A DNA stretch of 48,367 nucleotides from positions 1 to 48,367 of the forward strand of contig QKAF01000086.1 in NCBI GenBank assembly GCA_003246455.1, in the 5' to 3' direction. Every line of letters starts with the position of its first letter. Position 1 is the first letter of the stretch. This document shows positions 1 through 48,367 of the stretch, piece by piece. The position numbers and the translations under genes are program-made. The notes below the pieces were generated by a model. That model made no database searches. It saw only the letters and a program-made list of their open reading frames with translations, and was not told the DNA's origin. The DNA is from Bacteroidota bacterium. GTDB taxonomy: Bacteria; Bacteroidota; Ignavibacteria; SZUA-365.

Positions 1-695
1 ACCCGGAAGGACAGACCGATACCGATATCGTGGAGATCACCGTCGAGGACACCCAGCCCCCGACCATCACCTTGATCGTGCTCACGCCGGACATGCTCTG
101 GCCCCCGAACCACACGATGAGGAGCATCAGTGCGACCGTCACCGCTTCCGACGTCTGTGATCCCTCCCCCGTCGTTTCGCTCATGTCGGTCGTCAGCAAC
201 GAAGCGGACAACGGCCTCGGCGACGGCGACACGCCCAACGACATTGCAATCACCGGCACCTATGGCTTCGACCTGCGTGCAGAGCGCTCAGGTCTCGGCA
301 GCGGCCGCGTCTACACGGCGACCTACCGTGTGACCGACGTCTCCGGGAACTGGGTGGAAGGTACCGCCGCGGTCAGCGTGCCGCTCAGCGTCAACCGTCG
401 CGGAGCGGATGGCAGCGACATCGCCGCAGTGCAGCTGATGACGCTGGATCAGAACTACCCGAACCCCTTCAATCCGACGACGGTCATCGGCTACACCATC
501 CCCGCCGATGGGAACGTGCGCCTCACAGTGCACGACGCCGCGGGACGCGTGGTCGCAGAGCCCGTGAACGGCTTCCGCAGCGCCGGTGCCTACAGCGTCA
601 CCTTCGACGCGTCGTCGCTTCCCAGCGGCAGTTACCTGTATACCCTGACGTCCGGTGGTCTCCGCATCACGAAGACGATGATGCTCTCGAAATAA
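1..695 (+). CDS. T9SS-exported surface protein, C-terminal part (5' partial)
   Basis: The reading frame is open from the first bases of the window, so only the last ~230 residues of a larger protein are present. An all-beta module of about 115 residues comes first (LWPPNHTM, SNEADNGLGDGD, LRAERSG, GRVYTATY). It resembles the Ig-like modules that follow HYR repeats in bacterial surface proteins. The last ~80 residues are a T9SS sorting domain: it opens with LDQNYPNPFNPTT, has the internal GRVV and LPSGSYLYTL strands and ends in TKTMMLSK. The family role is export through the outer membrane and anchoring or release at the surface. No catalytic domain is visible in this fragment. A strong terminator follows the stop codon. 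Confidence 0.85.
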   Translation, partial: PEGQTDTDIVEITVEDTQPPTITLIVLTPDMLWPPNHTMRSISATVTASDVCDPSPVVSLMSVVSNEADNGLGDGDTPNDIAITGTYGFDLRAERSGLGSGRVYTATYRVTDVSGNWVEGTAAVSVPLSVNRRGADGSDIAAVQLMTLDQNYPNPFNPTTVIGYTIPADGNVRLTVHDAAGRVVAEPVNGFRSAGAYSVTFDASSLPSGSYLYTLTSGGLRITKTMMLSK

Positions 696-743
696 CGGCA
701 TCAGAACTCGCCGTCGCTCCCGGCGGCATTTTCCCCGGACTGC

Positions 744-779
744 AAAACGGGCGGAGTTCCTCCGCCCGTTTTCTTTTAG
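744..779. terminator. Bidirectional intrinsic terminator between convergent genes
   Basis: A perfect 13-bp stem (744-756 with 760-772) closes a TTC loop. It is followed by TTCTTTT on the plus strand and starts with AAAA, which gives a T run on the minus strand. It lies between the stop codons of the T9SS gene (695) and the reverse-strand reductase gene (803), so it can stop transcription from both sides. Confidence 0.9.
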
Positions 780-802
780 GGTCCGCTCGTCCTGCAGAGC
801 GC

Positions 803-3152
<2,350 letters not shown>

Positions 3153-3183
3153 GATGCTCTCAATGTTCAGTGGTTGTTGATGC

Positions 3184-4371
3184 TTACAGTGCAGCGCGGA
3201 GCACGGTGACGATGTCATCTTTGGTCATAGTCGGACGACCCGGAAGGTTGCCGTTACCGTCATTCATGATGCGCAGCGTGTCTTCCGCATAGCGTTCGAT
3301 CATCTCCTCACCGATACCGAGCTCGGAAAGATGCGTCGGGCACCCGATCGAGCGGAGAAACGCTTCGAATCTGTCGATGCCCTCGCGAGCTGTCTCTTCG
3401 GCTCCTCCGCCGTTGCGCTGCACGCCGAGCACGCGTTCTGCGAACTGGGCGAAGCGTTCAGGACGCTGCTTTGCAGCGACGCGCATCCAGGACGGATTGA
3501 CAACGGCGAGTCCGGCTGCATGAGCCACGTCATGGTGCGCGGAAAGCGTATGCTCGATCGTATGGACCGGATACCCCGCATGGGTTCCGATCTGCACCCA
3601 ACCATTGAGCGCTGCGACCGAAGCCCACTGCACCTGTGTTCTGGCTTCCAGATCATTGCCGTCAGCGACCGCTTTCGGTCCCCATTCCATTGCGGTCTGG
3701 ATCACGCCTTCGGCCCAGCGGTCCTGCAGCGGCGTACCGTCGACACCGTTGAAATATCCTTCTGTCACGTGGGTAATGAGGTCACAAACACCGTAGGCCG
3801 TCTGATCAGCCGGGACCGTTACTGTAAGTTCAGGATCGACAATCGCCACTTTCGGGTACAGGATGGGAACGTTAACGAAGGATTTTTCTTTTGTCTCTTC
3901 ATTCGTAATCACTGCTCCACTATTCATCTCCGATCCCGTCGCCGCGAGCGTCGGAACGGTAATGACGGGCAGCGCCCGCGTCGGCGGTACAAAGGTGCCT
4001 TCACTACTGAAGAACATGTCCCATGGCTCACCTTCATAATAGACCATCGCTGCAATTGCCTTGGCTGCATCCATCGTACTCCCGCCGCCAATTGCGATCA
4101 CGATGTCGCACTTCTCGTCTTTCGCGATCTGGGCGCCTCGTAGCACCGTCGATAGGCGCGGATTCGGTTCAACACCAGCACATTCCACTGCTGAGACACC
4201 GGCAGCCTTCAGGCTGTCAAGTGCGCGGTCGAATGTCCCGCTTTTCTTCACACTACCGCCACCAGTAACCAGCAGGGCCTGCTTGCCATACCTTCCGGCC
4301 ACTTCACCCAACTGCGACAGCGTACCAGCACCAAAAATGATCTGCGTTGGATTCCTGAAATTGAAGTTCAT
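3184..4371 (-). CDS. Iron-containing alcohol dehydrogenase, YqhD/BdhA-like
   Basis: This is a full-length 395-residue group III alcohol dehydrogenase that interconverts aldehydes and alcohols with NAD(P)H in the cytoplasm. The nucleotide-binding turns are GGGSVKKSG (37-45) and GGGSTMDAAK (95-104); GGGS at the first is the NADPH-preferring form in YqhD. Metal ligands fit D197, H201, H270 and H284 (CDLITHVTEG, GYPVHTIEH, HHDVAHAAG), each three residues beyond the YqhD positions. The ATG at 4371 has GGAG seven bases upstream. It is the promoter-proximal gene of the operon that continues into DUF362 and an aldo/keto reductase, which suggests aldehyde detoxification or reduction. It lies inside the low-GC insert. 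Confidence 0.92.
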   Translation of the reverse strand: MNFNFRNPTQIIFGAGTLSQLGEVAGRYGKQALLVTGGGSVKKSGTFDRALDSLKAAGVSAVECAGVEPNPRLSTVLRGAQIAKDEKCDIVIAIGGGSTMDAAKAIAAMVYYEGEPWDMFFSSEGTFVPPTRALPVITVPTLAATGSEMNSGAVITNEETKEKSFVNVPILYPKVAIVDPELTVTVPADQTAYGVCDLITHVTEGYFNGVDGTPLQDRWAEGVIQTAMEWGPKAVADGNDLEARTQVQWASVAALNGWVQIGTHAGYPVHTIEHTLSAHHDVAHAAGLAVVNPSWMRVAAKQRPERFAQFAERVLGVQRNGGGAEETAREGIDRFEAFLRSIGCPTHLSELGIGEEMIERYAEDTLRIMNDGNGNLPGRPTMTKDDIVTVLRAAL

Positions 4372-4550
4372 CTATGCTCCGAGGAAAACTTGTGACTTAT
4401 CAATTCGTGCGATTGCGGGTATGTGTTGCCGGTCCAGCATCGAATGCACCTTCAAGGTACGAGCAAAGTAGTCTTCCCAGGTACCGTGATCCTCTACCAT
4501 TCTTGCCTATTCCTGCGAAAGTTTGGAAATCAGTATCAAGACATGAAAAC

Positions 4551-4584
4551 AGGAGATCCCACCAAACGGTCCACGAGATCTCCT
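4551..4584. repeat. Inverted repeat AGGAGATC / GATCTCCT
   Basis: Two perfect 8-bp arms (4551-4558 and 4577-4584) are separated by 18 bp, about 180 bp upstream of the alcohol dehydrogenase start. There is no T run on either side, so it is not a standard terminator. An operator is possible but unproven. Confidence 0.4.
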
Positions 4585-4841
4585 ATCCTATGAAATAACA
4601 TGGCGTTATGGATGGTGACACAACGGAGTCGTAACATCGCCGGCAAGCTGCCAGAATAGGAATCCTGCACAAAGAACCCGGCATCAAGCCGTTGATAGCA
4701 AGACTACTCCGTTCCTGCCATTCGCGGCCCCAGCTTGGTCAGCGAAAAACTATGGTTGACTTAACCAACTCCCTTTTAGTCAATTCCCCAGAAATCTGTC
4801 AGCTTCTCGAGACCCATCACGGTCGACATGAGTAGACACCT

Positions 4842-4873
4842 CCAGCAGGAGCAACCGCTTGACCTCCTACTGG
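4842..4873. repeat. Imperfect inverted repeat CCAGCAGGAG / CTCCTACTGG
   Basis: The 10-bp arms at 4842-4851 and 4864-4873 pair with one mismatch across a 12-base loop. There is no T run. It sits just before the array of 9-bp direct repeats near the insert boundary. Confidence 0.4.
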
Positions 4874-4891
4874 CCACAAAATTCCATGATC

Positions 4892-4968
4892 TGTTCAGAA
4901 TTTCCGGAACAAATCTCCCAGAATTTGTTCAGAAATCAGGCTCGTATTGAAGGTTGAACTGTTCAGAA
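4892..4968 (+). repeat. Three TGTTCAGAA direct repeats at exact 34-bp intervals
   Basis: Identical 9-mers start at 4892, 4926 and 4960. The sequence between them differs, so this is a phased set of sites and not a tandem duplication. A shorter match (TGTTC) lies at 5007, next to the tRNA remnant at 5014. The arrangement resembles a protein-binding array, such as integrase arm sites or an operator, but no cognate protein gene is seen. Confidence 0.55.
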
Positions 4969-5013
4969 TCGCCGTAAATCCCTACAGGCAGACGGATGAG
5001 TTTAACTGTTCGT

Positions 5014-5057
5014 TCCACTTAGAAGGCAGATGCTCTATCCGGCTGAGCTACGGGAGC
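5014..5057 (-). pseudogene. tRNA-Arg(TCT), 5' half only
   Basis: Read on the minus strand from 5057, the sequence gives a 7-nt acceptor strand GCTCCCG, TA, a D arm GCTC...GAGC and an anticodon arm TCTGC-CTTCTAA-GTGGA with anticodon TCT at 5023-5021. The anticodon stem still closes, but with two G-T wobbles. After that no T arm (no TTCGA loop) and no CGGGAGC acceptor partner follow, so it cannot be a functional tRNA. The break falls around the 3' side of the anticodon arm, where the low-GC insert begins. tRNA genes are common integration targets, so this is read as an insertion or deletion scar. Confidence 0.75.
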
Positions 5058-5107
5058 GGGATAGTTCAACATGAAATATCCGCAGAAATGGGCTGGAATA
5101 CAAGGCG

Positions 5108-6940
5108 CTAGCGCAGATGCACTACCGGCTTCTGTAGCGATCCGTCCACGGTCTGGAGCCTGAGGAAGTACACGCCGGCAGGCAGGTCGTCGGAGCGGAA
5201 TGTGATCCGGCTGCGCCCCGACGGATAGCGGCCTTCTGCCAGAGTGGCGACGCGCCTTCCGGACGGATCGTACAGGTCGAGTCGGATGTCCATTTCCCGC
5301 GGCAGTGTGAATGTCGCCTGGGCGGAAGAAACGAAGGGATGCGGGATGGTGCCCCCGAGCTCTACCGTCGACGGCAGCGCCGCTTCCGCGAGGCCCGAGA
5401 CGTCGGATGTGCCGAAACGGCGAGCGTCGGACCAGGGACCCGGGCCGTCTTCGCTGATCGCGCGAACGCGAACGTAGTAATCCATGTTTTTCGGCAGCAC
5501 CCCCGGATTGTACAGCGTATCCCGCACATCCGGTTCTTCGTACTCGATCACCCCGAAAGTCTGGAATTCCGATATCTGCACCTGGTAGTATTCTGCTCCG
5601 TCAACAGGCTCCCATGCGAAACGCACGCCGTCAAAGGGGAAGGTCTCGCCAGGCACGGGCTGCGTGATGGAGGGCGCACCGACGGACGTGCGGAAAACCC
5701 ACGGCTCGGACCAGCGGCTGCACCCAATGCCCCCGCATGCCCGCACACGCCAGAAATACATGTGCCAGCGCTCGAGCGCAGGGACGGATGCGGACGGGAG
5801 GCTGACCGTATCGTTGTCGAATACGATACTGCTGAACGACGCGTCCCGCGAGACCTGGAGATGATACCGCTCTGCTGCATCTTCCGGCAGCCATTCGCAC
5901 ACCACCGGGTCTTCCACTCCCCTGCCGCCGTTGACGGGTGCAAGAAGAAGGGGAACGCGGGGGTCGGGACGCAGGCCCGCCATGAGCGTCAATCCGGCGA
6001 TCGCTGCCTTCGTCATCCGGGTGAAGAACGGCACCTTGAGTGACGAGGGCGTATCTGTGGGCTTATGGTAATACGGGGTGAAATCCTTGAAATCCTCGAT
6101 CAGCAGAAACGCCGGGTAACTGAACTGCGTGAACGAGTAGTTATCGCTGGGCGTCGTGGAAGTGAGTTCAGGACGCATGTCCAGTCCGAGCGAAAAAGAA
6201 TCGTTCACGGTCTGCATCGCCTCGATCAGCGCCGCCCCGGAGGGGAGATTGTACTGCAGGGTCGTACGCATATCCCCGTTCGAGTCCCAGGCGATCATAT
6301 CGAGATTGAACACCCCGAGGATGCTGTCGCCGCGCGCGCGCGCGTTCCGGGCGTAGTCCTTGCTGCCGATGAGCCCGGCTTCCTCAGCGTCGAAAAAAAT
6401 GTACTCGATCGTATAATCGAACGCGTAGCGGGAAAGCAGACGTGCCGCTTCGAGCACGCCGGCTGTTCCGCTGGCGTTGTCGTCGGCCGCGGGATACCAG
6501 GGATATGCCGCATCATAATGCGCACAGACGATGAATTTCATATCGGGATGGGTCACGCCGGTCTGAATACCGAGCACGTTCCGTCCGTGGGCGAGGAAAC
6601 GCTGCGACCCCGCGAGCAGCCCGTGCCGCAGCAGCTCCTGTTCGAGATAGTCGCCGGCAAGCTCATTGCTCGCCGAGTCGGTGCCGTCATAGCGATTGAC
6701 AATAAGCGTGTCCATGGCGTTCACGAAAACGCGTTTCTCCCCGCACAGCTCCCGCACGCGATCCATGAGCGAATCACCTGAAACGCCCGCGATGATCGAT
6801 GCAATTCCCGTCGCCGCAGGCGGCGGAGCCACCTGGGCCGTCAGGGGGGCAGGCACTCCCGTCGCTGCGAGCAGAAGCAGGAGCACACCCAACCGGAGAA
6901 CACGATTGCTGGGATCGAGTGAATTCATGCGATCGAGCAT
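5108..6940 (-). CDS. Secreted M28 family metallopeptidase with T9SS sorting domain
   Basis: A 610-residue exported zinc aminopeptidase-like enzyme. A signal peptide (LGVLLLLLAATGVPAP) is followed by the M28 catalytic domain (about 55-325). Expected zinc ligands and catalytic acids are H141 (CAHYDAA), D153/D154 (DDNASG), E186/E187 (FFDAEEAGLIGS), D214 (NLDMIAW) and H292 (YYHKPTDT). Two Fn3-like modules follow, then a T9SS sorting domain ending LPAGVYFLRLQT...KPVVHLR. The family cleaves N-terminal residues from peptides, here presumably outside the cell as a nutrient-gathering enzyme. The ATG at 6940 has GGGAGG seven bases upstream. It is transcribed in the same direction as the Fn3 gene upstream, across a 193-bp gap holding an inverted repeat. 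Confidence 0.92.
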   Translation of the reverse strand: MLDRMNSLDPSNRVLRLGVLLLLLAATGVPAPLTAQVAPPPAATGIASIIAGVSGDSLMDRVRELCGEKRVFVNAMDTLIVNRYDGTDSASNELAGDYLEQELLRHGLLAGSQRFLAHGRNVLGIQTGVTHPDMKFIVCAHYDAAYPWYPAADDNASGTAGVLEAARLLSRYAFDYTIEYIFFDAEEAGLIGSKDYARNARARGDSILGVFNLDMIAWDSNGDMRTTLQYNLPSGAALIEAMQTVNDSFSLGLDMRPELTSTTPSDNYSFTQFSYPAFLLIEDFKDFTPYYHKPTDTPSSLKVPFFTRMTKAAIAGLTLMAGLRPDPRVPLLLAPVNGGRGVEDPVVCEWLPEDAAERYHLQVSRDASFSSIVFDNDTVSLPSASVPALERWHMYFWRVRACGGIGCSRWSEPWVFRTSVGAPSITQPVPGETFPFDGVRFAWEPVDGAEYYQVQISEFQTFGVIEYEEPDVRDTLYNPGVLPKNMDYYVRVRAISEDGPGPWSDARRFGTSDVSGLAEAALPSTVELGGTIPHPFVSSAQATFTLPREMDIRLDLYDPSGRRVATLAEGRYPSGRSRITFRSDDLPAGVYFLRLQTVDGSLQKPVVHLR

Positions 6941-6989
6941 GCTGGAACCTCCCGGACGGGGTTTGCGTGGGGTACGCGCGGGCGCGCGC

Positions 6990-7014
6990 TATTCAGGACA
7001 GTTTCCCCTGAATA
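6990..7014. repeat. Inverted repeat TATTCAGG / CCTGAATA flanked by GGGTACGC copies
   Basis: Perfect 8-bp arms at 6990-6997 and 7007-7014 surround a 9-base loop, and a copy of GGGTACGC lies just outside each side. It sits 50 bp upstream of the M28 peptidase start. With no T run it is more likely an operator or mRNA leader structure than a terminator. Confidence 0.35.
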
Positions 7015-7133
7015 TAGGGTACGCCCGAGAGGGATGCAACGCACCGACGCCTCCCGCTTCCCTCCGTGTTCCCTCCCCGCAGGCTCAGATCTCCCGCGGA
7101 CGTCTGTCACGTCCTCCCGATCTACGGGTTTTC

Positions 7134-9281
7134 TCAGGGGACGATAATCGCCCCGGTGTACTGCAGGGGGGATTCCCCGCCGTCGGCGTACAGGACTTTC
7201 ACCGCGTATTTCCATGTGCCCGAAGCGGACGACTCTTCGAAACTGCGATCCTCGGCCTTCACGCTTCGGTAAAGCCGCGCGGGGTTCGTGCCGTCTGAGC
7301 GATACAGCTGGAAGGAAATGGCGTCTTCGCCCTCCCATGCCCACTGCACCACGACCTTCCCCTGCTGATCGTCATACCGGCCGCTGACGTCCTTCACGCC
7401 GTCGTAACGGAGACGTCCTCCCCGTCGGGCCACGACGACATTGGAAAGCGGTGAGCGCAACCCATCGTCGTCGTAGGCGTAGACCGCGTATTCGTACTGC
7501 ACGAATGCGTCGACGGCTGTGTCGCGATAGCTGCGAAACTCCTTGCCGCCGAGCGAATCCAGCCGGCCCCATCCCTCGGTGCCCGCGCGCCGGCGCACGA
7601 GGACGTGCGACGCCGCATCGGAAGTCGGACTCGGGTGCCAGGCGATTTCCACCCCGTCGTCTTTCACCTCGAGCGAGTGGATCAGCGGCGCGGACGGTGG
7701 CACGATATCCGGTTTTTTTGCGGTCAGCATTTCGCTGAACGGGGAATGATTGAAATTGTAATCCAGCGCCGTCACCTTGTAATAGACTTCCTCCGACAGC
7801 GTTTTCAGGGTCAGCGTATCCACGAACGTGGTGTCCCTGCTGATCGTTGTCGTCAGCTGCTGGAACTCATGCGACGGATCGTTGGCGTAGAATACGCGGT
7901 AGCCCTGCAGGTCTTCCTCCGTGTTGGCCGTCCATGACAGGTTGAGCACGCCGGCCGAGTCGATGCTGGCGCGCAGCCCGGTGGGAACCGCCGGCGGGAT
8001 CGAATCGGGGAACAGTGCGAGGACCGGAGCGGACATGCGGCTGTTGCCCGCCGTATCGACCGCAGCGACCACGTAATAATGCGCCGGCTGCGTATTCACA
8101 TTTCGATCCACGTAGCTGCGATCGGTCTTCGGAAGCAGATCCGTGATGAGATCGAACGGCCCCTCGGGCGACATGCTCTTTGCAATCATGAAGCCGTCAA
8201 GGTCGTCGTCTTCCGCACCGCGCAGCTCCCAGTGAAGTTTCACCGAGGTTTCATCCACGATTTCGTAGGGCTGGATCGCCGGCTGCTTCGGTGCGGTCCT
8301 GTCTCTGCCCATCGCGGTGATTTCCACACCGGGAGGCGACAGTTCGCCGAACGCCGTGGTCCCGCGCACGCGGTACACGACGGGAACGTAGTTTTTTTCC
8401 ACATGAATACTGTATTCGACCACCGGCTGCTCCGCTTCTCCGTCGCGGGTTACGGTCATGAACGGAATGTCGCTCCTCGGCGCGAAGCTCCTGCCTCCGT
8501 CCGTCGACTGCTCGATGATGTACCCCCCGTAGCTGCGCTCGAGATGCTCGAATCGATCCCAACGGAGGACGATCTGGCGTTCGCCCTCCTCCGCCCGCAG
8601 CGACATGATCGCGGGGAGCGGCTCCGTCCTGCGTGCGATCGCCATGACGATCATGGTATCCAGCTCGACATCGGGGACAGCGGCCGCGGGATAGATCCGG
8701 TAGAAATATCCTTTCCCGGGTGTGACGTCCTTGTCTTCGTAGCGCAGCCCGAGACCGGACGCGAGGTCCGCGCGCAGATCGGCGAGCAGGAGCGCGAAGC
8801 CCATCAGGTTCTGCTGCTGCATGTGCAGTTCGACGATCGATCCGAAAGGGTCGCTCGACGTCACGACGCTCTGGCCGTACAGCGTCTGCACGGCGGCGCC
8901 GGCGAGTGAATCCTCCGGCAGAAAGCGGGATTTCCATTCATCCAGTGTCAGCGGTTTGACCGGGGCCGCGGTAAGCCGTTTCCACTCGAGCTGAACGTCG
9001 CTCTTCGGACTTCCGCGCAGTTCCGCACGCTCTATGACGAGCCCGGCGCGGGTGACGGCTTTCCACACGGGATATTCGGCAAAACCCCAGCGGAGGGTGA
9101 TGGCATCGGGACTCTCCCGCGCGATGAGGCGCATGACCGCTGCGCCGCTGCTGTCGCTGTCCGCCGCCTGCTGCGCGTACACGGAAACCGGGAGGAAAAA
9201 AATCACCGACAGCATGGCGAACAGGAGGCCTGCTGCCAATTTGATGTCGGAAGGGAATACATTGTGCTTCATGGGATTCAC
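7134..9281 (-). CDS. Secreted multi-domain fibronectin type III protein
   Basis: A 715-residue protein with a signal peptide (AAGLLFAMLSVIFFLPVSVYAQ). After a ~170-residue N-terminal region it is built from consecutive Fn3-like modules with repeated WDRFEH, LHWELRG, LSWTANTEEDLQGYRVF, IAWHPSPTSDAASHV and VQWAWEG strands. Such repeats bind proteins or sugars or act as spacers; no enzyme motif is seen. It has no T9SS sorting tail, unlike the neighbouring peptidase. The first codon (GTG, 9281) overlaps the stop of the 1983-residue gene as GTGA, so translation is probably coupled; an ATG at 9272 is an alternative and keeps the signal peptide. It is the last member of the barrel/giant/Fn3 operon. 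Confidence 0.8.
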   Translation of the reverse strand: MNPMKHNVFPSDIKLAAGLLFAMLSVIFFLPVSVYAQQAADSDSSGAAVMRLIARESPDAITLRWGFAEYPVWKAVTRAGLVIERAELRGSPKSDVQLEWKRLTAAPVKPLTLDEWKSRFLPEDSLAGAAVQTLYGQSVVTSSDPFGSIVELHMQQQNLMGFALLLADLRADLASGLGLRYEDKDVTPGKGYFYRIYPAAAVPDVELDTMIVMAIARRTEPLPAIMSLRAEEGERQIVLRWDRFEHLERSYGGYIIEQSTDGGRSFAPRSDIPFMTVTRDGEAEQPVVEYSIHVEKNYVPVVYRVRGTTAFGELSPPGVEITAMGRDRTAPKQPAIQPYEIVDETSVKLHWELRGAEDDDLDGFMIAKSMSPEGPFDLITDLLPKTDRSYVDRNVNTQPAHYYVVAAVDTAGNSRMSAPVLALFPDSIPPAVPTGLRASIDSAGVLNLSWTANTEEDLQGYRVFYANDPSHEFQQLTTTISRDTTFVDTLTLKTLSEEVYYKVTALDYNFNHSPFSEMLTAKKPDIVPPSAPLIHSLEVKDDGVEIAWHPSPTSDAASHVLVRRRAGTEGWGRLDSLGGKEFRSYRDTAVDAFVQYEYAVYAYDDDGLRSPLSNVVVARRGGRLRYDGVKDVSGRYDDQQGKVVVQWAWEGEDAISFQLYRSDGTNPARLYRSVKAEDRSFEESSASGTWKYAVKVLYADGGESPLQYTGAIIVP

Positions 9282-12200
9282 GGCTTGAATATGATGGTTT
9301 TTTCCGGAGCGACGCCGACGCCCGGATAATAGTACTTGACGTAGAGACGCTGGTTGTCGTTGAACCGCATGGTCCAGTAACTGTAGTTGTTCACGCCGTA
9401 ATCATCGGCGAGGTCCGGCGGACAGTTGTTGCTCATGAAATGCCAGAATTCCGGTGTATTCCTGAGGCTGCTCCCGTAGTACCGGTACAGCAGTTCGGTG
9501 ATCACCAGGTCGCGATCGCGCATGAGCACCGCCGGAATATCGTAACGCAGGACGAGCTTGTGCCATTCCGCCGCCTTGATATTCAGCCCGGCATTCAGTC
9601 CCGGGTTGACATTCCCGACCTTCACCGTTTTCGCGCTTACGTACTTCGCGCCGCCTCCCTGCGACTGGGGAACGTAATCCTTCCAGAACACCGCATTGAT
9701 TTCCTGATTCGTCAGTTTCGACGACGGCCCCGTTCCCTGGTAGCGCAGGTCGGTGGCGTCCGCGGGGAAGCGCACTTCCGACAGACGCGTGCCGTGGGTC
9801 AGCCGGCTGCCCGGACGATACGCGTTCGTACTCGGATATTCCCGCACTGTCCGGGGATTCGGTCCGTTGCCCATCATTTCCGATGCGATGTAGGTATTGC
9901 GGATATAGTCGTTGTTCAGGCCGTAACGGTAGTAATCGTTGTACAGCCGGTTCCAGTACGTCTGGCTGCTCGGCCCCGTACCCGCGTTCCGCGCCTCCGC
10001 ATGAAAATGCGGTTCGACATACTGCGTGATCGACCCCTTGTTCCAGGTGTATTCCTCCAGGTCGTACGAGTCGAATGCCTCCTCGCCTTCATAGGTGATT
10101 TCCAGCGAGTTGTATGCGAGATCATCCTGGTTGTTCGACCGGCGCTTCATGGCGGTGAGGTTCCCGAGATACGCGTTCATTTTCGACTGATACGTGGAGT
10201 ACTTGCTGGTCTTGAATGCCAGCTGGTATACCATGAATTCATTGTCCGCAAGACGGATCGCGTTGAAGCGCGAGCGGCGCACGTCGATCGACTGTCCTGA
10301 GCCGAGGTTCTGCGAGACTTTCTTCTGCTCGAAATTTGAACCGCCCTGGTTGCTGTTGTAGTTGAGCTGCATGTTGCCCTGCTGCAGGGACTTCGGCATG
10401 CGTTTCCGCACGACCTGGACGATATAGATCGTCTCGGTCTTGAGCGGGGGAATTCCGAACTTGACCCCTTTGAAGCCGCCGGAATTCTGCCACTGAATCG
10501 GCGTCTCGCCCGCCACTTCACTCCCCGACTTGATCTCCTGGAAGCGCGCGACATATTTATATTCGTACGCCGGATCGTTGGGTGTCAGGTTGGGGATGTT
10601 GCTCGGGTACTGCTTGAATTCGATCGAACCCTGCGAACTCGTGCTCTTCGGGTAGTAGCGCTGCATGCGACCCGGGAGGGTCACCGTGATCAGATCGTTG
10701 CGGAAATTCTCCGGCGCCTTTCCTGTCGTGAAGTTGACGGTCTCGGTTTCGACGTGGTCGTTGTTGCAGTTCGCGCATTCCTTTATCCGCACCCACTGAC
10801 CGTTGACCTTGCGGTCGCCGTGCACCTGCACGTCGATTCGGTAGTTGGTCAGCTCGTCGAACATTTCTTCCGCCTCGAACTGCGCGGAAAGACTCTCGTT
10901 GAACTTGCTCCAGTCGCCGGCAACCTTCGCGTTGCCCTGCACCTTGCGGACTTCAAACTTCTTGATGTCGAAACGGAACGACACGGTCTTGGCTTCCTGG
11001 TTCTCGTCCAGGACCTCGACGGAAATGACCTTGTCCTGTCCGACCGGGAGGTTGAACGCAACCTCGGGGAAGGCGAAGCAATCCACCTCGCTTCCCGTCG
11101 GTATGATTTCCGATATCACTTTCAATCCTTCGAAGGGATCTCCTTCGTTCGGATTGCAGTACGTGCCGGTGCGGAACTTGAAGTTGATATGTCCGGTGAG
11201 CAGGCCGTCGAACACGTTGTAGTAGCCCGCGACTTCACCCATCATCCAAGTCGGCTTCGGGAGGCCCGCCTTCAGCGCAGCGATGAGACCGACTTCGAGA
11301 ATGACGATCTTCTTCTGTATGAACCAGAGATTGATGTCGATGCCGACGCCCGCGATGATGCTCGTGTAGACCTGCCCGGTCGCGTACCAGCCGTTAAAGC
11401 CCATCTTGCCGCCGACCTCTTCGCAGTACGCGTTGGTCTGCAGGATGGAGACGTCAAAACCGAAATCGATGACGAGCTGCGCATAGAAGATGAGAAACTT
11501 CAGTTCGCCGGTATCGATGGAGAGCTGCTGCCCCATGGCGAAACCGGTTCCGTTTTCCGTCGCCGGCGAGCGCGGGTTCTGGTCGTTGAAACTGGGGAGA
11601 TAGGCCGCATAATTGACCGGACTCGTCGGGAGATCCGGCATCGGCCCGAGACTGTTTTTCCCTGCCATGAGATACGTCTTGATGCTCAGCAGGTCGAGGA
11701 CGTTGAGCTGCAGCGGATTGTCGGGCGTTCCGAATTTGATGAACCACTTGTCCTTGCTCACATGGAACGCGGCATCGCCTCCGCCCGTGATCAGGTCGGT
11801 GTTCCCCGCCTTGACGTTGAACGCCATGGAAATCAGACCGTCGAAACGCTTGAACTCGTTGTCATAGAGGAAATTCGCGGTCGCCACGATGACCGCATCG
11901 TCACCCGGCCGGTTCTTCGGGTCGAGCGTCTGCACGAAATAACCGTTTCCGATGAAGCCGATTTTCTTGAGTCCGCCTCCTTCGAAGAATTCGATCATGA
12001 GCGTGATATCCCCGTTGAAGGCTTTCGGTGTCGGCATGGTGCCGAGCACGATCGTCGCCTTCATGCCGAACGCGATATCCGGACGCGGTTCGTAGACCAC
12101 GCCGGAAGACGTCGCGCCGGGCGCATCGAGTTCGAAACCGTCGACAGAATTCGGATCACCTTCCAGCGATGCCGCCGTCGGCGCGTCGTTGACCGCGCTC

Positions 12201-15200
12201 ATGTGATACCATGCACCGCCGCCGAACCCGTATATGCCGAGGCCGGTGAAGATCGGGATGCCCGTCCCCATCTTCGCCATACCGTCGAAGTACCAGTAGC
12301 GGTAGCGCTGACCGCCGTTCTTGTACGTGGTGCTGCCGAACTGGACCGTGGCGCTGACCTCGACGACAGGACGGAACGCGACCATGAGCGCCCCGCGGAA
12401 ACCGTCGCCGAATTTCTCGTCGCCGTTGTAGAGTTCCACCGAGCCCTTGATTTCACAGGCGGCGACGCTCGCGTCGATTTCGATGGAATTGAGCTCGGGT
12501 TTGTCGATCTCCCAGTGCTGCTTGCCGTTCTGCGGCGTCATCTTCGCCCATATGGTGAAACTCGTCGCACCGGAGATGGCCGACTGGCCGTTGCCGTCGA
12601 GCCCGACACGGAACCCGAGCATGAGGCCCACACGGTCATCGCCGTCGAACTTCAACCCGATGCCGTCTCCCAGATCGATGGAAACCGGGAAGCCGGCGAA
12701 GCTCTTTTCCTCGCTGGCGAATTTGAAGTACTCGGCGGTCAGGTACGGCTTCTTGTTCCGGATGGTCAGATCCTTGAACTCCACGTCAGGAATCTTGACG
12801 GCGACGTTTTTCATCTCGGGGAACGACTTGTCGATTTCCAGTTCGCCGCTGAGTATGGCGGCGACGGTGACATCGTTCTGCTGCGTTTCGACCTGGATGC
12901 CCGACCCCGCGGAAAGCGTCAGCGTCGCTCCCCACATCGGCACTTCGATATCGCCGAGCGTCTCGACCTCGAATTCGGTATGCAGCCCCTGGTTGCTGTT
13001 GCTCAGCAGGCAGGTGTAGCCCAGGCCGGTATTCGCGACCGGCAGCTGAATGCTGCCCTGGAATTCACCCATGACCAGTGAATTGTTCACCATGCTGAAG
13101 GAGAACTCGTCCATCGAGAAGCCCCAGCCGCCAAGATTGCCTTCCCCGATGGAGAACACCGGCTGGACACTCACCGTCCCGGTGAAGCCCGTCTTGTTGA
13201 TCAGCGCGTTGCTCATGCTGATGGTGACCGGTTCGTTGCCCTTCTTGAGGTAATCCGGGAGCGTCAGCGTAATGTTCTTGAAATAGAAACCGCGCCAGTC
13301 CAGGCTCTGCGTTCCCTGGTAGCCCTGGGGATAGACGATGTTCTGCGGGTTCCGCAGATCGGAGAAATCGAGCACCACTTCATCGAAGTCCATGCGGAGC
13401 CCTCGCATGCCTGCGATCACGAACGGTTCCATTTCGATCTCGCCGAGAAGGTCGCCCCAGGCGGTACCGTTGAACACGAATGACGCGGTGACCGGGCCCT
13501 GTCCTTCCGCTTTCTCGATGAGACCGCCTTCGAATGTGAAGCCGCCTTCGATCTGCAGCTCCTGGAAACCTTCACAGTTCCATGCGACGTACGTTCCGCC
13601 ATTCTGTCCGCCGGCGGCCTTGATCGTGCAGTCGATGTTCGGCCCCCAGTCGAACGTGTAATCGTTCCCGAGCATCGTGAGCTTCTGCAGTCCTTCGATG
13701 CTGAGTCCGGTCGGATGGAAGCAGACGTTTTTCTGCCCGAACGCAAGGATCTGATTGTTCGCCTCCGGGATCGGCATGTCGAAAAATGCATTGAGCCGCG
13801 CACCGTCCGGCGCGAATTCCACCGCGACGATGTTGACGAGCTGAATTTCGCTCGAGAGCAGCTTGCTCCAGCTGAAGGGCAGTCCCTGCACATTCGCATC
13901 GACGAAATTCTCGATGTACTTCTGGCCGTTCTGCACGTAGTCCGACACCTGTTTGACGTAATCGCCGGTGATCTGATCGAGGTTGTTCGTGAAATCCTTC
14001 AGCTTCTGATTGATCTGGGCACCGGGATCGTACGCGCCGATCACCTTCCCAGAAAACACCTTGTTTTCGGCATTGACCTGAAGGTTCTGGAACGTAGCGC
14101 GAAGCCGCGTATGGAAGACGGGTGCGTCGACGACGCCTTCACCGCTGAGACTCCCTGCCGCGGTATTGGACAGGGCGGTGATCTCCATGATGAAGTAGCC
14201 GATCTGGATCTCGTCCCCGACCTTGTACGACTTGTTGGCGGCCGGACCGGTCGCCAGCGGCTGCGGCGCGCAGTTGAGCACCGCGCAGTCGTCGGCGTAC
14301 ATCTCCTCGATGTCGACTTCTTCCTCCTCCTCTTCTTGTCCGCCTCCGCCTTCCTGCCAGAGGAATGAACAGGCGACGGAATGCCCGTTATTCTGGAACA
14401 GAAGCGAGGGCGAACCCTGGCGGCTTCGGGCGGTCACGCGCCAGGCGTACTTCCTTCCCGCTTCAAGCAGCGGCGCGCCGGGTCCGTAAAGAAAGGAGTT
14501 GGTCTGCGTCACCGCGGTGAAAAACGGGGGATCGGTGGCCGCAAGCACGGCCTGATTCGGATCCGCGTCCTGCGGATTCATTTCCACCATGGTGATCACG
14601 TACTCGATATGCTGCGGCGGGGCCCCGGCGGGAATGGTCCAGCTGAGCACGAGATTCTGCGGGTTCACCGCCTGCGCGTTCCCATTGCACGTCGGCTGGA
14701 GAATTTCCGGAACCTCGAAATGCGTGATGCTGAAGTACGCGCAGCCCATCGGGGCGGGCATGGAAAGCGCGGTGCCGTTTGCGTAGTCCACCGCCTGCAC
14801 ACAGAAACTGTAGTCGCCTTCCGGAAGCCCGTTCCCCTGCACCACTTCCGCTTTCGAAATCCCCTGGAACTGCAGGACGTCGGGATTGAGATAATCCGCC
14901 AGGGCATTGCCCATCAGGGCGACGCTCTGATTCGGGGCGATCTGAATCGGCTGCGGCGGCTGATAATTCTGCGGAATGGTGATCGTGATGTTGTTGCCTC
15001 CCTCGATACGGCCGATCAGGCGAACGTTCTGCGGCACGCCGGTCGTATTCGTGAGATTGATCACCACCTTGTTTTCCACCGAGACGTAGTCCGACAGATA
15101 GGGCGAGTACGGCGGCAGGACCTGCGTAGTCACCAGGATGGTATTTTGCGCTGCAAGGGGCGCCGCGGAGAAAAGCAGCAGGAGCAGGACGCGCGCGCCG

Positions 15201-15229
15201 GCGATGGAAAGCTCAGAATGTATACGCAT
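9278..15229 (-). CDS. Giant secreted beta-rich protein with TANFOR-like N-terminal domain
   Basis: A 1983-residue protein with signal peptide (AGARVLLLLLFSAAPLAAQ). Residues ~30-175 match by eye the TANFOR-type domain of Bacteroidota giants (VLPPYSPYLSDYVS, ITIPQNYQPPQPIQIAP, LPEGDYSFCVQAVDY, GCAYFSI). A module with paired Cys follows (PTCNG...LVLSWTIPAG), then an acidic run of about a dozen residues (~299-309). The long middle and C-terminal regions are beta-rich, with little resemblance to any enzyme. No T9SS sorting tail is seen; it ends KTIIFKP. The start at 15229 is chosen because it places the signal peptide at the N-terminus; an ATG at 15271 would add 14 residues. It overlaps the upstream barrel gene by 17 bp and the downstream Fn3 gene by 4 bp, indicating coordinated synthesis of a three-part surface complex. 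Function unknown. Confidence 0.75.
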   Translation of the reverse strand: MRIHSELSIAGARVLLLLLFSAAPLAAQNTILVTTQVLPPYSPYLSDYVSVENKVVINLTNTTGVPQNVRLIGRIEGGNNITITIPQNYQPPQPIQIAPNQSVALMGNALADYLNPDVLQFQGISKAEVVQGNGLPEGDYSFCVQAVDYANGTALSMPAPMGCAYFSITHFEVPEILQPTCNGNAQAVNPQNLVLSWTIPAGAPPQHIEYVITMVEMNPQDADPNQAVLAATDPPFFTAVTQTNSFLYGPGAPLLEAGRKYAWRVTARSRQGSPSLLFQNNGHSVACSFLWQEGGGGQEEEEEEVDIEEMYADDCAVLNCAPQPLATGPAANKSYKVGDEIQIGYFIMEITALSNTAAGSLSGEGVVDAPVFHTRLRATFQNLQVNAENKVFSGKVIGAYDPGAQINQKLKDFTNNLDQITGDYVKQVSDYVQNGQKYIENFVDANVQGLPFSWSKLLSSEIQLVNIVAVEFAPDGARLNAFFDMPIPEANNQILAFGQKNVCFHPTGLSIEGLQKLTMLGNDYTFDWGPNIDCTIKAAGGQNGGTYVAWNCEGFQELQIEGGFTFEGGLIEKAEGQGPVTASFVFNGTAWGDLLGEIEMEPFVIAGMRGLRMDFDEVVLDFSDLRNPQNIVYPQGYQGTQSLDWRGFYFKNITLTLPDYLKKGNEPVTISMSNALINKTGFTGTVSVQPVFSIGEGNLGGWGFSMDEFSFSMVNNSLVMGEFQGSIQLPVANTGLGYTCLLSNSNQGLHTEFEVETLGDIEVPMWGATLTLSAGSGIQVETQQNDVTVAAILSGELEIDKSFPEMKNVAVKIPDVEFKDLTIRNKKPYLTAEYFKFASEEKSFAGFPVSIDLGDGIGLKFDGDDRVGLMLGFRVGLDGNGQSAISGATSFTIWAKMTPQNGKQHWEIDKPELNSIEIDASVAACEIKGSVELYNGDEKFGDGFRGALMVAFRPVVEVSATVQFGSTTYKNGGQRYRYWYFDGMAKMGTGIPIFTGLGIYGFGGGAWYHMSAVNDAPTAASLEGDPNSVDGFELDAPGATSSGVVYEPRPDIAFGMKATIVLGTMPTPKAFNGDITLMIEFFEGGGLKKIGFIGNGYFVQTLDPKNRPGDDAVIVATANFLYDNEFKRFDGLISMAFNVKAGNTDLITGGGDAAFHVSKDKWFIKFGTPDNPLQLNVLDLLSIKTYLMAGKNSLGPMPDLPTSPVNYAAYLPSFNDQNPRSPATENGTGFAMGQQLSIDTGELKFLIFYAQLVIDFGFDVSILQTNAYCEEVGGKMGFNGWYATGQVYTSIIAGVGIDINLWFIQKKIVILEVGLIAALKAGLPKPTWMMGEVAGYYNVFDGLLTGHINFKFRTGTYCNPNEGDPFEGLKVISEIIPTGSEVDCFAFPEVAFNLPVGQDKVISVEVLDENQEAKTVSFRFDIKKFEVRKVQGNAKVAGDWSKFNESLSAQFEAEEMFDELTNYRIDVQVHGDRKVNGQWVRIKECANCNNDHVETETVNFTTGKAPENFRNDLITVTLPGRMQRYYPKSTSSQGSIEFKQYPSNIPNLTPNDPAYEYKYVARFQEIKSGSEVAGETPIQWQNSGGFKGVKFGIPPLKTETIYIVQVVRKRMPKSLQQGNMQLNYNSNQGGSNFEQKKVSQNLGSGQSIDVRRSRFNAIRLADNEFMVYQLAFKTSKYSTYQSKMNAYLGNLTAMKRRSNNQDDLAYNSLEITYEGEEAFDSYDLEEYTWNKGSITQYVEPHFHAEARNAGTGPSSQTYWNRLYNDYYRYGLNNDYIRNTYIASEMMGNGPNPRTVREYPSTNAYRPGSRLTHGTRLSEVRFPADATDLRYQGTGPSSKLTNQEINAVFWKDYVPQSQGGGAKYVSAKTVKVGNVNPGLNAGLNIKAAEWHKLVLRYDIPAVLMRDRDLVITELLYRYYGSSLRNTPEFWHFMSNNCPPDLADDYGVNNYSYWTMRFNDNQRLYVKYYYPGVGVAPEKTIIFKP

Positions 15230-16910
15230 AGCCAAGTACCAGTGTGATTTCTGAAAATCTGTCTTTTGCATAATATCCAGCCGTCGATTGCACGAATGAC
15301 GCCTGAGCGGAGAAGCTGTGGCGACGCAGCAGCGCGTAGCTTGCGCCGGCAGTCGCGGTCAGGGTATTCCCCGCGTTATGGAAGGAGTATCCGCTTCCCG
15401 CGGTCAGGCGCAGCGCCTGTTCGAGCAGGGATTTACTTGCCGAAAGGGAGACGCCGCTGTTGCGGTATACGCCGCCCGCATTGTCGAGACGCGTGGTATT
15501 TCCTCCGGCGGTCAGCGAAAACTGCTGCTTGCTGAGCGCGAGGGTATAGCTGAGGTTGAGATTCATCGTGCTGTATTCGGCATAGCGGGAGGTGAACGGA
15601 TTGTTGTCGTTCATCTGCTGATACATGATGCCGAGAAGGAATGAATGCGATGCAGGGCCGCTGGTGAATGAATAGCGCGGCATAACGCTCAGCATCGGAT
15701 TGCTCTGATCGAGCTGTGTCGTGTCGTTGAGCCGCGCGTACCCGTCGGACTGCGATGTCAGCACGTCGGTGTACTGTATATCGATTCCCCACTGCGGCGC
15801 AGGGAGGACGCTGATCGCGACCACGGGCATGAATCTGCTCGTCGTCGCCCGTTTCTTGTTCTGCAGGTTGTCGTGACGAAAGGTGAACGTCGCGTTGACG
15901 CGGGCCGCGCCCCCGAAGAGGACGAGCCGCGGTGCGAGCGCGAAACTCTGCAGGTCGTTGGTCATGTGATACGCTCCCATGGACTGGTAATCGGGATCAA
16001 TCCGGTTATAGGTGCCGGTGATTCCGAAGCGCTGCATCGTCCATGCCACGCCGGCTTTGACGGCGGTATAGAACTGGGTGGAAGTGCGCGTTTCCGAAAT
16101 TCCCTGAAAGGCATCGAGATGGCTGTTTTCCTCGCTCTCCACTGTCTGGGAGCGGACGTCGCGGGTGTAGTCGCTTGCAGCGGCGTCGAGCGAGAGGCGG
16201 AGCCCCTGGACGATCTCCGCGCTTCCGGTGAAACCGAGGACGAGATTCTCCCCGGGGAGCACCAGCGCATTTGTCGGCGGCCGGCGCAGCGAGCCCGGAT
16301 CATCTTTCGCCTTGAGGAAAATGACGTCGAAATAATCGGCGCTGTTGCCGATGCCCAGCCGTCCCGCGTATCCCGTCCGCTCGTATGCCGGGAGGGTGAA
16401 CCGCCCTGCGGCGGTATCCTCTTCCACCGCGCGCTGCAGGCGGCCGTACATCAACCCGAAGCGGAAAAGCCCCGGATTTCCTTCCAGTCCGCCCCCGAGA
16501 AACTGATGCCCCGCGAGGGTGTACGGAGAGAACGTGAGCGTCCGATATCCGAAGTGCCCGCGCATCCATTTCCATGTCGGGCTGGCGCCGAACTGGTTGA
16601 ACGGCTGCGCGAAATCTCGTTCCTGTTCGCTGTACGTGAAGCTGAACGGGAAATCCACATCGTACAGATTCACATTCACCGTCCCGTTCAACACCCAGGA
16701 GAAGGGCTCCCTTCGGTTCCGAATTTCGTTCGCCGTGTAGATGACCGCCCGCGCGGATACCGATCCGCCGACGTGCAGGGGATCGGTTTCCCCTATCGTC
16801 GACAGGTTCTGGGCATGTACGTGCATCGCGGCAGTATACACGACGACCGCTGTTACGGCGCAACGCCTGAACAGCGTACGACACAAATCTCTCAATGGAA
16901 CCTCTGGCAC
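15213..16910 (-). CDS. Outer-membrane beta-barrel protein, first gene of the TANFOR-protein operon
   Basis: A 565-residue protein with an N-terminal signal peptide (CAVTAVVVYTAAMHVHAQ). The rest alternates polar and hydrophobic residues in short strands with aromatic girdle residues (FSFTYSEQERDF, LFRFGLMYGRLQ, ATFTFRHDN, MNLNLSYTLAL) and ends in an aromatic strand, ITLVLGYAYTF. This is the signature of a barrel inserted by the BAM machinery. No plug domain or TonB box is seen, so it is not a typical TonB-dependent receptor. The start is a GTG at 16910 with AGGAGG about a dozen bases upstream; later ATGs would remove the signal peptide. Its stop overlaps the giant gene's start. It plausibly serves as the outer-membrane anchor or export partner of that protein; this is inference. 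Confidence 0.75.
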   Translation of the reverse strand: MPEVPLRDLCRTLFRRCAVTAVVVYTAAMHVHAQNLSTIGETDPLHVGGSVSARAVIYTANEIRNRREPFSWVLNGTVNVNLYDVDFPFSFTYSEQERDFAQPFNQFGASPTWKWMRGHFGYRTLTFSPYTLAGHQFLGGGLEGNPGLFRFGLMYGRLQRAVEEDTAAGRFTLPAYERTGYAGRLGIGNSADYFDVIFLKAKDDPGSLRRPPTNALVLPGENLVLGFTGSAEIVQGLRLSLDAAASDYTRDVRSQTVESEENSHLDAFQGISETRTSTQFYTAVKAGVAWTMQRFGITGTYNRIDPDYQSMGAYHMTNDLQSFALAPRLVLFGGAARVNATFTFRHDNLQNKKRATTSRFMPVVAISVLPAPQWGIDIQYTDVLTSQSDGYARLNDTTQLDQSNPMLSVMPRYSFTSGPASHSFLLGIMYQQMNDNNPFTSRYAEYSTMNLNLSYTLALSKQQFSLTAGGNTTRLDNAGGVYRNSGVSLSASKSLLEQALRLTAGSGYSFHNAGNTLTATAGASYALLRRHSFSAQASFVQSTAGYYAKDRFSEITLVLGYAYTF

Positions 16911-17079
16911 CTTATACGAAGACCCTCCTTCCTGCTTCGGTGAAGGCCATTTCGGTACACGGGACTATGTTTAATTTGGGATGTTACGTGTCGTAATTTA
17001 ATACGTTCGAAGGCGGATGTCAAGTTCCATGGAAGATTCTTTTCCGTCCCGGTCGGGACAGCGGAAGAACCTGAGGGAA

Positions 17080-18573
17080 CTATCCCTCTCCAGTGAAGCG
17101 GATCGGGAGGCGCAGGGTGAACGTGCTCCCTTCTCCCCAGGTACTCTCGACGGTGATGTTTCCGTGATAGGATTCGACGATCTGTTTTACGATCGAGAGG
17201 CCCAGCCCTGTCCCCGGAATGGCTCGCGTCTCGTCATTCTTTATCCGGTAGAACTGCCGGAACAGGAGTTCCCGGTCCTCGGGCTTCATCCCGATACCGC
17301 GGTCGCGGATCGCGATGCTGACGACGCCGTCTTCCCGCTTCGCCCGTACCGCGATACTCCCTTTCTCACGGTTGTACTTGATGGCATTGCTGACGAGGTT
17401 CGTGAGCACACGGGAAAATTCGTCACGATCGATATCGATGGTCGGCAGCGCGTCGTCGAATTCCGCCTTCCAGGCGATGCCGCGCTTTTCCATTTCGCCG
17501 TGCAGCAGTTCGCGCGTGCTCTCCACCACCTCTTCCACCCGCACGGCCGCGATTTCGCGACGCACCGTTCCGAGTTCCCGACGACTGATATTGAGCAGGT
17601 CGTTGACGAGATCGATCAGTGCCTGCAGTCTTTCGCCCGACCGCACGATCATCCTTTCATAGCTGCCGACATCGTCGCCGAGCACACGGCTGTTCATGGT
17701 CTCGAGGTAGCCGCTCACCGCGGCGACCGGCGCTTTGAGTTCATGCGCGACCATGGAAACGAACTGCGACTTCTGGGCGTCGAGCCGTTTGAGCTGCGTG
17801 ACATCCTGGATGGTGGTGACGAACCCGATGATGTCTCCGGCCGGATCCCGGACCGGCGCGGTTTTCATATTGACGAACAGTTCGAGGTTCGGCTTCATTT
17901 CCCATTCATGCGAGATCAGCTCGATGCCGTGCGGCGCCTTCTCCTGCGCCTCCCTGATCAGCGCGATGACCTCCGGGGGGAGCAGGTCACTGATCCGGTC
18001 GCCTGCCGCGATGCTGGCGGGAAATTCGAACAGCGCGCGCGTCTGCGGATTCGCGAGCACGATTTCATCCTCGAGGTTGGTCACGAACAGCGCGTCGCTG
18101 ACGGCGTTGATGATTGTGCGCAGGCGGCTCTTTTCCTGGCTGATCTCCAGCAGGCGTCGGCGCTGTTCGGCGCGCAGTTCGCGGGTCTCCAGCGTGAGCC
18201 GGCGCTTGCCCAGCGCGCGGTTGACCTCGAAGACGATCTGGTCCGGCGTGAACGGCTTCGGGATGTACGTGTAGGCGCCGTGCCGGGTCGCCTCCACGGC
18301 CGTATCGATGCCCGCGAAAGCGGTGATCATCATATACTCGGTGTCGGGATAGACTTCCTTGAGCTGGCGCAGCACGGTCAGTCCGTCGATGTCGGGCATT
18401 TTCAGATCGATCAGCGCCACGTCGAATTCCTTGGCGGCGCCTTTCTCCAGCCCCTCCGTGCCGTTTTCCGCCACGGTCACGTCGTAGCCTTCGAGGGTGA
18501 AAATCCGGCGAATCCCTTCGCGCATCCCGAGTTCGTCATCGACGACGAGCAGCTGCGGTCTGTACTCTTCCAT
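17080..18573 (-). CDS. Receiver-PAS-histidine kinase
   Basis: A 497-residue cytoplasmic signalling protein. The receiver domain (1-120) has the acidic pair D12/D13, phospho-acceptor D56 and K106 (YIPKPF). A PAS domain follows (~150-262), then the dimerisation domain with H277 (VAHELKAPVAAVSGYL) and an ATPase domain with N box (NLVSNAIKYN) and G boxes DRGIGM and GTGLGLSIV. The N-terminal receiver lets another kinase phosphorylate it and control its own kinase activity. It starts one base after the stop of the iron-sulfur sensor kinase, so the two are co-transcribed and that kinase is the obvious upstream partner. No DNA-binding regulator is encoded nearby, so the final output is elsewhere. Confidence 0.93.
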   Translation of the reverse strand: MEEYRPQLLVVDDELGMREGIRRIFTLEGYDVTVAENGTEGLEKGAAKEFDVALIDLKMPDIDGLTVLRQLKEVYPDTEYMMITAFAGIDTAVEATRHGAYTYIPKPFTPDQIVFEVNRALGKRRLTLETRELRAEQRRRLLEISQEKSRLRTIINAVSDALFVTNLEDEIVLANPQTRALFEFPASIAAGDRISDLLPPEVIALIREAQEKAPHGIELISHEWEMKPNLELFVNMKTAPVRDPAGDIIGFVTTIQDVTQLKRLDAQKSQFVSMVAHELKAPVAAVSGYLETMNSRVLGDDVGSYERMIVRSGERLQALIDLVNDLLNISRRELGTVRREIAAVRVEEVVESTRELLHGEMEKRGIAWKAEFDDALPTIDIDRDEFSRVLTNLVSNAIKYNREKGSIAVRAKREDGVVSIAIRDRGIGMKPEDRELLFRQFYRIKNDETRAIPGTGLGLSIVKQIVESYHGNITVESTWGEGSTFTLRLPIRFTGEG

Positions 18574-18574
18574 G

Positions 18575-20626
18575 TCAGCGGCCCGGATGCACGTGATGCG
18601 GATTCGGGGAAAGCGCCGCGGCGAGTTCGCGCGGCGACATCTGCGACGCAGCCGGATAGTCGCGAAGGTCCATCGGCATGGTGATGGTGAACGTCGTTCC
18701 TCTCATGACCTCGCTGCGGACGGTGATCTGCCCGTGGTGCAGCTTGACGATGCCGTAGGCAATCGGCAGACCGAGCCCGGTGCCCTTTCCGATCTGTTTG
18801 GTCGTGAAAAACGGGGTGAAGAGGCGGGAGAGGTTCTCCTTCGGGATTCCGCTTCCCGTATCGTCGAAGGCGATCACCATGTCACGCGGCGTTTTCGCCT
18901 GCCCGACGCTGATCCGCAGTCTCCCGCCGTCGGGCATCGCTTCGCAGGCGTTCATCGCGAGGTTCAGCAGTACCTGCTTCATCTGATCGACGTCGAGGTA
19001 CAGCGGCGGAAGCTGCGCATCGATGTCGCATTCGATTTCGATTTCCGAGAACTCCTCCCGCTTGCGTATCATGGCGGTAATCGGTTCGAGCAGGTCGGCC
19101 GCGGAAATCCGGTTCAGGACGAGCTTCCCCTGCCGCGCGAAATTGAGCAGGCTGCTGACGATGGTGCGGCAGCGTTCGGCTTCCTCGATGATGAAGCGGA
19201 TATCCTCCTGCGCGGGATCCATTTCCTTCAGCTGTTTGAGGAGGAGATGCGAGTACAGCACGATGGTGCCGAGGGGATTATTGATTTCATGCGCCACTCC
19301 GGCGGCCAGTTGTCCTACTGAGGCGAGTTTCTCCGTCTGAATGAGCTGGGCCTGCGCCTCGGCGAGTTCCCGATGCGAACGCTCGAGATTATCGATCGTG
19401 TACTGCAGGCACATTTCCTTTTCCGCGATGCCCCGCGCGACGGCGATCGCCAGTTCACGGCAGCTCTCATACCCGCAGGCCGCGCAGTTGATCTGATCCT
19501 CCGCTTCGTGTTTGCCCATGGTATGCAGAATGTGCTGAATCTCCCGCTCTTCCGGGATGCGCTCCTCGATATGGCGGTCTTCGTAGGCGCGCGTCAGGTC
19601 GAGGTGGCGCGACCGTTCGAGCGAGTCATGCCAGTCGGCCTGGTCGAGCGCCCGATGCCGCGATTTGACCCAGGAGATGATGCACTCCCGCCGCTCGTAG
19701 TAATTGAGCGGGCTGCTCATTCCCGGACCGTTGATGCAGCCCTCACAGAAAAGAATGTCAATCAGCTTGCTCTGCACTTTTCCCTGGGCGAGCTCGTTGA
19801 TCATGTTCAGACAGCGCTGCCGTCCTTCCACCACGATCACCCCTTCATCCATCACGTCCGAACTGATGCCCGCGCTTTTCAGGAGTCCGCCGGAGACCGG
19901 GTAGATCTGTCCGAGCGCGGCGCGCGGCGGGTCGAACTCCTCCGCCGGCTGTGCCGCCACGTCGATTCCCGCCTCCGCGAACAGCGCGGAGAGTTCGTCG
20001 AAGGTCAGGGCCGCGTCGATGACGCCGGCCACGTGTTCATCGAGAATTTCGAGCTTCTTCGCGACGCAGGGACCGATGAACGCCACCATCGCATCCTCGC
20101 CGTATTTCTCCCGCATGACCTTGCCCGCCGCGATCATGGGCGACACGATGGGCGCAAGATTCGGAATCAGCTCGGGATGGTATTTTTCTATGTATTCGAC
20201 AACCGCGGGACAGGGCGTGGTAATCACGGGATCGTCACGCTGCGCAACATGCTCCCGGTACGCTTCGCTGACGAGATCCGCCCCGAAAGCGACCTCCGCG
20301 ACGCGGGTGAATCCGAGCGTCCGCAGGGCGCCGACGATACAGAGCGGATCGACCGCCGGGAACGCCGCGGGAAACGACGGGGCGACCAGCGCCACTTTTT
20401 CGTTCGCCGTGCCGCGCGCGAGACGCTCCCGGAGCGGCGAGATGCCGTCGCGCACCGATTTGGCGTTCTGCGTGCAGACCTTCAGGCAGTTTCCGCAGCC
20501 GACGCAGCGCGCAGACAGCACGACCGCCTGGCCGTTCATGATCTGAATGGCGTTGGCCGGACATTCGCGGACACAACAGTAGCATCGCTTGCAGCGCTCG
20601 GGGACAGTCGATACGACGCAGTTCAT
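18575..20626 (-). CDS. Iron-sulfur / [FeFe]-hydrogenase-like sensor histidine kinase (HydS type)
   Basis: A 683-residue sensor. Two ferredoxin clusters come first (C12, C15, C18, C22; C41, C44, C47, C51). A domain related to the [FeFe]-hydrogenase large subunit follows (~75-310). Its three cluster loops are reduced to TTPCP (C139), GPCVAKK (C187) and FCEGC (C294, C297). The cysteine used for proton transfer in true hydrogenases is replaced by proline, and the last loop is CxxC instead of CxxxC. A further 4Fe-4S motif (C381, C384, C389, C406) leads into a kinase with H446 (GVAHEINNPLG) and GTGLGLPI. H2-producing activity is unlikely; redox or H2 sensing is inferred. The ATG at 20626 has GGAAAG upstream and matches family N-termini. 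A CRP/FNR-type palindrome lies ~125 bp upstream. Confidence 0.88.
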   Translation of the reverse strand: MNCVVSTVPERCKRCYCCVRECPANAIQIMNGQAVVLSARCVGCGNCLKVCTQNAKSVRDGISPLRERLARGTANEKVALVAPSFPAAFPAVDPLCIVGALRTLGFTRVAEVAFGADLVSEAYREHVAQRDDPVITTPCPAVVEYIEKYHPELIPNLAPIVSPMIAAGKVMREKYGEDAMVAFIGPCVAKKLEILDEHVAGVIDAALTFDELSALFAEAGIDVAAQPAEEFDPPRAALGQIYPVSGGLLKSAGISSDVMDEGVIVVEGRQRCLNMINELAQGKVQSKLIDILFCEGCINGPGMSSPLNYYERRECIISWVKSRHRALDQADWHDSLERSRHLDLTRAYEDRHIEERIPEEREIQHILHTMGKHEAEDQINCAACGYESCRELAIAVARGIAEKEMCLQYTIDNLERSHRELAEAQAQLIQTEKLASVGQLAAGVAHEINNPLGTIVLYSHLLLKQLKEMDPAQEDIRFIIEEAERCRTIVSSLLNFARQGKLVLNRISAADLLEPITAMIRKREEFSEIEIECDIDAQLPPLYLDVDQMKQVLLNLAMNACEAMPDGGRLRISVGQAKTPRDMVIAFDDTGSGIPKENLSRLFTPFFTTKQIGKGTGLGLPIAYGIVKLHHGQITVRSEVMRGTTFTITMPMDLRDYPAASQMSPRELAAALSPNPHHVHPGR

Positions 20627-20749
20627 CAGGTCTTTCCATCGCGTGAAACAGGAGGCGATCCGGGATCCGACGGCGTGGTGCCGGACGATCAGCCCCGTAT
20701 TGCAAATTCGCAAAGCGGGCACTGACATCCAATGCCATTCGGCAATATA

Positions 20750-20765
20750 TGTGAAATTTTTCACA
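20750..20765. promoter_or_regulatory. CRP/FNR-type palindrome in a divergent promoter region
   Basis: TGTGAAATTTTTCACA is a perfect inverted repeat and matches the CRP consensus TGTGA-N6-TCACA exactly. It lies 124 bp upstream of the iron-sulfur sensor kinase start and 138 bp upstream of the divergent membrane kinase start. That is the position for a shared operator bound by a CRP/FNR-family regulator. FNR itself prefers TTGAT-N4-ATCAA, so a CRP-like or Dnr-like protein fits better. The regulator gene is not in the window. Confidence 0.6.
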
Positions 20766-20903
20766 TTATTCCGGCCGGGAGACGCAGCGGGAATCCCTGC
20801 GAAATCGCGTGCGCGGATTCCGGAGAACGGCATCCCCTTGTCGTTGCAGGTTGGACATATAGTGATTATCTTCTCGATCAGGAGTCAACTCAAGCGGCAA
20901 GCA

Positions 20904-22310
20904 ATGATTGAACTTGTCCCAAAATGGATCATGTACGATGAATTCTGGAGAACGCTCAAGCGGCGCAATCTCTGGCTGATCTACCTCCGGTACGTGGTCG
21001 TCGTCATGCTGCTCGGGCTGATCCTTCTCGGGGAAATCATCCCCTCCCTGCACATCGAAGCTCTCCCCATCGGCATTCTCTCCGGGGCGATCCTCCTCTA
21101 CAACCTGATCTTTCACCGCACGCATCCGTCCCTTCCCGAAGGGTACGCCCCGTTCAACGGCCTGCACTACGCCCTGCTGCAGATGTGCTGCGACATCATC
21201 GCCCTTTTGAGCCTGAATTACCTGACCGGCGGCGTGGAATCGCCGTTCTTCTACTTTTTCATCTTCCACGTGATCATCGGGAGCCTCATCCTCCCGCGCC
21301 ATGTCGTTTCGATGCTGATTTTCTTCACCGTGGCGGTGATCACCACGGGTGCGATCCTCGAACTGAAAGGCAGCATCGCGCATTTCGCCGTTGACGGTTA
21401 CTTCGCCGCGCCGCAGTACACCAGCGAATTCTACGTCATAACGCATATCACCCTGCTCGCTCTGATACTCCTGGTCAGCAACTACCTTGCAAATTCCATC
21501 TCCAAGGAGCTCTACCTGCGTGAGCGCTCCCTGACCATCGCGTACCGGAAGCTGGAAGAGGCGGAGAAGGCGAAATCGCGCTATGTCATGTCGGTGGTGC
21601 ACGATCTGAAAACGCCGATCGCCGCCGCCATGACCTATCTCAACATGATCCTGGACGGGTCGCTCGGGCGGGTGCCCGATGCTTTCGAACGGCCGCTCGA
21701 GCGGTCACGGATTCGCCTGAACAACGCCATCGCGATCGTCAACGACATCCTGCAGCTGACGCAGCTCAAGCTCGCCGAGAAACCCGAGATCTCGCAGGTC
21801 AACCTCACCGAACTGATCGACGAAATCTACCAGGAGATGCGCATCCTCTTCGTGGCGAAGAAAATCCGCTTCTCCACCTGGGTCAACAGCGAGAAGGACA
21901 TCTTCATCGAGGGGGAACGGAAGCTGCTCAAGCTCGCCCTGGCAAACCTGATTTCGAATACGCACAAGTACACCGAGCGCGACGGCCGCGTTGAAATCCA
22001 TATCCAGCGTGAAGGCGAGAGCGTGATCATCGAGATCGCCGACAACGGCATCGGCATCCCGCTGGACGAACAGAAGAAAATTTTCCAGGACTTCTACCGC
22101 TCGAGCGTATCCAGGCAGAAGGGCATCGAAGGAACCGGGCTGGGAATGAGCGTGGTCATGCATATCATCCGGCAGTTCAACGGACGGATCGAAGTCCACT
22201 CGCCCTCCCAGCTCGCCGACGGACCGGAGCGCCAGGGCACGGAATTCCGTATCAGCCTCCCGATGCGCTACGAGGCGACGGCCGGGGACGTCGAGGAAGT
22301 CGAAGTCTAG
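20904..22310 (+). CDS. Membrane sensor histidine kinase, RegB/PrrB-like
   Basis: A 468-residue kinase with about six N-terminal membrane helices (~24-43, 56-71, 88-108, 115-131, 134-152, 176-199) and a cytoplasmic kinase core: H233 (VVHDLKTPIAA), N box (NLISNTHKYT), DNGIGI and GTGLGMSV. Between helices 3 and 4 is TGGVESPF, which matches the GGxxNPF quinone-binding motif of RegB redox sensors apart from Ser for Asn. The redox-active cysteine that RegB carries near its His box is not seen. No response regulator is adjacent. The ATG at 20904 is supported by topology but lacks a strong ribosome site; 20931 is an alternative. It diverges from the iron-sulfur sensor kinase. Confidence 0.85.
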   Translation: MIELVPKWIMYDEFWRTLKRRNLWLIYLRYVVVVMLLGLILLGEIIPSLHIEALPIGILSGAILLYNLIFHRTHPSLPEGYAPFNGLHYALLQMCCDIIALLSLNYLTGGVESPFFYFFIFHVIIGSLILPRHVVSMLIFFTVAVITTGAILELKGSIAHFAVDGYFAAPQYTSEFYVITHITLLALILLVSNYLANSISKELYLRERSLTIAYRKLEEAEKAKSRYVMSVVHDLKTPIAAAMTYLNMILDGSLGRVPDAFERPLERSRIRLNNAIAIVNDILQLTQLKLAEKPEISQVNLTELIDEIYQEMRILFVAKKIRFSTWVNSEKDIFIEGERKLLKLALANLISNTHKYTERDGRVEIHIQREGESVIIEIADNGIGIPLDEQKKIFQDFYRSSVSRQKGIEGTGLGMSVVMHIIRQFNGRIEVHSPSQLADGPERQGTEFRISLPMRYEATAGDVEEVEV

Positions 22311-22379
22311 CGTGTTCGCCGGGCGCGCGATCTCTCGCAGATATGCGTGAAAAGCGGTACATTGGGAGACGATCGAATA

Positions 22380-22916
22380 ATGTCTCACGAAATCGCAGAT
22401 CCCATGACGCCACATAACGAGGGACTTCAGTCCCATCCCGCCAACGCCGTTTTCGCCCTGATGGATGACCGCGCCTTCCGGCACTCCGTCGTTCGTCCCG
22501 CGCTCGAAGCCGACAAGGCCGGACTCGCACGTCTCACCACCGGCAAGCATCAGCTCCGCGGATTCCGGAATTTTGCCCGCGCGCCGCTTTCGCTGCTCCT
22601 TCCGGTGATTTCCGACGAAGCCAACCTCTCCCCGGAACTGGCCTACCGCATTCTCTCGCACTGGTTCGAGACGCAGGAAATGCTCAGGGGACTCGTCACC
22701 GCCAAACTGCAGCTGCTCGGCTACGAACCGCAGGAAACGCCGTTCGACGAAGAGAAGAACGTGCAGTGGCAGATGCTCAAGAAAGAGCATGCCGACATGC
22801 AGTACGACGGCACGTTCGTCGAAGGCGAGGACATGAACGGCGTCATGCTCATGTCGCTGCTCCTCGGCTGGTTCGGCGCAGAGGATGAAACCGAAGAGGA
22901 AGAGGACACGGAGTAA
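22380..22916 (+). CDS. Uncharacterised 178-residue protein
   Basis: I do not recognise a family. The protein appears soluble and mostly helical, has no signal peptide, and ends in a strongly acidic tail (EDETEEEEDTE). The central part contains RLTTGKHQLRGFRNFARAP, LSPELAYRILSHWFETQEML and LQLLGYEPQET. The ATG at 22380 is chosen over an upstream GTG (22347) because GGGAGA precedes it by about ten bases. It lies between the membrane kinase and a glycosyltransferase, all on the plus strand, with 19 bp to the next gene, so it is probably co-transcribed with the glycosyltransferase. The acidic tail could mediate protein contact; this is a guess. Confidence 0.7.
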   Translation: MSHEIADPMTPHNEGLQSHPANAVFALMDDRAFRHSVVRPALEADKAGLARLTTGKHQLRGFRNFARAPLSLLLPVISDEANLSPELAYRILSHWFETQEMLRGLVTAKLQLLGYEPQETPFDEEKNVQWQMLKKEHADMQYDGTFVEGEDMNGVMLMSLLLGWFGAEDETEEEEDTE

Positions 22917-22935
22917 TGCGCCGCCCGCCGCGAAG

Positions 22936-23682
22936 ATGACTTCCGACGTACGGACAGACCGTCTCTTCGCTGTGCGCGTGCATAACGCGTCCTACCAGCA
23001 GATGCTCGCGGCGGCCCTCGCGGCCGCCGACGACCCTCTCCCCGCCTACACGACCTATTCCCATTTCAACGTTCTCCTCTCCGCGCGCCGGCAGGACTGG
23101 CTGCGTGCGCTGCTGAACAATGCCGCGCTGAACGTCGGCGACGGGATTGCCGTCCGATGGGCTCTCCGGGGACGCCCCGGCGAAACGGTTGCGCGCGTAA
23201 ACGCGACGGACTTTCATCACCTGCTTCTCGAGGAGACGCTGCGTTCCGGCAGACGCCTCTACCTGCTCGGGGGGAGCGAGTCCGCGGCCCGGACACTTCC
23301 CGCCGTCCTGGAAGCTCGTTTCCCCGGATGCACGGTCCGCGCGCATCACGGCCGCATCGCTGCAGACGATGCTGCGGTGCGCGAGGACATCCGCCGTTTC
23401 GCTCCCGACGTGCTCATGCTCGGCCTGGGGATTCCGCTTCAGTTTTCATGGATGCGCGAAAACCTCTCTGTCCTTTCGATTCCCCTCACCAGTGCGACGG
23501 GCAATTTCCTCGAGTTCCTCGCCGGCACGCAGCCCCGCGCCCCGCGCTGGATGCGAACCGCCGGCCTCGAATGGCTGCACCGCGTCGCGCTCGAACCGCG
23601 CCGCCTCTGGAGGCGCTACCTGCTGGGGATCCCCCGCTTTGTCATCCTCGTCATCCTCGAACGCCTCGCCCGGCGTGGGTAA
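22936..23682 (+). CDS. WecG/TagA/CpsF family glycosyltransferase
   Basis: A 248-residue GT26 enzyme that transfers an N-acetylhexosamine from a UDP-sugar to a lipid-linked acceptor during surface polysaccharide synthesis. Landmarks in order: NVGDGIAVRWALR (usual ADG active-site loop), GRRLYLLGGSE, RAHHGRI, DVLMLGLGIPLQFSWM (usual GxGxPkQE, here Q-F) and the C-terminal GLEWLHRVALEPRRLWRRYLLG. The C-terminal basic and hydrophobic tail is the membrane-targeting appendage of the family. The ATG at 22936 begins the family core; an ATG at 22885 overlapping the upstream gene would add a basic 17-residue leader. The acceptor and sugar cannot be told from sequence, and no other polysaccharide genes adjoin it. 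Confidence 0.88.
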   Translation: MTSDVRTDRLFAVRVHNASYQQMLAAALAAADDPLPAYTTYSHFNVLLSARRQDWLRALLNNAALNVGDGIAVRWALRGRPGETVARVNATDFHHLLLEETLRSGRRLYLLGGSESAARTLPAVLEARFPGCTVRAHHGRIAADDAAVREDIRRFAPDVLMLGLGIPLQFSWMRENLSVLSIPLTSATGNFLEFLAGTQPRAPRWMRTAGLEWLHRVALEPRRLWRRYLLGIPRFVILVILERLARRG

Positions 23683-23723
23683 CGATCTGCCGGGTACCGC
23701 ATGCCGTATGCACCGTGTCATGG

Positions 23724-23740
23724 CCGAGCCGGTGGCTCGG
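23724..23740. repeat. Hairpin CCGAGCC-GGT-GGCTCGG
   Basis: A perfect 7-bp stem with a 3-base loop lies 42 bp after the glycosyltransferase stop. The core GAGCCGGTGGCTC is nearly identical to a second hairpin at 43790-43810, and both are followed within 15 bp by a pyrimidine-rich minisatellite. There is no T run, so it is probably part of a dispersed intergenic repeat. Confidence 0.55.
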
Positions 23741-23751
23741 GTGCGGAGCTC

Positions 23752-23820
23752 CCCCTTCCGCCCCTTCCGCCCCTTCCGCCCCTTCCGTTCCTTCCGCCCT
23801 TCCGCCCCTTCCGCCCCCTC
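23752..23820 (+). repeat. CCCCTTCCG minisatellite (about seven 9-bp units)
   Basis: Seven imperfect copies of CCCCTTCCG run head to tail; one unit has TT for CC and one lacks a base. They end inside the stop region of the reverse-strand YifB gene (stop at 23819-23821). The tract is pure pyrimidine apart from the G of each unit. Slippage between strains is expected. Confidence 0.8.
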
Positions 23821-25357
23821 ACATGCGCCGGTCCAGGTCGCGGTACTGGATCGCCTCCGATATATGCTCGGGGAGGATGCGGTCGCTTCCTGCCAGATCG
23901 GCGATGGTGCGGGATACTTTGAGGATGCGGTCGTATGCACGGGCGCTGAAGCCGAGGGTCTGCGAGGCGGAGCGCAGCAGTTCGCGGCAGCGGTCGTCGA
24001 CCCGGCAGTACTGCGCGATGTCACGGGTGCCCATCATCGCGTTGCAGTGCATGCCGCGGCGGCGGGCGAAGCGCGCCATCTGCCGCTCGCGAGCGGCAAC
24101 GACCCGCGCCCGGACGCGTTCCGAGGGCTCGCCGCGGCGTTCGCTGGCGAGTTCCTGGTACCTGACCTGCGGACATTCGATATGGATATCGATGCGGTCG
24201 AGCAGGGGCCCGGAAATGCGTCCCATGTACTTCTGCACCTGCTGCTCCGAGCAGCTGCATTCGTGGCGGGGATTCCCGCTGTTGCCGCAGGGACAGGGAT
24301 TCATTGCGGCGACAAGCATGAAGTTCGCCGGGTATTCGATGCTGGTTTTCGAACGCGCGATGGTGACCATGCCTTCTTCGAGAGGCTGGCGCAGCACTTC
24401 GAGCACGTTGCGCGCGAACTCCGGGAGTTCGTCGAGAAAAAGCACGCCGTTATGCGAGAGACTGATTTCACCGGGACGCGCGTAGCCGACACCACCGCCG
24501 ACCAGCGCCGCGTCGGAGATCGTATGATGCGGCGCACGGAACGGCCTCGTGGCGACGATCGCCGACCCGGGCGAAAGCAGTCCGACGATCGAATGGATTT
24601 TCGTTGTCTCCAGCGCCTCATCGAAATTCAGCGGCGGAAGGATCGAAGGGATGCGCTTGGCGAGCATGGTCTTGCCTGATCCGGGCGGGCCGATCAATAT
24701 GATGTTGTGTCCGCCCGCTGCCGCGACCTCGAGTGCCCGTTTGACGTTTTCCTGCCCCTTCACATCCGAGAAGTCGAGCAGGCTCCGCTCCTGCTGTTCG
24801 CGTATCACCTGCGTGATGTCGACACGAAACGGACGGCTGTCGGGATGCGTTCCGTCGACGCAGCTGACGGCCTCGCGCAGCGACTCGCAGGGATGGATGT
24901 CGATCCCCTGCACCATCGCCGCTTCGCGGGCGTTCGCCGCCGGCAGAATGATGCGGCGGAATCCGCGTTTCTTCGCCTCGAGCGCGATGGAGAGCGCGCC
25001 GTGTATCGGCCGCATGCTCCCGTCAAGGGCGAGTTCCCCGAGAAACACCGTGCCGTCAAGCTCCTCGGACTGCAGGACCCCGGTGGCGCGGAGAATCCCG
25101 ATCGCCAGGGGCAGGTCGAAGGCGGACCCCTCCTTCCGCACGTCGGCCGGCGCGAGATTGACCACGATGCGGCGCACCGGGAAACCGTAGTCGGAATTCT
25201 TGATCGCTGCCGATACGCGCTCGCGGCTCTCCTTCACCGCGTTGTCGGGAAGACCGACCACGATGAAACCGGGTATCTGGCTCTCAATATGCGTTTCCAC
25301 CCCGACGATAAAGGCGTTGATCCCGTGCGTCGACGCGCTGAAGACCGTGGAAATCAT
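23819..25357 (-). CDS. YifB/ComM family Mg-chelatase-like AAA+ ATPase
   Basis: A full-length 512-residue protein. The N-terminal Lon-protease-like ChlI domain (1-175) contains GLPDNAVKESRERV and RRIVVNLAPADVRKEG. The AAA+ module has Walker A GPPGSGKT (223-230), the Mg-chelatase signature NGVLFLDELPEF, and the MNPCPCG...CSCSEQQVQKYMGRISGPLLDRID segment with clustered cysteines. The C-terminal Mg-chelatase helical domain ends QYRDLDRRM. In Vibrio and Haemophilus, ComM is a hexameric helicase that promotes branch migration during natural transformation; here the role is inferred. The ATG at 25357 follows AGGA and GGGAG. It lies downstream of the HU gene but is separated from it by a terminator. 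Confidence 0.93.
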   Translation of the reverse strand: MISTVFSASTHGINAFIVGVETHIESQIPGFIVVGLPDNAVKESRERVSAAIKNSDYGFPVRRIVVNLAPADVRKEGSAFDLPLAIGILRATGVLQSEELDGTVFLGELALDGSMRPIHGALSIALEAKKRGFRRIILPAANAREAAMVQGIDIHPCESLREAVSCVDGTHPDSRPFRVDITQVIREQQERSLLDFSDVKGQENVKRALEVAAAGGHNIILIGPPGSGKTMLAKRIPSILPPLNFDEALETTKIHSIVGLLSPGSAIVATRPFRAPHHTISDAALVGGGVGYARPGEISLSHNGVLFLDELPEFARNVLEVLRQPLEEGMVTIARSKTSIEYPANFMLVAAMNPCPCGNSGNPRHECSCSEQQVQKYMGRISGPLLDRIDIHIECPQVRYQELASERRGEPSERVRARVVAARERQMARFARRRGMHCNAMMGTRDIAQYCRVDDRCRELLRSASQTLGFSARAYDRILKVSRTIADLAGSDRILPEHISEAIQYRDLDRRM

Positions 25358-25450
25358 GGCTCCCTGTTCCTTTGTCTGTGATGTGATTCCGAACCTGCTG
25401 CTCCCTGCAGGTCACACACAATATAGACGCGGCCTTCGGAAAAAAAAGGA

Positions 25451-25477
25451 AGAAAAAAGGCGCCACGAAGGCGCCTT
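25451..25477 (-). terminator. Intrinsic terminator of the HU gene
   Basis: A perfect 8-bp stem (25457-25464 with 25470-25477, AAGGCGCC/GGCGCCTT) closes ACGAA. On the minus strand it is followed by an extended T-rich tract. It sits 25 bp beyond the HU stop codon and separates HU from the YifB gene. Confidence 0.88.
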
Positions 25478-25501
25478 AAAAAAAGATAAAGCCCGACGTT
25501 G

Positions 25502-25798
25502 TTAGAGGATCGAATCCTTCGCTGCTTTCGCTACGCGGAACTTCAGCACGGTCTTCGCCGGAATCTTGATTTCGGCGCCGGTGGCCGGGTTGCGGCCCTT
25601 GCGCGCTTTGGTCTTGCCGGTGACCCACTTGCCAAGACCGGGCATGACGAATTCTTTCGTCTTCTTGGTCTGCTTGTAGATCAACTCATTGTAGCTATTG
25701 ATGAATTCTTCGGTCTGCTTCTTGTTGAGACCGTTCTTCTCGGCGAGTGCGTCGATGATCTCTTTTTTGGTCATGGGCTTCGCAGCTGCTTTTGCCAT
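25502..25798 (-). CDS. HU family DNA-binding protein
   Basis: A 98-residue nucleoid protein that bends and compacts DNA as a dimer. After a short Ala/Lys leader it starts with MTKKEIIDALAEKNGL. The beta arm carries GKTKARKGRNPATGAEIKIPA, including the conserved RNPATG and the intercalating proline region, and it closes with the VLKFRVAKAAKD helix. The ATG at 25798 has AGGAGG four bases upstream, one of the strongest ribosome sites in the window, which fits high expression. It has its own predicted promoter and terminator and is probably monocistronic. HU and IHF paralogs cannot be separated by eye. Confidence 0.95.
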   Translation of the reverse strand: MAKAAAKPMTKKEIIDALAEKNGLNKKQTEEFINSYNELIYKQTKKTKEFVMPGLGKWVTGKTKARKGRNPATGAEIKIPAKTVLKFRVAKAAKDSIL

Positions 25799-25838
25799 GG
25801 TGCCTCCTATGGTTGGTGAGTGTGATGGATTGCTCGAT

Positions 25839-25868
25839 GAAACATAAAGAAAAATTGTCAGGAGTCAA
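25839..25868 (-). promoter_or_regulatory. Predicted promoter of the HU gene
   Basis: On the minus strand, TTG at 25868-25866 and TATGTTTC at 25846-25839 are separated by 19 bases. This is close to the Bacteroidota housekeeping promoter (TTG, about 20 bases, TAnnTTTG), with one mismatch. The start codon lies about 40 bp downstream. Confidence 0.4.
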
Positions 25869-25900
25869 ACACTTTTTCAGGACCGGACACACTTTTTCGG
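25869..25900. repeat. ACACTTTTTC direct repeat pair, 20-bp spacing
   Basis: Two copies of ACACTTTTTC(A/G)G start at 25869 and 25889, exactly 20 bp apart (about two helical turns). They lie immediately upstream of the predicted HU promoter and within the 266-bp space shared with the divergent dehydrogenase gene. Such phasing suggests a binding site, but the protein is unknown. Confidence 0.4.
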
Positions 25901-26064
25901 CAGTAATGACAGGGGTGAAACGCAGGTCGCCCCGATTCGCCCCCCTGTTCCCGGACCCCTTTTTCGTCTCCCTCACCGGCACCGGGATCGCCTCGCTCGC
26001 GACGCGGTTGGATCACCGCGGACGAAGTCCTATTTTTCCTTTTCACCATCGACTGGAATCCCGA

Positions 26065-28155
26065 ATGAACGATATATCTGTCTCTCCTCCGTCGCTGTTC
26101 CCGCTCGGCACCAGGCCGGAGCACGTGCCCGTGGAAATGGTGCGGGACTGGTACCGCATCATGCATATGGGACGGAGCCTCGACGAGAAGGCGTCCCGCT
26201 ACCTGAAGATGTCGAAAGGCTGGTCGTATCACGCCCCGTGCGCGGGACATGAAGGCATACAGCTCGCGCTGGGCCTGTCCGTGCACCGAGGCAGCGACTT
26301 TCTCTTCCCCTACTACCGCGATCTGCTGACCGTTCTCGCGGCCGGCATGACTGTCGAGGAAATCATTCTCAACGGCCTGTCCAAGGCGACCGACCCCGCG
26401 AGCGGCGGCCGGCACATGAGCAATCATTTCGCAAAGCCGGCGATGCGGATTCAGAATGTCTCCTCGTGCGTCGGCAGTCACTCCCTGCACGCGGTAGGCG
26501 TGGCCCGCGCCATCCAGCGTTTCGACGGGGCTGAAATCTCCTTCTACAGCAGCGGCGAATCCGCGACATCGGAAGGCTACTTCTACGAAGCGCTCAGCGG
26601 CGCGTGCCGCGAACAGCTGCCTGTCGTTTTCGTGCTGCAGAACAACGGGTACGGCATCTCCGTCCCGGTGCACGAGCAGAGCGCCAACACCAACATCGCG
26701 GATAATTTCCACGGCTTCCGCAATCTGCTCGTCCTCAACTGCGACGGCACGAACATCTTCGATTCCTGGCGCGTCATGCAGGAGGCCTGCGCATACGCCC
26801 GAGAAGGCAAGGGGCCGGCGATGGTCCATGCCGACTGCGTTCGCATGGGGGCGCACAGCAATTCCGACAGGCACGAACTCTACCGCAGCGAGGAGGAACT
26901 GATCGAAGCGCAGCGGCGCGATCCCCTCCTGCGCCTCCGCGCGTTCATGCGCGAGGAAAACATCTGCAGCGAGGAAGAACTCGCGGCGATCGAGGCGGAG
27001 AACTTCCGCCTGCTCGACGAAGAGAGCGCCCGCGCGGAAGCCGCGCCGAACCCGGATCCGTCAACGGTGATGCGGCACGTGTTCGCGGACGATACGCATG
27101 TCTGTCCGCTTTCGAACGACGACTTCTCCCGCCTGATGCGGAAACATGAAGGCGAGGACGAGGCCGTCACCCTGCGCGACGCCATCAACCGAGCACTCCA
27201 CGAGGAGTTCCGTCGCAATCCCAGCACCTTTCTGTGGGGACAGGACGTCGCCTCGCGCGAAAAGGGCGGCGTGTTCAACGTCACGAAAGGGATGATGAAG
27301 GAGTTCGGCAATGCCCGCGTCTTCAACGCCCCGATCGCGGAGGACTTCATTCTCGGAACGGCGAACGGTTTCTGCCGCTACAGCGACGACATCTGGGTCG
27401 TGGTGGAAGGCGCGGAATTCGCCGATTATTTCTGGCCCGCGATGGAGCAGCTCGTCAACACGGCCCACGAAAGCTGGAGAAGCAACGGACAGTTCACGCC
27501 CAACATTATCGTCCGTCTCGCTTCAGGCGGGTATATTCAGGGCGGGCTCTACCACTCGCAGAGCATCGAGTCCGCCATCGCCAACATCCCGGGGCTTCGC
27601 ATCGTCATGCCGGCCTTCGCCGAGGATGCGGCAGGTATGCTGCGCTGCGCGTTCCGGACGCGGGGCGTCACCGTGTACCTCGAGCCGAAGTACCTCTATA
27701 ATCACCCGTGGGCGAAGACGCAGTATCCGCGTCCGGAGCTCTGCGTCCCGATCGGCCGCGCGCGGCTGCGGCGCGAAGGCGACAGCCTCAGCATCATCAC
27801 CTACGGGAATACCGTGCACCTGGCGCTGCGCGCCGCGGAACGGCTGGAGGACGAGGGCATCCGCTGCGAGGTCCTCGACCTGCGCAGCATCCTCCCCTAC
27901 GATCGGGAGTCCATCGCCGCGACCGTAAAAAAAACCGGCAAAGCCATGGTCCTGCATGAAGCGGCGCGTACGGGCGGCTTCGGCGGCGAGCTCGCTGCAT
28001 TCATCGGAGAGGAACTCTTCGAATTTCTGGACGCACCGGTGCGCCGCGTCGCATCGCTCGACACCCCCGTCGGCTTCGCCCGGGTGCTGGAAGAGGCCAC
28101 GCTGGTCGGTACGGAAGCAATCATCTCCGCGGGACGGGACCTGGCCCGCTACTGA
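26065..28155 (+). CDS. 2-oxoacid dehydrogenase E1, fused alpha and beta subunits
   Basis: A 696-residue protein that joins both halves of the thiamine-diphosphate E1 of a 2-oxoacid (pyruvate or branched-chain) dehydrogenase complex. It decarboxylates the oxoacid and hands the acyl group to lipoyl-E2. The alpha half (~20-345) contains CAGHEGIQLALG, GSHSLHAVGVARA and the ThDP motif as SSGESATSEG...QNNGYGIS, where the usual GDG is GES (E165). The beta half starts near VTLRDAINRALHEE and contains FLWGQDVA, NAPIAEDFILGTANG and a C-terminal transketolase domain (ITYGNTVHLALRAAE, LHEAARTGGFGGELAA). Substrate choice cannot be decided, and no E2 or E3 gene is adjacent. The ATG at 26065 starts the conserved region. 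It diverges from HU. Confidence 0.9.
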   Translation: MNDISVSPPSLFPLGTRPEHVPVEMVRDWYRIMHMGRSLDEKASRYLKMSKGWSYHAPCAGHEGIQLALGLSVHRGSDFLFPYYRDLLTVLAAGMTVEEIILNGLSKATDPASGGRHMSNHFAKPAMRIQNVSSCVGSHSLHAVGVARAIQRFDGAEISFYSSGESATSEGYFYEALSGACREQLPVVFVLQNNGYGISVPVHEQSANTNIADNFHGFRNLLVLNCDGTNIFDSWRVMQEACAYAREGKGPAMVHADCVRMGAHSNSDRHELYRSEEELIEAQRRDPLLRLRAFMREENICSEEELAAIEAENFRLLDEESARAEAAPNPDPSTVMRHVFADDTHVCPLSNDDFSRLMRKHEGEDEAVTLRDAINRALHEEFRRNPSTFLWGQDVASREKGGVFNVTKGMMKEFGNARVFNAPIAEDFILGTANGFCRYSDDIWVVVEGAEFADYFWPAMEQLVNTAHESWRSNGQFTPNIIVRLASGGYIQGGLYHSQSIESAIANIPGLRIVMPAFAEDAAGMLRCAFRTRGVTVYLEPKYLYNHPWAKTQYPRPELCVPIGRARLRREGDSLSIITYGNTVHLALRAAERLEDEGIRCEVLDLRSILPYDRESIAATVKKTGKAMVLHEAARTGGFGGELAAFIGEELFEFLDAPVRRVASLDTPVGFARVLEEATLVGTEAIISAGRDLARY

Positions 28156-28274
28156 TCCCGATCACGCAACGCGCCCGACGGCGCAATGCGCGGCCGCGAC
28201 AGCGGGCACGAGGCCTGGCCGGATACCGGGACCATGATTCCGGGTTCATCGATTTTCACCATCGAGGATTGAAC

Positions 28275-29675
28275 ATGATTCGTCTCACCTTTCACGGAGC
28301 CGCTCGCAACGTCACCGGTTCCTGCCATCTTCTCGAAGTCAACGGAAACAAAATCCTTCTCGACTGCGGTCTCTTTCAGGGACATCGCGCGGAAGCATGG
28401 GAGCGAAACAGCAGCTTCCCGTTCGACCCCGCAAGCATCGACGTCATGGTCCTTTCGCATGCGCATATCGATCACAGCGGGAAGATCCCCATGCTGTACA
28501 AGCATGGCTTCCGCGGCCCGATCATCTGTACCGCCGCAACCCGGGATCTCGCGAATATCATGCTGCTCGACAGCGCGTACCTGCAGGTTAAGGACGCGGA
28601 GTTCGTCAACAAGCTGCATGCGCGGAAAGGCCTGCCCCCCGTCGAACCGCTGTACGACGCCGACGACGTGATCGAGGTCATCGGCCAGTTCCAGACCGTC
28701 GGCTATCGCCGCAAAACCCGTGTCACCGACGACATCGACGTGACGTTTTACGATGCGGGACATATTCTCGGGTCCGCGATCAGCCTATATGATATCCGTG
28801 ATGACGAGCGCGACCTGCAGCTGTGCTTCACCGGTGATCTCGGACGTCCCGACCGGCCGATCCTGAAGGATCCCGAACATGTCGGAGACGTCGACGTCCT
28901 CATCACCGAGAGTACCTACGGCGGACGCGTTCACGCCGCGAACGAAACAATTCTCGACACGCTCGAAGATGTCATCAAGCGCACCGTGGCGAGGAACGGA
29001 AAAATCATCGTCCCCGCATTCTCCGTCGGACGGACTCAGGAACTGGTATATCACCTGCATGAACTGCGCGAGCAGAACCGGCTTCCCGAGATTCCGATTT
29101 TTGTCGACAGTCCCCTTTCAGTCAACGCAACGCAGATCTTCCGGATTCATCCCGAATGCATGGATGCGGAAGCGCGGCAGGCGGTGCTCACGCGGCAGAA
29201 TCCCTTCAGCTTCGAACACCTGCGCTACATCATGCACGTCGGGGAGTCGAAGGAACTCAATACGAGCAGCGAACCGATGATGATCATCTCCAGCTCGGGC
29301 ATGTGCGAAGGCGGACGCATCCTGCACCACCTGCGCAACAACATCGAGGACCCGCGCAACACCATCCTCATCACCGGCTACAATGCCGAGTACACGCTTG
29401 GCCGACGCATCGTCGAGCGGGATAAAACGGTCAAGATATTCGGCGAGGAATTCGCGCTGAACGCGGAAGTGGTCGTGCTCAACAGCCTGTCCGCGCACGC
29501 CGACCGAAACGAACTGCTCGCCTACCACCGCCGCTTCAATCCGGCGCGCCTGCAGAATTCGTTCATCGTCCACGGCGACTACGACCAGGAGCAGAAGCTG
29601 CAAACGGCCATGCAGGATGAACTCGGACTGAAGAACATCGAAATCCCGTCCCCCGGGGATTCGTTCCTCCTGTAA
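28275..29675 (+). CDS. Metallo-beta-lactamase / beta-CASP ribonuclease-type protein
   Basis: A 466-residue enzyme of the RNA-processing exonuclease group (YsH1/CPSF73-like). The zinc site SHAHIDHSG (H62, H64, D66, H67) and DAGHILGSA come from the MBL fold. FTGDLGR supplies the bridging aspartate. The beta-CASP insert and its motifs include VPAFSVGRTQEL, ISSSGMCEGGRILHHL and SAHADRNEL. Family members cut or trim RNA; antibiotic hydrolysis is not expected. The start ATG at 28275 is preceded by GAGG at seven bases; a TTG two codons earlier is less likely. It lies 119 bp after the E1 gene on the same strand and is followed by its own terminator. Confidence 0.9.
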   Translation: MIRLTFHGAARNVTGSCHLLEVNGNKILLDCGLFQGHRAEAWERNSSFPFDPASIDVMVLSHAHIDHSGKIPMLYKHGFRGPIICTAATRDLANIMLLDSAYLQVKDAEFVNKLHARKGLPPVEPLYDADDVIEVIGQFQTVGYRRKTRVTDDIDVTFYDAGHILGSAISLYDIRDDERDLQLCFTGDLGRPDRPILKDPEHVGDVDVLITESTYGGRVHAANETILDTLEDVIKRTVARNGKIIVPAFSVGRTQELVYHLHELREQNRLPEIPIFVDSPLSVNATQIFRIHPECMDAEARQAVLTRQNPFSFEHLRYIMHVGESKELNTSSEPMMIISSSGMCEGGRILHHLRNNIEDPRNTILITGYNAEYTLGRRIVERDKTVKIFGEEFALNAEVVVLNSLSAHADRNELLAYHRRFNPARLQNSFIVHGDYDQEQKLQTAMQDELGLKNIEIPSPGDSFLL

Positions 29676-29716
29676 ACCCGCCAGACAATCTGACGACAGC
29701 CGTGACGACATTCGAC

Positions 29717-29744
29717 AGCCCCGCTCCGCGGGGCTTTCTTTTCC
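29717..29744 (+). terminator. Intrinsic terminator after the beta-CASP gene
   Basis: A perfect 8-bp stem AGCCCCGC / GCGGGGCT (29717-29724 with 29728-29735) closes TCC and is followed by TTCTTTT. It lies 42 bp after the stop codon. Confidence 0.88.
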
Positions 29745-29856
29745 CCGCCCGCAGCCGACGCCGGGGCTGCACCACGGCATTGAGACCGTCCCCCGGCCGG
29801 GAGCGTTTTTTTGACGGCAGGTAATCAGGTATCGGGTATGGCACGGCGGCGAGGGC

Positions 29857-29891
29857 AAAAAAAAATGGCAGGTGATCTCGCATACCTGCCA
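29857..29891 (-). terminator. Orphan reverse-strand intrinsic terminator
   Basis: Arms TGGCAGGT (29866-29873) and ACCTGCCA (29884-29891) pair perfectly across 10 bases. On the minus strand the hairpin is followed by nine T residues, the classic terminator form. No protein gene on the minus strand ends here: the opposite-strand genes nearby all run forward. It could end a small RNA transcribed leftwards from the 29892-30094 interval. Confidence 0.6.
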
Positions 29892-29916
29892 CTACTGATT
29901 GACGGAGGAGGGTGTA

Positions 29917-30036
29917 ATGAGTGCGGTTTTTTTTCTCCCTAGGTCTTTAGCCTGTCTGTGTTACGGCGGTGTTTTCGGAAGGTTGCAGTCATTTTTGGGG
30001 ACAAATTTTTCCCTTTCGGACGCGAATCACCGATGA
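29917..30036 (+). CDS. Possible 39-residue small protein or leader ORF before mnmG
   Basis: An ATG at 29917 lies five bases after GGAGGAGG, the best ribosome site in this stretch, and opens 39 codons to a TGA at 30034-30036. The product starts MSAVFFLPRSLACLCYGG, which is hydrophobic with two cysteines, and becomes polar later. No family is recognised. It ends 58 bp before mnmG and could be a leader or a real small protein. Codon use gives no clear support (runs of TTT), so the call rests on the ribosome site alone. The remainder of the 29676-30094 interval holds the two terminators and no other gene. Confidence 0.3.
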   Translation: MSAVFFLPRSLACLCYGGVFGRLQSFLGTNFSLSDANHR

Positions 30037-30094
30037 GGGACGGTTCTGCACCTTTTGCAATCCGATGAAATCTTCCTGATGATTCGTATGTTTT

Positions 30095-31975
30095 ATGTCT
30101 GGTATGAAGAATTCCTATGATATCGTCGTCGTCGGCGGCGGACACGCCGGCATCGAAGCGGCCAGCGCCTCCGCCCGCATGGGCCATTCCGTCGCGCTCG
30201 TGACCATGGATGCGGACGCCATCGGCCGCATGTCGTGCAATCCGGCAATCGGTGGAACGGCAAAGGGGCACCTGGTCCGCGAGATCGACGCGCTTGGCGG
30301 CCTGATGGGGCGCATCGCCGACGCATCCGCCATTCAGTACAAGATGCTGAACCGCTCCAAAGGACCCGCCGTGTGGTCGCCGCGCAGCCAGAATGACCGC
30401 GACGCGTATGCCGCGGCAGCCAAAGCGCAGCTCGAGCAGACCCCGGGGCTCGATATTCTCGCCGGCTCGGTCTCGCTGCTGCATGTCGAAGACGATCGTG
30501 TCGTCGGGGTCACCACATCCGACGGCGTCGAAATTCGCTGCCGCGCGCTCATCGTTTGCGCCGGGACCTTCCTCAACGCCGCGATGTACACCGGGCTCGA
30601 AAAAAGTATCGGCGGGCGCTTCGGCGAACATCCCGCGACCGGCATCACCGAAACCCTGCTGCGCTACGGCTTCGAGAGCGGGCGTCTGAAAACCGGCACT
30701 CCGCCGCGGGTCTCGCTCGACAGCCTGAATCTCGATGAAACTACCCTGGCGCCGGGGGATGAACACCCGGAACCGTTTTCCTTCCAGTCGCCCAGGCCCG
30801 CGTTCGAGCAGGTCCCCTGCTACATCACCCACACCAATGCCGAAACGCATGGCGTGATGCGCGGGGGGTTCGAACAGTCCCCGATGTTCACCGGCCGCAT
30901 CCAGGGTGCGGGTCCCCGCTACTGCCCCAGCATCGAGGACAAGATTGTCCGTTTCTCCGAACGCGACAGCCACCACCTCTTCCTCGAACCCGAGGGACGT
31001 CGATCCAATGTCGTTTACGTCAACGGATTCTCCTCGAGCCTCCCCGCCGACATTCAGCTGCGCGCGCTGCGCACGGTTCCGGGGCTCCGCGATGTCGAGA
31101 TGATCCGGCCGGGGTACGCGGTGGAGTACGATTTCTTTCCGCCTCATCAGCTGCATCTGACGCTGGAGACCCGGGCGATTCGCGGTCTCTACCTCGCCGG
31201 CCAGGTCAACGGGACTTCCGGTTACGAGGAAGCGGCCGCGCAGGGACTGGTCGCCGGCATCAACGCCGCTCTCGCGCTTGAGGGAAAGGAGCCGTTCATC
31301 CTCGCACGCAGCGATGCGTATATCGGCGTGCTGATCGATGACCTGGTGAACAAAGGCACGCTCGAGCCCTACCGCATGTTCACTTCCCGTGCGGAATATC
31401 GGCTGCTGCTTCGGCAGGACAATGCGGACCGGCGGCTGATGCCCGCGGGACACCGTTTCGGGCTGATTCCGGACGACGTTTACGCCGCGGTGCGTGACCG
31501 CGAGGAGATCATCTCCGCGGTACGCACGCTTGTGGAATCCCGCACGGCGAGCCCGGATGTGCTCAATCCGTATCTCGCTTCCGTCCAGTCCTCCCCGGTC
31601 ACGCAGAACGAGTTTCTCGGGAAAATCATCCGCCGCGAGGAGGTCCGTGCGGCCGGCGTCCTCGGCCTCGACGGCATCGCGGGCGACGCGCAAGTCTCGG
31701 CCGCCCTGGCGGATCCGCGGGCCGTCGAACAGGTGGAAATCGAGACCAAGTACATGGGATACATCGAGCGCCAGCAGCGCGACGTGGAGAAATTCGGACA
31801 AGCGGAAAGCATGCTCATCCCGGAGCATTTCGACTACTCCCGGATCCATTCGCTTTCGAGCGAAGGGAGGGAAAAACTGATGCGCGTGCGGCCGCGGTCG
31901 GTCGGACAGGCATCGCGGATTTCCGGCGTCAGCAGCTCGGACGTGTCCATTCTGATGGTCTACATGAAAAAATAA
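30095..31975 (+). CDS. mnmG: tRNA uridine 5-carboxymethylaminomethyl modification enzyme MnmG
   Basis: A full-length 626-residue FAD enzyme (GidA). With MnmE it installs the carboxymethylaminomethyl group on wobble uridine 34 of tRNAs in the cytoplasm. The FAD-binding GGGHAGIEAA is at residues 14-23. The two family signatures are MSCNPAIGGTAKGHLVREID and GLYLAGQVNGTSGYEEAAAQG. The NAD(P)-binding insert, the GRLKTGTPPRV segment and the C-terminal helical GidA domain (TKYMGYIERQ, LSSEGREKL, ISGVSSSDVSILMVYMKK) are all present. The ATG at 30095 fits the family N-terminus, though the ribosome site is poor. MnmE is not in the window. Confidence 0.97.
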   Translation: MSGMKNSYDIVVVGGGHAGIEAASASARMGHSVALVTMDADAIGRMSCNPAIGGTAKGHLVREIDALGGLMGRIADASAIQYKMLNRSKGPAVWSPRSQNDRDAYAAAAKAQLEQTPGLDILAGSVSLLHVEDDRVVGVTTSDGVEIRCRALIVCAGTFLNAAMYTGLEKSIGGRFGEHPATGITETLLRYGFESGRLKTGTPPRVSLDSLNLDETTLAPGDEHPEPFSFQSPRPAFEQVPCYITHTNAETHGVMRGGFEQSPMFTGRIQGAGPRYCPSIEDKIVRFSERDSHHLFLEPEGRRSNVVYVNGFSSSLPADIQLRALRTVPGLRDVEMIRPGYAVEYDFFPPHQLHLTLETRAIRGLYLAGQVNGTSGYEEAAAQGLVAGINAALALEGKEPFILARSDAYIGVLIDDLVNKGTLEPYRMFTSRAEYRLLLRQDNADRRLMPAGHRFGLIPDDVYAAVRDREEIISAVRTLVESRTASPDVLNPYLASVQSSPVTQNEFLGKIIRREEVRAAGVLGLDGIAGDAQVSAALADPRAVEQVEIETKYMGYIERQQRDVEKFGQAESMLIPEHFDYSRIHSLSSEGREKLMRVRPRSVGQASRISGVSSSDVSILMVYMKK

Positions 31976-32149
31976 CTGACTCCCATGTCGGGTTTACGCG
32001 CTTGACGGTATGCAACTGCGTCATTCTCGAACAGGGCACCCCGTCTTCCCTTGAATCTCTCCCGCGCAGCCATCAAATTCCGTGCAGTCACCATCAATGC
32101 TCGAACGATTGATTGGTCCATATCACCGCGTTGCACAGGAACGGGAAGC

Positions 32150-32548
32150 ATGAAAGGAAGCGGCGAAATCATGGATACACGTACCGACACCCTGCGTGAA
32201 ATCATTCTCCTCCGGATCGCCAGGATTCTGCAGGACGTTTACCAGGATCCTGCGACCGACCTGTCGGAATCAACCATTTTCGCCAAGCTCGCCTTCAAGT
32301 CCCATCCGCAGCTGAACGAACTGCGCCTCGCCCTCGAACGCATCCGACGGGATGAATTCGGCCGATGCATCTTCTGCAAGGGTCCGATTTCGACCGCGGT
32401 GCTCGAAGGGAATCCGACGGCGCACTTCTGTGATCAGTGCGCGGGAGTGCTTCGCTACCGGACGTCCGCGCAGTTCGCGAGCTACCGTTCCAGCCTTTCG
32501 AAAAACTCGCGGCTGTCTCCCAGCAATTCCACAGCCATTTCAGGGTAA
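32150..32548 (+). CDS. Small DksA/TraR-type C4 zinc-finger protein
   Basis: A 132-residue protein with a helical N-terminal half and a single four-cysteine zinc finger, RCIFC...FCDQC. The two CxxC pairs are exactly 17 residues apart, as in DksA/TraR proteins, which enter the RNA polymerase secondary channel and adjust promoter use with ppGpp. The acidic coiled-coil tip of DksA (DxxDxA) is not obvious, so it may be a divergent relative or a different zinc-ribbon. ATGs at 32150 (after GGGAAG) and 32171 are both possible. Its last 67 bp overlap the convergent lpxK gene. The preceding 174-bp gap after mnmG shows no terminator. Confidence 0.7.
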   Translation: MKGSGEIMDTRTDTLREIILLRIARILQDVYQDPATDLSESTIFAKLAFKSHPQLNELRLALERIRRDEFGRCIFCKGPISTAVLEGNPTAHFCDQCAGVLRYRTSAQFASYRSSLSKNSRLSPSNSTAISG

Positions 32549-33495
32549 AACACGTCACCGAGACGTTCCCAGCCGCGGACGTCGCGCAGCCGCGTCGCAT
32601 CTTTCTCGGTCGTCATCCAGCCCGTCGCCCCCGTGCGCTCTCCTGCCTCGCGGAGAGTCTCGCAATCCGATTCGTCATACCAGTGATGATCCGCGAACTC
32701 CGTCATCGACGCCAGCTGCACCTGCAGTTCGTCGAGGGTCTGTCTGAAACCCGCGGGATTCCCGATGCCGCAGAACCCTCCGAGCGGACGGTTTTTCAGC
32801 AGATTCAGAGACAGCGCATTTTCCTCGCCCAGACGCCGCAGCCTCCGTACCGTGAAACGCGCTGCGAACAGCGGGGCTTCGGTGTACCGGGCGATACTCC
32901 GCCTGCGCTCCTCCACCGGCGTCTCGGGCCGGCACTTGCTGAGGAGAATGATATCGGCGCGGCGAAGATTTCGTAGCGGTTCGCGCAAACGTCCCGCGGG
33001 AAGAAGACGCTGGACGTCGAGATCGTCCGCTGCGTCGACGACGACAATATCGGTGTCGCGGTGCATGCTGCGATGCTGGAACGCGTCGTCGAGAATGATG
33101 ATGTCGGCGGAAAAATCTTCCACGGCCATGCGGCAGCCCCGGCTGCGCTGCTCGTCGGCGATGACCACGAGCGAATCGAATTTGCGGGCGATCTGCACGG
33201 CCTCGTCTCCCCCGTCGCGTGCGGATACCACCTGTCCCCGGCCGTCCGACACCACGAGATTTCCCTTCGTCAGGCGGCGATAGCCGCGGGTCACGACCGC
33301 CGGACGCCGGCCGGCATCGAGGTAATGCGCCGCGAGAAACTCCACCACCGGTGTTTTCCCGGTCCCTCCGACGGTGATGTTCCCGACGGAAATCACCGGA
33401 ACCGGCACCCGCACCACTTGCCGGAGACCGCGATCGAACGCCAGGTTGCGAAGGCCGATGGCCGTCCCGTACAGTTGGGATAATAAACGCTTCAC
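32482..33495 (-). CDS. lpxK: Tetraacyldisaccharide 4'-kinase
   Basis: A 337-residue inner-membrane-associated kinase that phosphorylates the 4' position of the lipid A disaccharide. The N-terminus is short and amphipathic, followed by the Walker A loop SVGNITVGGTGKTP (36-49). Also present are VTRGYRR, GDEAVQIARKF, DIIILDDAFQHRSMHRDTDIVVVDA (catalytic Asp-x-x-His region), LSKCRP and WMTTEKDATRL. The start is a GTG at 33495 with GGAG nine bases upstream; the reading frame extends further upstream but those residues are not family-like. It is the last gene of the reverse operon, 52 bp after the acyltransferase, which fits a shared lipid A role. Its presence implies an LPS-type outer membrane. 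Confidence 0.95.
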   Translation of the reverse strand: MKRLLSQLYGTAIGLRNLAFDRGLRQVVRVPVPVISVGNITVGGTGKTPVVEFLAAHYLDAGRRPAVVTRGYRRLTKGNLVVSDGRGQVVSARDGGDEAVQIARKFDSLVVIADEQRSRGCRMAVEDFSADIIILDDAFQHRSMHRDTDIVVVDAADDLDVQRLLPAGRLREPLRNLRRADIILLSKCRPETPVEERRRSIARYTEAPLFAARFTVRRLRRLGEENALSLNLLKNRPLGGFCGIGNPAGFRQTLDELQVQLASMTEFADHHWYDESDCETLREAGERTGATGWMTTEKDATRLRDVRGWERLGDVFYPEMAVELLGDSREFFERLER

Positions 33496-33547
33496 CGCAG
33501 TGGCTCCAGGGGATGCTGATTGAGATCGAGACGATCGCCCGTGTCGT

Positions 33548-34186
33548 TCACGCCTGGGCGACGGGAGAGACTTCCAGGACGGCCTCCCGGTACTGCGCAA
33601 TCATGATTTTCTCCAGTTCGTGCCGTTTTTCATCCAACCCTTCCCCCTGCAGTTCCGGGTCGATGATCATCGGATCGCTGTACATGACGCGGGCACGCGT
33701 AAAAGGGAATGGAACTTCGAAGCGGTCCCAGCTCCGCAGACGGCGGAACCGGCGATATCCGACACTGACCATGACAAGGGGAACGTGCATCGTCTGGGCG
33801 ACGCGTATGGCGCCCATTTTCATTTCGTGGTACGGACCGCGCGGACCGTCCGGTGTCACGCACAGCACATGGCCGTCACGCACCGCGCTCCGCATCGCGG
33901 TCATCGCCTCCTTGCTGCCGCGGCTGCTCGACCCGCGGAGCACGGTGTATTTCCAGCTGCGGAGCAGATCGGCGAGAAGCTGTCCGTCCTTGCTCTGGCT
34001 GACCAGCGCCGCGGCGTTGTGCCCGCGCATGCGCCACCAGGGGTAGGTCATCGACCCGTGCCAGAACACCAGGACGAACGGCTGCCGGTGATCGATCAGC
34101 GCGCGGGTCGGCGCTTCATTTTCCGATGAAAACGTGATGGTACGGTTGACGAGTTCGATAAGAGTACGCAGGAGCCAATTTTTCAT
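33548..34186 (-). CDS. DUF374 lysophospholipid acyltransferase-type protein
   Basis: A 212-residue protein of the DUF374 acyltransferase group, related to lipid A late acyltransferases. Motifs are FWHGSMTYP (catalytic His region), SQSKDGQLLADLLRSWKY, VLRGSSSRGSKEAM and TPDGPRGPYHEMKMG. Members are thought to move acyl chains onto lipid A precursors or related glycolipids; the substrate here is not established. The ATG at 34186 follows AGGA at seven bases. It starts 9 bp after the nitrilase gene and precedes lpxK, so lipid A modification is the likely context. Confidence 0.87.
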   Translation of the reverse strand: MKNWLLRTLIELVNRTITFSSENEAPTRALIDHRQPFVLVFWHGSMTYPWWRMRGHNAAALVSQSKDGQLLADLLRSWKYTVLRGSSSRGSKEAMTAMRSAVRDGHVLCVTPDGPRGPYHEMKMGAIRVAQTMHVPLVMVSVGYRRFRRLRSWDRFEVPFPFTRARVMYSDPMIIDPELQGEGLDEKRHELEKIMIAQYREAVLEVSPVAQA

Positions 34187-34195
34187 ACGCAGGTC

Positions 34196-34990
34196 CTACA
34201 GTTCATAGGCATCCGGCCGGCGATCGGCCATGATATCGTTCCAGGATGAAAAAGATTTTTCATCCGCTTTCTTGACGTCGATTTCAGCCTGCAGCCAGCC
34301 CTCGTAGGGCTCGTCGACTTCCTCGAGCACGGTCCCGTTCGGGCCGACGATCTGGCTGCTGCCGTGAAAGACGAGGCGTTCGTCTTCGCGCTGCTCCTCC
34401 CCGTTCCGGTTTGCCGTCACGGCAAACACGCGATTTTCAAATGCCCGCGTCCGCATGACGGGTTTCCAGAGCCGCGGTGCGGCGACCAGGTTCGACGGAT
34501 GCGCAATGACCTGGGCGCCTTTCAGCGCCAGCGTGCGCGCGGCTTCGGGGAATCGCCAGTCGTAGCAGATCATGACGCCGAGACGGAGCCGGTCGCCCCA
34601 GTGCAGCACGGGGAACCCCCGGTCACCCGGAGTGAAAAACGTCTTTTCCTCCGCGAACAGATGCACCTTGCGGTAAATCTCCACCCTTCCATCCGGGAAC
34701 ACGGTGGCGGCGGAATTGTAGAACGCCTCCCCGTCACGTTCGGCAAACCCCGCGACGATGAGCATGTTCCGATCCGCGGCGATACGGCGGAACAGGCGGA
34801 GGCTCTCCCCGTCCCGCGTCTCAGCGACGGCGGCGAGCTGCGCGGCGTCATGAAAGAAATATCCCGTCGTACAGAGTTCCGGTAAAACGGCGAGGTCCGC
34901 GTCCACCCCCTCAAGGTAGGAGGCAAGCGTATCACGGTTGCGCTCCACGTCCAGGAACGACGGACAGAATTGCAGTGCTGCTGTGATCAT
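34196..34990 (-). CDS. Carbon-nitrogen hydrolase (nitrilase superfamily)
   Basis: A 264-residue hydrolase of amides or nitriles with the Glu-Lys-Cys triad: E38 (LPELCTTGYF), K108 (YRKVHLF) and C142 (MICYDWRFPEAAR). Length and layout fit the stand-alone soluble amidase branches (omega-amidase, carbamoylase and related), without a membrane domain, so it is not apolipoprotein acyltransferase Lnt. The substrate cannot be assigned. The ATG at 34990 is the only sensible start. It lies 24 bp after a small unknown gene and 9 bp before the acyltransferase, within the reverse operon. Confidence 0.9.
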   Translation of the reverse strand: MITAALQFCPSFLDVERNRDTLASYLEGVDADLAVLPELCTTGYFFHDAAQLAAVAETRDGESLRLFRRIAADRNMLIVAGFAERDGEAFYNSAATVFPDGRVEIYRKVHLFAEEKTFFTPGDRGFPVLHWGDRLRLGVMICYDWRFPEAARTLALKGAQVIAHPSNLVAAPRLWKPVMRTRAFENRVFAVTANRNGEEQREDERLVFHGSSQIVGPNGTVLEEVDEPYEGWLQAEIDVKKADEKSFSSWNDIMADRRPDAYEL

Positions 34991-35014
34991 GCGCGTATAT
35001 CGCGTCGGCCGGTC

Positions 35015-35266
35015 TCAGCCTTCGCGAGTGGATGTGTGATACTTGTCGAGTTTCGGTTCGTAGAAGACGATGGTCATATCGCGGTCACGAATCGTGCCGC
35101 CGGAAGGGTAATAGTAGAACGTCTCGATCACCGCGGTTTTCTCCCGTGACGGCCGTCCGCCTGCGGCATAGAAGCGCAGCGCGAAATAGCCGTTCGTCTC
35201 GGGAGCGCGCCCCGCCTGGGTGCGGACGTTCTCGATCGAATAGCAAAAAAGGTCGTCCATGCTCAT
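35015..35266 (-). CDS. Uncharacterised 83-residue protein, second of a coupled pair
   Basis: The ATG at 35266 overlaps the stop of the preceding small gene as ATGA, so translation is probably coupled. The protein has MSMDDLFCYSIENVRTQ, then a beta-rich body (NGYFALRFYAAGG, TAVIETFYYYPSGGTIRDRDMTIVFYEPKLDKYHT). No signal peptide, membrane segment or known motif is seen. It lies between another small gene and the nitrilase in the reverse operon. The mix of aromatic strands suggests a small beta-sandwich, which is only an impression. Confidence 0.65.
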   Translation of the reverse strand: MSMDDLFCYSIENVRTQAGRAPETNGYFALRFYAAGGRPSREKTAVIETFYYYPSGGTIRDRDMTIVFYEPKLDKYHTSTREG

Positions 35267-35490
35267 GCCCGCGACGATTTGCCTGCTGCGCCGCCGCAAT
35301 CCCGTATCAGTGCTCCTACGAAGTGCTCCGCCTGGGCGCGCGTCAGGAACCAGCGGGAGAGGGCGATACGCCGACCGAACAGTCCGCGCTTCCATTTGCG
35401 GACGATGTAGGTCAACGGATCCTCGGGATCATGAAACAGGGTGATGTGACAGTCGGAGCGGTCGGACAGGGTCGTTTCAAACTTGTTCAT
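35263..35490 (-). CDS. Uncharacterised 75-residue basic protein, first of a coupled pair
   Basis: Starts at the ATG at 35490 (MNKFETTLSDRSDCHITLF) and ends in the ATGA overlap with the next gene. The sequence contains DPEDPLTYIVRKWKRGLFGRRIALSRWF and a helix rich in Ala and His, with net positive charge. No family is recognised. The upstream extension of the frame to 35604 is compositionally unlike a gene start. It sits 65 bp after the DUF4234-like gene. Confidence 0.6.
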   Translation of the reverse strand: MNKFETTLSDRSDCHITLFHDPEDPLTYIVRKWKRGLFGRRIALSRWFLTRAQAEHFVGALIRDCGGAAGKSSRA

Positions 35491-35555
35491 GTGCTTCTGC
35501 CGGCTGGTATGGGGATTGAATGATCGGACTCGTCGCCGGGACGCGGCGTTACCGA

Positions 35556-35897
35556 TCAATGATATGTGGAACGGCGGTTCAATTCCGTCTGGACGATGAA
35601 CCACACCGCGGGAGAGAATACGAGCCAGAGCAGCCAGAGCAGCCAGCGATTCATATCGCTGGAGGAGAATTTCTCATACAGCTCGGAATAATAGTAGTAG
35701 GAGAAAAGCGCTCCGAAAGGAATGAACATGAGGACGATCCACAGACCGGGCGACCCGGTATGGTCGTCAGTGGCATCCTGCAGCTCCACCGCGGTCTGAT
35801 AAAACCAGTAGAGCGTATAGATGCCGAACGTGACAATGACAAGAAGGACTTGCAGAGGCATGGAGCGGAACTTGATCCGCGGCTGGGTTGCGTCCAT
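35556..35897 (-). CDS. DUF4234-like small membrane protein
   Basis: A 113-residue protein with three likely membrane segments: LQVLLVIVTFGIYTLYWFY, LWIVLMFIPFGALFSYYYY and WLLWLLWLVFSPAVWFIVQ. The TFGIYTLYWFYQ stretch is the hallmark of DUF4234 and related inner-membrane proteins of unknown role. A short soluble N-terminus precedes the first helix, and the C-terminus is basic. The ATG at 35897 lies 46 bp after the OmpA-type gene stop, so it belongs to the same reverse transcript. No enzymatic residue stands out. Confidence 0.75.
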   Translation of the reverse strand: MDATQPRIKFRSMPLQVLLVIVTFGIYTLYWFYQTAVELQDATDDHTGSPGLWIVLMFIPFGALFSYYYYSELYEKFSSSDMNRWLLWLLWLVFSPAVWFIVQTELNRRSTYH

Positions 35898-35943
35898 TGA
35901 AGATTTTCCGGTCCGTTGGTCGATTTTCTTTGAAATCTCTATG

Positions 35944-37467
35944 TCAGTTCTGCAGGATCGTGTATTCGACGCGACGGTTCAGCTGACGACCCTCGTCGGT
36001 ATCGTTGGTGGCCACCGGGCGGGTTTTCCCGAAGCCGCGCGGCATCAGCCGCACTGACGCGATGCCATGGTCGACGAGGTAATTCACCACCGCCGCGGCG
36101 CGGCGACGCGAAAGACTGATGTTGTATTCATAGCTGCCGTGGTCGTCGGTGTGGCCGTCGACCTGTATGATCATGGAAGGATGAGATTTCAGGACCTTGA
36201 CCAGGCGGTCGAGCTCGGGCTTCGATTCGTCGCGCAGGACATCCATATCGAAATCGAAAAACACGTTGTTCAGACGGATGGAGGATCCGCGCTGCAGCGG
36301 CGCCAGGATCAGGTCTCGCTGGATTTCATCAAAGCTCGAAAGATCGGTCAGATCCAGATGCGCGCTGACGGGATAGTACCCGTCCGATTCGGCATGGAAT
36401 CCGTATTCATATCCCATCGGCAGTGCGATCTTGTAATCGCCGGTCTTCGGGTCGGCGTGCGCGATCCCGATCTGCTTTCCATCCGAGAGCCGTTCGTACT
36501 GAATCGTCGCCGGCACTTTTTTCCCGTCTATGTCATGCACGTTACCGCTCACCAGCATCACCGGCATCGGCCGCGCGCTCTCGGGCAGAGTGATGCGGAA
36601 GAGGTCGCCTTTCCCGTATCCGCTGCTCGTCGAAACGAAGTAGGCGAATTCTCCGTTGGCGGGAACGGTGTAATACGCGTCCCACCCCGGCGTGTTGATC
36701 GGGTAGCCGAGGTTGCGTGGCGTCGACCAGTTCTTCCAGGTATAGTCCTGCCGCCGGGTCATGTACACGTCGTTGCTGCCGAAGCCGCCGGGCCTGTTGC
36801 TCGAGAAATACAGCGTCACACCGTCCGCGGCGAGGAAGGGCGTAATGTCCGCAAATTTGCTGTTGACCGTCGGCCCCATGTTCTCCGGGTCGCTCCAGGT
36901 GTCGTCGTCCTTTTTCATGCTGACGTACAGGTCGCGTCCCCCTAAGCTGTCCGCGCGAAGCACCGACATGATGATCACGCGTCCGTCGGGCGATATGGTG
37001 TATTCCGAATAATCGTCCAGGTTATTGATGTTCTTGATCTCGAAATTCACCGGGAAGGCCCAGCCGCTGTCCGTACGGACGGTCATGGATACGCCTTCGT
37101 CCTGTCCCCCGTCGGGAAGGTACTTGTTCCCGAGCAGCAGCGCGTTGTTATCCGGCATGACCGTACACACGAAATTGAACCCCTCGTCGTTGAGCGGCGC
37201 CCCGATATTCTGCGCGGGACCCCATGTTCCGTCCGGCTGAAGTTTGCTGAACCAGATGTCGTCCTTATGATCGGGCCCCGCATTGTCGGGGTGTTCCTTG
37301 CGGACGAAGTACAGCGTCTTCCCGTCCGGCGAGATGACCGGCAGAACCTCATGATACTCGGAATTGATCATCGGACCGAGATTCTCCCGCTCGGGAAAGT
37401 CCTGCTGGGCGAGAAGCACGGGCGCATGTATGGCCAGAATCAACAGAATTACGGCACGTCGGAACAT
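35944..37467 (-). CDS. OmpA-family protein with PD40 (WD40-like) repeats
   Basis: A 507-residue exported protein. The signal peptide (MFRRAVILLILAIHAPVLLAQ) is followed by PD40/TolB-like propeller repeats (VLPVISPDGKTLYFVRKE, EYTISPDGRVIIMSVLR, TPFLAADGVTLYFSSNRPGGFGSNDVY). A carboxypeptidase-regulatory-like beta module comes next (VSGNVHDIDGKKVPATIQYE). The C-terminal OmpA domain (FDFDMDVLRDES, DGHTDDHGSYEYNISLSRRR, LNRRVEY) binds peptidoglycan through the conserved Asp and Arg. In Bacteroidota this layout resembles the PorE-type cell-envelope protein associated with T9SS, and the T9SS cargos here make that possible. It is the first gene of the probable seven-gene reverse operon; the start at 37467 gives a proper signal peptide. 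Confidence 0.88.
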   Translation of the reverse strand: MFRRAVILLILAIHAPVLLAQQDFPERENLGPMINSEYHEVLPVISPDGKTLYFVRKEHPDNAGPDHKDDIWFSKLQPDGTWGPAQNIGAPLNDEGFNFVCTVMPDNNALLLGNKYLPDGGQDEGVSMTVRTDSGWAFPVNFEIKNINNLDDYSEYTISPDGRVIIMSVLRADSLGGRDLYVSMKKDDDTWSDPENMGPTVNSKFADITPFLAADGVTLYFSSNRPGGFGSNDVYMTRRQDYTWKNWSTPRNLGYPINTPGWDAYYTVPANGEFAYFVSTSSGYGKGDLFRITLPESARPMPVMLVSGNVHDIDGKKVPATIQYERLSDGKQIGIAHADPKTGDYKIALPMGYEYGFHAESDGYYPVSAHLDLTDLSSFDEIQRDLILAPLQRGSSIRLNNVFFDFDMDVLRDESKPELDRLVKVLKSHPSMIIQVDGHTDDHGSYEYNISLSRRRAAAVVNYLVDHGIASVRLMPRGFGKTRPVATNDTDEGRQLNRRVEYTILQN

Positions 37468-37654
37468 GGATGTATTCACGGTTGCAGTCACAGCGTTGTT
37501 GAGTTGAGTTGTTACACCGGCATAAGATGCGAAATCCGGGGTCAACTCGCAATGTATAATGTTACGGATTATTTCTCGTTTTTCCGCGTTTTCCGGCGGG
37601 GATCCGGGACGCGTGAGGATTGGATTTCGACCGCGTCCATGCTAGTTTTCGTTG

Positions 37655-40087
37655 ATGGCAGTACGGCGAAACAAACGGATAATCATTGCCGGTATCGGCG
37701 GCGCGCTTGTGATCCTGGTGATCATCGGTGCGCTCGGCCTCTACCATATGATGACGAAATCCCTTCCGGTGACGGAGGGCGAACGCGCCCTTCCGGGGAT
37801 CTCGGCGGAGGTGCAGGTCGTACGCGATCCCGCAGGCATTCCGCACATTCTCGCCGCTTCCGAATACGACGCTTACGTCGCCGCGGGCTACGTGCATGCA
37901 CAGGACAGGCTGTGGCAGATGGACATGGCCCGCCGCTACGGCATGGGGCGGCTCGCGGAGGTGCTGGGCGCGGAAGCGGTCCCCGTCGACCGCCTTATGC
38001 GGACGGTGGGAATCCCCGCGCTTGCCGACAGCCTGTTTCAGCACATCTCCCCGCAGTCGCGGCGTATTCTCGAAGCCTACACAAGGGGGGTGAACGCCTG
38101 TATCCGGGAAATGGACGGGCGGTATCCGCTCGAATTCGATCTGCTGCAGTATGCGCCGGAGGAATGGACGCCTGTGCATTCGCTGATCGTCGCCCGGCTG
38201 ATGGGCTGGGAACTGGCGCTTTCCTGGTGGGTGGATCTGACCCTGGGCGAACTCGTGCAGAAGCTCGGCGCGGAAAAAGCCGAGACGCTTTTCCCGACCT
38301 ACCCCGAGGATGCGCCCGTGATACTTCCGCCGGACTATGCGCCGGCGCTCGCGATCGGGGACGGGATGCGCGATGCGTTGATCGCCGCGCAGCGGCTCTC
38401 CGGCTCGCCCGGCTCCGCCATCGGCAGCAACAGCTGGGTGGTGACCCGCGACCGCTCGGCGCGCGGGACCGCCCTGCTCGCGAGCGATCCGCACCTGCTG
38501 TACATGCAGCCCGCGCGCTGGTACATCATGCATATGAATGCCCCGCGGCTCAACGTCGCGGGGGTGACGATCCCCGGGGCGCCGGGTATCGTGATCGGGA
38601 ACAACGAACGCATCGCCTGGGGCATGACCAATCTCATGGCGGACGACGTCGATTTCTTCATCGAGGACGTCAACTACCGGGATTCCACCTACCGCATCGA
38701 CGGCCGCAGCTACCCGCTCGGCGTCCGCACCGATTCGATATTCGTCAAAGACAGCCTGCCCGTCGTCATGTCGGTGTACTCGACCATCCATGGCCCGATC
38801 ATCACCGACGTCTACCCGCAGAAGGGCGTGCTGCGGAAACCCGATCGATTCGCCGCCGCGCCTTCGGTGAGCATGCGCTGGGCCGGGCAGGAAACCAGCG
38901 ACGAGATCCTCGCGCTGTACCGTCTCAATCATGCGGGAAACTGGAAGGAATTCCTAGCCGGACTTTCGCTCTTCGGCGTTCCGGCGCAGAATTTCACCTA
39001 TGGCGACGTCGAGGGCAACATCGGCTATGCGGCCGCGGGCTTCGTGCCGCTGCGGGTGCCCGGTATTTCGCCGCAGCTGCCGAATGACGGCACCACCGTT
39101 CCCCAGCCCTGGCGCGGCATGATCCCCTTCGCCGAACTTCCGCGGAGCTACAATCCGCCGGGCAACGTGCTCGCAACCGCTAACAATCGCGTCGTCGAAT
39201 CCTTCCCGTACCACATTTCCTCCCTCTGGGAAGGCGACGGCAGGATCCGCAGGATTCAGCAGCTGCTGCGGGACCAGCCGCGCTTCAGCGCGACGGACTT
39301 CAAGCTCATGCAGATGGATGTGCTCTCGGTTTCTGCCGACACCGTCCGCGATGCAATCGTGGATGCGCTGCGCGAGTGGCCGGGTCGTCCCGTGCTGCTG
39401 ACGCGCGTCATGAACATGCTCTCCAAATGGGACTGCCGCATGCACGTGTCCTCGGTCGAGGCGAGCATTTTCAACGTGGCGTATGTGCGGCTGCTGCACA
39501 ACACCTTCGAAGACGAAATGGACAGCACGCTCTTCCGGAACTATGTCTTCCTGTCCAATATCCCGACGCGGGTGTTCCCGCGCCTGCTGGCCGACACCGC
39601 GACCACGATATTCGACGACGTGCGGACGCCGCGGCGCGAGACGCGGCAGCATATCCTGATAAAGAGCGTCACCGAAGCAGTGATGCAGCTGCGCCGCGAA
39701 TTCGGCGCTGACATGCAGGGATGGGCATGGGGGGAACTGCATCAGGTCACCTTCCGCCATCTGCTCGGGTCAGTCGCACCGCTCAACAGCATATTCAACG
39801 TCGGCCCTTATGCGGCCGGCGGCAACAACACCACGGTCAACAACGGCGAATTCAGTTTCACCGAACCCTACGCCGCCGCGATCGGTCCCTCGATGCGCTA
39901 TGTGGCCGACCTGGCCTCGCCCGATTCGAGCTACATCATCCTGACGACCGGACAGTCGGGACAGGTGTTCAGCGAGCATTACGCCGATCACACCGCCCTC
40001 TGGCAGAGCGGCGGTCTCCATCGCCTCATCATCGACCGGCAGGCGATACTCCACGCACCCTGGAAACATCTCCTCCTGCGGCCATGA
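37655..40087 (+). CDS. Penicillin acylase family (Ntn) hydrolase
   Basis: An 810-residue precursor with an N-terminal membrane anchor (IIIAGIGGALVILVIIGALGLY). The alpha chain (YVAAGYVHAQDRLWQMDMARRYGMGRLAEVLG) is followed by a spacer and the autocleavage site at S258 in GSNSWVV, whose Ser becomes the N-terminal nucleophile of the beta chain. SDPHL and the substrate-pocket stretches that follow are conserved. Relatives hydrolyse acyl amides, including beta-lactams, N-acyl homoserine lactones and cephalosporin side chains; the physiological substrate is unknown. The start ATG at 37655 comes directly after an in-frame TTG. Its stop overlaps the sirtuin start (ATGA at 40084-40087). It diverges from the OmpA-type gene across 187 bp. 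Confidence 0.92.
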   Translation: MAVRRNKRIIIAGIGGALVILVIIGALGLYHMMTKSLPVTEGERALPGISAEVQVVRDPAGIPHILAASEYDAYVAAGYVHAQDRLWQMDMARRYGMGRLAEVLGAEAVPVDRLMRTVGIPALADSLFQHISPQSRRILEAYTRGVNACIREMDGRYPLEFDLLQYAPEEWTPVHSLIVARLMGWELALSWWVDLTLGELVQKLGAEKAETLFPTYPEDAPVILPPDYAPALAIGDGMRDALIAAQRLSGSPGSAIGSNSWVVTRDRSARGTALLASDPHLLYMQPARWYIMHMNAPRLNVAGVTIPGAPGIVIGNNERIAWGMTNLMADDVDFFIEDVNYRDSTYRIDGRSYPLGVRTDSIFVKDSLPVVMSVYSTIHGPIITDVYPQKGVLRKPDRFAAAPSVSMRWAGQETSDEILALYRLNHAGNWKEFLAGLSLFGVPAQNFTYGDVEGNIGYAAAGFVPLRVPGISPQLPNDGTTVPQPWRGMIPFAELPRSYNPPGNVLATANNRVVESFPYHISSLWEGDGRIRRIQQLLRDQPRFSATDFKLMQMDVLSVSADTVRDAIVDALREWPGRPVLLTRVMNMLSKWDCRMHVSSVEASIFNVAYVRLLHNTFEDEMDSTLFRNYVFLSNIPTRVFPRLLADTATTIFDDVRTPRRETRQHILIKSVTEAVMQLRREFGADMQGWAWGELHQVTFRHLLGSVAPLNSIFNVGPYAAGGNNTTVNNGEFSFTEPYAAAIGPSMRYVADLASPDSSYIILTTGQSGQVFSEHYADHTALWQSGGLHRLIIDRQAILHAPWKHLLLRP

Positions 40088-40827
40088 TTTCCGCGACCCT
40101 TGAACACATGCTGGCGGAAGCCCGGCACATCGCCGTGCTGACCGGTGCGGGCGTCTCGGCCGAAAGCGGCGTGCCGACCTTTCGGACCGCGGGGGGACTC
40201 TGGGCGCAGTACGATCCGACGCGACTCGCGACCCGGGAGGCATTCGAAGAAAACCCGGACCTCGTGTGGAGCTGGTATTCGTGGCGTCGCGGCATCATCC
40301 GCGGCGTACAGCCCAATCCGGGGCATTTCGCCCTGGCGGAGGCGGAGAGGCTGTTTCCCCGCTTCTCCCTGATCACACAGAATGTCGACAACCTGCATCG
40401 TCGCGCGGGAAGCCGCGAAGTGCACGAGCTTCACGGCAACATCGAGCACAGCCGGTGCATCGCGTGCGGACGGCCGTACCCGGGCGACGAAGCCCCGCCG
40501 ACCGAAACCGCCCTGCACTGCGAATGCGGAGGACTGATCCGCCCCGGCGTCGTCTGGTTCGGAGAATCGCTCCCCGAGACGGAACTGGATTTCGCGCAGC
40601 AGGCCGCGCTGGACTGCGACCTCTTCCTCGCCGTCGGGACCTCCGGGCTGGTCTATCCCGCGGCCGGACTTCCGCTCCTCGCGCAGCGCAGGGGTGCGTA
40701 TGTCGTCGAGATCAATCCCGAGCCGTCCGCCCTCGCCCGGCAGCTCGACGAGTGCCTGCAGGGACCCTCCGGCGTCATCCTCCCGCTGCTCATCGAGACC
40801 GCGAAACGTTTTCGAACAACCGTATGA
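40084..40827 (+). CDS. NAD-dependent protein deacylase, class III sirtuin
   Basis: A 247-residue Sir2 enzyme (CobB-like) with GAGVSAESGVPTFR (21-34), the NAD-ribose stretch QNVDNLH (99-105), catalytic H117 (ELHGN) and the ending RPGVVWFGE. Y65 and R68 (WYSWRR) match the YxxR pair that makes class III sirtuins, such as SIRT5 and CobB, prefer succinyl- and malonyl-lysine. The zinc cysteines are C125, C128, C146 and C148; the second pair is CxC, not the usual CxxC. It starts within the penicillin-acylase stop codon, so translation is coupled, and is followed 8 bp later by pyruvate kinase. Confidence 0.9.
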   Translation: MISATLEHMLAEARHIAVLTGAGVSAESGVPTFRTAGGLWAQYDPTRLATREAFEENPDLVWSWYSWRRGIIRGVQPNPGHFALAEAERLFPRFSLITQNVDNLHRRAGSREVHELHGNIEHSRCIACGRPYPGDEAPPTETALHCECGGLIRPGVVWFGESLPETELDFAQQAALDCDLFLAVGTSGLVYPAAGLPLLAQRRGAYVVEINPEPSALARQLDECLQGPSGVILPLLIETAKRFRTTV

Positions 40828-40834
40828 AATAGCC

Positions 40835-42259
40835 ATGACACACCGTCGCGCAAAGATCATCTGCACCATCGGGCCGGCGACCCGCGAACCCGAGGCCCTC
40901 AGGAAACTGGCGGACGCGGGCATGGATATCGCCCGCCTCAATTTTTCCCACGGCTCGCATGAGGAATACGCAGACATCATCCGCAGCATCCGCGATGTCG
41001 CCGCCGAATGCGGGAAACCGATCGCCATCCTGCAGGATCTGCAGGGACCGAAAATCCGTACGGGTGCCATGCCCGAGGGAGGCGTCGATCTCGAGGACGG
41101 AAAATCCTTCACGATCACGACAGAGGATATCGGCATCGGCGATGCTTCGCGTGTATCGACGGGATACCAGGCCCTGCCGGGCGATGTCCGCGTCGGTCAG
41201 ACCGTTCTCCTCGACGACGGCTATATCATGCTCGAAGTCGAGGAAATCGTGGGGCACGAGGTCCGCACGCGTGTGGCAAAGGGAGGGACGCTGCGCAGCA
41301 ACAAGGGCATCATCGTTCCCGGGGCGAACATCACCGCGCCTCCCCTCAGCGAAAAGGATATCGACGATCTCAAATTCGGACTCGAGTCCGGCGTGGACGC
41401 CGTCGCCCTGTCGTTCGTGCGATCCGAACGCGACATCATCGAACTGAAAACCACGATGAAGCTTTTCGGTCGCTCCGTCCCCGTCATCGCGAAGATCGAG
41501 CGGTACGAAGGCTTCTCGGACATCGAGGATATCATCGCCGAAGCCGACGGCATCATGGTCGCGCGGGGGGATCTCGGTGTGGAAATGCCCGCCGAACAGG
41601 TACCCGTGCTTCAGAAACACATCATCCGGCGCTGCAATTATTTCGGGAAACCGGTGATCACAGCGACGCAGATGCTCGAATCGATGATCGAGCACCCTCG
41701 CCCGACCCGCGCCGAGGCGAGTGATGTCGCCAACGCCGTACTCGACGGCACCGACTGCGTCATGCTCAGCGGGGAAACGAGCGTCGGGCGCTATCCGGTC
41801 GAAGCGGTGACGTATATGAACCGCATCATCTGTGCGATCGAGAAAAGTGGCGGCGCGGCGCCGGGCAGCACGCACGACATTCCCGAGGACCTGCAGACCA
41901 ACGTCGCGGACGCCATCGGACGCGCGAGCTGCGTCATCGCCGAGCAGATCAAGGCCGCGGCAATCGTATCGCTCACCCGTTCCGGGGGCACCGCGCGCGT
42001 CATCGCGAAATACCGCCCCGCCACCCCGATTCTCGCCGTCACGGACGACGAACAAACGCTGCGGCAGCTGGCTTTCACCTGGGGACTCACCCCGGTGCTG
42101 ATACCTCCGCTCGACGCGCTCGGGTATCAGCTGGGCGGACTCCGCGATTCGCTGCTGGCGACCGGACTCGTTGAGAAAGGACAGCAGGTGGTGTATTCCG
42201 CAGGAAGTCCCTTGCAGAAAAGAGGATCAACCAATATGTTGGAAGTACACAGCCTGTAA
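40835..42259 (+). CDS. pyk: Pyruvate kinase
   Basis: A full-length 474-residue glycolytic enzyme that makes ATP and pyruvate from phosphoenolpyruvate and ADP. It starts RAKIICTIGPATREP and has IARLNFSHGSHEEYADII, LQDLQGPKIRTG, the substrate lysine region PVIAKIERYEGF, the metal-binding MVARGDLGVEMPAEQVP and the ATQMLESMIEHPRPTRAEASDVANAVLDGTD stretch. The C-terminal allosteric domain is complete (TNMLEVHSL). The ATG at 40835 begins the conserved core. It is the third gene of the forward transcript after the penicillin-acylase-family gene and the sirtuin. Confidence 0.97.
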   Translation: MTHRRAKIICTIGPATREPEALRKLADAGMDIARLNFSHGSHEEYADIIRSIRDVAAECGKPIAILQDLQGPKIRTGAMPEGGVDLEDGKSFTITTEDIGIGDASRVSTGYQALPGDVRVGQTVLLDDGYIMLEVEEIVGHEVRTRVAKGGTLRSNKGIIVPGANITAPPLSEKDIDDLKFGLESGVDAVALSFVRSERDIIELKTTMKLFGRSVPVIAKIERYEGFSDIEDIIAEADGIMVARGDLGVEMPAEQVPVLQKHIIRRCNYFGKPVITATQMLESMIEHPRPTRAEASDVANAVLDGTDCVMLSGETSVGRYPVEAVTYMNRIICAIEKSGGAAPGSTHDIPEDLQTNVADAIGRASCVIAEQIKAAAIVSLTRSGGTARVIAKYRPATPILAVTDDEQTLRQLAFTWGLTPVLIPPLDALGYQLGGLRDSLLATGLVEKGQQVVYSAGSPLQKRGSTNMLEVHSL

Positions 42260-42273
42260 CCGATCAGAGCGAC

Positions 42274-43776
42274 ATGAGAAACATCACCCTGCTTCTGCTG
42301 CCTGTTATTCTGTTCCTCTCCTACCCGGCCGCACCGGTATCGGCGCAGCTGTTCATGGAGGAAGTCGTCGTCTTCGCGGTGGACACCGCCCCGAAGCAGT
42401 CGGTGTTTCTCGAGCGCAACAAGAACTACGAACTGCATCTGTCCGGAACATATTCCTTCTGGCGCGATGCGCAGTACGACAGTGTCGGACTGGTCGACGC
42501 GGCATTCTACCGCGTGATCCCGCCTTCGGAAACAGGCATTGCGGGAACGTCCACCTCCGGCTCCAACGGCTTCCTCGTCAATGGCCTGCCCATTTCCACG
42601 CGGATCGTGCCTCCGGGACTGAGCCCGACGTACGAGTACCGCATGCCTTTTCTCGGACTCGGCGCGCCTCTGAATCTCTTCATTGAAGATCATCCTCCCT
42701 TTTCCGTCGATCGCCACTCCGACAACACGGGCGCGATCCGCGTCCGCATCTACAACGTTTCACCGGAGATCGCAATCGATTCCGCGGTCATCGACTTCGG
42801 TGAAGTCGAACTCGGGAGCTACCGCGATACCGTGGTGGTTTTCGAGAACATCGGCTACGGTCCGCTTCGTTTCGAGGATATTCTTCTCGGCGGCAATGAT
42901 CCCGGGGAATTCCAGTACGTCGGCGCGACGGATTACCTCCTCCAGCCCGGCGAGCGCGACAGCGTGACGCTGCGTTTCACGCCGACCAGCGTCTTCCAGA
43001 AAACCGCCTTTATCGAGGGCAGCAGCAACGACAGCGATTCGCGCGTGATTCGCATCCCGCTGCAGGGTGTCGGCGTCACCACGCTCGAAGCCGGGTGTGA
43101 CAGCACGCTGCATGCCCGGGCACAGGAGCTGAACCTGATTCCGGTCACGCTGTTCACGAACCGCGAGGGCTCGAACACCACGAGCTACTCCTTCGATCTC
43201 GAGTACGACCGGAGTCTGCTGCTCCCCGTGGGCGTCGAGACCGCGGGCACGCTCAGCGCGTCCTTTGACGTGACGATGAACGTGACCGCTCCGGGACGCC
43301 TCACCATCACGGCCGCCAACGGTTCCCCGCTCGTCGGAACCGGGACGCTGGTATTTCTGCGCGCGTGGGCCGTCTGGGAAACGCCGCCGGCGAGTCCCCT
43401 CCTGATGCACGACCTGCAGTTCAACGCCGGGAATCCCCGAGCGCTCATGGTCGACGGCATGGTGGAGATCGACAGCATCTGCAACCAGTACCTGAAGAAC
43501 GTCTCCTTCATCGCCGCGCCGACCCTGCAGCAGAACCATCCCAATCCCTTCAATCCGTCCACCCGCATCAGCTTCACGCTCGCCGCACGATCCGACGTGC
43601 GTCTCGACGTCTACCGTCTCGACGGCACCCGCGTCGCCACCCTCGCGGCGGGAACGTTCGAGGCAGGGGTGCATGACGTCGAGTTCGCTGCCGGAGGACT
43701 TCCGAGCGGACTGTATTTCTACCGTCTGCAGGCCGGCCCGCATTCCCTGCAGCGAAGCATGCTGCTTCTCCGGTAG
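42274..43776 (+). CDS. Secreted T9SS cargo protein with ASPM-like and cohesin-like domains
   Basis: A 500-residue exported protein. It has a signal peptide (ITLLLLPVILFLSYPAAPVSAQ) and an N-terminal ~130-residue region of unknown type. An ASH/ASPM-SPD-2-like beta domain spans ~170-275 (VIDFGEVELGSYRDTVVVFEN, PTSVFQKTAFIEGSSNDSDSRVIRIPLQG). A cohesin-like module (~285-400) follows, then a T9SS sorting domain starting LQQNHPNPFNPSTRI and ending LQRSMLLLR. No enzyme motif is seen; a scaffold or adhesin role is plausible. It starts 14 bp after pyruvate kinase, which is an odd partner, so the pair may only share a transcript. Confidence 0.88.
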   Translation: MRNITLLLLPVILFLSYPAAPVSAQLFMEEVVVFAVDTAPKQSVFLERNKNYELHLSGTYSFWRDAQYDSVGLVDAAFYRVIPPSETGIAGTSTSGSNGFLVNGLPISTRIVPPGLSPTYEYRMPFLGLGAPLNLFIEDHPPFSVDRHSDNTGAIRVRIYNVSPEIAIDSAVIDFGEVELGSYRDTVVVFENIGYGPLRFEDILLGGNDPGEFQYVGATDYLLQPGERDSVTLRFTPTSVFQKTAFIEGSSNDSDSRVIRIPLQGVGVTTLEAGCDSTLHARAQELNLIPVTLFTNREGSNTTSYSFDLEYDRSLLLPVGVETAGTLSASFDVTMNVTAPGRLTITAANGSPLVGTGTLVFLRAWAVWETPPASPLLMHDLQFNAGNPRALMVDGMVEIDSICNQYLKNVSFIAAPTLQQNHPNPFNPSTRISFTLAARSDVRLDVYRLDGTRVATLAAGTFEAGVHDVEFAAGGLPSGLYFYRLQAGPHSLQRSMLLLR

Positions 43777-43789
43777 GGTGCCTGCACGT

Positions 43790-43810
43790 GGACGAGCCGC
43801 TGGCTCGTCC
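43790..43810. repeat. Hairpin GGACGAGCC-GCT-GGCTCGTCC
   Basis: A perfect 9-bp stem with a 3-base loop 13 bp after the T9SS cargo gene stop. Its core GAGCCGCTGGCTC differs in one base from the hairpin core at 23726-23738. With no T run, it looks like a mobile or dispersed palindromic unit instead of a terminator. Confidence 0.6.
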
Positions 43811-43824
43811 CTACGGCAACGCGG

Positions 43825-43908
43825 CTTCCTGCTTCCTGCTTCCTGCTTCGTGCCTCCTGCCTCCTGCCTCCTGCTTCCTGCCTCCTGCCTCCTGCCTCCT
43901 GCCTCCTG
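43825..43908 (+). repeat. (C/T)TCCTG minisatellite (twelve 7-bp units)
   Basis: Twelve consecutive 7-bp units, CTTCCTG or CCTCCTG with one CTTCGTG, fill 84 bp downstream of the hairpin. The tract is pyrimidine-rich like the 9-bp-unit array at 23752-23820. It separates the T9SS cargo gene from the carboxyltransferase operon and should vary in length between strains. Confidence 0.85.
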
Positions 43909-44032
43909 CGCGGAGCATACGTGAAAATATTCGCTATATGTCGTTGGATATTCGTATCTTAGTATCTGTCATTCGACGGGACGGCACATTCAGACCCGTC
44001 CTTCAATACTCACAGAACGGAGATCCCGATTC

Positions 44033-45577
44033 ATGTCTCTCGCATCTCAAATGCTGGAATTTTTCCGGCGGAAGGCGAAAGTAATTCTCGGCGGAGGAGA
44101 AAAGGCCATCGAGAAGCAGGTGGCGATGGGCAAGCTCACCGCGCGTGAGCGCATCACGACCCTCCTCGATCAGGAGTCGTTTCACGAGTACGATCTTTTC
44201 GTCGAGCACAAATGCAGCGACTTCAACATGGATAAGAAGCAGCTGCCGGCCGACGGGGTCATCACCGGAACCGGAAAAATCGCGGGCTTCCCGGTCTGCA
44301 TTTTCGCACAGGATTTCACCGTCGCGGGCGGTTCGCTCGGACTCGCGCACGCGCGAAAAATCACGAAGATCATGGACCATGCGATGAAGCTGGGTCTCCC
44401 GCTCATCGGCATCAACGATTCGGGCGGCGCCCGCATCCAGGAAGGGGTGAATTCCCTCGCCGGCTACGGCGAAATCTTCTACCGCAACACCCAGGCCTCG
44501 GGCGTCATCCCGCAGATCTCGGTGATCCTCGGTCCCTGTGCAGGCGGAGCGGTGTATTCCCCGGCGCTGACCGATTTCGTGTTCGTCGTCGACAAGATCT
44601 CGAAGATGTTCATCACCGGACCGGAAGTGATCAAGACCGTGCTCGGCGAGGAAATTTCGATGGAGGATCTCGGCGGCGCGCGCGTACAGACGGAAATTAC
44701 CGGCAACGCGCATTTCTTCGCGCATAGCGAGGAAGAGTGCTTCGAACAGATCAAGCGGCTCGTCACCTTCATCCCGTGGAACAACCGCAAACGTCCCGAT
44801 CCCTTCCCCGCGAAACCGCCGAAACCGGAATTCGACGTGGAGAAGGTCATCCCCGTCAATCCGCGCCAGCCCTACGACGTGCGCACGCTCATCCGGTCGA
44901 TCTGCGATGACTCCGACTTCCTCGAGATCCAGGAGCACTGGGCCGCAAACATCGTCATCGGCTTCGCCCGCCTCAACGGCGAGACCGTCGGTATCGTCGG
45001 GAACCAGCCGCTGGTTCTCGCGGGTGTGCTCGACGTCGACAGTTCGGACAAGGCCGCGCGTTTCATCCGCTTCTGCGATGCGTTCAGCATCCCGCTCATC
45101 ACCCTGGTCGACCTCCCCGGCTATCTCCCCGGCGTCGATCAGGAGCATGCCGGCGTCATCCGTCACGGCGCGAAGATTCTCTACGCCTACAGTGAAGCGA
45201 CCGTCCCGAAAGTGACGGTCATCCTCCGCAAGGCCTACGGCGGCGGATACATCGCCATGTGCTCCCGGCATCTCGGCGCAGATTTCGTCTTCGCCTGGCC
45301 GACCGCGGAAATCGCGGTCATGGGTCCCGAAGGCGCCGCCAATATTATTTTCCGCAACGAGATCGCCACGGCCGACGATCCGGATGCCATGCGTCAATCC
45401 AAGGTCCAGGAATACACCGAGAAATTTGCCAACCCGTATATCGCGGCAGCCAACGGACACGTGGACGCGGTCATCGGCCCGCATGAAACCCGTGAATTCC
45501 TGATCCACTCCATCGAAATCTCCCGCGACAAGCAGGAAAACCGTCCCCAGAAAAAGCACGGCATCCCGCCGTTTTAA
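44033..45577 (+). CDS. Acyl-CoA carboxylase, carboxyltransferase subunit
   Basis: A 514-residue enzyme that transfers CO2 between biotin and an acyl-CoA, typically propionyl-CoA or methylmalonyl-CoA, in the cytoplasm. The layout is two crotonase-like halves: GKLTARERITTLLDQESFHE, AQDFTVAGGSLGLAHARKI, INDSGGARIQEGV, ILGPCAGGAVYSPALTDF, then LVDLPGYLPGVDQEH, RHGAKILYAYSEATVPK and RKAYGGGYIAMCS. The two oxyanion-hole glycine regions are intact. The start ATG at 44033 has GGAG ten bases upstream. It is followed 3 bp later by the biotin carrier gene. No biotin carboxylase or epimerase gene is in the window, so either those lie elsewhere or the pair works as a decarboxylase. Confidence 0.93.
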   Translation: MSLASQMLEFFRRKAKVILGGGEKAIEKQVAMGKLTARERITTLLDQESFHEYDLFVEHKCSDFNMDKKQLPADGVITGTGKIAGFPVCIFAQDFTVAGGSLGLAHARKITKIMDHAMKLGLPLIGINDSGGARIQEGVNSLAGYGEIFYRNTQASGVIPQISVILGPCAGGAVYSPALTDFVFVVDKISKMFITGPEVIKTVLGEEISMEDLGGARVQTEITGNAHFFAHSEEECFEQIKRLVTFIPWNNRKRPDPFPAKPPKPEFDVEKVIPVNPRQPYDVRTLIRSICDDSDFLEIQEHWAANIVIGFARLNGETVGIVGNQPLVLAGVLDVDSSDKAARFIRFCDAFSIPLITLVDLPGYLPGVDQEHAGVIRHGAKILYAYSEATVPKVTVILRKAYGGGYIAMCSRHLGADFVFAWPTAEIAVMGPEGAANIIFRNEIATADDPDAMRQSKVQEYTEKFANPYIAAANGHVDAVIGPHETREFLIHSIEISRDKQENRPQKKHGIPPF

Positions 45578-45580
45578 ACC

Positions 45581-45898
45581 ATGGAAGATCAAGAAAAACT
45601 CAGCGTCCTCGTCATCGACGATTCGCAATACGAAACACGGCTGACGGAGAAGTTCAAGTATCGCAGACCGTTTTCAAAGCCCGATCCGAAGCATGTGCTT
45701 GCATACATCCCCGGCGTCATCCAGGAAGTCCGCGTCAAGGCCGGACAGACGGTGAAATGGGGCGACAGCCTGCTCGTGCTGGAGGCGATGAAAATGCGGA
45801 ACGATGTGACCGCCCCGCATAACGGGACAGTCAAAACCGTTCACATCCAAAAAAACGAACGCGTGATGAAAAATCAGTTGCTAATCGAGTTCGAATGA
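45581..45898 (+). CDS. Biotin carboxyl carrier protein
   Basis: A 105-residue protein whose C-terminal 70 residues form a biotinyl domain with the attachment lysine K71 in LEAMKMRNDV. The preceding linker (EKFKYRRPFSKPDPKH) is basic. It carries biotin-bound CO2 between a carboxylase and the carboxyltransferase encoded just upstream. The Ala/Pro-rich linker of membrane decarboxylase carriers is absent. The start ATG lies 3 bp after the carboxyltransferase stop, so the pair forms an operon that ends at the terminator at 45928-45966. Confidence 0.93.
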   Translation: MEDQEKLSVLVIDDSQYETRLTEKFKYRRPFSKPDPKHVLAYIPGVIQEVRVKAGQTVKWGDSLLVLEAMKMRNDVTAPHNGTVKTVHIQKNERVMKNQLLIEFE

Positions 45899-45908
45899 TG
45901 TATATTTG
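45878..45908 (+). promoter_or_regulatory. Predicted Bacteroidota-type promoter at the end of the carrier gene
   Basis: TTG at 45878-45880 and TATATTTG at 45901-45908 are separated by 20 bases, an exact match to the Bacteroidota consensus TTG-N20-TAnnTTTG. The expected start is near 45915, yet an intrinsic terminator begins at 45928. The match may be chance, or it may drive a very short RNA or an attenuated message for the gene at 46251. Confidence 0.4.
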
Positions 45909-45927
45909 ATCTCCCTCCCTCCCCCCC

Positions 45928-45966
45928 ATGGGTCGACCGCTAATGTGCGGTTGGCCCATTTTTTTT
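45928..45966 (+). terminator. Intrinsic terminator after the biotin carrier gene
   Basis: A 13-bp stem (45928-45940 with 45947-45959, including two G-T pairs) closes TAATGT and is followed by TTTTTTT. It lies 30 bp after the carrier stop. The remaining ~285 bp to the next gene contain no other gene or clear signal besides the ribosome site at 46240-46245. Confidence 0.9.
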
Positions 45967-46250
45967 GCTGTTTTTCAAGGTTTTAATTCCATGGAAGCGG
46001 CCCCTGTCAAATTGGATCGTGGGAAACATGGCCCGCGTCAAGAGAAACACTGGAAAAAATCGCCTTTCCGTGATTTTTTTCTCCCGGGAAAGGATGTTTC
46101 GGCTTCAGGAACCCCTCACGCACCGGCAGCACGCGGCGCCGTTCAGGCACACCGGTTCCGGCGGCCTCCTCCGCCTTGCATTTTTCCTGCCCTGGCCGTA
46201 CTATGCCACTGTCAATCAACACCGGATACCCCGCCCTTTGGAGGAGAATC

Positions 46251-46748
46251 ATGCGCATTTTCGATGATAACGGGATGATGATTTTCCCTTCCCCGGTCAT
46301 GCAGGAACTTCGCAGTACCAGCAAGGTGCTCGTGGTGCGCGCGTGCTACTGTCCGCGAGGACACAACCTCGTCAACGACAAGGCGATGTTCTCCGAGCAC
46401 AGCGGAATACTGATGCGCGTTCGGAAGGAGATGAGCGAAGGATTGCTCGCGATCAGTCCCGTCTATGGAGACAAGTCGCGCATATCGCTCGGTATGCGCA
46501 TTGAAAACGGTGATGTTCTCACACTGCTCTGCCCCGAATGCGGTGTGCCGCTGCCGACCTACGATGAATGCAGCTGCGGCGGAGATGTGATTGCGCTGTT
46601 TACGCGTCCCGTCCCCGATTATGGGAATTGTGTCGGGATCTGCAACCGGGTCGGCTGCCACAACGCGGAAATCCGAAGCGGCGACGAACTTCTCAACTAC
46701 GCGAATCTCGAGCATTTCGAAATCCGGCAGACCACCGGCTCGTCCTGA
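46251..46748 (+). CDS. Uncharacterised 165-residue cysteine-rich protein
   Basis: The ATG at 46251 follows GGAGGAG at ideal spacing, which decides the start. The protein has no signal peptide or membrane segment. Its cysteines fall in ribbon-like clusters: CYCPRGH near residue 34, CPECGVPLPTYDECSCGG near 90-107, and CVGICNRVGCH near 126-136. With nine cysteines and two histidines it could hold two metal sites, perhaps structural zinc or an iron-sulfur cluster. The order of CxxC pairs does not match rubredoxin or a standard zinc ribbon. It is probably monocistronic, bounded by a terminator and by the convergent partial gene. Confidence 0.7.
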   Translation: MRIFDDNGMMIFPSPVMQELRSTSKVLVVRACYCPRGHNLVNDKAMFSEHSGILMRVRKEMSEGLLAISPVYGDKSRISLGMRIENGDVLTLLCPECGVPLPTYDECSCGGDVIALFTRPVPDYGNCVGICNRVGCHNAEIRSGDELLNYANLEHFEIRQTTGSS

Positions 46749-46796
46749 TCCGAGAGGGAAGGCTGCGCCGGCTGAGAGAATTCCCACCCAGCCGGA

Positions 46797-48367
46797 TCAC
46801 CGGAACAGCAGTGGTACGGCCGCGGAAACGCCGCCCGCATGAACGAGACGCAGGAGGTACCACCCGGGAGGATGACCGCCGCGACGAAGCGGCAGGTCCT
46901 GCGCGCCGGCGCCGGAAAGCGGCGCGGCTTCGCGCCGAACAATGCGGCCGAGGACATCCCGCAGCTCGAGTATCCAGCCGCCGACGAGATGCGCGGGAAT
47001 TTCCAGGCGCAGCATCGCGCCCGCATCCGAAACCGGCAGCGGCGTGCACGACAGGATGCGCAGCCCGTTCGCTGCAGCGATCAATCCCCCTGCGCCCGCG
47101 GGTTTCTCCTTTCGCAGAATCATTCCCCCTGAAGCAGGGACCGTCACCTGCGTGAGCGGCGCCGACCACCGCTGCTCCTGCTGCGCCGCGGTCCCGTCCG
47201 TCCCGACCGCGCCGCCGCCGACCGGCTCGTACCGCCGCCATTCGTTCTGCCCGGGCAGATCGAACACCGCATCTTCGCCCCCGGTGTTGATCAGGACCAT
47301 TCCGTCCGCATAAAGCCGCTGCCATAGTCCCGCCCCGCCGCTGCCGCTCAGCCGCAGCTCTTCCAGATCCGCCGGTACGGGGGACATGACCCCGAGGTCG
47401 ACCTCATACTCCGGATACCATGTCACCGCGCTGCTTACGATGTTGATGAAACTGTTCGCGTTTTTCACCAGCATGTACATCGCGGTGCGCCGCAGGCGTT
47501 CCGAAGGATCTGCGGCACCGAACTGTGCGATGAGGATTTTCCCGCGGCCCGTGACGTGGCGCACACAGCGCTCCAGCGTCAGCCACATGTCGTAGCCCGC
47601 ATAGTTGCCGAAGCCCTCCATCATCACGCCGTCGACGGTCTCGCCCTGCGCGTCACCGTCGAGCCACACGGGATCGTACACCGTCGTCACCATCTGATCG
47701 ACATTGGGGATGACCAGGGAGGTGGTCGTCCCGGCATGCGCGCGCCGGTACAGTTCCTGGAAGTACCCGAGGTACTGCGCATTCATCCACGCCGCCAGGG
47801 CGCGGCGATCGGGCAGACCGGCGGCCGATTGCGCCGGACGATGCGGGGGCGCCCACCAGTCGAAATTTCCGGGCGCGGGATTCTGCTGCTTCGGGTTGTA
47901 GAGCGAACTGCCGGTTTCGACAGCCACGTCGAAAAAACAGCCATCGCTCTCATTGCCCTGCATCCAGGCGAGACAGACATCCCCGACGTAGCGGCGCCAA
48001 TCGGGATTATCGAGGTTCATGAGCCAGTACGGATCCTGGTGCCAGACGCGGCTCCCCGCATCAACCGTGTCGTAGTGCTGAAAGAGATCCTCGAAGCGTG
48101 ATCCGCCCACCGGAATCCCCTGTGCGGCAAGCCACGGGAGGAAGTGGGTTGTCCACTCCGAGACATATCCCTCCGGCGACACGACACCTATGAAACCGTC
48201 GTCGTTCAGCGTTTTCGGATTCGGGCAGTCACTGTTTCGAGCGGGATTGAGCCCGGCCGCGAGATGGTAGATCAGCATGAGGAAATTCGCGTCGAAGACC
48301 CGGAACTGCGCCGCCTGTTCGGCCCACAGTTTCTGCGATCCCGCGTAGTGCCGTGCGGCGAATGCGA
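46797..48367 (-). CDS. Glycoside-hydrolase-like TIM-barrel protein with sorting domain (5' partial)
   Basis: The frame is open through the right edge of the window, so the N-terminus lies outside; an internal ATG at 48278 is not the true start. The visible ~520 residues resemble putative glycoside hydrolases (GHL15-like). They have an alpha/beta barrel with GCFFDVAVETGSSL, MMEGFGNYAGYDMWLTLERC, KILIAQFGAAD and a later beta domain (ADGMVLINTGG, VTVPASGGMILRK). The last ~85 residues look like a divergent T9SS sorting domain (LELRDVLGRIVRRE, HPPGWYLLRLVHAG, AAVPLLFR). A polysaccharide-degrading extracellular enzyme is likely, but the substrate is unknown. It converges with the Cys-rich gene, 48 bp away. 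Confidence 0.75.
   Translation of the reverse strand, partial: AFAARHYAGSQKLWAEQAAQFRVFDANFLMLIYHLAAGLNPARNSDCPNPKTLNDDGFIGVVSPEGYVSEWTTHFLPWLAAQGIPVGGSRFEDLFQHYDTVDAGSRVWHQDPYWLMNLDNPDWRRYVGDVCLAWMQGNESDGCFFDVAVETGSSLYNPKQQNPAPGNFDWWAPPHRPAQSAAGLPDRRALAAWMNAQYLGYFQELYRRAHAGTTTSLVIPNVDQMVTTVYDPVWLDGDAQGETVDGVMMEGFGNYAGYDMWLTLERCVRHVTGRGKILIAQFGAADPSERLRRTAMYMLVKNANSFINIVSSAVTWYPEYEVDLGVMSPVPADLEELRLSGSGGAGLWQRLYADGMVLINTGGEDAVFDLPGQNEWRRYEPVGGGAVGTDGTAAQQEQRWSAPLTQVTVPASGGMILRKEKPAGAGGLIAAANGLRILSCTPLPVSDAGAMLRLEIPAHLVGGWILELRDVLGRIVRREAAPLSGAGAQDLPLRRGGHPPGWYLLRLVHAGGVSAAVPLLFR

Follow-up and report, generated by a model that had tools for sequence, protein, structure and literature searches.

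What do three overlapping genes of a Bacteroidota bacterium, coding for a predicted outer-membrane barrel, a giant protein rich in beta structure and an Fn3-repeat protein, do together, and do their products form a complex at the cell surface? In this work we have followed up a prediction made for these genes, here called A, B and C, which lie in a window (the whole stretch of DNA analysed) of 48,367 nucleotides. All three open reading frames are present on the minus strand at the coordinates originally given. The main features of the locus are as follows.

15213..16910, minus strand: gene A, predicted outer-membrane beta-barrel of ~25 strands, 565 aa, C-terminal Phe (AlphaFold2 model).
9278..15271, minus strand: gene B, giant beta-rich TANFOR-like protein of 1983-1997 aa (open reading frame; full-length orthologues).
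7134..9281, minus strand: gene C, Fn3-repeat protein of 715 aa (Fn3 structure matches; family alignments).
16995..17023, minus strand: weak candidate sigma-70-like promoter site 5' of A (10/12 consensus positions).
5108..6940, minus strand: downstream neighbour, an M28 peptidase with Fn3/Ig domains and a T9SS-type tail (PF04389, TIGR04183).

Whichever start codons are chosen, A, B and C follow each other tightly on the minus strand as a single operon. The exact lengths of the overlaps depend on this choice, and the predicted values of 17 bp and 4 bp, as well as the 1983 residues assigned to the giant, hold only for certain starts. The start codon of A is GTG; B has 1997 aa from its first ATG and 1983 aa from a second in-frame ATG at 15229, which gives an A-B overlap of 59 bp or 17 bp, respectively. 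B and C overlap by 4 bp (GTGA) if C starts at GTG and are separated by 5 bp if it starts at the ATG at 9272. The candidate promoter upstream of A, TTGACA-17-TAAATT (17023-16995, minus strand), is a consensus match only, and we rate it as weak because six sigma-70-like sites were found in the region, little above the 3.5 expected. The protein encoded downstream of C at 5108-6940 is an M28 peptidase (PF04389, E 8e-31). It does bear the T9SS tail which had been seen on neighbours of the trio, but its TIGR04183 match of 20.6 bits falls just under the cut-off of 23. The predicted absence of such a tail from the trio itself was confirmed: searches of Pfam and NCBIfam at E 1 matched neither Por_Secre_tail nor TIGR04183 to any of the three proteins. 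The peptidase is possibly linked to the trio, although their adjacency is not conserved; in a neighbourhood comparison the genes after C differed in two related loci (L039 and L040).

A is confidently predicted to be a large beta-barrel, in line with the outer-membrane barrel that had been supposed. The AlphaFold2 model, built with 31 relatives, is a barrel of ~25 long strands (pLDDT 88, pTM 0.74). By fold comparison its closest solved structure is the MtrB barrel (6r2q; Z 21.9, 461/565 residues, rmsd 5.3, 13% identity), and the pilus ushers PapC/FimD and OprD-type porins come next with Z ~17. At the level of sequence, A gave no match above noise in Pfam, NCBIfam and PHROGs, including no usher Pfam match and no PorP/SprF family match, and searches of PDB sequences with A and B returned nothing useful. 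Weaker matches to A within larger proteins (~800-950 aa) do not enter the counts given below, as we regarded them as a different family of barrels. C is an Fn3-repeat protein, in agreement with the original prediction: it matches by sequence the solved Fn3 tandem structures of receptor phosphatases (E 4.5e-9), its family is covered by alignments A3 and A8, and its PHROGs matches are Fn3-type tail matches only.

The giant protein B unites several regions in one polypeptide.

14786..15133, minus strand: TANFOR-like N-terminal domain, residues 47-162 (TIGR02542).
14414..14695, minus strand: Fn3-like domain, residues 193-286 (PF00041).
11144..14284, minus strand: conserved core, ~1047 residues (alignments A1 and A6; AF2 model; relatives).
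11144..12859, minus strand: second half of the core, 22 long amphipathic beta strands (strand analysis, fold comparison).
9278..11143, minus strand: C-terminal part, conserved among orthologues (region-wise identity).

The TANFOR-like N-terminus that had been recognised in B is a real TIGR02542 match (E 1.9e-9), but at 37.6 bits it lies below the curated cut-off of 67; the Fn3-like domain is also below its cut-off (PF00041, E 0.0024, 18.5 bits against 25), and there was no TIGR04189 match in NCBIfam. The export signals of the trio were inspected by eye; seen in this way, the N-terminus of B is hydrophobic and ends in AxA. Full-length orthologues of B are 76-51% identical to it. The core, fused here to the TANFOR and Fn3 domains, has no match in the Pfam and NCBIfam libraries and is common to members across Bacteroidota, with 123 relatives confirmed. 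Its AF2 model has a pLDDT of 82 and a pTM of 0.46, and the overall shape is uncertain. The 22 strands of its second half have one hydrophobic and one polar face and are slightly more amphipathic than the strands of A; this half could therefore be a porin- or ApoB-like meander, forming either an open amphipathic sheet or another barrel in the membrane. A comparison of folds over model residues 476-1028 (best Z 12.2) returned generic long-strand types only (LptD, porins, ApoB), all with poor rmsd, and for this reason we claim no fold family for the core. Two possible relationships were rejected using hhalign: the probability of homology between A and the B core was 1.2%, and that between the core profile and an alignment of SprA was 0.1%.

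Is the association of the three genes more than chance? A second, divergent trio is present on another contig of the source genome, its giant being detectably similar to B only in the N-terminal region, and there are 43 loci in which A, the core and C lie on one strand. These two observations argue against chance. The scan of named genomes gave the 123 relatives of B, of which the best 80 were kept; the hosts include Kapabacteria and Ignavibacteria MAGs, Cytophagales, Saprospirales-type bacteria, Flavobacterium, Chitinophaga, Pedobacter and others, and the gene order A-B-C or B-C-A recurs among the relatives. C is on the same strand as the core in 80 of 89 non-duplicate core loci, with a median gap of 1 bp; the gap is at most 200 bp in 72 of these loci and the genes overlap in 31. 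Across the 43 complete loci the tree-distance correlations were 0.89 for B-C, 0.64 for A-B and 0.60 for A-C, values as high being reached in 0 of 2000 permutations; they are not corrected for the species tree, and shared ancestry contributes to them in part.

As the scan of B relatives is biased to core-bearing genomes, frequencies were taken from a phylum sample of 296 Bacteroidota genomes instead. A strong A was found in 62 of these, a TANFOR domain in 69, the core in 31 and C in 57. Every genome with a strong A also had TANFOR (62/62, Fisher p 2e-56), and all 31 genomes with the core had C. Within 20 kb of 35 core places in this sample we found A at 31, C at 34 and TANFOR at 33, and some of the places lacking a partner are contig ends or hold a weaker A match. 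Of 85 A genes, 50 are at most 500 bp from a TANFOR domain, many of them beside TANFOR giants without the core, and A was present in all 22 genomes with a non-fused core, while 37 of 114 TANFOR domains had no strong A within 20 kb. The TIGR02542 cut-off was reached in none of the 296 genomes, whereas an alignment-based profile finds the TANFOR domain in 96. There are exceptions to the pattern, such as a 3660-aa giant that stands alone without partners (L050) and a copy of the locus without A (L046). From these co-occurrence and proximity counts, the tightest pairings are those of A with TANFOR and of the core with C. The neighbourhood search thus supports the view that barrel, giant and Fn3 protein are inherited together across Bacteroidota; the giant does not occur alone in most genomes, its core being almost always accompanied by C and with A nearby, and in the open literature searched we found no known system consisting of exactly these three families.

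The statement that such a set has no assigned function was, however, too strong, as it belongs to loci which have been described. In the available part of their article, Jana, Salomon and Bosis (2020, PMC7073777) describe the TANFOR loci of Bacteroidetes as loci of polymorphic toxins, among whose neighbours are Fn3, SprB and sorting-tail (T9SS-cargo) proteins. They find T9SS in >95% of TANFOR genomes and propose TANFOR proteins as T9SS substrates and, in general, as polymorphic toxins, the toxin BaCT having been found in an unannotated C-terminal region. That part of the text carries no mention of barrel A or the core giant. The loci with A, the core and C in Flavobacterium, Chitinophaga and Pedobacter are those described by Jana et al. 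In these three genera the core protein has ~1550 aa and is without a TANFOR domain; TANFOR is a separate protein near A, sometimes with a nuclease toxin at its end. The gene order in Flavobacterium and Chitinophaga is core, C, a protein with SprB and Por_Secre_tail, A and TANFOR. When the C-terminal 500 residues of nine TANFOR (or next-ORF) proteins were scanned for toxins, Endonuclea_NS_2 was found at the end of two TANFOR partners (L139 and L143), WHH at the end of another (L142) and PT-HINT in the ORF following a TANFOR gene (L148); nothing clear was found in the other 5/9.

What might the trio do in these loci? Its likeliest role is that of a scaffold for export or of an anchor in the outer membrane. 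We propose that the trio provides TANFOR loci with their fixed scaffold and builds an outer-membrane-anchored surface assembly, a proposal to which we give even chances. We infer the location, docking, export and function of the trio as follows. All three proteins would enter the periplasm by Sec, and A would form a wide barrel that spans the outer membrane. Since A genes are paired almost exclusively with TANFOR domains, A may serve proteins with this domain as docking site, conduit or sheath. The B core would be a very long amphipathic beta structure and form the body of the complex, and C, in view of the B-C coupling, may be an Fn3 spacer or linker bound to the core. In flavobacteria and chitinophagas the genes of the same scaffold stand beside those of an SprB/T9SS-tail protein and a separate TANFOR protein, which can bear a nuclease toxin. 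The copy in the source genome, which is Kapabacteria-like, reads best as a trio working in the manner of the scaffold of toxin loci but carrying a giant instead of a toxin. With TANFOR joined directly to the core, and no toxin to be detected, this copy most likely serves to display the giant itself, in adhesion or in capture. The predicted surface complex is probably right, with the barrel as its likely holder. What the data show directly is the conservation, order and co-occurrence of the genes, the predicted folds, the toxin domains of some partners and T9SS in the genome.

Several other explanations have to be weighed against the scaffold. Perhaps A is a known wide-bore barrel which serves as an electron conduit, like MtrB, or as a pilus usher. 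The fold match to MtrB stands well above the rest and PapC/FimD follow, but barrel similarity alone indicates strand number and not function; the heme motif CXXCH occurs in no A or C protein and only once among all B proteins of the set, and the missing usher Pfam match speaks against an usher. We find this explanation hardly credible. Could B itself be a polymorphic toxin of the TANFOR type whose toxin domain, at the C-terminus, has escaped recognition? It has a TANFOR-like N-terminus, and its C-terminal 600 residues are unannotated, like the region from which BaCT came (PMC7073777, in its available part). However, Pfam and NCBIfam gave no toxin family in B, and region-wise comparison showed that C-terminal identity among orthologues drops gradually and without a swap (in L039 the core is 78-87% identical and the C-terminus 59-75%). 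Part of the C-terminus is common to toxin-less Flavobacterium core proteins, some homologues stop right after the core (L051-L053), and the same libraries point to no immunity gene and no separate toxin gene directly downstream of B, where the Fn3 protein C comes next and then the M28 peptidase. Because of the C-terminus without a swap, the homologues ending at the core and the lack of a toxin or immunity gene, we do not class B as a polymorphic toxin. With neither a toxin domain nor a variable C-terminus, this role was rejected for B, and we regard it as very improbable.

The main rival, which overlaps partly with the scaffold, makes the trio an accessory of T9SS: the tail-less TANFOR giants would be exported by T9SS, as Jana et al. 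suggest for TANFOR proteins, and A would anchor them on the surface as PorP/SprF-type proteins do with type B substrates. Proteins with a T9SS tail adjoin the trio in several lineages (5108-6940 and L040, L067, L127 and L132), and all 12 genomes checked have T9SS, as judged by SprA: the source genome, where SprA is split over two contigs, and 11/11 others. T9SS is common in the phylum, however, and its presence therefore discriminates little. In addition, A, B and C have no tail, and A, which matches no PorP/SprF model, greatly exceeds a 14-strand barrel in size. We consider this possible but rather doubtful. It may also be that the three proteins have nothing to do with toxins and form a complex for surface adhesion or polymer uptake, TANFOR being only an outer-membrane docking module of adhesins and toxins alike. 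The members of the B group have neither a toxin domain nor a variable end, many TANFOR proteins beside A have a length of 2600-4500 aa and no detected toxin, and some loci (L067, L076, L039 and L042) have TonB-dependent receptors or a regulatory gene next to them. On the other hand, B and C showed no domain for carbohydrate binding or catalysis, and the scaffold genes adjoin TANFOR toxins in several genera, which makes this explanation unlikely in our opinion.

Returning to the scaffold, we can go one step further and suggest, tentatively, that A, the B core and C make up an undescribed outer-membrane export or display pathway of Bacteroidota which recognises its substrates by the TANFOR domain and, according to lineage, presents adhesins or delivers antibacterial toxins. 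A barrel and a core giant that accompany TANFOR proteins phylum-wide are concrete candidate parts for the passage of these proteins, antibacterial toxins included, across the outer membrane. Our results also suggest TANFOR as a docking module rather than a marker of toxins; if so, the annotation of many large 'TANFOR' proteins would change. The TANFOR locus itself is already known. What seems to be new, going by the open-access literature searched (PMC), is the conserved barrel, the core giant, the toxin-less fused form and the pairing of A with TANFOR.

How does the trio compare with known systems? A shares with the MtrB barrel of MtrCAB (6r2q) a wide barrel, which in MtrB encloses a partner protein, but only barrel architecture is common to the two, A being 13% identical and without a heme partner. 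SprA, the giant translocon barrel of T9SS, resembles B in its very large size, its many beta strands, its phylum and the outer-membrane location presumed for B; it has no profile similarity with the B core, and the source genome has a separate SprA. In the gene pairs of PorP/SprF with SprB adhesins of T9SS, a barrel gene likewise adjoins the gene of a giant surface protein, and SprB-repeat proteins occur in the flavobacterial version of the locus. Unlike these pairs, A lacks a PorP/SprF match and has ~25 strands, and neither SprB repeats nor a sorting tail are present in B. From the TANFOR toxin loci the source genome differs in that TANFOR is fused to the core, without a toxin or immunity gene and with a match below the cut-off. 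It shares with them, going by the available part of PMC7073777, a TANFOR-like N-domain, preceded by what by eye may be a Sec-type signal, the Fn3 and T9SS-tail neighbours and a genome with T9SS, and homologues of A, the core and C flank TANFOR proteins in Flavobacterium, Chitinophaga and Ohtaekwangia.

Upstream of A, the gene for the predicted outer-membrane beta-barrel of the trio, the window encodes two proteins that include a histidine kinase:

17080-18573, minus strand: hybrid protein with response regulator, PAS and histidine kinase domains, its gene lying immediately upstream of A
18575-20833, minus strand: iron-only hydrogenase large-subunit domain (Fe_hyd_lg_C, E 5e-53) fused to a histidine kinase (HATPase_c)

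A similar protein of 497 residues with the same domains as the hybrid is also encoded upstream of A in the related locus L042 (7439-8932), and this shared position suggests that the hybrid could possibly regulate the trio. Judged from its domains, the fusion protein is likely a redox or hydrogen sensor. Immediately upstream of A, two close relatives encode a two-component-propeller/Y_Y_Y/SpoIIE phosphatase protein (L042, 3926-7351; L039, 1583-4915), whereas the window has none.

In Flavobacterium, the A proteins (L139, 7382-9826; L140, 9640-12090; L141, 11251-13698) continue for about 250 residues past the barrel, and a Pfam/NCBIfam search with the extended L139 protein gave no match. Between C, the Fn3-repeat protein, and the SprB protein, the Flavobacterium loci L101 (16475-20688) and L141 (2494-6312) carry three tandem ORFs of about 390-480 residues which are alike at their ends, possibly a recombining array or fragments.

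A TANFOR giant of 3660 residues with the conserved core of B (L050, 4005-14987) has neither A nor C alongside, and a similar one in L079 is accompanied by C. L079 and L064 (JADZEY), like L108 (JASGCP), look like loci of Chlorobiota and Bacteroidota although the record titles name Armatimonadetes and Phycisphaerales, so misnaming or contamination of these MAGs is probable. In the window's own genome, the second giant (L058, 7993-13884; 1963 residues) is detectably similar to B in the TANFOR/Fn3 N-terminus only.
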